This document shows, piece by piece, positions 1 through 64,000 of a stretch of 64,000 bases of DNA; position 1 is the first letter of the stretch; each line of letters starts with the position of its first letter. The stretch is from assembly GCA_037039685.1 (NCBI GenBank), contig JAWNGF010000007.1, forward strand, positions 2,666,001-2,730,000. The letters run 5' to 3'. The position numbers and the translations under genes are program-made. Source of the DNA: Ceratobasidium sp. AG-K. Its lineage: Eukaryota; Basidiomycota; Agaricomycetes; Cantharellales; Ceratobasidiaceae. Under the pieces are notes generated by a model, which did no database searches, was not told the DNA's origin, and saw only the letters and a list, made by a program, of their open reading frames with translations.

Positions 1-2
1 AC

Positions 3-1118
3 TTCGACCGCCATTGGCGCGGTGGGTGAGTAGCAATCCGTTCCCTTGTTCTCGAACGCGTGAACGACTAATCAATCCGTTCTCTACAGCCATGAAATGA
101 TACTGTGGCTCGAGACCAAAGACTCCAAGTCTTACGCGCTGCTGCAGCCCGACGAGGTCTACGACTCAGACGTGAAAGAGGCCGGGGACGAGCGCGGGAA
201 TTGGAGGATAGTCACCAACTCATGGACGAGTGCGAGCGGGTGCTATCCAGGTGACCCTGCCTTCGTGAAAGTCGAACACGGTGATGAGCAACCGGATTGG
301 TGGCCCAAGGCGGGCAAAAAGGCGTGGAATTTCCATGTCAGGGAAGGCAAGAGGGTGCAGAAACGCCGTGCCGATTCTCCCAAGATCACTTTGGGGCGCT
401 CGCGGGCACTGGCGGCTATGAAAACGCAGGAAGAGCACGGTGCAAAAATCAAGGACGCAGAACGAAAAAGGCAAAAGCGTAAGGAGAATCAGTTCCCTGC
501 CGGGAGGAAGACAGGCGCGAATAAGCGTAAGCGGGAGTCGGAGGCTGGCGACTATGGCCGGCCCACACTCAGGAAGCGCAAGGCTGTCAACTATGCCGAG
601 GTTCCCTCGTCCCCACCCCCCAAAGGTAGCTCCTCAGATAGCTCAGATAGCACGGGCGGGAGCGATGGCGAGGATGATAGCGGCGATTCATCCACTATCG
701 GACAAGAGGGCCAGGAAAGCCCGCAAGGTACGTGATGCGTTGTCTCAAACAGATCCTATCATTGATGGAAGGTCATGCGGGCTACTGAGTAGCCTCCACC
801 GCGATTCCACACGGTCCTACCCTTATGTCGGACGCGCCCGGGAATACCTCGAAATCTCCGGTCAGCGCTGAGAGCACACCGGTCGCGTCCCCCGAGGTTG
901 CTGCATTGGCCCGCGCCTCTACCCCACTAGGAGCGCCAGGCTTCGCTGCTCCCGCCCTCGCCGCGAGTGACACCGTCCCCACGCCAGGCGGGTCTGTTCG
1001 CGACGCAGCGCCTCCCGTCACCTCTAAGAGCACGCAGGTCGAGCCCTCCTCGGGCGCGCAAGAAGCGGACCTCGACAACCGGTCCTCCAAGGCTTACTCA
1101 GGTATCTCGTCCGGCTAG
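3..1118 (+). CDS. Unknown protein, basic and Ser-rich, 5' partial
   Basis: The gene enters from the left edge of the window. I read three exons: up to 25, 90-727 and 793-1118. The introns begin GTGAGT (26-89) and GTACGT (728-792), end in AG, and keep phase. The first visible part (residues WLETKDSKSYALLQPDEVYDSDV) looks globular with several Trp (NSWTS, DWWPKAGKKAW). It is followed by a Lys/Arg-rich stretch with KRK clusters that could serve nuclear import, then a Ser/Asp/Gly-rich tract, and in the last exon an Ala/Pro/Ser-rich tail ending at TAG. I do not recognise a family. The layout, a small folded domain followed by basic and acidic disorder, suggests a nuclear or chromatin-associated protein, but this is inference. 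The last exon is supported by frame agreement only. Confidence 0.5.
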
Positions 1119-1715
1119 AATCCCACCGCGCTCCGAAGTACTATTCCTTGACGGTGATCGGGACTGTGTCGTATCCCGTCGCGCTAATCTCGTTCCGTTG
1201 TTTGTTTGTATATTCTGTACGTTATAATAACAAATTTATATGTCCTACGATTAGAAGGCCCCCGCCGCCATGCTTTCTCGTGATTATCGTGATAGTTTTG
1301 GTATAAGCTGTTTCAACTATCCATTACCCGCCACTTGCCAGACGCGGTAACGTTGAAACTCTCGAATTTCGAATTTTTCTCCCCATTATGGTATTTATCT
1401 CATCGTTAACATTCTAAACGGTACACTATCACGCTTTGCACTGCGCAACCAATGATATTCTGCTCGAACCCCAGCAGGGGGATGCTTAAATTATAATCGT
1501 ACACATCCAACAGACTGCCACACGACCAGCCGCAATCCCGAGTATTTCCTTACTCACGTTCCGTAGTCGCTGGTATCGGCTGCCAAACCTCCTTCGCGCA
1601 GAATCGATAATATGAGCGATGTGTATACTCATGCGCACCGTACTCACCTCGCGTGCAGGGGTATCAGCCTCGTCACCGCCAGAAGGGACTGTCACCGGCT
1701 TGAAGGTTCCTGCAT
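1119..1715. other. Intergenic, no gene seen
   Basis: AT-richer sequence between the unknown gene and the first H3-tail gene. A short minus-strand stretch at about 1620-1695 lies between an AG and a GTGAGT and could be an extra 3' exon of the H3-tail gene if splicing differs from my model. No repeat or RNA gene was recognised. Confidence 0.4.
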
Positions 1716-1922
1716 TCAAAAATTAGCGCTAGATTCGTGAGTCGCGCATAGACGGGTGAGAGACTCGCCGCTAGTCTGAGTGTCGTCGTCGTGATTGATG
1801 GGTGGTGGAACTAGATCGGACTCAGTCGAGCGCGCGGTATATTTGGGAACGGGTAACTCACGAATCATTTTCTTGGCTTTACCACCTGTGCTCTTGCGAT
1901 TAGTCGCCTTGGTTCTTGCCAT
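1716..1922 (-). CDS. Small protein with a histone H3 N-terminal tail (copy A)
   Basis: Exon 1 (1922-1862, 61 nt) encodes Met followed by ARTKATNRKSTGGKAKK and then MI. This matches the canonical H3 tail from residue 1 to 15 except Q5 to A and A7 to N. R2, K4, R8, K9, S10, T11 and K14 are all kept. A GTGAGT intron (1861-1811, 51 nt) follows, and exon 2 (1810-1716) gives LPPPINHDDD and a short polar tail, for about 51 aa in total. No histone fold follows. The paralogue at 3902 has the same exon length, the same phase and the same start of exon 2, which supports the splice model. A longer intron joining to an exon near 1695 is a possible alternative. Expected location is the nucleus if the tail is read by chromatin factors; the function is unknown. 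It could instead be a decayed H3 fragment, but see the codon argument in the findings. Confidence 0.6.
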   Translation of the reverse strand: MARTKATNRKSTGGKAKKMIRELPVPKYTARSTESDLVPPPINHDDDTQTSGESLTRLCATHESSANF

Positions 1923-2722
1923 GATTGAGGGATGAGAGGTAGTCGTGAGAGGGACGGTGTTTCGTTTCCGTTGGCTAGAACAACGAGATGGAACACAGTC
2001 ACGTGACTGACGCGTGTCAAATGACGAGGCGACAGCCACAATTCAATGGGCACGCTGATTGCTCCACGAACCGAAGCAACGGTCCACGGCGATCAGAAAC
2101 ACCCCGCCGTATCGTACGTTGTTCCGCCCGGCCGGTGAGCTTACACGGAAACCGAGAGAAACCGTTTCAATGGTCCAAACGGTCGGACTTCCAGCAACCG
2201 ATCGCCAATATCGAGCACAGGGACGCCAGCCCGGATCTCTCGGTGGGTCGGCTAGACCAACCTAAGTGATACGTGCTGAAGCTCCCCCACACCGTCCGCC
2301 TAGCAGAAACACGTGTAGCGCCACCGCTGCGATCCTTTAGAGTTTATGTACATATAACAGCTACTACAATTCGGAGAACGATAGAGTAGCTATCGCTTCT
2401 ATCACAAATGTCATGTAGTTTGAGGTTCACAGAGCTCTGGTTTCCTTTTGGCGCGACCTCCGTACCGATCCTACCTTCTATCCTCGTCTAACCGAGACTG
2501 TTCTCTGGCTCACGACGGCGAATGGGGCGAGCGCAGTGTTCGGTTGCACTGAACCCTTACGGGGAATCAGAAAGCTGGTCTAGGATATATCCCGTATCAG
2601 CCCCCACGAAGGCGACTCTTCCGAGGCCGCAAAATGTGTGTCAGCGCTGAGGCATGGTACAATATGAAGGAGCCAGAAGGAGCACGCGACCGTATGACAG
2701 ACCTCAAGGCCGAAGAATCGCC

Positions 2723-3003
2723 CGTGAAAGACTGAGATTGTCGTTGAAACTGACGGTGATATAGACATGGAACGCGAGACGACCGCTACAGATGATGACG
2801 GACATACGAATATGAGGCCCCAGGTGATCGCTACAGACGATGATGATATGAATATCAGGCCCGAGGTGATCGCCACAGGCGACGACGGTGATATGAATAT
2901 AGGGCCCGAGGTGATCTTTATAGACGACGATGGTAATACGAACATGGTGCCCGAGTTTATCATCATAGACGACGACGAAGACGACGATGTGGAAAAAATG
3001 TAG
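2723..3003 (+). repeat. Acidic 42-45 bp minisatellite with open frame
   Basis: Four to five imperfect units of 42-45 bp lie in tandem at about 2785-2985. On the plus strand they read as an acidic peptide repeat of the form DDDGDMNIRPEVIAT, ending in an Asp/Glu run and TAG at 3001. The frame is open from about 2723, with a stop just upstream, so this could be a last exon. The minus strand is also open in two frames, as expected for such a repeat, so the coding strand is not certain. The acidic plus-strand reading is the most protein-like. Confidence 0.4.
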
Positions 3004-3486
3004 AGCGTCGCAGGTGTGAAGGACAGGTAAGTGCCCTTGTTGTAGTCCATGTTCGCCCCACGAGCTAAATCCTTTGAAAGAATTACAGTTTACTGGGCGC
3101 TGTTTTATCTCCCGTGTACATTCAGCCATACCAAAGCAGCGTGTATACCTCGATGTACTCGAACTTTTGATATATAGGATGATCGAGTTGGTCTATCAAA
3201 GGTAGCCGTCACTCCATGAGTATTTATTGAGCGCCACTAAACTCGCCCACAACACGCCATAAAACTTGGAAGTGTGGAATTACTAAACCAAGAGGTGTTC
3301 GTGTTACGTTGGCCAGAATTCGTATGCACTTCAGCCGTACCCCTCAAAATGGGCCTTATGCAAGTGCGTAGTGTCAGGGTCTACTCAACTACTTGGGCTC
3401 AAGATGTACCGCAGGGTATGCGAAAAATATCGGCACCCCTGTCTCCTGTCGGCGAGAAAGGGTTCTAATTCCACGGCCAGCCTCGA

Positions 3487-3902
3487 TCAATTGATTGGAC
3501 GAAGTAACAATGTTATGGCACAGCTAGAACATTCCTTTCTCATAATCACTCGCCCTCCTGAGCTGCCTGGCAAGGTACCTAGGGATACAAACGCAAAGTC
3601 AGCAAAGTCCACAATCATCCATGAATCACTTACCCTACTGGCCGCCGCGTTGGGTTTGACGCTCTGAGGAGCGGCCTCTGAGGAATTAGAACCTTCTATT
3701 TGCTTAGGCAAGTCGGGATGCAAACCCTCCCTCTCAAATCCAACACGCCCGCCTGGAACATGTAAATCGCAGTGGGAGTCGGTAGGTGGTGGAACTGGAA
3801 CTGGTTCAATGGCGCCCTTGAATAATGCGACCATGACTCACGAATCATTCTCTGGGCTTTGCCTCCTGTAGACTTGCGACTAGTTTGCTTCGTTCTTGCC
3901 AT
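3487..3902 (-). CDS. Small protein with a histone H3 N-terminal tail (copy B)
   Basis: Exon 1 (3902-3842, 61 nt) encodes Met then ARTKQTSRKSTGGKAQR and MI. This is identical to H3 over residues 1-15 except A7 to S, and diverges after residue 15. The intron (3841-3795, 47 nt) starts GTGAGT. Exon 2 (3794-3487) begins LPPPTDSHCDLHVPGG and gives a protein of about 122 aa. A further GTAAGT at about 3635 could be spliced, producing a shorter form that ends in QEGE. Nothing after the tail resembles a histone. The start is exactly 1980 bp from that of copy A on the same strand. Between the copies, modifiable residues are conserved while several codons differ silently, which suggests the tail sequence has been under selection. 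Confidence 0.6.
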
Positions 3903-4856
3903 AGCTACACGTGAGAGCAAAGCGATGACAGCCGGTCGTTGGCAATGGTTGTTAGTGGAGCTCCTCGACGTTTGCATCCGGACCCCTGCTAGCTTTGGCG
4001 CCTATTTCCCTGGAACAATAATGGCCAAGAAGCCTTGTATAGCTGACGCGATCTGGCCAATTTCAGGAACAAAGAGATCCAAGACGGCGGACCGCAAATA
4101 ATTGGACGTGCTTTGTTGTACCCTCAGGCAGGCATTCAAGATTTTCCGCGAACCATGGGATATATGACCAGTCCGGCACAACGACCACCTTTCGCAGGCG
4201 TGGACAGAATAGCCCAACGCCACGCAGTAAGGTGCTAGTCAAGTCAATCTCCATCTATCACCGATGTATGTTTTATCGCGAGAGAACTACGCTTGAAAGG
4301 TCTGTCAAAAGTTTTCGCTGAAGGGTTGACGGACATCCATGGCGACATCTGTGCTGAACTGGCACCTAGATTGCCATATTAAGCGCAGCGTTTGTCCGTC
4401 TATAAGTGTAGATTACAACCGTCAATCAATATACATTTGTTTCTAGGTACAGATCAGATCAGTTTGGATATCAGATACAACAAGATGTGGTCAAATACTG
4501 GCAGGTTACTGAGTGATCTGCTCGTATTTTCTATGAATCTGCCTTAGCAGTATCTGACCGTATCACACTCGATCTGACCGTATCCCACCATATCTGCCGG
4601 GAGATACCCGAAGATATTTTGGAGTGATCTCCGGTGATCGCGAACTTACATCCACGTCGGAGTAATTCAGAACGAGCGTCAGCAAAAGAAGCAGCGACGA
4701 CGTGTTGCCACAGGCGCATCGGTTGCTTCCTTCGCAGCACGTGATGTTGTTGTTTCCCTTGGCACGTCACGTGGCAGCTGCGGTTTGTTTATCAGGACCA
4801 CGTGACGCGGTTTGTTGTTACTCCCAACCACCACACTCCCGGTCTCGTCGGTTGTG
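3903..4856. other. No gene recognised upstream of H3-tail copy B
   Basis: This stretch would hold the promoter of the minus-strand H3-tail gene B. A short minus-strand open stretch at about 4223-4002 ends in hydrophobic residues (IGQIASAIQGFLAII), but it has no supported splice partner. Several copies of a TCTGACCGTATC-like word occur at about 4540-4600. Confidence 0.3.
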
Positions 4857-5949
4857 ACGCGCCACCGCTGTGGGCTATGCCCGTCCGTTGAGCCCGGCCT
4901 CGGGTGGACAAGGTTGCGCGTGAACGACGAGTGACAAGACCCGGGCCCTCGACAGCTCTGAAGCGCGCTCCCCGGGATGAACATCCCCCGCTCATCTCCC
5001 AGACGACAACCGCGCCCTCGCCCAGCCGCTGTAGGCGCTGCCTGTCCGTTATGCCTTCGGGTGGACGTGGCTGGGCGGGTCGAGTGCAACCTCCCCGAAA
5101 CCCCCCAGACGACCGCGACTACCTCGCCCAGCCGCTGTAGGCGCTGCCTGTCCGTTATGCCTTCGGGTGGGCATGGCTGGGTGCGGTGGGCAACTCCCCA
5201 GCTCGACGACCGGTGCAGGATCACTCGCTCACCCAGCCGATGTAGGCATTGCCTGTCCGCTAGGCCCGATTCGGGTGGACTTGGCTGGGTGCGGTGAGCG
5301 CGTTCTTTCGACACGTCCACCAAATGAACACTCTCGCACCCGGTCGCTGTAGGCGCTGCCTGTCCATTATGCCCGTTGCGGGTGGACTTGGCTGGGTGCA
5401 GGGAGCGCATTCCCTTTTTTGATGGCCCAGGACGCGATGACTCCCACACCCGGCCGCTGTAGGCGTTGCCTGTCCACCATGCCCGTTTTGGGCGGACTTG
5501 GCCGGGTGCAGTGAGAATCCGATTATTCCATGGATGCAGGTCGGACGCAGGAACTCCCTCACCTAGACGATGTAGGCTCTGCCTGTCCGCTATGCCCGTT
5601 TTGGGTGGACTTGTCGGGGTGTGGGTGAGTGTGTGTAAGCTTTGCCACCACAGGACGCGACCACCCCTCACCTGGTCGCTGTAGGCGCTGCCTGTCCGTA
5701 ATGCCTGTCATGGGTGGACTCGGTTGGGTGTGGGGAGCGCACCCCATTTTTGATGGGCCAGGAGAACGATAACCCACTTACTCAGCCGTTGTAGGCGTTG
5801 CCTGTCCATTATACCCGTTTCGGGTGGACCTGGCTGAGTAGGCTTGAGCGGCTTCTTGACGGTTGGAAGCGGCCAATGGCTTCCTAAACCCAGCCGTCGT
5901 AGGCGCTGCCTGTCCATTTTGCCCTTCCTGGGTGGACGTGGCTGGGTTT
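4857..5949. repeat. Ten-copy array of a covarying three-way-junction hairpin
   Basis: Nine units start at 5019, 5125, 5230, 5336, 5447, 5560, 5669, 5779 and 5886 (pitch 105-113), and a diverged tenth lies at 4857-4921. Each unit is about 59-65 nt: an outer stem of 9-10 bp, a linker of the form GNYGT, a hairpin AGGC-N3-GCCT, then immediately a second hairpin with base GTCC/GGAC and tip CCCG/CGGG, then 2 nt and the outer strand again. Outer stems change on both sides together: CGCCCAGCC/GGCTGGGCG (unit at 5019), CACCCGGCC/GGCCGGGTG (5447), TACTCAGCC/GGCTGAGTA (5779) and AAACCCAGCC/GGCTGGGTTT (5886). In the 4857 unit the inner hairpin is GGGC/GCCC. The 40-50 nt spacers are unrelated in sequence. 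I recognise no known RNA, ribozyme or transposon end. Confidence 0.85.
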
Positions 5950-7302
5950 GTTGCCGCCATAAAGCCGTCGACCGTTGGACACTTTGCTCACGGTAGCCAA
6001 GCATTGTACGAGAGGAGGAACGTTGGCAAACCGCTTTCGGGGCCGATGAGACTCGCTCGGAACATTTGCGTGTGCACTGGGAGCAGGGTGTTACGTAGTA
6101 ATTTTGAAAATGGGTTTTGCGCATGACTTTATATCACAACCTTGAAATAATAATACAATTTTTGACCAAAGTCCTAGCAGTGCCATCAGCCTCGCAATAC
6201 GACCCTAGATATAAGAGGGCACTACGTGTGGCATAAAACCAGCGGACTTACCACGAGTATGCGCGATATTACGAAGTGCCCTGCCCTCAGAAGTCGTGAA
6301 ACACTACTCAACGGGCTCAGTTTTTGTTTCAATAGTCTGCTTTGGGACTGCTGTGTGATTGTAACCTTGACAGATGGAGGTCAGTCGCCACATCTGTTTA
6401 AGTGTCATTTCCTTGGACGCGGTTCGACTGCTCGGGTCGAGTTCATGGTTGAAGTCAAAACCAAGTTTGAGGAGGCCGGCAGTGGACGACAGAATGTATG
6501 TGGCAATCACGTATGGCCCTCGAGAGTGCTCGGAGCGAATCTATCTGTCAGCAAGCATAAGATCTTTCGAAAATTTTATCTCTATTTCTCGAGGACGATG
6601 CCAAGTACGCATGTGCTGATGTATCACGATGTGTCTCTAATGCATTTACTTTACCAGAGTAGGCAGTTTAGGAAGCGGAGAAAATATACTCGTTTCGCTC
6701 ATGGGGGGATACGGTGTTGAATGTAGCGGCGGAAGTGGGTCGGAAGATTCATTGTGTACCGATTAATGCGGCGCCGTATTATGGAGAGCAAACAGAGTTT
6801 CATAACCTAACCTGACGGAAATGACCATTATTGGTAGCATGCAGAGAATTGGTTAGCGCGGGTTAACCATTCAGCTCATGCGTTTTGCTCATCATCCCGA
6901 CTCGAAGCCAACAAGTGGGGTAGCTTGGCTCCTGGGACTGGCCTAGTTTCCCCCAAATAGATGTTGGAATTGCTCAGGATTCACCGCCAATCGGAAGGAT
7001 TGACATTTATCGCGAGTCATGAAACGCTTACAAAAACAGGTCCCCGTAAATGACATCTAGCGAGATCAAGCACGGTACCCAATGCCTCAAAGACTACTTT
7101 GTTGAGCCGTAAGCGCTACAAACCGCTGACCTATTGCAGGATAGTTGGTCACTCCTTCCAAGATCATATTTGGCCAAACAGGAGGGCGTTATACAGATGT
7201 GTGGCCAAATCGCAGCCTGCAAAAGGGTACGGATCATAGACTTCGTAGTTGATAGGACACGATTTTGTAGAAGCTTTATGTATCAAATGAGTAAATCAAG
7301 CG
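5950..7302. other. No gene recognised
   Basis: The longest open stretch (6226-6720, plus) has no recognisable domain and no clear splice sites, and I do not call it. No further hairpin units of the preceding array were found here. Confidence 0.4.
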
Positions 7303-8765
7303 TCACATCGCGCCCGGAGGAGCCGGTGATTCTGTCACGCTGTCCGCACGTAGCTTCGCTACTCGGAACGGATATGGGCGAGCGGCAACAGCTTTGGCCG
7401 CCTTTGCCTTTCCTTTTCCTCTTTTCGCTCCACGCATTGCTTTCAAGATCATAGTGATCCTATCCTTAAGGGGACGCAAGTCAAGGTCCAAATGAGAAGA
7501 TTCGATGTACGTGTTTGGTTGCTCATCACATGGGCGAAGGAAGTCGTATTCCTCCAGCCGGACGAAATTTGAACATTCACTGCCCGACGTTTCGTCGTAA
7601 AAAACCTAGCGTGAAATTGAGTTGGCGAGTGTTCGGGTTCATGTCCAACGAACCGGACAGGGTACATACAATAGGCTTGCCAGATCGCAGGATGATATAA
7701 GGATCCGTCTCTTTGGGTCGGAATGTGTGCGGTGGCTCGAGCGGTGAAGGCATTGAACTGTCATCGGAACCCGATGTCGGGTCGAAACTCAATGTCGGGG
7801 CGACATCCAATGTCGGGGCGACATCCAATGTCTGATCGTATCCCACAGATTCGGTGCTACCTGGTTCGACGCTGTCGGTTGCACTGAAGCTGTTCCCCTG
7901 CTGTTTATGCTCGCTAGAAGTACTGTGACAAACGCAGGGCTCAAGTGGGAAGTCTTTCTCTGATTAAACGCATCAATGCTAAGTATTAACTCAAGGACAG
8001 CTGTAGTACGTGGCGCACCTGTCTCGCCTGTCTTGTCCCTAATCCATACACCTATCTCAGCTCGGAAGTCGCGCTTGAGCGTCACAGGATATGTCATGCA
8101 TACAATGATAACAGCGTGCACACCGTAGTCGGATCCATGGAGATAGGTCCATGCCTTTTTTTTCACATCTTCGTATGGCTGGCTATATGCAGTCTCCAAA
8201 ATGACGCGTGGCATTGTGAATCGTTGCGGAACCTCGTCTCCGTCCTCGTCTTCGTCTTCGTCCTTGTCCTGGCCTTGATACTGGTTCTCGCCTTTGTTCT
8301 CGCTCCCATCCTCGCCCTGGTCCTCGCCTTCAGCCTCATCCTCTTCCTCACCATTCTCCTCGTCCTCTTCCTCGCTTTTGTCTTCACCTTCGTCCTTATT
8401 CTTGTCTCGGCTGTCTTCCTCGTAGCATAGGTATATTGTCTGGTCGGGCTGCCGCAGACTAGGGAAAATCTCGAGCCTAGCGCTACCACCCATGCTGACG
8501 TAGGGCCAACCGCAAATTGCGATACGCACTAGCCAAGCCGTTTAAAATTACTGTCTAGTAGTAGTAAATCGTCGCAGGTAATTTCACCAACGAGAAACGC
8601 GCCCTGCGCAGCCCCCTGGTACCACTCGGTTATGCCCTTAGCCAGCGACTGCAACTCTGCATCTGATTTTTTGGCTGGTTCATGGCTTATGCTGACTCTC
8701 CGCTGGGTGAAATTGGGGCTTTTGAGGGTAGAGAGGACGAAGGTGTTGCGGGAGGTGATGGACAT
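7303..8765 (-). CDS. Four-exon gene, unknown protein with acidic linker, possible nuclease-like domain
   Basis: The exons are 8765-8530, 8458-8019, 7959-7670 and 7605-7303. Introns of 71, 59 and 64 nt start GTGCGT, GTGCGC and GTATGT, and phases agree throughout, giving about 422 aa. The N-terminal part contains LAKGITEWYQGAAQGAFLVG. A run of about 60 mostly Glu/Asp/Lys/Gly residues follows, then a compact region with VILETAYSQPYEDVKKKAW and VHAVIIVCMTYPV, and finally a Lys/Arg-rich tail. The middle region resembles fungal proteins I associate loosely with Uma2-type or PD-(D/E)XK folds, but I cannot confirm catalytic residues. Just before the end of exon 3 is a tandem copy of an 18-bp word (about 7795-7830). 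The start at 8765 is the first Met of the open frame. Confidence 0.6.
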
Positions 8766-8925
8766 GTTAACGAGGATCGGTACAGCGAGTTAACGACGCA
8801 CACGTGGCCGCCGAAAAAAGTAGCCCTTACAGCGATTTGCAAAAGTACCCGCCAAGCGCCAACGAAAAAAAATCGAAAATCGACCTCTGGACTAAAAGTC
8901 GCAGCACTCCATCATTTCATGCAGA

Positions 8926-8927
8926 NN
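8926..8927. other. Two ambiguous bases (NN)
   Basis: The only non-ACGT positions in the window. They separate gene-bearing sequence on the left from AT-rich sequence leading into a decayed repeat-type gene on the right, so they may mark an assembly join or a gap of unknown size. Confidence 0.9.
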
Positions 8928-9600
8928 GTTGGGTGAGAAGGTGGTGAATAAAAGATATTAATATAGTATAAAAATTAAAATAAATGCGTGTTTTGATGTA
9001 TTTTCAGGGAGATGGGTCAGAAGTTAGTAAAAATAAAGGTGTATTAAGAGTTATCAAAAATTGGTAATGGCCATTAGTAAATTTTGGGAGTAATGGCGGA
9101 ATAATTTATCACTTGTAATTGGTCATTTATACTTGGTTGGAATCTTCAATTAGTCCCGGACTTGATAATGCGTGGATTTAGTTCAACGTAGTTAATCAGT
9201 AAGTATTAGTCCTTGGAGTAGACCTCATTAGTCCTGACTTGTAATTGGGATAAGTCGGAACTTGCAAATATCCATTGGTCTTGACTTGTAATCAGCCATT
9301 AGCACTGGATTAGGTTCCACTGGATTTTAGTGTTGCAATCTCCATTAGTGATTTGTACCAATTACCCTCCATACTGCTTTTTGTCCTACTCCCCACTCCC
9401 CCTCATCCCTCTATGCTGTGTTATTAATTTTTTTTGTCTGGTTTTTTGTTTACGAGCAACCTACCTCTATATAAATACCTCCCTCTCCCAGTTTTTCCTC
9501 CCTTGCTTTCTTCCCCCCTCTCCCAGCCCAGTCTGTCCCACCAAACCTCCAATCAGATTCCTCCTCATGCTTACTCACCCAGCCCCCACTCCTCAAGCCT
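8928..9600. other. AT-rich flank with short diffuse repeats
   Basis: Strongly AT-rich sequence with many imperfect words such as CTTGTAATTGG, CCATTAGT and GACTTGTAAT. It probably forms the 5' flank of the decayed repeat-type gene that follows. A TATATAAATA box lies at about 9468-9477. No gene is called. Confidence 0.4.
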
Positions 9601-12374
9601 CTCCTTGACTGCAATCTACCTGATATCACTAGTGGCTCACTTTTGGAATTCCAAGCTGTCTATGAGGATCTAGCTGCCTCAGAAGGCCTCTTGACCTCAG
9701 AATATGGAGCCCACACCCACTTTGCACTCACCGGACACTATGCTAAGCTTGGTGACAATCATCGGATGAAGATCCAGCCCCAAACCTTGGAAATACCCTG
9801 CCTATCGTCTTGCAAAGCATTGTGATGTGGATTCAGCAATTGGCTTTGTCTATGAGGACGACACCTTCCCTTTGCTCCCAGGGCACACAGTTTTCCACCA
9901 GGTTCTCAACAATTTTGATTACACCTGAGAGCCACCCTCCACCTTCCTCCATGCAGCATTCCCCCTTCAGGTGGTCAAGGAGATGACACTGTGAGTCATT
10001 GCAGTCAATTGAATTGTTTTGACTCAGCCAACCATCACTGTCTCTGAACCAAACCTTTTGGCAGTGGATTGATCATGGTCACATGCCTAATGCATCCATG
10101 GCCTTCATCAGTGGTGCCAATGTCCAGAAAATCCAAATCCGATACATGTTTCCATCAGCAGTCCACTACCGACAGCCCGGCAGAGGGAACACTATTAGCC
10201 ATGACCGTATGGCCCATTTCTATGATCTTGGTGTCCGACCTTCTGTCCTTGAGGTTCTTCCTCTTACTTCACATGGTGACTGGCCCATTGATCATCAAGA
10301 TGAGGTGTTCCGTGCCACTCGTTCTAATGGGCAAATTGTCTACACACCACGTTCCATTCCCTCAACCCACATGAGTGCATTCTTGAAAGCACTGCATAAG
10401 CATGTGCGGGCTTTCTGATGAGCTCAGTTGGGCAGTGGATTTTTTTCTTCAGATTCAGATTCAAGGCTGCAAACAAGGGACCAAGCATCAACCTCCTCCT
10501 CCAGTTTCTGCTGACATCGATGCTGAAGCTAGCCTTGAGACAGAGGATGCATTTGACCAGATGCGTGGTGGTGCCGTCATGGATGCACTTCATCCATTGA
10601 ATGCCCTGGAATTGGTTCCTGACAACTGGTGGATTGATATTGCAACAACAGTCCACCTTTCAGACCGTGGATATAGCCTACTCATTTCAGCCACGCAGCA
10701 CGACTGGCTCATTGGTGAGCTGACTGGAGAATCAGTGGTGGAAGCAGCTGCACGTATCAGGCGCGGCAAAGCTAGCGGTTATTTTCTTGATGAGACAGCA
10801 CACCTTGGATCTGTAGCTGGCTTTCGACTGCGCTCCGAAGGAAATCACCCAAACCCCAACGGAGTGACGTATATACAAGCTTACACAACTGAGAAAAGCT
10901 TGACGGCGCTCAAGGATGGGGGCTACTTCGCAAAGCATCTCGAACCAAAAGCAATATTTCAGGGATTACAAACAGGCACTTAACAACCACCTCATGAAGT
11001 TGGAGAATGTCTTTCGAGAGGCTAGGGGTGTTGCACATTCGGTAGACGTGCGACTGGAGTCTCGAGTGTCATACTGGGATGCATACAAAGCTCACCGGTA
11101 CATCTCCAACAACCTCCTAACGTCGTGTCTTGTAATGGTGAAATCCAAGGACTTCTGGTAAGTGGCAATCGACCGGCGGTCGATTTGTGAAACACAGGAG
11201 GAGCTGACACATGCACAGGCAATGGAAGATTACACGAGTGGAAGCAATTATAGCAGCCCTTTCTGAGCTCCACCCAAAACTCCCGCAGGTTCCTGCACAG
11301 AAACTTGGTGCACCAGCAACTCTGGCTATCGCACTCTGCTGGCTCACCAATGCCATGGTTAACCGACCTGAGCAGGGCAGCGACTTTGACGTACTCGCGG
11401 ATACGATCAGTGTGCACGAAGAGCGTCGCAGCGTACTCACACCCATCCGACCGCTAAACGCATGCTTCCTCCACTCCCTCATCAACGAGCCATACCTTCG
11501 CATCTCCTCCCACAGGTGTCTCGATATTGCCTACATTGCTCGGCTATGTGGGATCAAAGGAGGGGCACCAGAGGGAGAACTCCGTACGTTGGTCTTACGC
11601 CAGGTGCGGACCCTCGATGCGCTCTGGGGGAAGCCGCTTCCACAGTGGGGGGACAATCCAGGAAGTGCGAGTGGTAGTCAGGCCGTTGCCAAACGCCCAG
11701 CAGGTGTCGGAAAAGTCAGTCGTGCTAAACGGTTGAGGCTCCATGTGTCGGCGGACAACGAGGCGGTGATTGGCTCAGACGAAGAAGGAGTACCAGAAGG
11801 ACAGCCAGTAGCTGGTTACGCATCCGAAGAGGAAGACCCCGAAGTTGCTGCAGTTGGCATCGGATACCGGGAGTCACTCGAAAGCATTTTCCGTCGGATG
11901 GCGGGCGAGATGATGCTCAAGGTCCCAAGCAACAAGCAGCACGGGAGTTGGAGGCTTGCAGGGGATGGCCAGTGCTCGCAGCTGACATTCAAGACACTGT
12001 GTGATTCAAAGGAGCTCCCCCAGCTATTTACAACGTGGCGACAGGTATCATCAGTGACCCAATGGAACAACACGGTCGAGAAGTTGTTCCCGACACCAAC
12101 TCAATTTCTTCACGTATCTACGGACCGCGACGGCCAGCCAAAGGGCACCTACTTACAAGGGCTTGCACAATGCTCGTGGTTTCAGAGCTGGACCACACTT
12201 ATTGGTACAGTGGATGCACCGAAACAGGATGTTGATGCACTGGTTAACTTCACACGCAAGAAAATACACAGCCAGGTTCAATGGTTACCGCTCGGAAAAT
12301 GTGACCGCTTGTGGGCGGCAGATGGGTCAGCACGGGGGGTAACTGTGCACGGAGACAGCACGGGGGCAGATTAG
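9600..12374 (+). pseudogene. Decayed multi-exon gene of a repeat-type family
   Basis: Protein-like sequence runs through several frames. At about 9620-9780 it is GSLLEFQAVYEDLAASEG. A one-base slip in a C run near 9780 then moves to the frame of KPWKYPAYRLAKHCD, and TGA at about 9928 interrupts that frame. An intron (GTGAGT at about 9991 to CAG near 10067) leads to WIDHGHMPNASMAFISGANV. A second intron (about 10402-10453) leads to the block with VPDNWWIDIATTVHLSDRGY. A further frame change occurs near 10900-10960, and a GTAAGT intron at about 11159 leads to the last exon, which ends at 12374. The long last exon has acidic stretches and a Trp-rich C-terminus. I do not recognise the function; the style suggests a dispersed family carried by mobile DNA. 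It could be functional only if the apparent slips are sequencing errors. Confidence 0.45.
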
Positions 12375-12660
12375 GGGTGATTATTGTCCTCAACCCTGTA
12401 CACTGTACAAATGTAGATATACCCGGAGGCAAGTTGTAGAGTTTCTTATCAATGTTTATTTTGGTACTGTCTTAATTAGTTCTGAAAGCGTGTATCATAC
12501 TCCACGGCTCAAGTCATTTGGGTTGGCACACTTTCATCAACACGGTTAAGTTATCTCACAGCCAAGGGATTATTCACCAATCACCACTTATTGCAGCCTG
12601 GAGGTTGTAAGCTGCCGTTTCTGAGCATGGGCGGAGTGTCTCACAATGGGTCGCAAGGTG
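12375..12660. other. 3' flank, no gene seen
   Basis: AT-rich sequence between the decayed gene and the satellite array. No feature was recognised. Confidence 0.3.
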
Positions 12661-13620
12661 CACAATGCGAACGGCGGTCGGGAGCTGGTCTCAATCTCAG
12701 ATGAACAATGAGTAGGGCATAGCGCCCTCAGGCAATCACCATGCGCATCACACGAACTGCGGTCGAGAGATGCCTTATGGGTAGAACCGCTCCAGCTGGA
12801 GTACAATATGCGACCAAGGGCATCAGATGTACAATGGGTTACTGCGGTCGAGAGGTGCTTGCAGGCAAACCCACCCCAGCAGGAGTGGAAGATGTATCCT
12901 GAGGTGCCTGGCGCGCAATGCGTACCGCGGCCGAAGCATGCGTGTGGGAACGCTTCCCGCATCAGGGACAAAACGGCTACCATAGACATATAACGCATAG
13001 TGCATATCGTGGTTAAGAGGTGCTTGCAGCCGACCGCATCCTTACGCACCAGGCGCACAGTGCGTACTGCGGTCGCAGCATATGTGTGGGAACGCTTGCC
13101 GCATCAGAGACAAACCAGCTACCATAGACATATAATGCATCGTACATATAGTTGTTGTGAGGTGCTCGCATGCAGACACATTCGTGGGCACCGGGTGCAC
13201 ATTGCGTACGGCGGTCGCAGCATGCCTGTAGGGACTCTTGCCGCATCAGAGACGAAACGGCTACCACAGATATGTAATGCATTGTCCATACATTGGTTCA
13301 GGGGTGCTTGCAGGCACACACGTCTTTAGGCACCGGGCGCACATTGCGTACTGCGGTCGCAGCATGCATGTAGGAATGCTTGCCGCCTCAGAGACAAAAC
13401 GGCAAACATAGCCATATAACGCATGGTACATATCGTGGTTGAGAGGTGCTCGCAAGCAGTCCTACCTAGACAACCATGGACTGTGCTTCACTACAAACTA
13501 GGCGGATAAAGCGAACTGCAATCGGGGAATGCTCGCGACCCTTCTTTTGCAGCTCCGTCATAGGAGCTCCAATAAACAAGACATGTGATGCGAACTGCGG
13601 TCGGGACCTGCTTGCGGGCA
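12660..13620. repeat. Tandem satellite with 142-bp period and CGGTCG core
   Basis: The core CGTACTGCGGTCGCAGCATG and variants recur at 12921, 13063, 13205 and 13347, exactly 142 bp apart. Weaker half-units with TACTGCGGTCGAGAGGTGC lie at about 12680, 12755, 12840 and 13595. Each 142-bp unit seems to be two related halves of about 71 bp, the second carrying GTGGTTGAGAGGTGCTTGCAG. The core differs by one base from the GTACTCCGGTCGCA word repeated at 18.5 kb and 24-27 kb, so the two repeat families look related. Confidence 0.8.
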
Positions 13621-13706
13621 ACGAACGGTCCCCGATGAAGAACTAGATGAGGCATTACTCTAGGAGAAGGTTGCATTCGACATATGGTGGCCGTGAGATG
13701 CAACAC

Positions 13707-16700
13707 GGTTCAACTCTGTTCTAAGGCTTACCCAAGAGCTGAATGTACACAATGATATATGTCTACTAACTGCGGTGTTTGTTTCACGTATCTATATAAT
13801 CCCCTCAGTCTTAGAAGGACTCCTCCCGACCCCCTCCATCACTTTTAAATGCTTTATTTGTAGCCAGCGGCAAATGGCTCTCTGCTCGGCTGATACCCGA
13901 GTACTTTATATATATAGTGAATGCGTGCAGCAAACTCTTCGTTGATACATACAATCCACCGTCTATTCACTCGTGTGATTATATACATTGTTTTGCCACA
14001 GCATGTTTGGTAACGGGAGCTTTGCAATCAATCATCTTCCTCTCGAGCAGCTGCAGTACCGAATTATGCAGGGCACAAGCGTTGGGCTTTGCATTCTGGC
14101 TTATCTTCGGCCAGGGCTAGATAGCAGCCTAGGAATAACTGATTGGGGCGCTTTTGCGGGTTGTGCACATCACCTACCTGACGGTGATAAATGTATATGT
14201 GGCGTCGCTCCGACGATGCGGTCAGCCTTTGGACACGCATATAGTCGCCATTCATACCAGGAACCCAGCTCCCTAATTGTCAAATATGATTCGGCGGCTT
14301 TCTTGTATTGTTGATCAGCCAGAAGCGTCCATGGGAACTCGAGCCCTGATTCCGGCTCCCGAATGGAAAGCTCAAGATGCCGCTATCGTTAGCGATGAGT
14401 CGAATTAACAACGAAGAAGAAACCCACCCTGTGCCAGGGTCGGTCAGGACCATTTTTCGACTCAGTTACAGCCTACCGAGCACTGAGTCAAGCGATGATA
14501 CACCCTTCACGCATGAGCCGAGTACGATACCACCATGCCAGCTACACTACCATTGTCCAATACATAGTTTGAACACCTGAAATGGACTTACAAAGCCCGT
14601 CCGAGCGCTCGAGCGCGATGCTGAGACCCCCGCGGGAATTGTCGCACGACAGCCCTGTAAGAGCCCAAAGAGACGCACTCTGACTCGGCAGAATAGATTG
14701 TGAATGCTGAAGGCTGACCTGAGTGGACTATGTCCTTGCCCGACGTGGACTCAAGTTTGATAAAGCCAAATTGTTTGCAAAGCGACCCAACGATCTGAAA
14801 GTGAAGGCATCGAACCCAACGGGTTAATATGCGAGCTCGATGACAGCTAAGCGTTCAGCGACAACCAATACGGGGACGTGCTAAGGTACTTACGAGACGG
14901 AACATATAGTCCCGAGGTGCCGGGGCAGGCATCAGGAGCCACCATCGGGTCCTAGACAAACCCCTCGTGTGATCCTCAAGGAAACCGACGACGAGAACGA
15001 CAATAACTCGGCGACTCGGTTCCTTCCCAACAGTGATCTGAGACCAGTAAGAGCGCTACACCTTCGGGCAAGGGTAAAAAAGGCAACACATCCAAGAAAT
15101 CGAAGTAACAATCAAGTAAAAACGTACCAAAAACGTACCCGAGCCAGGCACGGAGCCCTCGAGGCAACCTGATAGACACCGCCAGGCCCCAAGAGCGGCG
15201 GGTACCTCGAGCTATTAATAGACGGCAAGAACGCTCGTCTTGCGAGTATGCCTACCGCGAGAGGACGGATCTGAACACTCACTGTCCGAATCCCAGGAAA
15301 TAGCCGCCAATACTTACTAACCTCGTCAATGGCAACATCAGCCAGATTTCGATGTGATTCGCAAACGGATCGAGCAATTTGACGATGGATGTAGGCGGAG
15401 CAAACTTAAAACACCCCAGTCACTGGTTGAATAATCGCCGAGAGCAAGCCCGTCGCAACATGAGTTTGGACAGTCTAAACGAATTTTCGGGTGGTGGTCA
15501 AAGCGGTAAGCACGGCCGTGATCGAGCAGAGGGACAACGCACTTCCAGGAAGTTGGGTCGGGGTCAGAAAGAGCTGAAGGCGCAGCGGCCAGGTTAAGAC
15601 TGACCCTGTTGACTGCACGTCAACAGGTACTAATTCGAGCCCAGACTCAGAACGAGCCCGTTGCAATCAGGGTTCAGACAGTTGGAACAAGTTGTTGAAT
15701 GGTCCAAGCAGCAAGTGCAGTCGCAATCGAGCAGAGAAATTGCGCAATTCCAGGGAAACAGACTCGCAGCTCAAACGAAGCCAAGAATGCTAAGCAACGA
15801 GATGATTACCGAGTCGAAGTGAGAGCTGCCAAGTTGGGACCCGAAGAGAAGGTCCAAGTATTGTTAGTAGTTGTAGTGTGGCGCATCAGTAGGGGATTGT
15901 TTAAGACCGAAGCTGTGCTAAGGCGCTAGCGAATAATGACACCGTATCTGATTGAGTGACACGTGCCATATCTCTTCTCCGAATCGATCACGAGCCGACA
16001 TTGGGCCAGGTATGGCAGGCTTCTACATATACTGGAACATGGCAGCAGTAGCAGGCTCCTCCCTGTTTGCACAGAATCTGTATATATTAGTATCGAAGAT
16101 ATACATATTGCATTTTGTATAGAAGGAATTGTGCAGAATTACTCGAAACGACGAAGTCTGTATATAAATGGTAATACAAGCAGAAGGGTGTGACGCGGCC
16201 GGGTGACCCCGAAGCGCCAAGCAGTTGGATACTAAGTGCTTGCACCCACTCGTGTGTCCCGTACGCCGTATGCAAGACCACTCTGTGATCATCGGCCGGA
16301 CCTTGACCAACAGCTCAACGCCCTATACGTAAGAAGCCTCATGCAGGCATCAAACATGCACAATCAATCGGGCAAGCCATTGCTTTTTGAGCCTCCTCGA
16401 GTGGATGTATGCGTGATGTTTAGCGAGGTTGTAACCTCCCCTGTTGACGATCTGGGGTAAGATCAGGTCGCGTACAACAGTCTAGAATTGGTGTGTGACG
16501 TTGACGACTCACGGTGAAAGTCGCTGCGAGAAGCCGCGTGAGTTTAGCTACGCTGTGCCTAGCTCGTGAGCTCCACGACTTGGGCAGCGTGTCTTTTCAA
16601 TAAAACTTTTGTATGCTAATAGTTCGGCGTACGATCTAAGGCATTACACGCTGCACGGAGTGGGCTTCTCGAGCGAGAATTGATCAATACGTATGAAGGC

Positions 16701-16839
16701 CATCTAACTTGCATCGGAGACGTCCAAATCGGGGATTGGCCTCCCATAGATACTTTTCCCCGTGAGCGAGCTTGGTGGTTTAAAGAGGGAAAATCCTCTC
16801 TCGCAAGCTTGTTTCGACATCCCCTTCTGTGTCGACTTA
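13707..16839. other. 3.1 kb without a convincing gene
   Basis: No open stretch here has recognisable protein character or a coherent set of splice sites. A TATATATATA box lies at about 13910, and AT-rich runs occur near 16080-16170. The last few hundred bases would hold the promoter of the helicase gene. Confidence 0.35.
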
Positions 16840-19800
16840 ATGGCGCCGGTTAACCTCACGTTTGCGACACTGGTACATCGCTTTGCGGAACACGAAGTAC
16901 CCCCCGACGACCAGCCATGGAACTTCTTTCCATTCTCCAACCCCGTCTTTTGTGAGAACGCCGGTATTCCCTCCGTGGAGATTGGCCTGTCGCAACCTCC
17001 TAGCGGCAAATTTGGTAGCTTAGTCGGTCCTGCTGTGCGTCGGCAATGGCCAAAGAGAGTTGAAGGCGCGCTGGAGTTCCTTAGACATTGCGATGAACAA
17101 CGGCGCCGAATGAAGCAGGCGAACAAGAAGTTTTCGATGGAGTCATTTCAGATCATTATGAGGAGAGCACCGAGGGTAGACGACTGGAACTGGCTCGCCA
17201 CGCAATTTTTTAGCGTACCGGGCGGTCTATATGCGAAGCTCAAAGACCTCATGCGGGACCATGGATGCGATGCGGAGGAAGCATATCGGGCAATTCGAGA
17301 GGACAAGGTGGGTATAATTTCAAACAAATCTTCCAATAGCTTACATTCTACAAAATTACTACTAAGATATATCGATTGGGGGACAAATTTAAAGAGTCTG
17401 ATGTGAAAGAAACTACAAAATACGACGACGTGTTCCTGGCGGCTCGGGAGCCGCTCGGTCGTTCGCTGTTGGGTGATATGAACGGCAATGGGCGTCTTCC
17501 GGTTAGGTGAGTGAGCTGGTAACGCGACACTGTTTGAGCACTAACTCCTTGCCGTCCGCCCGAGCAGAGCGTTCCCGCTTGTTCGTGCGCTGACATTCAG
17601 GTTCTTTGAGACTGGGTCCCGGACCTTGAGGGGTAACCTCGGCAAGCTCAAAGAGTTTGAAACGATGCTTGTCCAATGCTATGCCGGTGAGTAAACCCAA
17701 AATAGCACGGCGATGATGGGCTCACAGATTCCAGACGCGCAAGCTAAGCCAGGCTACCGGATACTGCAGAAGGCGATAGGCTTGTTCGGCAAGGTCGTCA
17801 GCCTGCAACGTGTGATGGGTATCACCGAGAAAGAAGAAGAGGAGGTAGTGTGGCGCCTCAAGCTTGACACGCTGATGGAGACCTTGGGTCGAAAACGAGA
17901 GGGGAATAGAAGTGAGTATGGTCGCGTTAACCTACATACCAAAGCTGAGCGACCTTACCAGCGGTGCGAACCAAGGCGACACACCCACTGGCACGTCTGG
18001 TCTCAGAAGAAGACCTAGATAAGGCGTGGAAGTTTTATCGCGAGCAGATTTGGCGACCGAGCGATCCGACATTAACCGAATCGCAGGTGGATGCCTGCAC
18101 TGACGATCTGTTCGAAGGGCCGCTCAAGGGAATGAACGACTTCCCGCTCAATGCTGGAGTGGAAAAGTGGTCCAGCAGGTCGCCGGCCGAGATCAAGACA
18201 ATGCTTGGAATCCCCGAAGAGGGATTGCCGGGCTGCGCTCGTGGACCAGATGGGAAGTTGGCAAGGGAGCCGATGGGGCACCAGTGGGCTGCTGTCCTTG
18301 AATTGGTCAACCGATCGTTTACCGAGGATGGTGGGGAAGGCGATCCGACGGTGTTGGCGGACGAGGTCGGTATGGGGAAAACGGTCCAAGTGATTGTATT
18401 CATCCAGGTGCTTTGGCATCTAAAGTCGCTCCAGCGGCTGGACAAGGAGCAGCCGCTCGAGGTGGGAACCCGATGGCCGGCATTCCTAGGTAAGTGATCC
18501 CCCGGGATGAGGAGCATATCGTGCTGACAGAGATTGTCACTTGCCTAACCACAACTCGCGTACTCCGGTCGCATCTCTCACACGGAACACCGGTTTAACC
18601 TGTTTGGCCACGCATATACCCCCTCCAACTGCACACCATCGTCACAACCTTTGTACTCCGGTCGCAACCCTGGTGTCAAATATATCCGTCCAACTGGTTC
18701 TGCTCGGCATACTGACGCTTTGGCGTGGTATCAAATTTACTCACACATAACTGCCGTACTCCGGTCGCAAACGACGCAATTGGCCATGGCATTGTCTGTG
18801 GACAGGCTCCCGCACGTCGTTCATGGGCCGAGGTGCTATTCCCGCCCTTCCGACGCTAATTGTCGTACCCCAGACCTTGCGTGTCCAGTGGACGTCCGAG
18901 CTCGATACCTGGCTCTCCCCGACAGCCTGCCATATCCTCAACTATCGCGGTAATGACACTGAACGCAAGATCTTTTTCGAGCCTCGATCCCTGTATGCTC
19001 AAGCAATGGAGCGAGACCATTCCGAGAGGACAATAATTCTCGCCGAAGCCCCAGTAAGTACGTCCCTTGTTCAAACGGCAGAGCGCTGACTGGCCATCCA
19101 GTCGGTGCAATTCGAGGGTCGCTCGCTTCTGCTGCAAAACGGCAACCGAGCACGGGCAGAGCCAAGTACGGGCCCCCGCAACTTGATCACGAAAACGATC
19201 TTTGCCCACAACTACTTGCTTGGAGTGTTGGACGAAGCACATATGTACCGAAACTGGGGGTTCAATTACCGTTCTATGCTGACACTCATGTCTCGATGTC
19301 GCCAGCGTATGTTACTCACTGCAACGCCGCTATTCACGCAGCCGCGGGTAAGTAAACTTCAGTTTTGACTCGGGATGTTGATAATTATGCAGCTTCAACT
19401 AACCATACTATATGCGTAGGATCTCCTCCACCTCGGCCGCATCGCGAGAGCTCGACGCTTCATTGGCTCCGCCGGCGAGGAGCTCACCAAGGCCGTCGAG
19501 AAGCAGTTCAAAGAGAGCGGGAAGCAGTGGGAGACAGAGGAGGAGCAGGGAACCCTTCGCGAATTTCTTCAGTCACTCCGAGGGTCGACCGCCTCCGATT
19601 CTGAGTCCGACGCCTCAATAGTTGACATAGACGTGGCGGGCCTCGACTTGCAAACTTACCGGGCGTTCTGGGCCACCCGAAATGGCTTGATTCTGCTTCG
19701 CTCGGCTTTACAGGACTATGTCATTCGGCGCGACGATCGATCCAAGGACTGGGAGGGCAAGCCGCTACTGGGGCTGCAGCCGAAGGTCGACATTATGTCT

Positions 19801-22411
19801 CCAATCAAGTTGACCGAGAGTACCCAGGCGGCCGTCAGCCGTGAAACAGATACAAAAGAGAAAAGGTACGATCCCCACCTGAGTCTAACACACTGTAATG
19901 GTTCCTGACTTTCCCAATTAATTCAGGAAGTCTGCTCGCATGGATATGAGTGTGAGTTCATTTGCATACGCCCTTGTTATCAGCTAATTGTCCTCGCAGG
20001 GCTTTTTCACGCGGCTCAAGAAAATCCTTGTGCATCCTGCGCTGGCAAAACAACGGCCGTCCCACGTTTCGCCCGAAGAGCACGTCCAGAACCTATTCCC
20101 GACGTTGGAGGATTATAAGGCGGACCCTTCTGCCAAGATCGACCGGCTCCTATGCATCCTACAGCATCATCTCGGCGAATCGCAGGCCGATGAACCCCCG
20201 CTGGCTTGGGACGAGGAAGGCAACGAGGTTCCCTCCCCGGTGTTACCCCAGGCCGGCCCGAAGCCGACGGCACCGTCCCAACGCCGCAAAGCTGTAGTGT
20301 ACTGTCATCTCTCATCGAGCTGGGTTCTCGTGGCGCATGTAAGTTTATGTTCGCAACCTGATCAGTGTGGAGCTAATACAATAACCGGGCATAGATACTG
20401 AAACTACAAGGCATCCCAAGCGTTCGAGTAAACGGATCGATGGACGCCAATCAGCGAGCCGCTGCAGTTGAAGAGTTTCAGTTCGACGATGGTCCTGATG
20501 TTATAATGCTGAGTGATGTCGGGGCTACGGGGTTGAACCTCCAGAGAGGTTCGATTGTTGTGTATGTGGTAAGTGTAAATTTACTTTCATTCATAGGCTA
20601 TATGCGTCATATTACAAGCTTATAACTGACTACAATCTGACAGGACCACCCCTGGTCTGCCTCCGAGGCGCAGCAAATCGAGGGCCGAGTCCAGCGTCGC
20701 GGACAGCTGCGCCAGGTTTACGTGTACCGAATCATGGCCCCGGGTACGCCCGACGAGTATCTCCTGGGCTATGCCAGCGGCAAGAAGATGATGATGGAGA
20801 TCTTCACGAAACACCTGGAGACGGAGGGGATGCCAGGCTTTGAGTTCGAACTTGATGAGGTCGGGTTAGGAGATTGCCTGGATCTCGAAGCAGAAGAGGC
20901 ACCTGCACGCCGGTCAAGAGTCGAGGGCCGCCCATCGAAAGCCGAGACAACTGATGACGAGGGGACAGTTGTTCCAAGCTCCGACGACGAGGAACCGACG
21001 CTGAAGCAAACGCAAAGGCCAAAGCCAAAACCAAAACCAAAGCCGGAGCCGGAGCGAGAGCCGAAGGCCATCAAGACCAGGGCGAGCGGCAAGGCAGCAG
21101 CAGAGATCGACCCCGAGTTCCCGGAGCTAGGTAGACGTCCTGGGGAGGGCACGAAGTCGCGCGTGAAGTGGGATGCAAAGCGCGAGAGGCTCAAGGAGAA
21201 GAAAGCCGCCGAGGAAGCTGTTCAAGAGCGCGAAGAGGTCAAACAACAGCGCCTGAAAGAGCGGGAACTTCGGACGGAGCGCAGCCAGCGCCTCCGAGAC
21301 CAGCCGCCGTCCGAGTCCCGGCCGAAGGTCCAGCAGCAAGAAGGGGAAGTGGCATCGGCATCAGTGAAAGTCCAAGGCGCGAGCAAGGACAAGGCCAAGG
21401 GCAAAGCCAAGGCGACAGACCCAGCACCCATGACGCCTGCGGAACCCGCAGAGACCCCTCAAGCGTCCGAACTGGTCAGGCCAATGCATGATATCATGCT
21501 GGCAATGATAGCGGAAGGCCGATTGGACGTCGAGACCGCACAAGGTATGCTCGCGCAAAGTGGGCAGGCGCCGCTCGATCCCTCGCTCCTCCCTTCTGCG
21601 AATGCGGCTTCTTCGTCTGCTGGGCTGTCTAGATCTGGGGTGCAGAATGAGGAACCCACCGGTACGTGGCACAACGCTCACTGGTATGATCGCACTACTA
21701 ATTTTGAGTTGGGCGATGATAGATACAACGGCTGCTCTTGACCCAGACGTCGAGATGTTCTGGTCGGATTCCCCTCCATCGATTCGTTCCCCCCCACTGA
21801 AGCGTCCACGTCGTGAAGACGATGGACCTGCCAGTGGACTCAAATTACCTCATTCTCACGAATCGTTCATAACGCCACCCCCACACCAAGCGTCAACCCC
21901 TCGCCAAGAACCGACTGTCACGAGCTCGCAGATAGCGGAACCCGGCCATCTCTACGCCCCGAGTACGCAGGGAGGCGATGTCGACCTTCCACCGTCGTCA
22001 CCAGTCCCGCTCACGCAGGGCACAAATCCTCCCTCGACGCAACCGGAGTTCAATATCGGGTTCTTGCAGGGCGACAGCGATGGCCAGACCGACACATGGT
22101 CCCCGCAGTTGCAGGTTCTGCCGTCGGAGATAGCGGGCCGGGACCACGTCCTGGACAGTGTCGGCAGCCTTTCGATTACCCCCCGAGGCAGTGCTCCAGC
22201 ACCGACGGCTAAAAAACGTCGACATCCCACAAATTCGAGCCCCTCGAATCAGCAGCCGCCATCGGAGGGAGATGACGTTCAGCAGACGGATGAGGAGCCC
22301 GTCGTCGAGCTCACGGCCGCAGACATACGTGCTGCCCAGGCACGAGCATTGAAGGCAAGTTTGAATCGTGGCGGGGGAAAGGGCCGAAAAGGACCAACGA
22401 AGCGACGATAG
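16840..22411 (+). CDS. SNF2-family helicase-like ATPase
   Basis: There are 13 exons: 16840-17307, 17367-17506, 17568-17686, 17735-17911, 17962-18489, 18806-19053, 19102-19347, 19420-19865, 19927-19951, 20000-20338, 20395-20568, 20644-21661 and 21723-22411. All phases agree and give about 1538 aa. The ATPase motifs occur in order: LADEVGMGKT (Walker A/motif I), LIVVPQTLRVQW (Ia), LDEAHMYRN (II, DEAH), LLTATPLFTQP (III), LSDVGATGLNLQ (V) and QQIEGRVQRRGQLRQVYVYR (VI). SNF2 enzymes use ATP to move along DNA and remodel chromatin or repair intermediates in the nucleus. The C-terminal 550 or so residues are low-complexity, Lys/Glu-rich, then Pro/Ser-rich. The start is the first ATG after an in-frame stop at 16747; an upstream non-coding or coding exon cannot be excluded. 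Intron 5 is unusually long (316 nt). Confidence 0.85.
18490..18805 (+). repeat. Oversized intron with three copies of the CCGGTCGC motif
   Basis: The intron runs from GTAAGT at 18490 to CAG at 18805 (316 nt), while the other introns of this gene are about 48-75 nt. It contains GTACTCCGGTCGCA at 18559-18572, 18653-18666 and 18756-18769, all in one orientation and about 95-103 bp apart. The first copy shares the longer word ACAACTCGCGTACTCCGG with the palindrome at 25.4 kb, so the intron was probably enlarged by insertion of that repeat family. Confidence 0.75.
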
Positions 22412-22853
22412 GGTCATGGAGATGTCTGAGAGCATACGGACCTGAATACTGTACATAGATTGTGAATAAGTAGTACACTCAATGTCCTCATTCACTCTCG
22501 CCTGACTGCCGAACGTGGCCTTCGTACGGCGTACGCGACCAACGAGTGAAGGCCTGTATGCACCATGAGCTTGATGCATACCGCTTCTGACCGCTTGCTT
22601 TGCCAAGTACTCGAACCCCTGATGTTACCTGCTTCTGACGGCCCTTCATGATCCACACAGATCTATATTCTAACTCACGGCCGGAGTACGTGCAAGCCGG
22701 CTCGAGCCCAACGGCATATTAGCACTTACACATCCCGTCGCGAAAGCCAGAAATCTCAGTCACGTGACTCGTTACATTACCGCTACCAATCTCACACGCT
22801 AATTCAGAACTTCAACCACCCGTTTCAAACACTGCGACCCTTGCCTCATCCCT
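22412..22853. other. Short intergenic stretch
   Basis: Holds the 3' end of the helicase gene and the promoter of the next small gene. A degenerate copy of the motif (GGCCGGAGTACGTGCAAG) lies at about 22681-22698. Confidence 0.35.
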
Positions 22854-23443
22854 ATGGCTGCGATCCCACCCTTCGTCCTCGCTATCGAAAACTCTGCCCC
22901 TTCCTTTGATGACTACGTGCGTCGAGTACTTGAGATGAATCCTGACCTCCCAGCCAACCAGCTGCCCCCGATCTGGGCTCTTCAGCCCATAATCACGCAA
23001 TGGCACGAAGAGCGTGTTCGGGAGATTCGTCGCGGGGGATATCTTGCGTATCGCAGGACCAGCTTCTGCCTTGGCTACGCTATACACTGTGTGTCCGGAG
23101 AGCTCTTCCGCAACGGCAACGAGGCGAACGAGATGTACGACTTGGCGTATGCACGCGCCGTCCAGCTGATGCCCTTCTTCCGGGCTCGTATCGACCAGGA
23201 TATCGAGCAAGCAATCGTACGCGAGGTTCGGCGATTCGAGATTGATTGTAAGTATCTTGTCAGCTTCTCTTGCCGCCGTTTTGCGTGATTGAAACCAATG
23301 ATTCGTTAGTACTCGTCGCGCAAACCCTCTGCGAAGATACTAACGATGAACTGACCGATGACATGGAGTCTGTCTACACTAATGAGTCGACTGCTGTCTC
23401 TGAGTCCCTCGACAGCAACGATACGATTAGCGATGTCGATTGA
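22854..23443 (+). CDS. Unknown small protein, two exons
   Basis: Exons are 22854-23247 and 23310-23443, joined across a GTAAGT...TTAG intron of 62 nt with agreeing phase, for 175 aa. The protein starts MAAIPPFVLAIENSAPSFDDY and has a compact, mostly helical-looking body (YLAYRRTSFCLGYAIHC, FFRARIDQDIEQAIVREVRRF). It ends in an acidic, Ser/Thr-rich tail (SDVD-stop). No signal peptide or membrane segment is apparent, and I do not recognise a family. It lies just downstream of the helicase gene on the same strand and just before the large palindrome domain. Confidence 0.6.
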
Positions 23444-24313
23444 TTTGGTAGGCTATTTTTTTTTGGCTCTCGCGTATACTTTTGACTAATTTTTTTGCGG
23501 TTCAGTCTTACTGCCTTGGCCTTTGCTTTGCTGGTCCCAACGGACAAGTACTCGTTTTTGTATATAGTATTTACGCTGTTGTTCATTGCCCTGATGTATA
23601 TAATACCGTTTTAGCAAGTCTACCGATCGGATCAATCATTCCGTATCATCGACTGCTGTTGACTCTCAATCGGTCAGTCGGGCTGCTCCACCTCCTCATC
23701 ATCCAAAAAAATTAAACAATCAAGAGAGTGCGTTGATAACACTACAAAAGCTGGGAAATTCCCCCTCATTACCAAAGATTTTGTTCACGTTACGATGTTC
23801 TTTATGATGTTGGATCAATTACTGCCAATACATACATGTGTGACTAGGCTCTCCCTGACATGTGTGTATGCGTGCCTGCTAGATCCTACTGTGCTTGATT
23901 GCTCACCTCCGAGTGGTAGCGTATAGCCTGTATATACTGGTTTTTGATGCTACTATACATTTTGCACGTATTTATTTATGTATCTACACATGTCTCCTGC
24001 ATAATTCATTACTCGCTCCGTCTGTCACGTTGGTCGAGCACGATATCCACTCCTTTGCTTGTCGAGGAGTTCTCCTGATTGTTTTGGATTTGTTTTAGGC
24101 GCATATATGCGTGTATCCTTGCAACTTTACTCCACTAGGATGTACGTGCGCATATTGGCCATTTCTCAATTCCAGTTGCTATATTGTTTTCTTGGCCACT
24201 AAAAACCGTTATGGAGCAGACCTGCTCCGGGATTGTTGGGTAATACGCACTGGGCGCCAGCACAGCTGGTAAGCTCCGCTTTTGGGCACGCCTCGTCGAG
24301 TCGTGCCAGAGGC
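23444..24313. other. AT-rich transition, no gene seen
   Basis: 3' flank of the small gene leading into the palindrome domain. It is AT-rich with many TATA-like words and no convincing open frame. Confidence 0.35.
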
Positions 24314-24405
24314 TGCGACCGGAGTATGCAACGGGTGAGTGGTTGGTACAATGGTACACTACACGAATGAGTGTGTGAGTCGGGCCAGGATTGCCTAGAA
24401 GTCCG

Positions 24406-25544
24406 CTTACTCCGGTCGCAAGCCATCTGAGGAGGAGGGGCGGTACGGCCACTGGCTGGTGGAGTGCTACAGCTGGCGACCGGAGTACGCGAGTTGTACA
24501 TGGGGCAGTAGCCAACAGATGGTGTGAAGACACACACATGTGTGTTCTGCTGTCAGAGCCAGCAAGATGACCTTCAGACACGCCTGGTCCAGCCGTGGTG
24601 GAGGATGCGACCGGAGTACGCAAGGGGCAAGTGGTCGGCACAAGGGCCCACCACAGAGATGACTGGCTTAGTTTGGCCAGCGGCTATGCAGCTGTCTGCA
24701 TACTCCGGTCGCAAGCCAGCAAAGGGGGAGAGCGGCAGAGCAACCGGCAGGTGGGTTGCTGCAGCGGGCGTACGGAGTACGCGAGTTGCCCAGGTGGCAT
24801 TGGCCGATGGATGTGTGCAGACACACACATAGATAGAGTCTTACATGTACTTAGTAAATAAATAACTGACGATGCACGTTAGACATTGTATATGCGTGAG
24901 AAGTAGATGCTTAGAGGCATGGACCAGTCTGCGTCGTCCGGACATAAGCTGTAGGACCCACACGCATGCGCGTGTGCCGAATGCTGAGTTCCAACCTACA
25001 GCTTATGTCCGGACGACGCAGACTGGTCCATGCCTCTAAGCATCTACTTCTCACGCATATACAATGTCTAACGTGCATCGTCAGTTATTTATTTACTAAG
25101 TACATGTAAGACTCTATCTATGTGTGTGTCTGCACACATCCATCGGCCAATGCCACCTGGGCAACTCGCGTACTCCGTACGCCCGCTGCAGCAACCCACC
25201 TGCCGGTTGCTCTGCCGCTCTCCCCCTTTGCTGGCTTGCGACCGGAGTATGCAGACAGCTGCATAGCCGCTGGCCAAACTAAGCCAGTCATCTCTGTGGT
25301 GGGCCCTTGTGCCGACCACTTGCCCCTTGCGTACTCCGGTCGCATCCTCCACCACGGCTGGACCAGGCGTGTCTGAAGGTCATCTTGCTGGCTCTGACAG
25401 CAGAACACACATGTGTGTGTCTTCACACCATCTGTTGGCTACTGCCCCATGTACAACTCGCGTACTCCGGTCGCCAGCTGTAGCACTCCACCAGCCAGTG
25501 GCCGTACCGCCCCTCCTCCTCAGATGGCTTGCGACCGGAGTACG
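24406..25544. repeat. Large near-perfect palindrome with 550-bp arms
   Basis: Arms 24406-24955 and 24995-25544 are inverted copies around a 39-nt spacer (24956-24994). Every position pair sums to 49950 wherever I checked, including the ends at 24955 and 24995. The arms looked identical over long stretches, with visible differences only near their outer ends. Weaker symmetry continues beyond, to at least 24314 and 25630. The spacer contains CACACGCATGCGCGTGTG, itself nearly palindromic. Confidence 0.9.
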
Positions 25545-25744
25545 TGGACTGTTTGACACTCCCGGACCCGACTAACCCACTCATGTATGTGTTGGACCCT
25601 TGCACCGATCACTCGCCCCTTGCGTACTCTGGTCGCATCCTCCACCACAGCCGGACCATGCGTGTCCGAAGGTGATCTTGCGAGCTCCCACTACAGAACA
25701 CGCATACATGTGTCTGCAAACGTCCATTGGCTAATGGCGCTTGG

Positions 25745-26312
25745 GCAACCCATGTCCTCCGGTCGCAGGCTACTGCTGGGCAAAGGACGGTAATGCAACA
25801 GCATTGCAATGTACTGCAGCGTGCGACCGGAGTACGCGGATTAGCCAAGCGTCACTTAGCTAATGGATATCCGCAGACACATGCACACATGTAGTATCAT
25901 ACAGGCATCTAGCACATATATGCATGTTGATGTACATCATATACTCTACATGTGTGAGAGATGCAAGGTTGTTTGAGCCTTGCCCCGGCCTGCGTACTCC
26001 GTACGCAAGCTGCAACATGGTACGGCCAAACTGTATAGGTTGTTGGTGCCCATCTACAGCTTGCGTACGGAGTACGCAGACTGGTGCAAGGCTCAAACTA
26101 CCTTACACCTCTCACACATGTAGAGTATATGATGTACTTCAACATGCATATATTTGCTAGATGCATGTATGATACTACATGTGTGCATGTGTCTGTGGAT
26201 ATCCATTAGTTAAGTGATGCTTGGCTAATCCGCGCACTCCAGTCGCCACGCTGCTGCCCTGTGCAATGGCTGTTGCATTGCTGTCTTTTGCCCGCCAGCA
26301 GCTTGCGACCGG
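25745..26312. repeat. Second palindrome of the same family
   Basis: Arms at about 25745-26012 and 26057-26312 are inverted around a centre at 26034, with a spacer of about 44 nt. The inner ends are GCGTACTCCGTACGCAAGCTG (25992-26012) and its complement (26057-26077). The arms are clearly diverged (several substitutions per 50 bp), so this palindrome is older than the one at 24975. Confidence 0.8.
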
Positions 26313-27045
26313 AGTACGCAGACTGCGGCACAACTCCTGGCGTGCTTACCCGGACATCACAGCCCTGTCACGCTGACCACTTGCCCCCTGCTCAACCTTG
26401 GCTTGCATACTCCAGTTGCATGCTGCAGCATGGAAGGGACAAGGTGGGCAGATGAAGTTTGTTCAGTGTAAGTAGTATGATAGTTAGGGTAGGTCTCAGC
26501 ACATACCACACAACCTGACAGTGTAATCATGCCAGCTATGTAGCAGGTACTTAGCTGCTAGGAGTACAGCAATAACAATTCCTTACCTGTACGTTAGGTT
26601 TGGTATTTGTCTGTTTCCGTAGGCAAAGTAGAATAGACAATAAAATAGAGAGTTTGACAAGAGGATAGTATAGACAATAGAATGGGTGGGATAAATCAGT
26701 AGACATGGATAGAAAAATATGCTATAGCCAAATGACTGTCCTACCCATGTTGGTGGGGAGTTTTATGGTATGAAATGATATGGTTGAGACAAATTATGAA
26801 CTCCTTGGTGTTATGGCTCTTACACTATATGCATATATGTTGGGTTTTTGGAGATTTCATATATGTTGGTCTAAATACATGGTTGTATGCTGTGTTTCAG
26901 GGCTATGTATGTAAACCATCTGTATGTATTAGCTGTGATATCCCACTGTCATTTAGCCAAAACCTGGGACCTAGTAGGGCTCATACACCTGGCCACCGAG
27001 CAGGTACAAGTGTACAAATCACTGAAGACATTTTCTCCAGGTGGT

Positions 27046-27122
27046 GAGCCTTGCCCCAGTCTGCGTACTCTGTATGCAAGCTGCAGCTTACCTACAGAGT
27101 ATGCAGACTGGGGTAAGACTCA
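27046..27122. repeat. Third, small palindrome
   Basis: Arms with GCCTTGCCCCAGTCTGCGTAC and its diverged complement meet near 27083. The inner parts carry the same GTACTC/GAGTAT motif. It probably represents a worn remnant of the same unit as the palindrome at 26034, which shares the word GCCTTGCCCC. Confidence 0.65.
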
Positions 27123-27688
27123 GGCCATTTTGCAGAGGATCACGGCTGGGGTAGGACTCGGGGCACAGCATACAACCTGGACCAACAACCACACTGATTA
27201 TGTAGCAGGTGCTTGGCCAGTGGTACTGGAGCCAGGATCATTGAGCCCATATACTAAATAATGGTCTTTCAGTGTATATAGAATAGAATAGGGGTCAGGA
27301 TGAGTAGGATACAATCTGAGACCTAGATGTAATCCTATGCCATGGCCCAATGATCAAACAACCGGTATTGGTGATGTGTGTTAGGGTGTTAAGTGATCTG
27401 GCTGAGACAAGCTGTGGACTTCTTGGTGTTCTGCCTGTTACATTATGCATATATGCAGTGATTTTGATGATTGTATATATCTGTGTCTAAGTACATGATT
27501 GTATGCTGGGTTGCAAAGCTATGTGTGTCCCCTACCCATATCTGTAGACTGTGGTATCCTGGTGCTGGTGTTCCCAACCTGGACTTGAGTGGGTGACCTA
27601 GGGCCTAGGTTGGGCAACCTGGGACCTAGGTTGGACCACCTGGAGCTCAACCTAGCCCAACCTAGTAGGCCTTATAACCTAAGCCATG
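27123..27688. other. No gene seen, CCTAGGTTGG repeats
   Basis: AT-rich, then a short run of imperfect CCTAGGTTGGG/CCAACCTAG words at about 27590-27670 that can fold back on themselves, directly before LTR-like repeat A. Confidence 0.35.
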
Positions 27689-28086
27689 TGACGTGGAACA
27701 ATGTAGCACGCGTGGGCTCGCTTAGGCGGACACGTGTAGCTGAGGAGTGACGTGGCCGGCTGCCAAGGACTCGTTCCTTTGTACCGTGCCGAGTGGCGTG
27801 GTCTTGGCTGTTGACACGTGTCAACTTCGGCCGCCGAGATCCATGTTGTCATACTATCATTCGCTGATAGGTTATCTCGCTTAACTCGCCAAGCCGGCCG
27901 CCGTGCCGCTTAGCGTGGGAGTTCCTTGGCTCCCAGCAGATATATAAACAAGGGGATGAGCACTGATGAGGTGTCATACCGAAAGCGCTAGTCCACGTTG
28001 TGTGCTAGCCCTTTGCTTTCATCCCCGCGTCTCTCGTGCTCGCTGCGCTCGCACTCGCTCCGCTCCATCTCTGTCTAACCTAACCT
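27689..28086 (+). repeat. LTR-like dispersed repeat, copy A
   Basis: Starts TGACGTGGAACAAT and ends CTAACCTAACCT. It is highly similar to 40180-40547 along its whole length and carries a TATA box (ATATATAAAC) at 27950. Copy A has about 27 bp near the 3' end that copy B lacks. The TG start, TATA box and size of about 400 bp suit a solo LTR, but the end is not the usual CA, so a non-LTR short element remains possible. Confidence 0.65.
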
Positions 28087-29277
28087 CTTTCCGTCAAAGG
28101 CTTCTGGGCGAGTTACTTTGGGACGTCGTGGATTGCTACCGATGTTTGGGTTCTCGGTCAGTCGTTGGATTCTTAATTCTAATTCGTCGATCCTGGTTGA
28201 TTCCGCGTCTGGATGTAGTGGAGAATTTGATCGCCTTGATGGGATCCCGTGCAGGGAAGTTTCGTCGATTTCTTCTCGCATATTGTTGATAGCTTCTTGT
28301 ACTTCCGTGATTTTGGTAGTGAAGGAGGTTCCCTCTTGTCGTAAGTTTTCCAGTCCTTGAGTTACTGCTTCGTTCCATTCAAGTTGCCCTTGTCTGGTAG
28401 TGTTGAGTTCTTCGCGTACATTGTTCACTAGTCCTTGAGTGTTGGCAACTTCGTTCCGAAGGCGTGTTACATCTTGTCCGACTAGAAAAGAATTGTGTTC
28501 GCCATTTCTTGCCGAGTTTAGAATGTCTGTTAGGGTGCCTTGTAGGGTATTGATGGAGTCGTTAAAGATTTGTTGGTTGTTTGCTAGGACTTGTGTGGCT
28601 TGTTCTAGGCCACTAAGCCTTCGATCCATGGTGACCCTCATTCCGTCTATGATCCTAAGGGTGGCGTTGTGTCTTCCTTCTAGGAGGTCGTCCAGGTTGT
28701 CTAAATTATTGATCACAGTTCTGCCGCTGGTGCTGGAGCTTGAACTTGAGCTTCCCGGATCACTGGCGCCTTGTGGTACCGGGCCCGACTGCCCAGAGTA
28801 ACCCTGTGGGACATAGGGCGGTGCTGGAATCGCTGGTGTGACTGGCTGGGAAGCCATTGGGATTGGTCCTGCGTTGGTGATGGTTCCTCCAATTTGAGGG
28901 ACTGTAGGTACATTGGGAATGTGTGGTGTAGGAGGAGGTCTAATGGGGACAAGCGACACGCCCCCATGAGCCTCGGGCTGTGGAGAAAAGAACTGCCTCC
29001 TAGTCCCTAGTGGCCACAAGGGACGTGATGGCCCTGGACTTCCAGTTGAAATGCGAATCACAGCTGGAGTGGGGTCATTTGTGAGATCTCCTGGTTCTCT
29101 ACTCGTGATGGTGGGTTCTTCCTCTTGTACTGTTGTCATGTCAGAGGTGCCGAAGGCTCCTGGCATTGAAGATTGGCTTTGAGAGCGCGATTGGGCAGGT
29201 CCTCCCGCTTGAGTTTGTGCGATGTCTTGCTCATTTAATGATCCAGTAGGCCTTGCTGCCCGACTGGGTCCTCTTCG

Positions 29278-29310
29278 CACTGTGGACCCCCCACTTCCGA
29301 ACGATCCGGA
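29278..29310 (+). repeat. Left terminal inverted repeat of the Plavaka element
   Basis: CACTGTGGACCCC, two differing bases, then ACTTCCG and further similarity (CGATCCGG against CGTCCGG) to the complement of 36609-36641. About 33 bp with roughly five mismatches. Confidence 0.85.
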
Positions 29311-29820
29311 AGCAGGAAATCCGTGTACGACTTCCGGAGCGTCCGGGGGTAAGGTCCGGTCCGGTGCACTAGGACGGGCATAGGGACTTTAGGTCCGGAT
29401 TGTCGGCAAAATCCGGACCCTCGGACGGTCCGGAGGTCCGGACTGTCCGGGCTTTTGTTCCTCGTATGCATTTGCCGACCTCCCGGATTGTCCTCAAGTC
29501 ACTCTCGGATTAATGTACAAAGTTTTTAATATGATTAATGAGTTAATTACACACTAGTGGAATCCGATCGATACATGCGGATAGTTCGAAAGAAAAGTCC
29601 GAAGCGTCCGTAGGAGAAGTACGTCGCAGGCCAAGTCCGGGGGTAACATACGGGGAATCCGAAGGGAAGTCCGGGAAAGTCCGAAAGAAATGCCAGGAGA
29701 GGCTGGTCGAAGCTACACGAAATAAAATAAAAATCGGGAGCGTCCATGGGAATCCGGGGGTAAAGCGCGGTTGGTCCGGGAGGTTGTCGCGGATTGTCTG
29801 GGGGGTGGCGGATACATACA
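29311..29820 (+). repeat. Left subterminal TCCGGA repeat cluster
   Basis: A dense series of TCCGGA, GTCCGGG and GTCCGAAAG words in both orientations lies between the left terminal repeat and the 3' end of the accessory gene. Such clusters are the usual transposase-binding regions of CACTA-like elements; their binding here is inferred. Confidence 0.65.
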
Positions 29821-29935
29821 AATAAACCTACATCGAAATGAAAAAAGCTAGAATTGAAGAGAATTCAGCGTGAACATGATAAAACTTGGGAAATCGCAAC
29901 TCACCGAATAGCGAAGAGTAAACGAAACGAACTTT

Positions 29936-32594
29936 AAGACGAAGCGGTTGGGGGGACTGAGAGCTGGACCGGCCGAGCGATTAGCGGACGACTTGCTTTC
30001 TCGCGCTAGATTGAAGTCGTCATGATGACTTATAAGAACGAGCACTGGGCACTTACCGGGTCTGTTTGACGACCGACTCAATGATTTCCTCCTTTCCCGC
30101 GCGAGTCATCGGTAGGGTGGTCGCGTTGGCCTTAGCGTTCTTGCGTCGTTTCTTAGGTGGGGCGTCGGGGGTCGACGGGTCGTTGAGCTGGGCGGCAACT
30201 TGGGCAGCCTTGTCGGCGGCGGCTTGGGCTTCCTTAGCGGCCTTGTCGGCGCCGGCCTGAGCTTCCTTGGCGGCCTTCGTCGCCGCTCGCTTTTGCGCCG
30301 GGGTCAGCTTCTGGGCGGCCTCCGCAACTTGCGCGGCGTATTCAGCGTCCCAAGGATCTTGCTGGGCGGCTTTGTTCTGCGATTCATACTCAGTAGGTGA
30401 AACGACCTCGAACAAGACGCTTACTTGTTCCTTCTTCTTCCCCCCCGTCGCCTTCTTGCCGTTCTTGCCGTTCGGGTTTCGCGCAACAGGCTCCTCGTCC
30501 TCTTCCCCCTCCTCGACCTCGACCTCTTCAGGCTCGCTTTCAGGCTGGAATTTGGACTTGCCTTTGCCCACATCCTCGACTTCCGACAAGTCCGAGGAAT
30601 CGACCTCGGGCTCGGGTGCCTTGCGTTTCTACACAAATCGGTGAGCATCAGCGGGGCTACGCTCCTCATACTTACCTTCGTTCCAGCAGTAACCGGCACG
30701 GCCTCCCCCCCTTCGTCTTCCGCTGCCTTTTGTTTCTGCTGATAGTCAATAATGTATTCTTAAAGATTAATATGAATAAATACCTTATTTTTCGTGGTGT
30801 TAGCGGCAGGCAGCGGGGCGACTGTTCCCAAGGTGTCCTCGTCGACTTCGCTCTCCTCTTCTTGAGTCGCGGTCGCTTTTGGCTTCTATCGGAGGTATTA
30901 GTTGGCTATAAATCCGTTGGCGCAAGAACTTACCTTGGCTGCCTTAGCCTTTTTAGTTGGAGGCGCGACCTCGTCCTCCTCACTCTCTGGGTCGTCGGGC
31001 TCGGCTGCCGGGACCTTTTGTTTCTGCGAACGCGGTAAGTGGAGCCTGAATTCGTTGAAGGGAGAACTCACTTTGTTTTTGCCACTTTTGGCTTTCGACG
31101 CGGGAGGAACTGGGACTTCGACGGGCGTGTTCTCCGTTTCCTTGTGACTGGCCTGCGAAGTCTTGATTTTCTACGGGAAAAGTGTCAGTGTATCAAATAC
31201 ATCGAATAGAGATCGTTTAGACAATTTACCTTGGTTGGTTTAACTGGCACTTCGTCCTCCGAGTCGGTCGATTCCTCCGCGCCAGGAGGCTCGCGTTTCT
31301 AAGTAGCCGTCAGAATTGCCCGACAAAGTCCAGTTGAGGGCTCGTACCTTAGAGGACTTGTTGATTTGGTTGGAGGCACCCGTGGTATCCTAAAGACAAA
31401 TTAGCAGGCTGCTTAGGATCATATAGGTAAATCAGCCTTCACTTACCGATGGTCCAGGGCTGCTCGTACGACAGACGGTGCTTGCGACTGGAGAGGCTGG
31501 CTTGTCAGCGACGGGGGCCCCGGCCGACTCATCCGTCTCAATACGCCGAATTGGCTGTAAATAATATTAGAGTTAGAATAAGGAAAATGGGTGTATGGAG
31601 CCATACCTTGGGGCGTGCTCGAGGGCGACTAGGTTCCTCGCGACGCTCAATTTCCTTGTCGCTGTCGATGTCGTCCTCGTCCTCGCCCTCGTCTTTGTTT
31701 GGCTCGGCTTGTATGCGCGACGGTTCAGAACCAACAGTGCGCTCAGAGTTGCTCGGGCCAGCCCCGCCAGCTACTCCAGAGTCAATAAAATGTAAATAGA
31801 GAACTAAACACGACTTACTTTCGGTGTCTAAAGTCTCCGCGTCCGCCGTAGTCGAGGGAGCCTCGTCGCCTTGGTTCTCACCGGTCGCGGGCTCCTTGCC
31901 TTTTCCCTTTGCCTTTCGCTGGGCGGCCGCGGCACGTTTCGCGACGGTCTTGTTGGCCTTGTGATCGCGCTTGTTTTCGAGCACGCGCCGCATAAGCTCC
32001 TGGCCGGCCCAGTCGTTCTGGAACCGGTAGAAGTAGGGATATTTGAATTTAAGCTGTAAAAGTAGATGAGCGTCGGGCGAAAATAAACAATAGATTTACT
32101 TACCGCGTTGGTAACACGGAGCTTTGCCTCCAAGGGGCAATCCTTCCACAAGATGTTGGTTTCCCCCTTGAGCGCGGTCGTGGTGTCGTTGCGGACCTTG
32201 GTCTAAATGAAGTTAGTATTGATCAAACGCGAGCGACACGTACTTACCTGGTAGTCTAAATAGTCGTTGTGGGTTTTGGCGGCTTTGGGGCCTTTGCATC
32301 GTAGCTTCTCCTCGAGCCCGGGGCCTGAAGCGTCAGCGGGCTTTGGAAGGATGCGGTGCCTTTCGGTGGTGCCGTCGGCGTTTGTAATGCGTATACCGGT
32401 GTTATTCTTGATGAATTCGACCGTAGCTAGACCCGATCATGATCAGCCACGAGGTCGGGAAATGAAATTTGATCGCACTTACCTCCGTTCCCCACGTGTA
32501 TGATAGCGCTATGAGACTGATCATTGGCGCTGGACTTCGATGTGGCACCGGACTTCGATGTGGCGCCGGGGTTGGGGTGATTGACCGGCGGCAT
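29936..32594 (-). CDS. Plavaka-borne accessory gene, 14 short exons, Lys/Glu cassettes
   Basis: Starts at 32594 (MPPVNHPNPGATSKSGATS) and ends at TAA near 29936. The first four exons look globular: TVEFIKNNTGIRITNADGTT, TKVRNDTTTALKGETNILW and FKYPYFYRFQNDWAGQELM. Downstream exons become short cassettes, each starting with Lys, most ending with Lys and joined by phase-0 introns: KREPPGAEE..PTK, KIKTSQ..KNK, KQKVPAAE..KAAK, KPKATAT..KNK, KQKAAEDE..GTK and KRKAPEPEVDSSD. The last large exon has Ala/Lys-rich helical repeats (AAKEAQAGADKAAKEAQAAADKAA). The product is probably a nuclear, nucleic-acid- or transposase-associated protein. Many CACTA-type elements carry a second protein that binds the subterminal repeats; that role is inferred. 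It is divergent from the transposase across a shared promoter. Confidence 0.7.
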
Positions 32595-33008
32595 AATGAA
32601 TGCGCTATAATTAAGGAAAAAGTGCGAACGAGTGCGTCAGAGCGCGTCAATCAACTAGGTAGCCTATAAGCAAGCTTTGTACTTACTGGGAAATATAATG
32701 AAATCGATAATGGGGGATGTGGAGGGCGAGAGCGAAATGAATGCTGTGCGCGCGGATGGTGGTTCAGAGTCAGCGATAAAAATGAGATATTTGGGATGAG
32801 CAGAGATATTTACCTTGGTCTATTTAAGGCGTCCAAACAATCTGAGGAGGTTGTTTGGAGGTCAACTGGGGAGGGGGGTGGTCGGGAGCAAGGGGGATGC
32901 GCGCACGGAGTCCGTCTGTCTTTATAGACATCCCGGCGCTTAAGTGGCGACCCGCCACAGGCGGAAATTTTACGTGCCCGCTCCTTGCATGCACCCTCCG
33001 CCGCAGAA
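32595..33008. promoter_or_regulatory. Shared divergent promoter of the two Plavaka genes
   Basis: The 414-bp gap between the two start codons must serve both genes. No strong TATA box is obvious for either direction, and a GC-rich stretch precedes the transposase start. Functional assignment is by position. Confidence 0.5.
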
Positions 33009-36000
33009 ATGGGAAAAAGAAGAGTCCCCTGCGATTGCGGCGACTGCGACATTAACAAGCTGGTGACAACCGAGACGCGGAAGCGTCACCTCCAAGGAAA
33101 TTGGCGAAAAAAGCGACGTAAATCGAGCGAACGTCTGGCAAGGGCACGGTGAGTAATCCAATTTACTATCAATTAGTTATGCTAAATTACAATAATACAG
33201 AGAGAGCTTTCGTCGCCATTTATCCAGTAGGGCGTCGCTCAGCGCACGCCGTGGATCCGCCGTTGCTCAGTCCGAACCCGCCGGCGGCGTGCACCCCATG
33301 TTTGATAGCACCCCCGGACCCCCCGATCTACCCCTCCTTATCCCCGAAAATGCCCAGGTCCCCGATCCTATACCCGAAGTTGACCTAACTCACATCTGGG
33401 AGCAAGTTATGCGCGCACATCCGCATACAGACGTTGGCGATCGGACTGTAACAAAGTCCACCAACCTCTCCACCAGCGATTCAGATTTGACCGCTGGACA
33501 CCCCGGATCTGATGCATCCGACCCTGGTAATGAGGGATATAACCCGGCGACTGGTGGCTTGTCGCCCGAGGCACAGCTGCGAGCGGGATTCACATTAGAT
33601 GCGGCAAGGAATGGTAAGTCTCTCTGGTGCATTTGACACTATTCTGGCTGATTTCTATATTAATAGCACCTCTTTCTATTACGCCTAGTATCCTAGACGA
33701 TATTCTATCATTTAAATTTATAGTTCAGTACAAGCCAACTGTCCGTAGCTACAAGGCAATGCAAGACGCTTTTATCCACAAAAAGTCCCACGGCCGTTTG
33801 CGATCGCTGAAACTTGTGCGCGCGCAAATGCTTTCGCTCTCGGCGCTAACATCCGTCAAGTATCATTGCTGCAAGAACTCTTGCGTCTGTTATACCGGCT
33901 ATCTAGGCGATTTACAGGAATGTCCTTACTGCAACGCACCTCGACTGAACCCGGCTGGCCAACCATACTCAGTCTTTTCTTATGTCCCTATGATCCCCCA
34001 AGTCCTTGCCCTTTTCCGCAACAAATCCACCTGCGAGAAGCTTGAATACCGCACAAATTATCAGCGATCGGGCGACATAGACGAGATCTTCGGCGGCGAG
34101 CAATATGAGAGACTAAAACGTACCAAGGTGGAGATAGACGGCAAAAAACAAAGTCATTATCACTTCGAGGATCGTCGCGAACTTGCACTTGGGGTTTCAA
34201 TCGATGGCTTGTGTCCCTTCAAGCGTCGAAAAAACACCTGCTGGCCGATAATTCTCATTAACTATAACTTTCCACCCGAAATCCGAAACCTACTAGAGAA
34301 TATCATCTGCGTCGGCGTAATTCCCGGCCCACATTCTCCCAAGGATATTAATTCCTTTCTTCAGCCGCTTATTGACGAACTGATTGAACTTGCAATGGGC
34401 GTCGAAGCTGTTGATATGCTACGCGAGGAGGTTTTCTTACTGCGCGCTCATATTCTGGCTGTCTTTGGTGATATACCGGCAATCACTAAAGTACTCGAGT
34501 TCTTGGGCCACAATGCTCGATTCCCTTGCCGATTCTGTATGCACGAGGCAATCTCAGGCCAGACATCTGGGGGCGGCACGCATATGTATTGCCCATTACA
34601 TCAACCTGACGGAACGATCGCCGACCCTCTGGACTTGCCTCTGCGAACGCATACAGAAACCCTAGTGCAGGGGGACGAGGTCCTTCGTACACCAAATGAG
34701 CACGCGTGCTCCAAACTGGCAACAACCTACGGTGTTAAAGGGGTCTCACTGCTTGCTAGACTCTCTTCGATCAGCATTCCAGCCTCGTTCCCTGTCGAAG
34801 TGATGCATATGGTGTGGATTAACTTGATCCCCCAGCTTGTCGACCTATGGACCAACGACTTTAACGATATCGACAACGGCGAAGAAACGTACCAAATCGA
34901 CTCGGTACTCTGGGCTCTTATTGGAAATCTATGCGAAGACTCTGGCTGTACGATCCCTTCTGCATTCGGGTGTCGTGTCCCCAATCTGAAAAAGCGCGGC
35001 AATTTTATCGCCGAGTCCTGGATGCTCTTCGCGACTCAGCTTGCCCCTTGCTTACTACGCCGTCGCTTTGCTAAGCGATCATATTATACCCATTTTGTCC
35101 GCCTAATAACTCTGGTTAAGATGTGTGTCGATCATCAAATTTCTAGGGACGACATTCCTACGATTCGCAATGGATTCGCCGAGTGGATTCAAGAATATGA
35201 ACGGTGGGTGAGCGCATACATACACTTGTCGACCAGAAACTTATCGTTGAATAGCATATACTATCAATACAGTGCCAATCGACTACAAACATGCCCCGTC
35301 AACGTTCATTATCTCCTGCACATCGCCGACTCGATCGAATTCCTAGGCCCCGTCTGGGCGTATTGGGCCTTCCCGATGGAGCGATACTGTAGCTTCATCG
35401 GTGCTTCAGTCCGGAGCCGACGATACTACTCGGCAAATATTGCACGGCGAATCTTGGATTGTGCTCAACTGCGAGTTATTCGCGAGGTGTACGACCTTCA
35501 TGATACGATCGTGCTTCGTCACCCCAGGGATGCCGAGGACGCCGAGGATGAAGGTCAGGCAATTGAGGGCGACCGACTTCCAGATTGTAAGTAACCTAAT
35601 AATTTACTACGTTTTTTCTTACGCCCGCATACAACTTAGACCCGAATTGTGCGCTGTTGACCCCCCGTTCCGAACGACTGATGATGACAGAGCCGCTGCG
35701 CCGAAAAATCGCCAAACACTTAGTAACAGCATACGAAACCACATTCCAAGTGGCCAAAGCTTATGTTCCTGCGTCGGTTATGCAATGGGGACGGATGCGC
35801 ATCACGGGGGAGGTGATTTGATCCAGGCACGGGGCTACCACAAGCTACGGGAAGATGGGCGTGACGCATCTTTCATTCGAGTAAGAGTCGCATTTATTGG
35901 TCAAACTATGCTAATATAATTATAGTACGAGCTCGAGGTCGATCGACTCGCACATCTACCAAATGCGCCCCCCGACTTTATCACGCGGTCTTTTTACGGG

Positions 36001-36261
36001 CAGCTCCAGCACCTCTTCGCGCTCCCTATCCCGCCCAACACCGCCATCAATCCCAACAATCACCCTCAGACCCTGTTGCTCGCCTTGGTTTTGGAGGCTC
36101 AAACCGAAGTCAACACCTCGTACGACTACACGGTGGTTTCGTACGATGGTCCACTTTCAAGCGGTGAAGTGATCGACGCGTGCAACATCATGTGTGCGAT
36201 CGGGCGAGTTCGTGATGGAAATAAATGGTGGATTATCGATCGGAGCCCGGGTGCTGAATGA
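33009..36261 (+). CDS. Plavaka-family transposase, one apparent frameshift
   Basis: Exons are 33009-33148, 33201-33613, 33667-35586, 35640-35880 and 35926-36261, with matching phases. The N-terminus has a Cys-rich head (CDCGDCDINKLVTTETRKRH) typical of Plavaka proteins. The long third exon holds the catalytic core region with YHCCKNSCVCYTGYLGDL, CPYCNAPRL, PCRFCMHEA and the LLHIADSIEFLGPVWAYWAF segment. The C-terminal exon contains LLLALVLEAQTEVNTSYDY and ends RSPGAE. The enzyme would cut and move CACTA-like DNA in the nucleus. In exon 4, after WGRMRIT, a run of five G at about 35805-35809 shifts the frame and gives an early TGA. One more G would read into GGGDLIQARGYHKLREDGRD and on to the last exon. 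It is therefore either recently inactivated or a sequencing slip. Confidence 0.85.
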
Positions 36262-36608
36262 ATCCAAGGTGCGCAAACGTTTATCTCACCGCATTTAATT
36301 GAGCTGCGTGATCGCCAGTTTGCTAATGTAACAATTTCTATTATTAGGAACTATGTAATTACAATCGCAAATGTTTATATAACCAGTTTACACCCCATCC
36401 TACAACACCCCTCGAAACCTCCGAACAATCCGAAAGTGGTCGATCATCCGCCAGAGGCCCGTCCGAGGGCGGCGAGCACGTCCGGAAGTATGTTCGGCAA
36501 TCCGGAGGTAAGTTGGGTCGTCCGGAGGTCCGGATATGGAATCCGGAAGTCCGCCAAAAGACATTGGCGGGACTTACCTCCGGATTTTTGTGCCATCCGG
36601 ACCCGACC
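36262..36608 (+). repeat. Right subterminal TCCGGA repeat cluster
   Basis: Repeated TCCGGAGGT, GTCCGGAAGT and TCCGGAT words between the transposase stop and the right terminal repeat, mirroring the cluster at the left end. Confidence 0.7.
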
Positions 36609-36641
36609 CCCGGACGATCCGGAAGTCTGGGGTCCACAGTG
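36609..36641 (-). repeat. Right terminal inverted repeat of the Plavaka element
   Basis: Ends GGGGTCCACAGTG at 36641 and is followed by the TCG target duplicate. Confidence 0.85.
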
Positions 36642-36695
36642 TCGTGGTGATCTAGTGGACGAGGGACGTGACCCTCCGTCTTCTTGAATAGACAT

Positions 36696-38139
36696 GTTTA
36701 TGTGTTTGATAAGCTTGTTTTGTAATGTCGTAAGCTTCTTCTTAGTGGCTATGAGACAAGCCGCGATGGAGAGTGGACGGCACTAAGACCTAAGTGACCT
36801 CTTGGACCGCAACACACTTAAGTGTCTGTAGGCTCTTGAGGGTAGGGGTGGTTCTAAGTGTCACTCAAAGGGATGTTTTGACGAGACAAAACAAGCTGGG
36901 GTTTCCAGGCTTGTTGGTCCTCTATATATATTCAAGACGTGGCCGAGTCATACAGAACGCAGCCACAAGAGTCACAGCAGTCAACCAGTCAGGAGTGTCC
37001 AAGTGAGTCATGCTGTATGAACAGACATGACTCGTATAAAGCACAGCCGCGTTACACAATGTAACAGTAAAACCACAAGAAGGTGGCAACGCGGCAAACA
37101 GGAGCGGAACACAAACACACAAGAAGAGAACAGGCGGGCGAGACAACAGGCGAGTCCGATGGAGTGAGCTAGCTCCCGACAATGTGGGGGAAACGGGCGG
37201 GGAGGGGAACAATAAGGGTGAGTCACGTCACGCCGGTATTCTCTTTTGCGTCCCATTGGTCAACTGACTCATGGCCTCGTGACGTAATTGTCAGGGTTCC
37301 CGCCCTTGTAGTCGACTCCGAGACCAGTGCACCTTGTGTTCTGTCTAGATACAGTCCCAGCGCACCTCTCACAGACTCCTGTACATAGTCCCGAATAGAT
37401 TTTATGACAGGCGTTTATCATTTTATCGTTTGTATCGTTTACAGTTCAGTCATGATTGCTCTCGTCTCGCGCGCTAGCACTTATCGCGCAAGCGGCCCCA
37501 CAGGCCGCGAGCTTTTCCACAATGGCCCTCAATGCACGTGGTGGCAGGGGCTTGCCCTTTGCCCCGTAGGCCAAAGCAGCAACCTTCGGGCGCATTGCCA
37601 GTCGGCCGTGGCACGATTGGCCAAGGACGGCGAATTGCGCCCCGCACGTGCTGCCGCTCAGTTGTCCGCCGTATGAATGTGCGCGTCCCTGTCCTGGGTC
37701 TCGACCGCGTGACCGGCGTCCCGTGGGACCTTAAATACGGTCCGGAATGTGACTACTCGCTTCCGTCGCTGACAAACCGTTACTCATCCGATAACTGATC
37801 CGAGCAAGATCCGAACATGATCCTGACGGTCACGTTCTGCCAGCGAGTTCTGAGAGCACGTGTCCAACGGTCTGCTCACGCCGTCCGACTGTTGCGGCTC
37901 GCCCGTTTGTGTGCCGCAAGATCCCGACTCCGGTCCTCGCTTTGCGTCTTCAGACGCCGTTTGACTCCGCTCTTCCTTGCCAACATTGCGAGTCTGACTG
38001 CTCGGCACCCTCGGCACTTGCTCAGTCGCACACCGTCCGACCCGTTTGTCCCCGGCCGTACTCCTTAGCATTCCACGTGAGTCACTTTTTTTCCTTACCC
38101 CAGTCAGTCCCGACGCTCGTGCTAACTCGGTCGGCAGTC
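36696..38139. other. Retroelement-type flank, no gene called
   Basis: This lies upstream of the gag-like frame on the minus strand and should contain its leader or LTR, but I could not define LTR borders. A TATATATATTC box lies at about 36925. GAGTCATGCTGTATGAACAGACATGACTC at 37003-37031 is a small imperfect inverted repeat. The rest may be the promoter and 5' UTR of the plus-strand gene at 38140. Confidence 0.35.
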
Positions 38140-39024
38140 ATGCCGCCCGATTCCCTTTTCGACTGCTCCTCACCATCGTCCCCCTCGCCTGCCACCTCTG
38201 TCTCCCTCGGGGTTCGGATCTCCGATCCCTCGCCCCAGCATGACTCGAACGGCAACTCGCCCGCCCTGTCGCCGTTGTCCGCGAGCTCGGTTTCCCTCGG
38301 CATTTGGATGCCCAACTCGGCTCCCGCAAACGGCACGGACTCGATGTTTACTGGGCCGCCCCCGTCTTCACCGCGTCTGTCGTCCTCCCCGCCGCTATCG
38401 TACGCCGCTGCTCCCTCTGCTGCAAGCTCGGTCTCTCTCGGCCGCTGGACGACCAACTGGGCTCCCGCAAACGGCACGAACTTGGCGCTTACCGAGCTGC
38501 CCCCGTCCTTGCTGCTGCTGTCGTCCGCCGGCGATGGTTCTCTATCCACTTCCGACTCGGTCTCCCTTGGTCAGTCCGTAGCCAACCCCGTTCCCTTGTC
38601 CTCGCTCGTGTCGGTCGCTGGATTGACCTCGTCCCAAAGTTCACCCTCCCTCGGCACTTGGGTCTTGGACCGCCCTAAGTCCCTCCGTCTCTCGTCCCCG
38701 GGCTCGTCCTCGGTCTCGGACTCGCATTCCCCTGCCGCTTCGCCTCGCTCATGGATTTCGAGCTTGGTTATTGGCGAAGACTTTGCCCACGCGCGGGAGA
38801 TCTGGCCCGATCTCTCCGCCGCTCTTTCCGATGAAGGTCGCCGTCATGCTGACGCTATCGCTGACCTGTTCACTCGCCGCGGGTTTATTCCGCATCTTTC
38901 ACTTGACGCTGAGTGGAATACCCTGCTCGCCGATCACATTGAGCGCGTGCTTGTGATTCAATCGTAAGTTACTTCTATTCACGTGATACTTGGTGACTAA
39001 CTATCGAGCAGTTTGTTTGAGTGA
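38140..39024 (+). CDS. Unknown Ser/Pro-rich protein with SVSLG repeats
   Basis: Exons are 38140-38963 and 39012-39024, joined across a GTAAGT...CAG intron of 48 nt, giving 278 aa. Five degenerate repeats of about 40 residues each contain SVSLG or SPSLG followed by Trp or a hydrophobic, for example SVSLGIWMPNSAPANGT and SVSLGRWTTNWAPANGT. The last 75 residues look folded (SSLVIGEDFAHAREIWPDLS, RRGFIPHLSLDAEWNTLLAD). No signal peptide is seen at the chosen start. An upstream in-frame extension to 37909 exists but has less protein-like composition. I do not recognise the family; its position in the mobile-element cluster suggests it may be carried by one. Confidence 0.45.
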
Positions 39025-40179
39025 TCAATGGCCTTGCGACCTGTATGTATGCCTGTCAATATATATATAAATTGTACATTAGTTACATTAGTTACATTTT
39101 GAACAATTCAATTCCGTTTCAGACTTTCGAAGTAGCTACGCACCTTCATTAGCCCCGTCAAAGTGAGCACAATTGTTCGTGTGCACAGCAGGCTCGCAAT
39201 ATTCACTGCAAGATTGGTCAAACCGAGTATGAAGGCTCAGCATACTTCACTCTCGGCTGTCAACCATCATCTGGCCGAGCCCGGACTCCTGCCTCACAGG
39301 CTACAACTGCATGCACGTAGGTATACCCGTATGACGATTCAGGCCCCGCGCAGTCGTACGTGGTTTGAGGCCATGAATACCCGCGCTCACCCTTATTCCG
39401 TTGGCTTCTGCATCCCTGTTGAGTCATACGCCGTATGGGTCTCCACATTGATCCACCATTCTAGACCAGCTGACATCACGTGATGCACCTCACCTCGGGA
39501 TGTCCAAGGATTGATGGTCTCCGTCCGACAATCCTAGCTCATCCTACGTGAGCCTATAACCTAACTAACTGATCCTAAGTCTCTGAGTCTTCTCATGAGT
39601 TGTAGCATGATCTTAAGTCGAAGGAGGCATTTGTCCCTTGGCGACTTAGCGGCTACCTGGCGTAAAATGGTGCTTGGTTACATTGAGGACGGTCACGAAT
39701 TGATTGATTTGGACTGATTCGCTCAGATATGTCTGCATTTTAGCTTTGGGTATAATTAAATTATGTGTATTTATATTATATTGGTCTGGTTCAAACCCAA
39801 CCACAACCCTAACTTAACCTAACAATAACCTAACGCTAACTTTGGGTTGGCGTCTAGCTTTGTTGTTTTGTAAGCGTTAGTCATCTGGTATGACAAAGCA
39901 TTATATAAGACTTACCAATCGGTCACGTGACATGTTAGCGCTGGGCGCTAAAGGACCCTTGGTAGGGCTCGACGTGGACAAAGGGTCTCGACCCTTGGTT
40001 CTGTTGGTCCAACTACTCCGAAGCCCGAACTCCCCGGCTCGGTTCCCCGCACTTGTTGGCGGGTCGAACTCTGGGGTCGAGGCTATAAGCGTCCTGTTAC
40101 AGGACGGGCCGGTGTCGCTGTGTCTTCCTGCTGCGCTTTGCGCCGGGGATTTGCGGGCGCCGGTTGTCAGGTACCTAAG
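39025..40179. other. No gene seen, telomere-like TAACC words
   Basis: AT-rich sequence. Degenerate CCCTAACTTAACCTAAC words at about 39809-39840 lie next to AACCCAACC and GGGTTGG copies that can pair. A GC-rich block at 39930-40170 precedes LTR-like repeat B. Confidence 0.35.
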
Positions 40180-40547
40180 TGACGTGGAACAATTTAGCAC
40201 ACGTGGGCTCACTTAGGCGGACACGTGTAGCCAAGGAGTGACATGACCGGCTGCCAAGGATTCGTTCCTTTGTACCGTGCCAAGTGGCGTGGTCTTGGCT
40301 GTTGACACGTGTCAACTTCGGCCGCCGAGATCCATGTTGTCATACTATCATTTGCTGATAGGTTATCTCGCTTAAATCGCCAAGCCGGCCACCGTGCCGC
40401 TTAGCGTGGGAGTTCCTTGGCTCCCAGCAGATATATAAACAAGGGGATGAGCACTGATGAGGTGTCATACCAAAAGCGCTAGTATACGTTGTGTGCTAGC
40501 CCTTTGCTTTCATCCCCGCTCCGCTCCATCCTTATCTAACCTAACCT
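40180..40547 (+). repeat. LTR-like dispersed repeat, copy B
   Basis: Same start (TGACGTGGAACAAT), TATA box (ATATATAAAC at 40431) and end (CTAACCTAACCT) as copy A, in the same orientation 12.5 kb away. It has few substitutions and lacks about 27 bp near the 3' end. Confidence 0.65.
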
Positions 40548-41161
40548 TAGTGCATTAATCTGGACAACACATGTGGATTAGTAATGTATGGATGTAGTAT
40601 TCTAGGGTCTGAGGGTTCCACCATAAGGTACACTGCCACATGGATTGTGTTCTTTTAATTTGAAATTCTGCAGCTGAGTAACAGCAGTGACAAACCCATA
40701 GAATTATTTTTGGGTGCTGCTGGCCTACATCTGTAGCTGCATGCATTCCAAGGCTGTCAGAGAAGTTTGGGGCAGAACTAATCACCAGATCTTGAGATAA
40801 ACAGTTGGTTATAGTTTAATTATCATATGTGCACCCCTAAAACCTGACCTGACCGCTTCTAACCTATGTGCATACAAGGAACCAAGTTGCCACACCACGC
40901 GTGGCACCTCCACTCCATCTTGTAACTGTAACTGTTACAGCTGGGAGGTTGTCACTTGCGCATGGCCATCACTTGACCAGGTGTGGGTCCCCTGATATGA
41001 TTCAGTAGTTCCACTATTCATGGTGACTGGCACCAGTGTAGAATGCACATACATAGGTTACAATTGGGGATGCTCACATAAGAACAAGAGAGGACATAAA
41101 CATAAGACATTGCCAAGATACAACACACGTGCGCCTGGTCAAGGACCGCACGCTACATCCC
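40548..41161. other. No gene seen
   Basis: 3' flank of the kinase gene. AT-rich, with one short minus-strand open stretch (40785-40555) that has no recognisable features. Confidence 0.35.
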
Positions 41162-43815
41162 TCACAGCTCCGGAGCCCCCACCTGTTTTGCGGACATGAT
41201 CCGAGTGAACGTTTTGAGCCTGAAAGACACGTTGGGCCAGTTGATCTGCTGTACGACTATTTTCACGCTCGCAAGCCAGTCATCCCGAGTCTCGGACAAA
41301 TTCTGCTTCCAGGTCTTCTGCTTAGTGGGCATTACACGGCTCTGTTGGTTTACCGAGGGGGTAGTGGTGGATCCAAGTGCTGCACTCTGAGATTGCGATG
41401 CCGTGTTATGATCTAGCTGCGGGAATCGTTCGATCACAGGTAAGTAACGCCCTTCGACCTCAATGGGTATGTCGCCGTCCTCCTCAAGTCGCACAATCTC
41501 TGTGAGCAGAAGTCTCATTAGAGCCTCGTGAACGTGTTCAGGCGACTCCTCGAGATCAGTCCTAAAGGCCCATTCAGGCGAAATGTATGAGCACATATCG
41601 CGCAGCATTGGTGCCAGCGACTTCAAGCCTTCGTGAAGCATGCCCTCCCAATCAAACGACATTATTTGATCACGTTCATCGCCGGCTTCGTTGAATGGCC
41701 GATGCTCCTGCATCTTCCTAAGGTAGCGTACCAATTGTGCAGAGTGCTCGGGCTCCTGTGGGGAGTTTGGGGGAGCAGAGCGAATAAGGATCCAGGAAAT
41801 GAGCCAAAAGACCGACTCCGCATCATGAAAAAGTCGATGCACACAAGTTATTTGGGACCGTTGGGTGGCAGTTAGTTTCGGTGGCGTCGCCTGTAACAAA
41901 GTAGAGTAGAAGTCATAATGTTTGTCGCCATATTGGTCCTTGTACCGTGCAAGTGCGACACCTTCTAGGAGAGGCATCTCCGCCAAGTTACTCTGGTGGC
42001 TTGCGAAGGGTAGAAGGGCCCCGGAGGACACGGAGCGAGCAATGAATTTGGGCGTGCCCTAGCAAACCAGTGAGCCCCACAAAAATTAACTTATAGATTC
42101 GCCTACGGTTCTTTCCGCGAGCAACTTGGGATCGCTTTGTGCCTCATCAAGGTCTACACCGTGTCCAAGATCGACGAGCAAGCATGCAGGTCGTGGTTTC
42201 TCATCCCTACGAGAGCGAGGCGCCTGTTAGAATGCAAACGCCAGCAAGGATCAAACATTACCTTTCCGGGTCTTTTGGTAGTACCTGGTTGATATATTTT
42301 ACGTTGTCGTAGCCGTCAATACATCGATCGTAGAATTCCTCGTCCGCTGGAGCAACCATAACATTACCTTCACTAACATCTCGGTGCATGACACGAGATT
42401 GTTCGTACATATTCCGCTGCACTGTATCCATCGAGTGAGAAGTATATAACGGCTAGATAAGGGCTGTTACTCACCAGCACAGGCGTCATACATCACACGC
42501 AGAAACTCCAGAGCGCTTTCAATGGTTGTCAAGCGTTTCCCTACATCTAGTGTAAACAGCCGCGCCTTTTCCCTAGGATCTGGGACCGATTCGTCCAACG
42601 CTCGTGGTAGGGATGGAGTGCAAATCTGGTCTCCATGTTCGTCCAGGACTCCGCCGAAACGAGCAACCGACATGAGTCCGGGAAGCTGTCGGGGCTTGTG
42701 AGCCTTGTTGCATAACTCGGCTTCTATAAATCTCCCGCGAGTATTTCGCCAGATGTCCTTTACGAAGTACTCAACGCCGGTTTCGATATGGCGCACGATT
42801 GCAACAAAACGGCGCTGTCCAGGTCCCATCTCTGGTCTTGCTTCCCCTGCCACAAAAACCTCGTCGTCGACTTTGATCGCCCATATGGGCTTCAAGTTCT
42901 CTGCTATGCTTGCGTCCGGGTGTGGTACCAAGTTCATGGAAGGGTCTCTTGAAGGCATCGCGTACAACCGCCGAATAAATGCGAATATCGTCCTCGGGGT
43001 CCAGTCTAACAGTGGAGAATACTGGATGGCGCTGGCGTCGTGATAGAATAAACGATAGCGCTTTCCTATGGAGGCAAACCCAAGGACTGACACCTGTTCA
43101 GGTCGGTTTTGTAGATGGTGTAGGAGGTATTTTGCCGCCTGGGCTATAGCTTCTTGGTCCTTCGATATCGCATATCGTTCCACGTGTTTAGCGTCTTGAC
43201 CTTTGCTCCTCCACCCCTTTACTTCCCCCGTTGCGACTAGAGCATGCCATTTTGGTACAGGGCATAAAAAGCTTTTGTTTTGGCTGTGATCTGATCACGA
43301 TACATTAGCCTCCACTCGCCACGGTGTAGGGATGTCGCGGCGAACTCACCCGCTAAGCCAGCCAATATGCTTGCCTCGTCCTCTAACACGACGAAATCCG
43401 GAGATATGGACCCTCCAAATGGGTTGTAAATCATTTGCTCGTGGCATGTAAGGAAGACGAGGGCCCGTCGGGGTTGGTTTTGAGCGGGGAGCGACTGGAA
43501 TACCTCGTAGCTTATCGAATTGAGGAGCTTCAGGAGAGGTACGTATAGTTGGGCTTCCTTTTGAAAAGTATCTACAGTTTTTTGGAACTGATTCACCAAG
43601 ACCTCCAGCGCTGGCCACGGAGACCAAGATTCGCCCTCAGTGAGGGTTGCAGCAAGGTGCGTGGATAGAAAATCATTCTCCGAGACCTCTTTGGCAAGTT
43701 CGAGGAGTGCGCGTTTCTTGGGATCTTTAAGCCACTCGCGGTTTTCACTAAGAGTCCCATAATCATTCCTGATCGGGCTGGAAAGGGGCGGAATACTCGA
43801 GTTAGAGGTCGACAT
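41162..43815 (-). CDS. FunK1-type fungal protein kinase
   Basis: Five exons, 43815-43350, 43290-42475, 42421-42262, 42206-42107 and 42058-41162, join in phase to give about 812 aa. The N-terminal region has VPKWHALVATGEVK and VLGFASIGKRYRLFY, which FunK1 proteins use before the kinase core. The core shows a probable ATP-binding Lys in YFVKDIW, the catalytic loop HRDVSEGNVMV (HRD...N), a DLG in place of DFG (LLVDLGHGVD) and an activation-segment end GTPKFIA. HDAESVFWLISWIL follows, the usual FunK1 signature in the C-lobe. FunK1 is a kinase family expanded in multicellular basidiomycetes; substrates are unknown. The catalytic residues appear intact, so this is probably active. The C-terminal 100 residues are Ser/Gln-rich and then basic. 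Confidence 0.85.
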
Positions 43816-44137
43816 GGAATGTGGTGGTCGCGGTCAAGTGGCGCGGATTGTTCCCACCCGATGTGCACGTGACATCATGAGCATTAGCCAGGAACCTGTG
43901 CTCGGCGGTCCAAGTCGAGTGCAAAAAATTAACCAAATAAACTATACGCCAGCCCACAACATATTCCGTAGACCCCAATAATAGTATTCATTCTAAGGAC
44001 GGAAGGGTATATCAATGACAGTGTGAATAAACGATAGACGAAAGGCGTTTTTACAACTCCAAAACTCGGGTAGGTGCGTCGGGGGGTGAGGACAAGTATG
44101 CGAACGAGTGCCTGACTCGCAGAAAATTCGTACGTAT
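43816..44137. other. Kinase promoter and chitin synthase 3' region
   Basis: 322 bp between the kinase start and the chitin synthase stop. No other feature was seen. Confidence 0.4.
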
Positions 44138-47100
44138 CTAGAGACCAACCAATCGGAAGATGAGGTAAAGTAACGAGCCCAGGAATCGCTGAACAAAAGT
44201 TAGTATCGGTACCTCAAGCAGGAGGGTAATAAATGCGTACAATCAAACTCAGCCCCGCTCTGCGCAAACGAGTCAGCCGAGACATCAACATACGAATCAA
44301 ACGGATACTCACAGTGCGTAGAACAAAAAGGACAAGTACGGGTTGAACACGCCGCCCGTTGAAGCGTCCGCCCACTTTTTCGTCAAGTCAAGGAAGAGCT
44401 CGGACGTGAAGAAAATAATCATGGCCCTACGAGGGATGAGAATGTGAAACGAGCGAAAGTTTGCGACTCACATATTCGTACCCATCCATACGAGCACGAC
44501 GTTTGTTCGCGAGTTGCGGTCGTTGTCCATCTGTTTCGTCGCGCTACACCAGGTGTCAGTCATAAATCTCCCATCCGACCACGCGACTCACGCATCACGT
44601 TTCTCCTTGACCTCGGCGGGCTTCTGACGCAGGACGTTTCGACTGGCGGCCCACATCGAGTCGATGTCTTCCTTGACGGTGGGGACCCGGACCTCCATCA
44701 TGTCCTTGCCGTCGTCGCCCTTGACCTTTTTCGCGCCTCCAAGGTCCTTGACCGCGCCGTTGTCACCCTTTGTACCCCAACCGAGATCGTGCAGGTTACC
44801 TACGCTTCAAGTCAGTTTATGAGGGTGGACGATACCAAGTCACTTACACATTGCGTACATCACTGCGTACGAGAAACGAATGGTTAGTCCACTGAATTCA
44901 AGTTTAGGATGATTGGCTTACTCAGAATGTTGACGTCTAAATTGCGAAATAAATTAGCAACCCGCACGGAAACCTAACACGAGTACTTACAGCTCGGCAA
45001 CAAGAAGAGATACTCTGCAAGCATATGGTCAGTCTCGATGGTCCTCCTTGGCCAGCATTACTCACGGAGGAACGAGGTAAACATGTGCCACGGCTCGCCG
45101 TGCATGAACGAGCCGATAAAGTATAACCCATAGGTCGCGGCGAGCGAGATGACCTATTTCGGGTGAGTCCAGCGATATTGGTATTTACGGCGTACTCACG
45201 ATATCACGGAACGTTCGGTTTTCCAACAGCCTAGCAATATCAGTAAGAATTACGGCCGAAGAAATAATGCCACTTACTTGTCGAAATTGGCCCATTCGGA
45301 GAGCGAGTGTGGAACGGCCAAGTACACCGTGAACCCAGCGCACCAGAGCGTGATGATGTTACAAACGCCGAACAGTATGATCGCCGTGCCATAAGTGATT
45401 TTCGAGCCCTATCGATGAATGAGAATGAGCGCGGTGTCAATCATCTTCGAATTAGACTTACCTGCGGCCGATTTCCGAGCGAGCAGATCAGAACGACGAA
45501 CAACAACGCAATGTACAACTGCAGCGCGCGTTAGCTATATTCACCAGGCCATCCGATCAACGTACCTTGAGGATGACTTCGAAAACCTTGACACCGGCAC
45601 TGTGACCCAGAAAGTTGAACGCGTCCTGGTCGGCGTTGGACGTAGCCGAGCTGACCAGCTATCGAGTCGGTGAGTACGAGCTTTCTGAGAGAATAATAAA
45701 CTTACAAAGTAAAATGCCAGGTAGAAATTCGCGAGCGAGGTCCATGCGAATAACATTTGCACAGCGTTGTACAAAAACTCGAACTGAAGGATAATCTTGC
45801 GGAAAAAGCCTTGGCCGGACGTCCAGATGCGATGTTGGAATGTCGTCGCGTGAAGCGCAGCAAAGAACGAGCCGTTGAGCCAGCGACGACGTTGGGAGAT
45901 GAACTCGGCGATCTACCAGAGGGTAAGAACGAGGACTAGGCGAGCATAGGAAAACATACGGTCGTAGGGACATCGGTCGACGCCTTGGCGCTCTTGACGT
46001 ATTTCAGCCTATACCAACGGTCAGTCATCATACCAATAACCCATCCGCACACTCACGTCCATGCTTCCTTCTTCTTCGTCACAATCTCAAAGCACAAAAT
46101 GCGATCCTCGGCGAGATACATGTTCCGCTCGAACAAGCCCGCACCGTCTGATCCTCCTCCGTGCATCGTCTCGCCCTTGAAGTACATTTGCAGGGGCTTG
46201 CCGAGTAGCGCCTTGTATCGATACGCCGAGAACGCGCCAGGCAAGACGGAAATGTAACCGAAAACGGATTCGAGGGGCTTGTCGAGGATGTTGGACATCT
46301 TGTACTCAAAGTTTTGCGAGGCGGCGAGGGGCGACTTGAGGAGGATGGAACATCCGCGACCAGCGTCGACGCAGATCCTGGGGAGGGTTAGGACGGAATG
46401 GGGTTGAAACGGGGTGCACTTACTCTCCGCATGCGCCGCCGACACCAGGGTGACTGTCGAAGCATTTCCAGAGTTCATAGATCGAGGTTCCGGTGGGCTT
46501 TGTACCAACGTCAAGCAAGATACAAACTAGGAAGAAATTAGTCATTAATTAGAGCGTGGATTCAAGGGCTTACCATTCGGTCTGATGAGTGGGCCGAAAG
46601 CATTGAAGAACCACCGATGCGAGTTGAGCTTCTTCTTGTTCTGCTCCTTGAGACAAAACAGAATCTGGATCGGGGTCCCGCCCTGCGCAACCTCGCCCGA
46701 GTCCGAGACCACGACGGTGGAGGTGTACTCGAAGATATGGGCCGTAACGTCCTTTCCGGCAACCTCGTCCTTGGCGATACCGTCCTGGTAGCATCCCATG
46801 AGCTGGAGGACCTTGAGCGTGCGCTGGTTGATCTTGTTGCGACCGTCGGATACGACGCAGACAACGACCTGCAAAGGGTAAGTCCGGGTCGGGACGCAGC
46901 CGAGTGGCGCACCTTTTTCCAGCCCTCTGGCCCCCATGTCTTGCTCTTTGTCCGGCTGCAGAGATGGGTGACGTTCTTGATGACGGCGTTCATGGTCTTG
47001 ACGAAGAGGACCTCGTCTTCGTTGTACATGGTCATGACGATGAATAGCTCGGTTTGTCGGTTCATGAGGTAGGGACGGAGAGAGTATTTGGAGGTTGCAA

Positions 47101-47844
47101 AGTCGTCGGGGTCGCAGGTAGCCGCAGTGTATCGCATCTTGGTTTGTTCTTCGGCCGTGCAGCCAGGGGGAACGATCGCCGAGGGGACCGGGACGTCGAG
47201 CACGAGATTGCCTTGCTGGAGCTCGATGCGGCGGACGGACTAGAAAGGGATTAGCCGGGTCTAACAAGTATTTGGGCACTCACCCTACGCTTCATCATCT
47301 TGTCGCGAGCACTCGAATAGCCGGTATGCGAGTGCTGGCTCCCCCCGGGATGGGGTCGGAGGCCGCCGCCCAGACCAGTCTGGTACGGCTGCTGCGGGGG
47401 ATAGTCGACTACTCCGCCGTTGTAGGGAAGAGAAGGGACTGCGGGGACCTGGGTCATCTCGTACTGCTTGTTGTACGGGTCGAGGTGCGACTGGGACTGG
47501 TAGGTCTGGTACGACTTGGTGCTGCGAGCGTCCCAGTCCGAGTGTCCATCGTTGGAGTAGGCATAGCTCTGCTGTTGGTAGGGCTGGTTGTATTGCTGGT
47601 TGTGGGACATTGGGTCAGCGAGTGGATGGGCCGAGGTGGGCGAGTGGGCGCGGTAGGCAGGGGCGTAGGGAGACGAGCCTGTCAAAGGCTGGTGCGGGCT
47701 GTGGAGGGTAGCAGTGCTCTGGTTTGCGCTATAGGAAGGAGCGGGAGACGCAAACGGGTCTTGTTCAAGGCGGGGGGTGGAGGGAGAAAGTGGGTTCGAG
47801 TAAGGACTGCCATGCGAACCATGGTGCTGGTTTGGATACGCCAT
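44138..47844 (-). CDS. Chitin synthase (class I-III type)
   Basis: Membrane glycosyltransferase that polymerises GlcNAc from UDP-GlcNAc into cell-wall chitin. From the start at 47844 ([20 protein letters not shown]), a Pro/Gln/Tyr-rich cytosolic tail of about 190 residues precedes the catalytic region: [61 protein letters not shown] (the EDR motif) and [14 protein letters not shown] (the QRRRW catalytic motif). Later short exons code for membrane segments ([49 protein letters not shown]) and a conserved segment WGTKGDNG. The last exon ends [16 protein letters not shown] with TAG at 44138-44140. There are many phase-compatible introns of about 50 nt. An upstream in-frame ATG at 47859 is an alternative start. 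The gene looks intact. Confidence 0.9.
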
Positions 47845-47859
47845 GTGACTGGTAACCAT

Positions 47860-50465
47860 CCATCAGCATCCGAGGACCATCGGAATAACTACCACTTACG
47901 GTCAAATCAGAGCCGTCTGCGTCGCGTTCAACCACGAGAAAAACACTCAGAGAGCGGGGGAGTAAACAACGCGGCTCTGTCACGCAAATGTCAGTTAATG
48001 ACTTTAGCGCCGGGCTCTTGTCTCCGTTGCGCTCGGCACTCTCAGCTTTTCTTGGACACCGGCATCTTCCTCACTCCCGGTCACTTCCCATTATGCACCC
48101 CTGCTTCGCTCATCTTTGCCGCCCCTGTAATTTTTCTTGCCCGACGTTTATTATCGCCACCATCGTTTGTCCGACCTGCCTACCCACAAAAATCTCCAAA
48201 TGCGCACTCACGGGTCGCCACCCGACGGCTTCTCCCTTTTCGGTTATTGTCCCTGGCACTCGAACGATACACCGACTGCGGAAATATTCGTACCTGAAAC
48301 ATCTCTTGCGTTTCAATTATCGCGTCGACTATTTTTATTCTCATTTCGTTGACTGCGCGTAATCTACTTGAGCATCTTACATGAGCATTTTACGTGGGAT
48401 CACGACCACTCTCGGGTAACTGTCGATTACTATCGAGCCGTCTGCCATCTCAAGTACACTGCTCTTAAACTATCGCCTCCTCGATGATTTTGCGCTGAGC
48501 CATCAGGGCGAACTTGCAGTCGGCCCCGATGAGATCCCAACGACGTCAGATCCTCTCCGAGGGCCTTCTCCACCTCCACGAATACAACCCGCCAAACGCT
48601 GACCATTCGTTTGTCGCGGTAAATTCCTCCGGTTCACCCCCGCTCCGTGTATCTCATCTTCAGGTATTTCGTATGTATCTACCGCCCTGACCCACAATCC
48701 AATACGTCATATAACTAAATTTACCCCGCCTGGCCAATTCGTACATTGAACCGACTATATGCGCCAGCGCAGTTGAGTTGCCGCAAGTTGCTAGATTCGG
48801 GGGAGAGAACGATGACGCTGGTGGGTAGGTTCGCCCTCGACTATAGATTGCGCGTTTCATGGTAACGGATCTCAGTCGCTCGCGATACATTTTTCATCGA
48901 ACCAGTGAGAGCACGAAACCCGCCCACACTCTCTACTCCCTCGAAAAATGATTGGACGCGGCAGACGCAGACCAACAAATCGATCACCTAGAGGATCAGC
49001 AAGGCTTCAAATTAAGCGACTGCAGCCAAATCCTGGACTTCTTACTATTAATGAATTGGCTGCGTTCCGGTAGGAAATACCGAGTCCCATCTTTTTTTTT
49101 CTTGCCTCGCGGTCCATCGTGTAAGGACCGATTAACCTAAAAGGTGACTCAATTTGCGCTACTCGTAGCTCGCAAGGTCGATCCCTGATACAGCAAGAGT
49201 ACCCCTGTACGACCATGGTGTCGATTTAAACAGGCGAGTTAACCTCGGAGGTGGATCGCCTCCGATCGTGTACATATATGCTCAATATTATTAGATTGAA
49301 ACAGATCCTCACTTCGAGACACTAAAATCGCAACCTTAATTAATTGCGGCGGAACCATGTTATACAGAGTTACCCTGTCTGCCTTCATTATTATTTCACA
49401 TTAGACCTTCTTCGAGCCACGATGACCAACAGTGCCTACAACCGGCGGCTTCATGACGGGCATCGAGCAGCATGACCAAGTCGAAATGCCTCATGCTTGT
49501 GACTACAAATTGAGGTTTACCGGTGAATGAGGTGGAGGTCAAAACTTGCGCCGCGCGGATCGAACGCGTCCAGGTACAAATTTATGTTTAATATTGTGAA
49601 ATCGTACCGCGGGATTGTGACATACCAGCCTGCCATAGGCGTATATTAACGGGGGGACAATCGCCTTGTGGCGTAAACGTCTTCCGGTATTTCCTCACGC
49701 CTATGATATCCGGGTCGCATCTTACGATGACATAGAGCCTGTGGTCCTAATGTTTTACCTCGCGGGTCTTTTGTTGAATCATTTCGCGTCGAATGAGCCT
49801 GCTCTTATGGCGAATGCAGACCTAGCGTCATATCCTACTAGCGCGATTTGTTGCGCCCCCCTGAGTTTCCGTACTGTGATTCACGTACCGATTAGTATTG
49901 CAGTCGCCGTATGAGGATAACTTCGGGGAAATCCGTCCACTTCGAGTCTCAGCTTCACGTTGGTTCCTAGATTTTAACCAAGGAAGGCGTCAAATAGTGT
50001 GACAAGTGTGCAAACGTCCTCCGTGGAGTTACTGGCACTGGTGTCCTTGCCTGTTATGACTGATTTCGACACACCGTGTTTCAAGTTAGCAAGGTATAAT
50101 TTGGCGCATTGGGCTAAGGCCGTGGATAAACCGGGAGAATTGGTGGATATATGCGTTTGTATTCCCCAATTAGTCATGGTTTGACCTTGGTTATCAATCT
50201 GAGGAGACCTTCTGTTGTTGAAGTCCCAGCGTTATCAGTATGGATAGCCGGAATGCGAACATATGATTTTGATCAATAGGGACCACTTTAGCCATGTAAC
50301 CAAATTGCTGAAAGGGTAACTGAACCACCAAGGTGTAAGCCTTGTTATTTGCGTTAAACAGATATGTATTCGGCGCCCTTTGAAAAAGAAATCCCCGGCA
50401 CGCCCTACACAACTGCACGATAAAAACAAGGGATCCAAGAAACAGTCCTAAGGATAACATCTCGA
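47860..50465. other. 2.6 kb without a recognised gene
   Basis: Presumably the chitin synthase promoter and 5' UTR on the left. Several open stretches exist (for example 47988-48362 plus, 49666-49914 plus and 50194-50469 minus), but none shows domain features or coherent splice sites. Confidence 0.35.
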
Positions 50466-53033
50466 TCACTGCGCCTTCATTTCCTTGATACCAACGCTAT
50501 CCCCTGAAGCCGTTACATTCGAGTCCAGTCGCATTGCCTCGGGTCCATCTTCTTCGGCATGCTCCCTCGCATCAATCACGTCCTGCTCGGCCGCATTTGG
50601 TTTTGCCAGTGGTTCTCCCCGTCTCAGTTTCCCGTATGTCTCTTCCACAACAAGGAACGCGGTTAGGCCGGCGCTAGTCCCGAGCATATTTAGTGGCGAA
50701 AGATCGGAGAGAGGTAGGCAAATGATTATTGCGCCCACGGCGAGACGGAAAGCAAGTTGGGTATACTGGGGCAGTGCTTTAGTACAGTAGACTACACACC
50801 CGAATTCAGAGGACTTACCCGGCCCAGGCGAGACGTCCCCGCTGGATCCAGTCCGCGGTGGGTTGCGCCAATCAACGCCATGCTAACGAGTGCAACGCCC
50901 AATCCCCCGCCAAAATACCACCGAATCGCAGGCGTTACCTCCTCCACGTGTTGAGTCATGCGGGAAGTGGCGGCGGAAACTAGAATCAGGGAGGCACAGA
51001 GTGGAAAGTGGAGGTTCGTAAAAGTAATAGAGGTGAACCCTAAAATGAAGCAGTCCGTTAGAATAGTATTCGGTCAGTAAGGGTCTCGAACTGACAATGT
51101 CTACGCATCGCGTGCACGAAATTATGGCTACATTCGGCATCGAAGTACAGCCAGCAAAAGTTGAAGGCAATTATCAGTGCGGAGACGGAGCTTCCATATA
51201 TGCTAATCGAAACTTCAGCCTGTCGGTCGGATACACTCCTGGGATTTTCCCATACCTTTTGAACCCCACCTGCGCGCTAGAGGCATGGTAAACAACGCTG
51301 AGGACGAGGATGTGTGTTGACGGCTTTTTGCGGGTTTGCCTTTTTGGGTTACCGTGGTGGAGGCCTTGTGCGTTTGTGTTTGGTTGCTCGGGTTTAGGTG
51401 TGCGTCTTAACATAACGCTGAGGACGACTTCTCCAAGTACGATAACTACGAAGGCGGCCGTACGCTCGATGAAATGCTCAATATTTGTCGCTACCAGTTC
51501 AAATGAGCTGAACGCAACGAAACAAACTGGCGTACTCTTACCAGGGATATACGGGGCGATCTTCTCTCGGCTCTTCTCGTAAGCACAGATATTGACCTAC
51601 GGAGATCAGCTTGGGCTCATCCGTGGGCTGGGAAACAGAAACTTACTGTCGGATCAACGCTCGTGCTATGGGCCTCCAAATCCTCGTGGTTCATTCGTGC
51701 CAATATCTTTTTTGTGAGTTTATTGTTCAAGAGGAGCGGGACCCCAGCAGCGTAGCTGATCGGGAATCTGAATGAGTGATCCAGGAATAATCAAACCAAG
51801 CTCACCGAAGCAGATAATCTGTGGCCATTCCTACTGAAGCCAGCGTAATGATTGCCGCCGGAGACCTCACAAAGAGAAGCGGAAGATACACAAAGAAATT
51901 TGCCATCTGGTATACAACCTGGAGGAGGAACGCCGAGCGAAAGAGCGGCAGCGCTACCGCATACCAGCTATAACCTAGTTAGTATGGGACTAACACGCGT
52001 TGATGTATACGTACACCAGGATCACCACTCGACTGAACTTTGCTATCAGAAAGAACGCCACGGCGGTCACCAGAGCTGGATCACGCTCGTGGTGAGTCGA
52101 AAGCACCGCTTCACTTCCATGGGGACTCGGTTCGGTAGCTGCCGCAAGTACAGCGTGAACAGCGGTCTCACTTGACTCGGGCGAGCCAAGTTTGATAGCT
52201 GATGCATTGGCCGTGTACCCTATACGAAATGAAATATCAGGCTGAGAGTTCGATAGGACTATGGCAACGTACCGACGAGGAGTGCCATCAACCAAAGGAC
52301 CGCGAGGCGTTGCAAGACCTATGGGAATACGTAAGATGATTTCGGAAAATGTCAGACTAAACCTACATCGTCGGTCCCAGAGGCGTTGACAAAGTTACGG
52401 AATCTATTAGCTAGTTGTCAACTCTCAAGATACACCACACACAGACTATACTTACTCGCTCCATAGGGACCAAGTAGGACTGTTCAGGTCCACATCAGTG
52501 CCTCGACCTTGGAAATAACCTGTGTTCGAACTTACTAAAATATCAGGATGAATTTTGCGAGCCCAGCGGCGCTAGCGTTCTCCGCGACGGCATCGCTCAG
52601 TTGGTGGGCGATAGCCACGAACACCAAATCGAAAAACAGCTCGAGACGCGATGGAACACGCTCCGTGTGTTCGCGATGACTAGGAGGATATAGATTGAGT
52701 GGCAAGCTCTGATGCGGGGGAACTGAGGCGAGGTGGGAGCGCACATTTTGCCAAGATGAATCCACTGCCGGACAATGGGTGGTCGGATTAAAGTCTTGAC
52801 CGAGTAGTGGTGCGAGTGTTCGCTGTCGTGGTCGTCGAAAGACCTACCATGAAAGTGGACGTTCCCAGGTCCAAATTGATGGATGGTACGGTGGGGCTGA
52901 GCGCCAAGCTGCGAATGAGTATTTTGGGATGATGCGCCGAGGATGTCTTACTTTTTCGGGGTGATGATTGGATTCGTGACCCATGTTCGTAAGATCTGTG
53001 GCGAGAAATTTCAGTGGTGCCATCTCGTTCTCG
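50466..53033 (-). CDS. LtrA-like (low temperature requirement A) membrane protein
   Basis: Starts at 53033 (MAPLKFLATDLTNMGHES). Short exons lead to the diagnostic first membrane region RLELFFDLVFVAIAHQLSDA, the LtrA signature. Further exons carry hydrophobic segments separated by many short introns (for example ALVTAVAFFLIAKFSRVVI). The last exon ends in a hydrophilic tail rich in Glu and Ala (EEDGPEAMRLDSNVTASG) with the stop at 50466. LtrA-family proteins are multi-pass membrane proteins, first named from a Listeria locus needed for growth at low temperature; their function in fungi is not established. I did not resolve every internal exon, so intactness is likely rather than shown. Confidence 0.75.
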
Positions 53034-53341
53034 GAGACTCGGTCATAATCCGGAAAGCTCCTCACCTCGAACAATCTACCGTGCAATCCCCTGTTGACTC
53101 TAACCTGATGGTGGTTGAAGGAGAGGGCGCGTCAGGTGCCCTTTATGACTATATCGACGCATTCCTTGGCGCTGTTGCCACCGTACCAAACACACGCTCA
53201 AACTCAGCTGAGATAAAGCTGCAACATGGCTGTGTTGAACTATACAGTTGCCCTGATGACACATACTGGTGTTTATTGGAAGCCGAGCCAAGCTTGAGGC
53301 TGACAAGGAACCTTCTATAGATCTCAACTTGCCTCGGACCA

Positions 53342-53579
53342 CTCAACCAAAAGTGAGAAATCTCGGTTGGCTCTTGAGGTCTCGTGATGCCCGGGACTAT
53401 CTCGGCGGTCTCTGGAGCGCTCGGGATTGCTCATAAGCGCTCAGGAGACAAACGAGCCTTTTGCTCGTTTCTGCTCGTAAAATCTCGGGAGCACTCACGA
53501 ACCATCACGAGCTTGACGAGATAGTTCCCGCCATCACAAGAACTGACGAGCCAAACGAGATTTCTCGCTTTTGGTTGAG
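53342..53579. repeat. Foldback MITE-like element, 238 bp
   Basis: 24-bp terminal inverted repeats at 53342-53365 and 53556-53579 (CTCAACCAAAAGTGAGAAAT outward from the left; one mismatch to the right). Inner sequence also pairs imperfectly over most of the length (GGCTCTTGAGGTCTCGTGAT against the complement near 53515-53555). Many CGAG/CTCG words. No open frame, and no clear target duplication. Confidence 0.75.
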
Positions 53580-54121
53580 CAAGCAGATATCGATCATCTA
53601 CTATTGCAATAATGTTTTATGCCAATACAAAAGCCTCCGCTTCGATTATTAATCTGTGTGCCATATACCGCTTACTTGCTCATCGCTCTCCCTCGCCACA
53701 GCGAAGGATTCCATTCTTCTGATCCCTGAGACTTTTGTCCGAGCCCAACAATCCGGCACATAACATTTCTTCACCCCCATCTACGATAGGAAAAAAACGT
53801 ATTCTCTATGATATACTACTCTCAAGCTGCCCTAGCTAAGTATCACTCTCCCAGTTCCTCGGATAGAGAGGGTTACTAGAGCTTTTACCCGCGTTCTTCA
53901 ACCCATCTCGAGCATTTTTACGCATCAATCCCGTGAGACTACGAGGCACGCATTGGGTTACGATAACAAAGAAGCAGGGGATGATTTGGGGAACCTACAT
54001 GCTACACTCTGTAAAACCTGGAGTCGCCTCCTTGGGATTCGAATAGATCCGCGAAAGTGCACTATATCAGCTACTCGCTCCACTCTCCTTGTCACCGCTG
54101 TCTCCCCCCCATTACCCCAAG
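53580..54121. other. P450 promoter region
   Basis: AT-rich sequence upstream of the P450 gene. No gene seen. Confidence 0.35.
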
Positions 54122-56209
54122 ATGACTCTTGGTACTCCTTTATTAGCCATTTGCTTCCTATGGGCGGCCGTTCAGTATGTGCGACATCGAAAGCAGAAAC
54201 CACTTCGTCCACCATTGCCTCCCTCACTCAAGCCGGATCCAATCATTGGTCACCTCCGACACATCCCTTCAGATGATGAGCCTAGAGTTTATCGAGACTG
54301 GGGGATCCAACTCAATAGTTAGTCTCCCATCCGCCCATACTCACCCCCTTGACGATTCGGCCCAGGCGATATCATTTCAATGACTATATTCGGTCACACC
54401 GTGATTATTATCAATTCGCTGGACACTGCAACCGAGCTTTTATCCAGGCGTTCCTCGATATATTCCGATCGCCCAGAACTACCTATGCTCAACGACGAGA
54501 AGCTGTGAGCCCTCGCTCGTTGTAAATATTGCTTATCTTACGCCCATGTTTGCAGGGTGGGTTGGGGTAACAATACTGGAAATATTCGCTATGGCGACAA
54601 CTGGCGTACCCAGCGTAGGCTGACACATTCTGTACTCCACAAGAAGGCTAGCGAAGACCTATGGCCTGTTATGGTGAAGCAGACGCGTTTGGCTTTACAG
54701 AGACTACTAGATAACCCAGAGAACTTCAATGAGGAGTTCCGCCGGCAAGTATTCCACTAGACATAGTATTTGGATCTGTAATTAATCAATGTATTCGCAG
54801 AATGTCCGGTGCAACGCTGCTCTCCTCAGTCTATGGTTACGAAGTATCTTCGTCTAATGATGACCTCGTTAAAGTCGTCGAGAATGCCGTACACCGCATT
54901 AGCGAGGCTGCCTTAGCCGGGAGTGAGTCACTCGCAAGGATTGTTTCCTTCACGCGACTCATCAATCGCAGACTTCTACGTAAACACGATTGTATGGATG
55001 AAGTACATTCCCTCGTGGATTCCCGGAGCTGAATGGAAGCGTACGGCAAACGCTTGGAGGAAAGAAGTGGAAGAGATGGTTAACCTACCGTACCACTGGG
55101 CAAAGGATCAGATCGTAAGCACTACACAATCTTCTAGAGACTGGTCGATGATATCAGGGTATATACTTCACTAGGCAAAAGGTATCGCTCCGCATTCCGT
55201 TCTTAGCCAAATGTTAGGAGGCGTGAAGGATAGTGAGGTGCATAGTGAGACTGCGAGGCGGCATTTGGAGGATCGAATTCGGTGGGCAACAGCAACGCTA
55301 TTCGCGGGTCACTATTTCAACGCTTTGAGCTTATTTGAGTTCTGACGCCATCGCCCTGCAATCCAGCTGGGACCGATACTGTACGTTGTTTTGTTAAATA
55401 TTAGGCTTATTCCACTCGCTAATCATTTTATTGGACGGTTTTTAGTCCGTAGCGACGGTCATTGTATTTGTACTTTCTATGGTTCTTCATCCCGAGGTAC
55501 AAGCTAAAGCTCAAGCTGAAATTGATGCGGTGCTCGGAGACGCCCGGCTTCCAGAGATGAGCGACCGCGAATCACTGCCATATGTATGCTGTATCGTGAA
55601 AGAGGTACTACGCTGGTGGCCTGCCTTTCCACTCGGTAGGTCATTTCGTTCCCATTGTCTTTATCCTAACCCACACTGCGGACGTTTCTGAGGCGTGCCT
55701 CATGCATCCACCCAAGATGACGTGTACCGAGGATACTTTATTCCTAAAGGCTCAACAGTGTCCGTACATCACGCCCACGTCACATATAATCATTCTGACG
55801 CTTACTTATGCTCAGTATCGGAAATACGTGGTAAGGATCGGTATCGAGTAGGAATGGCAAATCGTATCCAATTCACGAATCCACAGGGCGATCTGCAATG
55901 ATCCGGCAATCTACCCCAGCCCAGAACGCTTCTACCCCGAGCGGTTCCTCGATCCGGTGGTACCCAGCGCTCCTGTTTTTGGGTATGGGCGGCGGTGGGT
56001 ACTAAGAAGGGCGTCACCCGCCGACAACTGAATCTTGCATCTTACACAGGAGTTGTCAGGGCATTCATTTTGCCGAATCAAGTCTCTTCATCACGATGTG
56101 CACCTTGCTCACAATATTCAATATTACGCCGACGCGCGACCAGTTTGGGAACAACGTTCTACCTGAAGTTCGAAAGGGACCCAACCTACTCATAAGGTAT
56201 GCACCATAG
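54122..56209 (+). CDS. Cytochrome P450 monooxygenase
   Basis: Heme-thiolate oxidase anchored by an N-terminal membrane segment (MTLGTPLLAICFLWAAVQYV) followed by a Pro-rich hinge (LRPPLPPSLKPDPIIGHL). Motifs seen after splicing: WGNNTGNIRYGDNWRTQRR (helix C, WR..R), AAGTDT (helix I oxygen-binding), EVLRWWPAFPLG (ExxR), FYPERFLD (PERF) and FGYGRRSCQGIHFA (heme loop FxxGxRxCxG with the ligand Cys). Introns include GTTAGT at 54318, GTGAGC at 54505, an apparent GC-AG intron (GCAAGT at about 54745), GTGAGT at about 54924, GTCACT at about 55308 and GTGGGT within the heme loop at about 55996. Without those last introns the gene looks broken; with them it reads through to TAG at 56207. It resembles agaricomycete CYP50xx-type enzymes that act on small hydrophobic substrates; the exact substrate is unknown. 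Confidence 0.85.
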
Positions 56210-57159
56210 GTTTGACCGCCAGTGTCTTGTTCATGTTTTCGCCTGTTCAGCTATCCATTGCCGTTCAAATGTTCGATTATGCCTCGTTCCGAGAAACACG
56301 AACTACTTTTACGTCACTGGGTCGACATATGAAGGTTGGACATCTATGCGTTAGGCTTTGGTCGTACCGCTGGTCAGGTTAGAAAACGTAGCATAGGGCT
56401 TGAAACATAATGACCAACTTCCAGGAGGCCCTGCCCAAGCGTTGCTTTTTCTATTGTAACAGGTACTTAAGAATGCGCATCTGATTTTGCGGTGTTACAT
56501 TCTTTGCTGGGCTTTCCACACAGCAAGCTTACGGCAATACGAGTCACGGACTTGTATTTTCCCTCTACCTTTTGAACATACGTTAGGGCGGCTATGTCGT
56601 GACAGCGCATCTGCTAGCGTACATCTTCCAAAGCAGCCCATCTGCCGAATGTACAAAGGCGAGCAGATTAATCAAACTAGCATATACGCGAGCAATGACG
56701 AATACATAACGGTTCAAACCCCAGCATCGCGCTGCCGCGCACCCGGCAATTTGGCAAGTCGCGATGGTATGTGATTACCGACTCGGAGGATAGTCCAACA
56801 TCACTCAAGCACGAATGGCCTCAAGTGTGGCGGCTACTGTAGCGGCCATGTACGCATTTCAAGTTACATAGAACGAGGTCAGAGGCGTAGACCGATCCGA
56901 CAGTAGTCTGATATCTTCGTCTAATTTAGCGACATGTGAGGTACCAGTATACCCATGTTTACGTGCAGGACCCCAGGTTATATCTATTGTGCATACCATA
57001 ATAATCGATTCTTACCTTTTCAACTCGCCTAAATTAGTAATTCTTACGGTAAACCATTGATTCCGGGTCACGTTAGCTCGGCGCCAACTTTCGTTGATGG
57101 ACCCTCTTATTTCCACTGCATGGCGTCGGGTCTGGGCCACCATCTTTTGTACTAGTACC
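56210..57159. other. Intergenic, no gene seen
   Basis: About 950 bp between the P450 and methyltransferase genes, holding the latter's promoter. No domain or repeat was recognised. Confidence 0.4.
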
Positions 57160-58429
57160 ATGTCTGCATACCCACACTACGATCCCGAGACTGAGGGCCA
57201 CGTCTATCATGTGGTTCCGACCTACCAGACCGAATCTATATCCGACATCGTATCCGAGACTACTGAATCATCCGCGTCCGCAATGACAATACAATCAGAT
57301 GAGTTGACAGGTCAATACAGCCGGGTGTCATACTGTTGATCTCACGAGCTGACTTTCAATTATTAGACTTTTTCATTACACATCACGGTCGACAACAACC
57401 GGCTAGCGAAAACGCACTCCGTTGGATGCCCTCTGACAACACGAGGCGAGATATATTACGACACGTGGTGGAAAAGTGGCTGTTTGGTCATAATTATTTG
57501 GGCCCGGTTCGGCAAATACTTGGCTCTAATGCAGGATCTGGGGAAGAGACCCAGCGCTGTGTGCTAGAAATAGGAACTAGAAGTGGAACTTGGTGGGTCG
57601 ACTCTACTTTGTGCTATGGGACTGAATCTTGACTTGTAAGCACAGGGTCCAAGAAATGGCAGCCGAGTTTCCCCACGTCCAGTTCCGCAGCGTAGACGTT
57701 GCCCCACTGGTTGCCCACGCGCCACGGCCAAACATCGTATTTGAAGTGTACGATATAGGCAGCGGGCTCTTGGCCGAAGACGATTCTCAGGATATAGTTT
57801 TCATAAATGCGGGGGTTGAATTGGTAAATATGGAGTTCTCTCTGAATATAAGCTCTTGTACTTACTCGCGCTAATGGTAGACCAAGAACTACCAGGCGCT
57901 CTTGCTCGAGGTTCACCGGATTCTTCGACCAGGCGGACTTATCCACATTCGCGAATTTGGCTTGGGTCTCTGGGAAAGTAGCGACATTTCTAGGCCCGCC
58001 ATAGCGACCAACCCGGCCGGGTGCAAAGTTTTTGACCTCATGGCCACTGCGCTGAGGCAATACGGCGCTGACCCAGATGCATGCACCAAGATTAGTGACT
58101 GGCTTGCTCCAGGCTCTGAGCTATGGAACTCGTCCAAGAATGCCAAAGGATTTGAGAGGATCGTTCCGATACTCAAAACAATCCCACTGCACCCTCATCC
58201 TGGGCGCCCCTGTGCAGCGCGCATAGATCCCTACATGATTCAGTGGATCCGTCATTTTCACGTTGTATGCGCACGAGACTCGGTTAGCATGACGCGTGAT
58301 GCCGGGCTGACAGATGAAGAGGCTAACGCTCTCGTCGAAGAGATGCTCACCGAGGCATTGGACCCGGAAAGATGTCCGCTGATTAAGTGGTATGCCGCGT
58401 ATGCGATAAAAAAGCACCCCGTTCTTTGA
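57160..58429 (+). CDS. SAM-dependent methyltransferase, fungal LaeA/TAM-like type
   Basis: Exons are 57160-57310, 57367-57592, 57646-57823 and 57881-58429, phases agree, 367 aa. An acidic Ser/Thr-rich N-terminus is followed by the Rossmann core: VLEIGTRSGTW (motif I, SAM binding), EFPHVQFRSVDVAPLV (motif II region), PNIVFEVYDIGSGL, and NYQALLLEVHRILRPGGLIHI (motif III/post-III). Members of this group in Agaricomycetes are common and mostly uncharacterised; some relatives act in regulation of secondary metabolism. Motif I has Arg in place of the second Gly of the more usual GTGSG, and the acidic loop before NYQ reads FINAGVEL, unlike the usual VHAR, so activity should not be assumed. It lies next to a P450 on the same strand. 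Confidence 0.8.
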
Positions 58430-58756
58430 TTTTCGGGACTCTGTTTCATGGGCTATAGGAGGTGTTTTTTTGTACGATAGTGTTGGTCCTCAGATGTCGA
58501 TGCTTGAACTTGTTGAATTGAATTTAATCGCAAAGTGAGGGCGCTTTTCATTCAGCTGGCTGTGATGCACCAATATGGTAATAGCGTTTGGAACGCCCGC
58601 ATATATACCCGATTTTATGCTATGTCTCATCCCAAGAACACCCTGATATCAGAGGCATCCAGTGATACGTTTGCGAGACTTAGTATGGTATATACAGTGC
58701 GACAAGAGATAACTGAGATATTATTTATACTGTAATACATAATTCCCTAAGCCTTG
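58430..58756. other. Convergent intergenic region
   Basis: 3' ends of the methyltransferase and the sorbosone-dehydrogenase-like gene face each other here. AT-rich, no gene. Confidence 0.4.
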
Positions 58757-60369
58757 TTATGAATGACGAATATCTATAGGCAAGGTTGCCAATGTGAGCA
58801 CACGCTTAAGCACTGTAGATTTACCACGCACCTCGCCAGTATCGTCGGAGCTCACGAATAGCCTTCCCAGGTGATCAAAAGCCAAAGCGGCGGGACGAAT
58901 GCACTGGGAGGGACACTTGGTCAAATCAGGCGCCGCAACGACAGTTTCATAACCGTTTGTAGAGTCCGATCGTGCCCGGGGGCCATTGCCTGCCCACGGG
59001 ATGCGAACAACTTTATAGCCTAAGTTTGGACTGTAAGACACTCTCCGGTGAAGAATGAAACTAAGCGTTACCGGTCGGTGGTTGACGGTTCCAGGAACCA
59101 TGGAAACTCGAGAATGCATCGCCGTCCCACCGGCGGGAAATTGCTTGGGAGTTGTCGGAGCACTTAGATTTATCGTAGAAGACAAGGTCAAGTGGGGCCG
59201 AGTGCGCCATTAGAGAGAGCGCCGGTTTGATGACGTTGTTTCGGTTTGCACACCAGGCGTCATTGTGGACATCCGACGGATCCCTTCTCGAAAACTGATC
59301 CCCGGTTTTAAAGTTGAAGACGGGAGCCGAAGCATTCGCTGGGACAGAGGAGGCGTTCCAGGCGGTAAAACAGTGAGGATACCCATAAAACTTGTGTTCG
59401 ACTGGGATCTTTTGAGGATCCCTGAGCGAGATGCGGTTTAATTCTTCCGCTACACGTGCGTCAGTCAAGGAGTTAGGTGCATATGCTCAAGAAATACTAA
59501 CCAGGGTTGTCAACATGCACGTCCACGCCACGCCAGAGGAGATTGTCAGAGCTATTTTCAATTTCCCACAGGTCATTTCCGTCTTTTGACAAAGCAATAC
59601 CAACTCCGTTACGGACACCCCATGCCAACAGTTCACCTTTACCCCAGGGTACAGGAGGCGAGCCATTAAGCGCAAAACGACGGATTTGAGCGGGGCCAGC
59701 ATTAACGTCGGCTTGAGAGAAAAATTAGAGTGGGCTTGCGGGGAGGAGCCGCATTCAATCACTCACCCGAGCTTTCGTCGAAATTGCTAGCGGAGCCACG
59801 GCTAACGATAATGTACTTGGGAACGCCGGACGAGGGCTGCAGCAGTAAAGTTCGAGTGACGTGGTCTAGATTCCGGTGAGTAAAGCTAGTATCTAACTTT
59901 AGTTGGACGGACCTGAGTTTGTCATGTTGTATGCAATCACGACCGGCTCTCCGACGATTGCAGCATTGGCTGGGTCATACTCCCAACGATAAACGTTCTC
60001 GGAAGAGCTCGCATACAGGTACTGATTCTTCGCATTGGCGGGTCCGGGTCCGATCTCGATGCCATGTTCGAGGTCCGCCTGGCTGATTACGGTCCGCTTC
60101 TCCCACCCGGCGCAAGTCGCGTCATTGCGGTATGTGAGTGCGGTAACGCCCTTGCTGCGTTCGACAACCAGTAGATTCTTATCGCGATCGAAACGAAGTC
60201 CGCGAGGCTCTTTTAGGTCGTTGAAAATAACGTGTGCTGAGAGGCCGTTGGCGACAGAGGGTGGATAGGAAAAAGATAGTGACGAGAGCGGTTTGCATTC
60301 GCCGGGTGTGTTAGGCAAAGCGAGCGTAGCGACCGCGCTAGTCAAGAGGGCAACCGAAAGCGCAAGCAT
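58757..60369 (-). CDS. Secreted L-sorbosone dehydrogenase-like beta-propeller
   Basis: Starts at 60369 with a likely signal peptide (MLALSVALLTSAVATLALPN). The body shows the repeated beta-propeller pattern of soluble quinoprotein-type sugar dehydrogenases: EPRGLRFDRDKNLLVVERSK, IIVSRGSASNFDESS, AWGVRNGVGIALSKDGNDLW, EIENSSDNLLWRG, YGYPHCFTAWN, FHGSWNRQPPTG, GYKVVRIPW and CIRPAALAFDHLGRLFVSSD near the C-terminus. Five introns start with GTCCGT (about 59913), GTGAGT (about 59767), GTTAGT (about 59503), GTAACG (about 59071) and related sites, all in phase. Homologues oxidise sugars or sugar acids with PQQ-like cofactor chemistry; in fungi most are uncharacterised secreted proteins. It looks intact. 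Confidence 0.8.
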
Positions 60370-61000
60370 GGTGGGATGAAATCCTCTGGCTGGGAAGGGT
60401 AGGTTACCGACTTGTACTTATGACAACCGGAGGGGCCGATGCTAGGATTGGGTAGTGTTGAGTGATCAACATCGAAGATTGGTTCGGCACTAAAATCTCC
60501 GTGCACGATGTCCAGTCACAAGGCCACAGCCTTCTTCTAGGGACTTCGTTATGAGAGATGTTCTTGGCGTACGGGACTGGCGGTTCGATTGTGTGGGTAC
60601 CAAATATCGCAACTATTGTGCTGGGTCATTGGGCATTGAGTTGGTAAGGCTTTATGACTAAAAAGCGTCAGCCTCGAACCATTAGGGCCTCGGATACATA
60701 CTTCATAGCATCGCGGATATAGAAACATATTTCAACGAGAGACAGTACACATGGGGCACATCATTTTCTGGGGCTAACGGGCAGGCCAAGCATCGAGGGT
60801 TGGATAATCCATACATCAGAAGTCGGGTCAGGTGCAAAGTAGGGCTGATTTAGGACTTCGAAAATTCCTGTCGAGTTAATCACCCGCTAATCCATGCACT
60901 GATACACAAGGGATTTATATGACAACGTAGTTCATTGAAGTAATCATTGACGCGAGAGTAAGGCATAATTACATAATATATACGACAGAATAACGATACC
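60370..61000. other. Promoter region of the secreted dehydrogenase and Bdp1 3' flank
   Basis: 630 bp with no gene seen. Confidence 0.4.
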
Positions 61001-63463
61001 TCAATCATCCCCGTTACGCAAATACTCCTCGAACGTAATGATTTCTTCGTCGGCGTGTGAAATAGGCTTTCCCCTCTGTTTCTGGGTCGAAGCGGGGGCA
61101 GGCGTTGACGACAAAGCTTTGGCTTTCCCTGCCACAACCACTGGCTCTTGTTCCTGGGCCTCAGAAGGCGGCGGAACGGCAGGAGTACGGATCGCGGGTG
61201 GTGGACCAGAGAAGTCTCGGCCTGTAATGCGTCCGAATTCTTCTAAATCTGATGATGGAAGCTAATCAGGCTCTGATGGATGAAGCCAAAATGTGAAATA
61301 TGTTTACCCAGGGGTATTCGGGTCTTAATAGCCATTGTGATCCGCTTTTCGTTCCCTCGTCTATCCTCCGACTTGGTTTTGTTTTTACATTGCAAGGGGG
61401 TTCTTCCTAGGTACCGGGCAATATTCTCATAATCCTCGCCGAATGCTGACAAGCACTGGTTGAGTGGGTGTAAGTGTGTGGTCCGGATTGGTGCGGTAGG
61501 AAACATACCCAATAGAACATTTCGGTCTCATCAGCAGTCCATCGAGAGCCTCTCGAGCCGGCTTTCCTCATGAAACTACTTGAATTAGAGAAGCGGGTCG
61601 AATCGGCCTCGTCCACAACCACCATCGCGTCCTCATCCTGCTGAGTCGGACCCCCGCGATCGTAAAACTGGGATTCCTCGTCCAAGACCATTTCTCCATT
61701 GACGAATCGAATTTGAGGAGCAGCGGCGGTCTCGGCAAACTTTTCCTCGGGCGAAGCTGGTTCCAGTTCTCGTTCCGGGGATGGAGAGAGCGAGGCACCG
61801 AGTTCCCTTCGGCTCGGACCGGCAATTGGATTTCCATCTTCATCTAACTCGGCACTAGGGGGAGCTGGCGCAGGTTCCGGCTGCTTGACTGGCGGAGGGA
61901 GTTGGGTTTGGTCGGGATCTAGACCACTGGTCCGGAGTTTCTTTATACGTTCGGCCGTACGCTCCAGAATCCTTTGTCGGCGTTCTTCAACATGCTAAAT
62001 TCGAGTTAGAATGATTGTCGCGGGGAGATGACGAGAAAGAATCCTACTTTCACATAGGCAATTCCCTTTTCGACGTATTTAGAACTAATCCTGCCGTTCG
62101 GAAGGTCGCTCTCACAAAGCGAAGCCATGGTTGCAGTAGTCGGATCAAGCGGCTCTTCTAACAATTTGTTTAAGTTACTTGGCAAAGGCATGTTATGTTA
62201 TCTCTCCTCACCGTTTTCACCCTCTTCGGCGGCTCTCGCCGCGCGTTGTTCAAACGCCTCAATCTTCTCTTCCATAGTCTTCGCCCGGCGCACCCTAATC
62301 CCTCCTGAGCGCCTCCGTCGAGTGGGGCGACCCGATTGTTCTGCATCCTCCCCTTGATCATCCTCGGCGTCTGATTGAGCTTGAGCCTTAACAGCAGGCA
62401 TCAGGAGATCCAAGTGTTTCAAAGCATTGGACTGCGCTCACCGTTCGGCGCCGCTTCCTCGGCTTGTCCGCGTTTATGGCCTTCTTGCGACTCTTCTTGG
62501 TAGGCGCTGCAGGGGTAGGATCGGCGGATTGAGTTTCAGGAACTGGCTCGAGCAGTGGTGGCGGTGGTAGTTGGCCAACTTCGACCAGGTTGGGCAAAGC
62601 AGTAGGTTCAGGTTGTACAAGAGGCACATTAAAAAGGTCTCCCACTTCAAGTTGACTGCCAAAAGGTTCGTTTGTAAACTCGAGCAGATCGGGGTCAACG
62701 GGAAAATTCGAGGGAAGAGGCTGTGAAGGTGGTGGGGTCTGAGGCAGGCGGATAGAGTTAGGTTGAGAAATTCCGGGTTGAATGGCGATTCCTGGACGGC
62801 TCGCTGTCGAGTCGGACAAGTTGAAATTTTGGCTCGAAGGTGGGGTTAGGAGCGGAGCGATGTTGTGTGTTGACAGTGCGTTGTTCGCTTTGCTCATGGG
62901 ATCCGCTGAATCATCAGTCGCAAAAGTATTGGGCGGGTTGGATGTACTAGGGGCTCGTGAAGGTGGGCCTAATGAGTCACCGGCGGCTGTCGTGGAACTG
63001 GCGGTCGTCGCTCCTTGCTGTGATGATGCGGCCGGGGCAACAAGAGTGGGTTGAGCTGCAGCAGAGATGGCAGCTCGGGGGGCCGGAAAGTTTGGAGGTC
63101 TCTGCTGGGTTACAACTCGAGAAAGTCCTGGGGTAATACTGATATGGGGCGCACGCGAGCTTGCAATTGTCGGGATTCCGCCCCGGGAAGGGCCGGCTTC
63201 CGTATCCGAGCTGCTAGCCAGCCCATCGCGAGAGACGGAGACCTGGTTCAGTGCGCTCGCACTCCTCGAGGGGTTTGGCGTTATTGAGCTGCTGGCCGAT
63301 GGTCGGGTTGGCGTTGACAGAGGATTCGGACGCCTCGTCGATGTTCCACCCGGCCGAAATTTCATAGCGCCAGAGTCTAATCAGCAAATTAATTAGCCTA
63401 CTTCCACATTGCTTGAGAATAGAGCAACTTACCAACCCTCGTCAAGGCATGTCCACCCGCCAT
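61001..63463 (-). CDS. BDP1: TFIIIB subunit Bdp1 (B'')
   Basis: Component of TFIIIB, which places RNA polymerase III on tRNA and 5S genes in the nucleus. The start is at 63463 (MAGGHALTRV), where a short first exon joins across a GTAAGT intron to SGAMKFRPGG. A long Ser/Pro-rich N-terminus and basic stretch (KKSRKKAINADKPRKRRR) precede the helical region with VEKGIAYVKVG. The SANT/Myb-like domain is split by an intron: GSRWTADETEMFYW, then CLSAFGEDYENIARYLGRTP and QCKNKTKSEDR. The core pattern RWT..ET..FY...FG.D......LGRT..Q.KNK matches the extended SANT domain of Bdp1. It ends EEYLRNGDD with TGA at 61001-61003. Low-complexity acidic tracts lie between the helical blocks. It looks intact. Confidence 0.85.
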
Positions 63464-64000
63464 ATCGAGGTGAGGAGCAAATCATTTCCCATTTCCAATC
63501 GTCAACAACTTAGGCGCCTGAGTTACGCTCGGACTATCACGTGGCCAGCTTCCACGACTCCCCACGCTCGACGATTTAACCCGTGTCATATTACCGGGAC
63601 CGATCGGGAGGATTTCATTTGGGACTTCATGAACACCTAACTTCGCGGTACAAGAAAAAAGATCCAACATTTACTATGTTTATAATTCATCAGAGCCCAA
63701 ACTTCCCTAGTTCCTGGATGGTCCGATACATCCAGGGGTTCAAACCAACAAACAAAGTAGCTGCATTTGGTCCTCGCAGATATCTCCAATCAATACCAAC
63801 TACAGTCACCTCACTATTCTACGCTGGCGGCGTATTGATCGCTCCGACTTCTCATACATCCACCCATTCCCTCAGCAGTTGTTCGTGCTTTCGGGATCTA
63901 GGTGTAATGACGCACTGAAACGGGGCCGGAAGGCTGCGTGAATAAAAAGCTCTAATTTTCCATATCTCAAATAATTTATGAACCAGGTATACCTGACTAG
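63464..64000. other. Right edge, no gene seen
   Basis: Upstream of Bdp1. No convincing open frame or repeat. Confidence 0.35.

Follow-up and report, generated by a model that had tools for sequence, protein, structure and literature searches.

What is maintained at a locus where one small foldable element is repeated ten times: a protein, a DNA site or an RNA? This question is raised by a region of contig 7 (C7) of Ceratobasidium sp. AG-K, whose genome comprises 53.6 Mb in 17 contigs (C1, C3 and so on). The window, that is, the whole 64,000-nt stretch which was analyzed, corresponds to C7:2666001-2730000, and positions without a contig name refer to it. An earlier note had described a ten-unit array at 4857-5949 and this array is indeed present there, with all units in direct order on the plus strand and 60-65 nt long. 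Reading the units confirmed the three-way-junction plan proposed at the same time (an outer stem of 9-10 bp, AGGC-N3-GCCT and GTCC...GGAC). From 5' to 3', each unit consists of the left arm of the outer stem P1 (9-10 bp), a 5-nt junction which is mostly GCTGT, P2 (AGGC-NNT-GCCT), P3 and the right arm of P1. P3 itself runs from GTCC through a bulge of 5 nt and a GCCC...GGGT tip to GGAC, and two bases separate it from the right arm of P1. The units are as follows, with their scores by a model named R1.

4857 to 4921, plus strand: unit 1, diverged, P1 starting ACGCGC, P2 GGGC/GCCC; 72.6 bits
5018 to 5077, plus strand: unit 2, tip cUUCGg; 79.1 bits (match 5018-5078)
5124 to 5183, plus strand: unit 3, tip cUUCGg; 73.2 bits (match 5124-5184)
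5229 to 5292, plus strand: unit 4, bulge differing in the copy on C4 (GTCCGATAGG vs GTCCGCTAGG); 82.2 bits
5336 to 5399, plus strand: unit 5; 85.5 bits
5446 to 5509, plus strand: unit 6; 82.2 bits
5559 to 5622, plus strand: unit 7; 77.8 bits
5668 to 5731, plus strand: unit 8, weakest P1, absent from every in-context fold tried; 73.4 bits
5778 to 5841, plus strand: unit 9, P1 with T-A and A-T replacements; 85.1 bits, folding z-score -4.17
5886 to 5949, plus strand: unit 10; 77.9 bits, folding z-score -3.57

Start-to-start steps along the array are 161, 106, 105, 107, 110, 113, 109, 110 and 108 bp. The spacing of 105-113 bp initially reported hence holds for the eight later steps, while unit 1 starts 161 bp before unit 2, and the diverged unit with the GGGC/GCCC hairpin is this first unit and not the tenth, as had been stated. 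Spacers measure 43-49 nt in eight of the nine gaps and 96 nt in the remaining one. Their sequences, described as unrelated, are not all so: the spacer between units 5 and 6 and that between units 8 and 9 are 77% identical and, among the 66 pairs drawn from the nine spacers of this array and three of a second array (see below), at least eight exceed 56.6%, the highest identity reached by shuffled spacers. This likeness suggests that the array has partly grown by duplication of several units at a time. A repeat within a protein was rejected, as the steps run out of frame, only two of the nine being multiples of three. On the antisense strand, a frame of 342 codons (4682-5707) is open over the array; no antisense frame of at least 110 codons covers the second array.

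Searching the genome with the units returned as its first DNA matches C7:2649241-2649435, on the minus strand, which led to a second array.

C7:2649242 to 2649667, inverted relative to the first array: four intact units, recognized by reading and with R1, 21 kb from the ten-unit array

Degenerate remnants of units lie beside it, as judged by eye. One of its units, v4, was outside the training set of R1 and still scored 59.7 bits (E 2.6e-16), all true units falling between 59.7 and 85.5 bits. Between the two arrays, unit cores share a mean identity of 75%, whereas their flanks do not align above shuffled sequences (of 500 shuffles, 74 equal or exceed the score of the upstream flanks and 300 that of the downstream flanks). 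The two arrays are located in inverted arms which also carry a pair of paralogous genes, named M in this analysis:

C7:2651223 to 2651831, minus strand: left copy of gene M, without Pfam or PDB match
C7:2662409 to 2662939, plus strand: right copy of gene M

The two M proteins are 64% identical and their synonymous sites are saturated (pS 0.81). Assuming that one duplication gave rise to both the arrays and the M pair, as we infer, the unit cores have been held by selection.

Comparison of the units supports that P1 has been kept by compensatory change, as the paired differences noticed earlier in the outer stems had implied. In a set of 13 units (the ten of the first array and three of the second, v4 being excluded), 96.6% of 294 cells are paired and both sides have changed in 11 of the 23 pairs; neither value was reached in any of 500 shuffles, and sliding the 3' partner by one to three columns lowers pairing to 28-45%. 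Since shuffling ignores the kinship of the units, substitutions were also simulated along a tree that joins all 14 units. Across these, 123 of 126 cells of nine P1 pairs are paired, with 20 Watson-Crick types (this count excludes the outermost pair, column 1 with 65, which is unpaired in 6 of 11 cells of the 13-unit set). None of 2000 phylogeny-aware simulations equaled either the pairing count or the number of Watson-Crick types, whether substitutions were spread over all columns or confined to P1. The R-scape analysis suggested in the earlier note, run here as an R-scape-like test on 14 sequences, gave a divided answer. When all pairs of columns were compared, no pair reached E<=0.05, the best being 5-61 (E 0.065) and 2-64 (E 0.395), both in P1; when the test was restricted to the 23 pairs of the structure, the same two passed (E 0.0008 and 0.0048). 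Compensatory change above the phylogenetic null, by which structured RNAs are judged, is therefore established at the level of the whole helix. P2 and P3 are nearly invariant and conserved in sequence and, as they hardly vary, covariation says little about their pairing.

Which strand, and which molecule, is under selection? The tolerance for G-T pairs reported earlier proved to be polar: read on the plus strand, the 13 units contain 18 G-T pairs and no A-C (a count that omits the variable outermost pair and column 36, which is mainly G-T; over all pairs, 29 vs 1). On the complementary strand these would be 18 A-C mismatches, which argues for selection on the plus strand in single-stranded form, and against both a site for a double-stranded DNA-binding protein and a palindrome effect at the DNA level. 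The latter could arise without any function, by template switching at quasi-palindromes, a mutational process known to yield paired changes in inverted repeats and which would keep the arms matched. It is expected to show no strand preference, contrary to the polarity observed, and P2, P3 and the unpaired bases are conserved between two arrays whose flanks cannot be aligned; this explanation, already disfavored, is hardly credible. What has been shown comprises the fold and its conservation, the polarity of its strands and the existence of the second array. Together, the compensatory changes, the 18:0 polarity and the diverged second array support the earlier proposal that a shape of RNA or of single-stranded DNA is what selection maintains.

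The G-T polarity fits RNA and single-stranded DNA alike. The sense strand folds better than the antisense strand in 13 of the 14 units, and the cUUCGg tip of units 2 and 3 would suit RNA. Overall, we regard it as very likely that the units function as RNA. The competing idea, that hairpins of single-stranded DNA are recognized by a protein of replication or transposition, accommodates the polarity equally well and draws on the inverted order of the two arrays, which lie some 21 kb from each other in a duplicated block. The block containing both arrays is repeated, inverted, on C4 (99.86% over 38.5 kb), and C9 carries only the four-unit array (99.05% identity to C7 over 18.7 kb), the match between C9 and C7 being interrupted at C7:2654608 and resuming near C7:2675214; the left end of the C4 and C9 matches is the edge of the compared stretch. 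The duplicated segments are C7:2636001-2674542, C4:4151911-4190467 and C9:1716951-1735664 (99.05-99.86%). The left part of the duplication is also about 100% identical to C8:217759-223824 and C1:44997-49653, the two of five candidates that were scored, and the break on C9 is marked by 1145-nt tandem repeats, with a 340-nt array near C9:1712438-1714798. The duplication thus extends beyond both arrays, which are not its ends, and the inverted order is explained by the diverged inverted arms and their paired genes. In addition, among mobile elements, the type tested was KDZ. The 14 matches to its transposase in the genome all fall outside the array blocks, even the nearest (C9:1828934) being some 98 kb away from the array on C9, and a KDZ transposon was ruled out on this ground; the ends of the block were not found. 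A single-stranded DNA function consequently appears quite improbable.

The other genes of the block are of chromatin type in part. It contains a Sir2 gene (PF02146, E 8.6e-19), pieces of SNF2 below cut-off, the orphan genes X, M and W (names given in this analysis) and, between the arrays, a Tet_JBP oxygenase frame (C7:2655698-2656537; E 6.9e-7, below the curated cut-off), which also lies between the arrays on C4. In fungi, Tet/JBP genes are tied to KDZ transposons; the Tet_JBP gene flanked by the arrays, on C7 as on C4, recalls this association, from which the blocks differ in that all 14 KDZ matches lie outside them. Genome-wide, Tet_JBP occurs at six places, including C1:60987 and C3:67037, on stretches with relatives of X or M. 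Near-identical copies of X are present on C3 (two), C9, C13 and C17, and a diverged piece lies 7.7 kb from the start of C5, a contig whose positions 1-80 are (CCTAA)n, a telomere repeat of the TTAGG type, which is unusual for fungi. Relatives of M are found on C1, C3, C4, C8, C11, C14 and C17; beyond the pair in the inverted arms, nine relatives on other contigs have 39-42% identity and one 22%, with broken pieces on C9. This gene set would belong to a family of duplicating, partly subtelomeric blocks. Within the window, two minus-strand frames, 1716-2039 and 3696-3977, contain a start resembling the histone H3 tail (MARTKATNRKSTGGKA... and MARTKQTSRKSTGGKA...) and diverge after about 22 residues; the first matched nothing in Pfam at E<=0.01, and from their sequences both are read as remnants or H3-tail mimics. 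The window further contains a tandem array with a 142-nt period and about 3.9 copies (12896-13454), a tnp2-type transposase (33618-35591) and a chitin synthase (46565-47239).

Are the arrays a fixed part of such blocks, and do they occur elsewhere? A paralogous block on C3, with Sir2-like frames recognized by eye, has no array in the 17.9 kb between X and M, where the full model run without filters gave at best 14.7 bits; the arrays are hence confined to some blocks. Pattern searches of the 53.6-Mb genome revealed no third type of array, although a more diverged one could escape such patterns. All 27 zero-mismatch matches to the core belong to either array or to one of the array copies, as do 22 of 23 matches to a P3 pattern (control, 1) and 32 of 47 matches to a P2-P3 pattern (control, 7), the other 15 being scattered with no two within 10 kb; with up to two mismatches, the core has at least 108 places vs 49 for a reversed control. 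Outside this genome, the core pattern occurs once each in 54 stretches of viral contigs. On all 54, R1 gave at most 24 bits (E 0.00037, for stretches preselected for the core), far from the 59.7 bits of the weakest true unit, and these were taken as chance matches. A longer pattern had no match in bacterial or archaeal contigs. A lack of conserved relatives had been named in advance as evidence against the initial reading; relatives were found inside the same genome, the sequences searched beyond it being viral, bacterial and archaeal contigs.

Upstream of each array lies a triplet of CACGTG boxes, and a presumed transcript can be drawn around the first array:

4738 to 4804, plus strand: three promoter-like CACGTG boxes (4738, 4768 and 4799), 53-119 bp before unit 1
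C7:2649817, 2649843 and 2649877: CACGTG triplet of the second array, about 150-215 bp upstream of the first of its intact units
4830 to 6160, plus strand: presumed transcript; judging by eye, AATAATAATA near 6146 might signal its 3' end

Each triplet spans at most 67 bp. These two are the only triplets within 70 bp in the window and in a 50-kb segment of C7, and none was seen in 300 shuffles of each, for a motif which was chosen after viewing the sequence and is commoner in the window than in shuffles (29 vs 17.5). Along with the G-T polarity, the shared triplets hint indirectly that the arrays may be transcribed. Just upstream of the first triplet, positions 4400-4636 correspond to a DNA transposon end, with matches of 96% and 89% on C14 and C4, weaker ones on C6 and C12, and 70-bp copies in inverted orientation at a distance of about 3.9 kb.

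If the units act as RNA, do they belong to a known family? Rfam 15 (4227 models) gave no match at gathering score over the whole window and none at E<=1 over 4700-6100. A known RNA family was excluded by both scans, in agreement with the earlier statement that no ribozyme or riboswitch of this plan is known, and the fold thus appears uncatalogued as judged by Rfam. Hammerhead ribozymes occur as tandem arrays of small three-way junctions, which the units resemble in size, in tandem order and in a junction with near-invariant unpaired bases. Each unit might therefore be a new self-cleaving ribozyme, yielding a ladder of about 105-113 nt. Since neither a hammerhead nor any other ribozyme model of Rfam matches the units at E<=1, and no mark of a cleavage site is apparent, we consider this very unlikely. 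The main rival is a polycistronic precursor, processed as snoRNA or tRNA clusters are: one structured RNA of about 60-80 nt would be released per unit, and the spacers would be lost. Like such clusters, the array consists of compact RNA units at about 110-nt spacing, every unit is a closed module and spacers evolve faster than units. Unlike these, the units are all of one type, and Rfam reports neither snoRNA nor tRNA nor any other family in the region at E<=1. Moreover, a spacer length held at 43-49 nt in eight of nine gaps would be needless for free spacers, and it makes a multivalent RNA more likely than small ones released singly; a polycistron is possible but doubtful.

Folding predictions help to determine whether one long RNA carrying these modules is plausible. 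Folded alone, all seven units tested of the ten adopted the three-way-junction plan, with energy z-scores from -1.06 (unit 5) to -4.17 (unit 9), so that energy by itself is weak evidence for some units, unit 5 for instance. When the presumed transcript was folded whole, with no limit on pairing distance, the local P1 was kept in only four of ten units of the first array and two of four of the second (v2 being read one base out of register), probably owing to cross-pairing predicted between neighboring units. With pairing limited to 80 nt, P1 was kept (mean probability >0.5) in seven of ten and four of four units, respectively; limits of 100 and 150 nt both gave eight of ten and four of four, and a limit of 300 nt four of ten and three of four. 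Unit 8 failed at all limits. Co-transcriptional local folding would consequently be needed. A stem that may run outward beyond P1, past a small loop, is suggested, no more, by the flanks: true pairs of flanks fold better than swapped pairs, with p = 0.011 over all 14 units, 0.076 over the ten of the first array and 0.056 without unit 1.

Collectively, these data point, with about an even chance, to two paralogous noncoding RNA genes whose transcripts would carry repeated three-way-junction modules, i.e., a long RNA built of repeated modules. This reading draws on the compensatory changes in P1, the G-T polarity, the better sense fold, the score of v4 and the shared CACGTG triplet; on cores which remain 75% identical while the synonymous sites of M are saturated and the flanks unalignable; and on steps that are not a constant multiple of three and the retention of P1 under the 100- and 150-nt limits. 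Counted against it are the loss of P1 in the unrestricted fold, unit 8, the negative all-pairs covariation test, the weak energy of unit 5, the post hoc choice of CACGTG, the C3 block without array and the 342-codon antisense frame.

For such an RNA, the following mechanism can be proposed, in which transcription, a protein partner and scaffold action are what we infer. The ten-unit array would be the body of a noncoding RNA gene on the plus strand, with the four-unit array, 21 kb away, as its paralogue. A promoter with the three CACGTG boxes would drive a transcript of about 1.3 kb, within which each unit would fold locally into a three-way junction. A near-invariant core, together with a P1 that needs only pairing, looks like a protein-binding or catalytic module; P2, P3 and the junction probably bind a protein, P1 acting as a clamp required only as a duplex. 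Repetition would then make the binding multivalent, in analogy to scaffold RNAs that carry repeats, such as roX and the Xist A-repeat. The likeness lies in tandem structured modules, here in a presumed long noncoding RNA, that are conserved relative to faster-evolving spacers, and in the chromatin-type neighbor genes; in contrast to roX and Xist, the array matches no Rfam family. The transcript may thereby act as a scaffold, possibly with the chromatin-type proteins of the same block. A further proposal, that it is a new class of eukaryotic structured RNA residing in a mobile or duplicating block of chromatin genes (Sir2, Tet/JBP, SNF2 and the H3-tail-like frames) and marking or silencing chromatin with their products, is unlikely, albeit conceivable.

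To our knowledge, new structured RNA families with clear covariation are rare in fungi. The present one is repeated ten and four times at two paralogous loci. It has a promoter motif that lends itself to testing and a core that probably binds a protein, and it is located among chromatin-type genes, so that its transcript, its partner and its function are directly testable.
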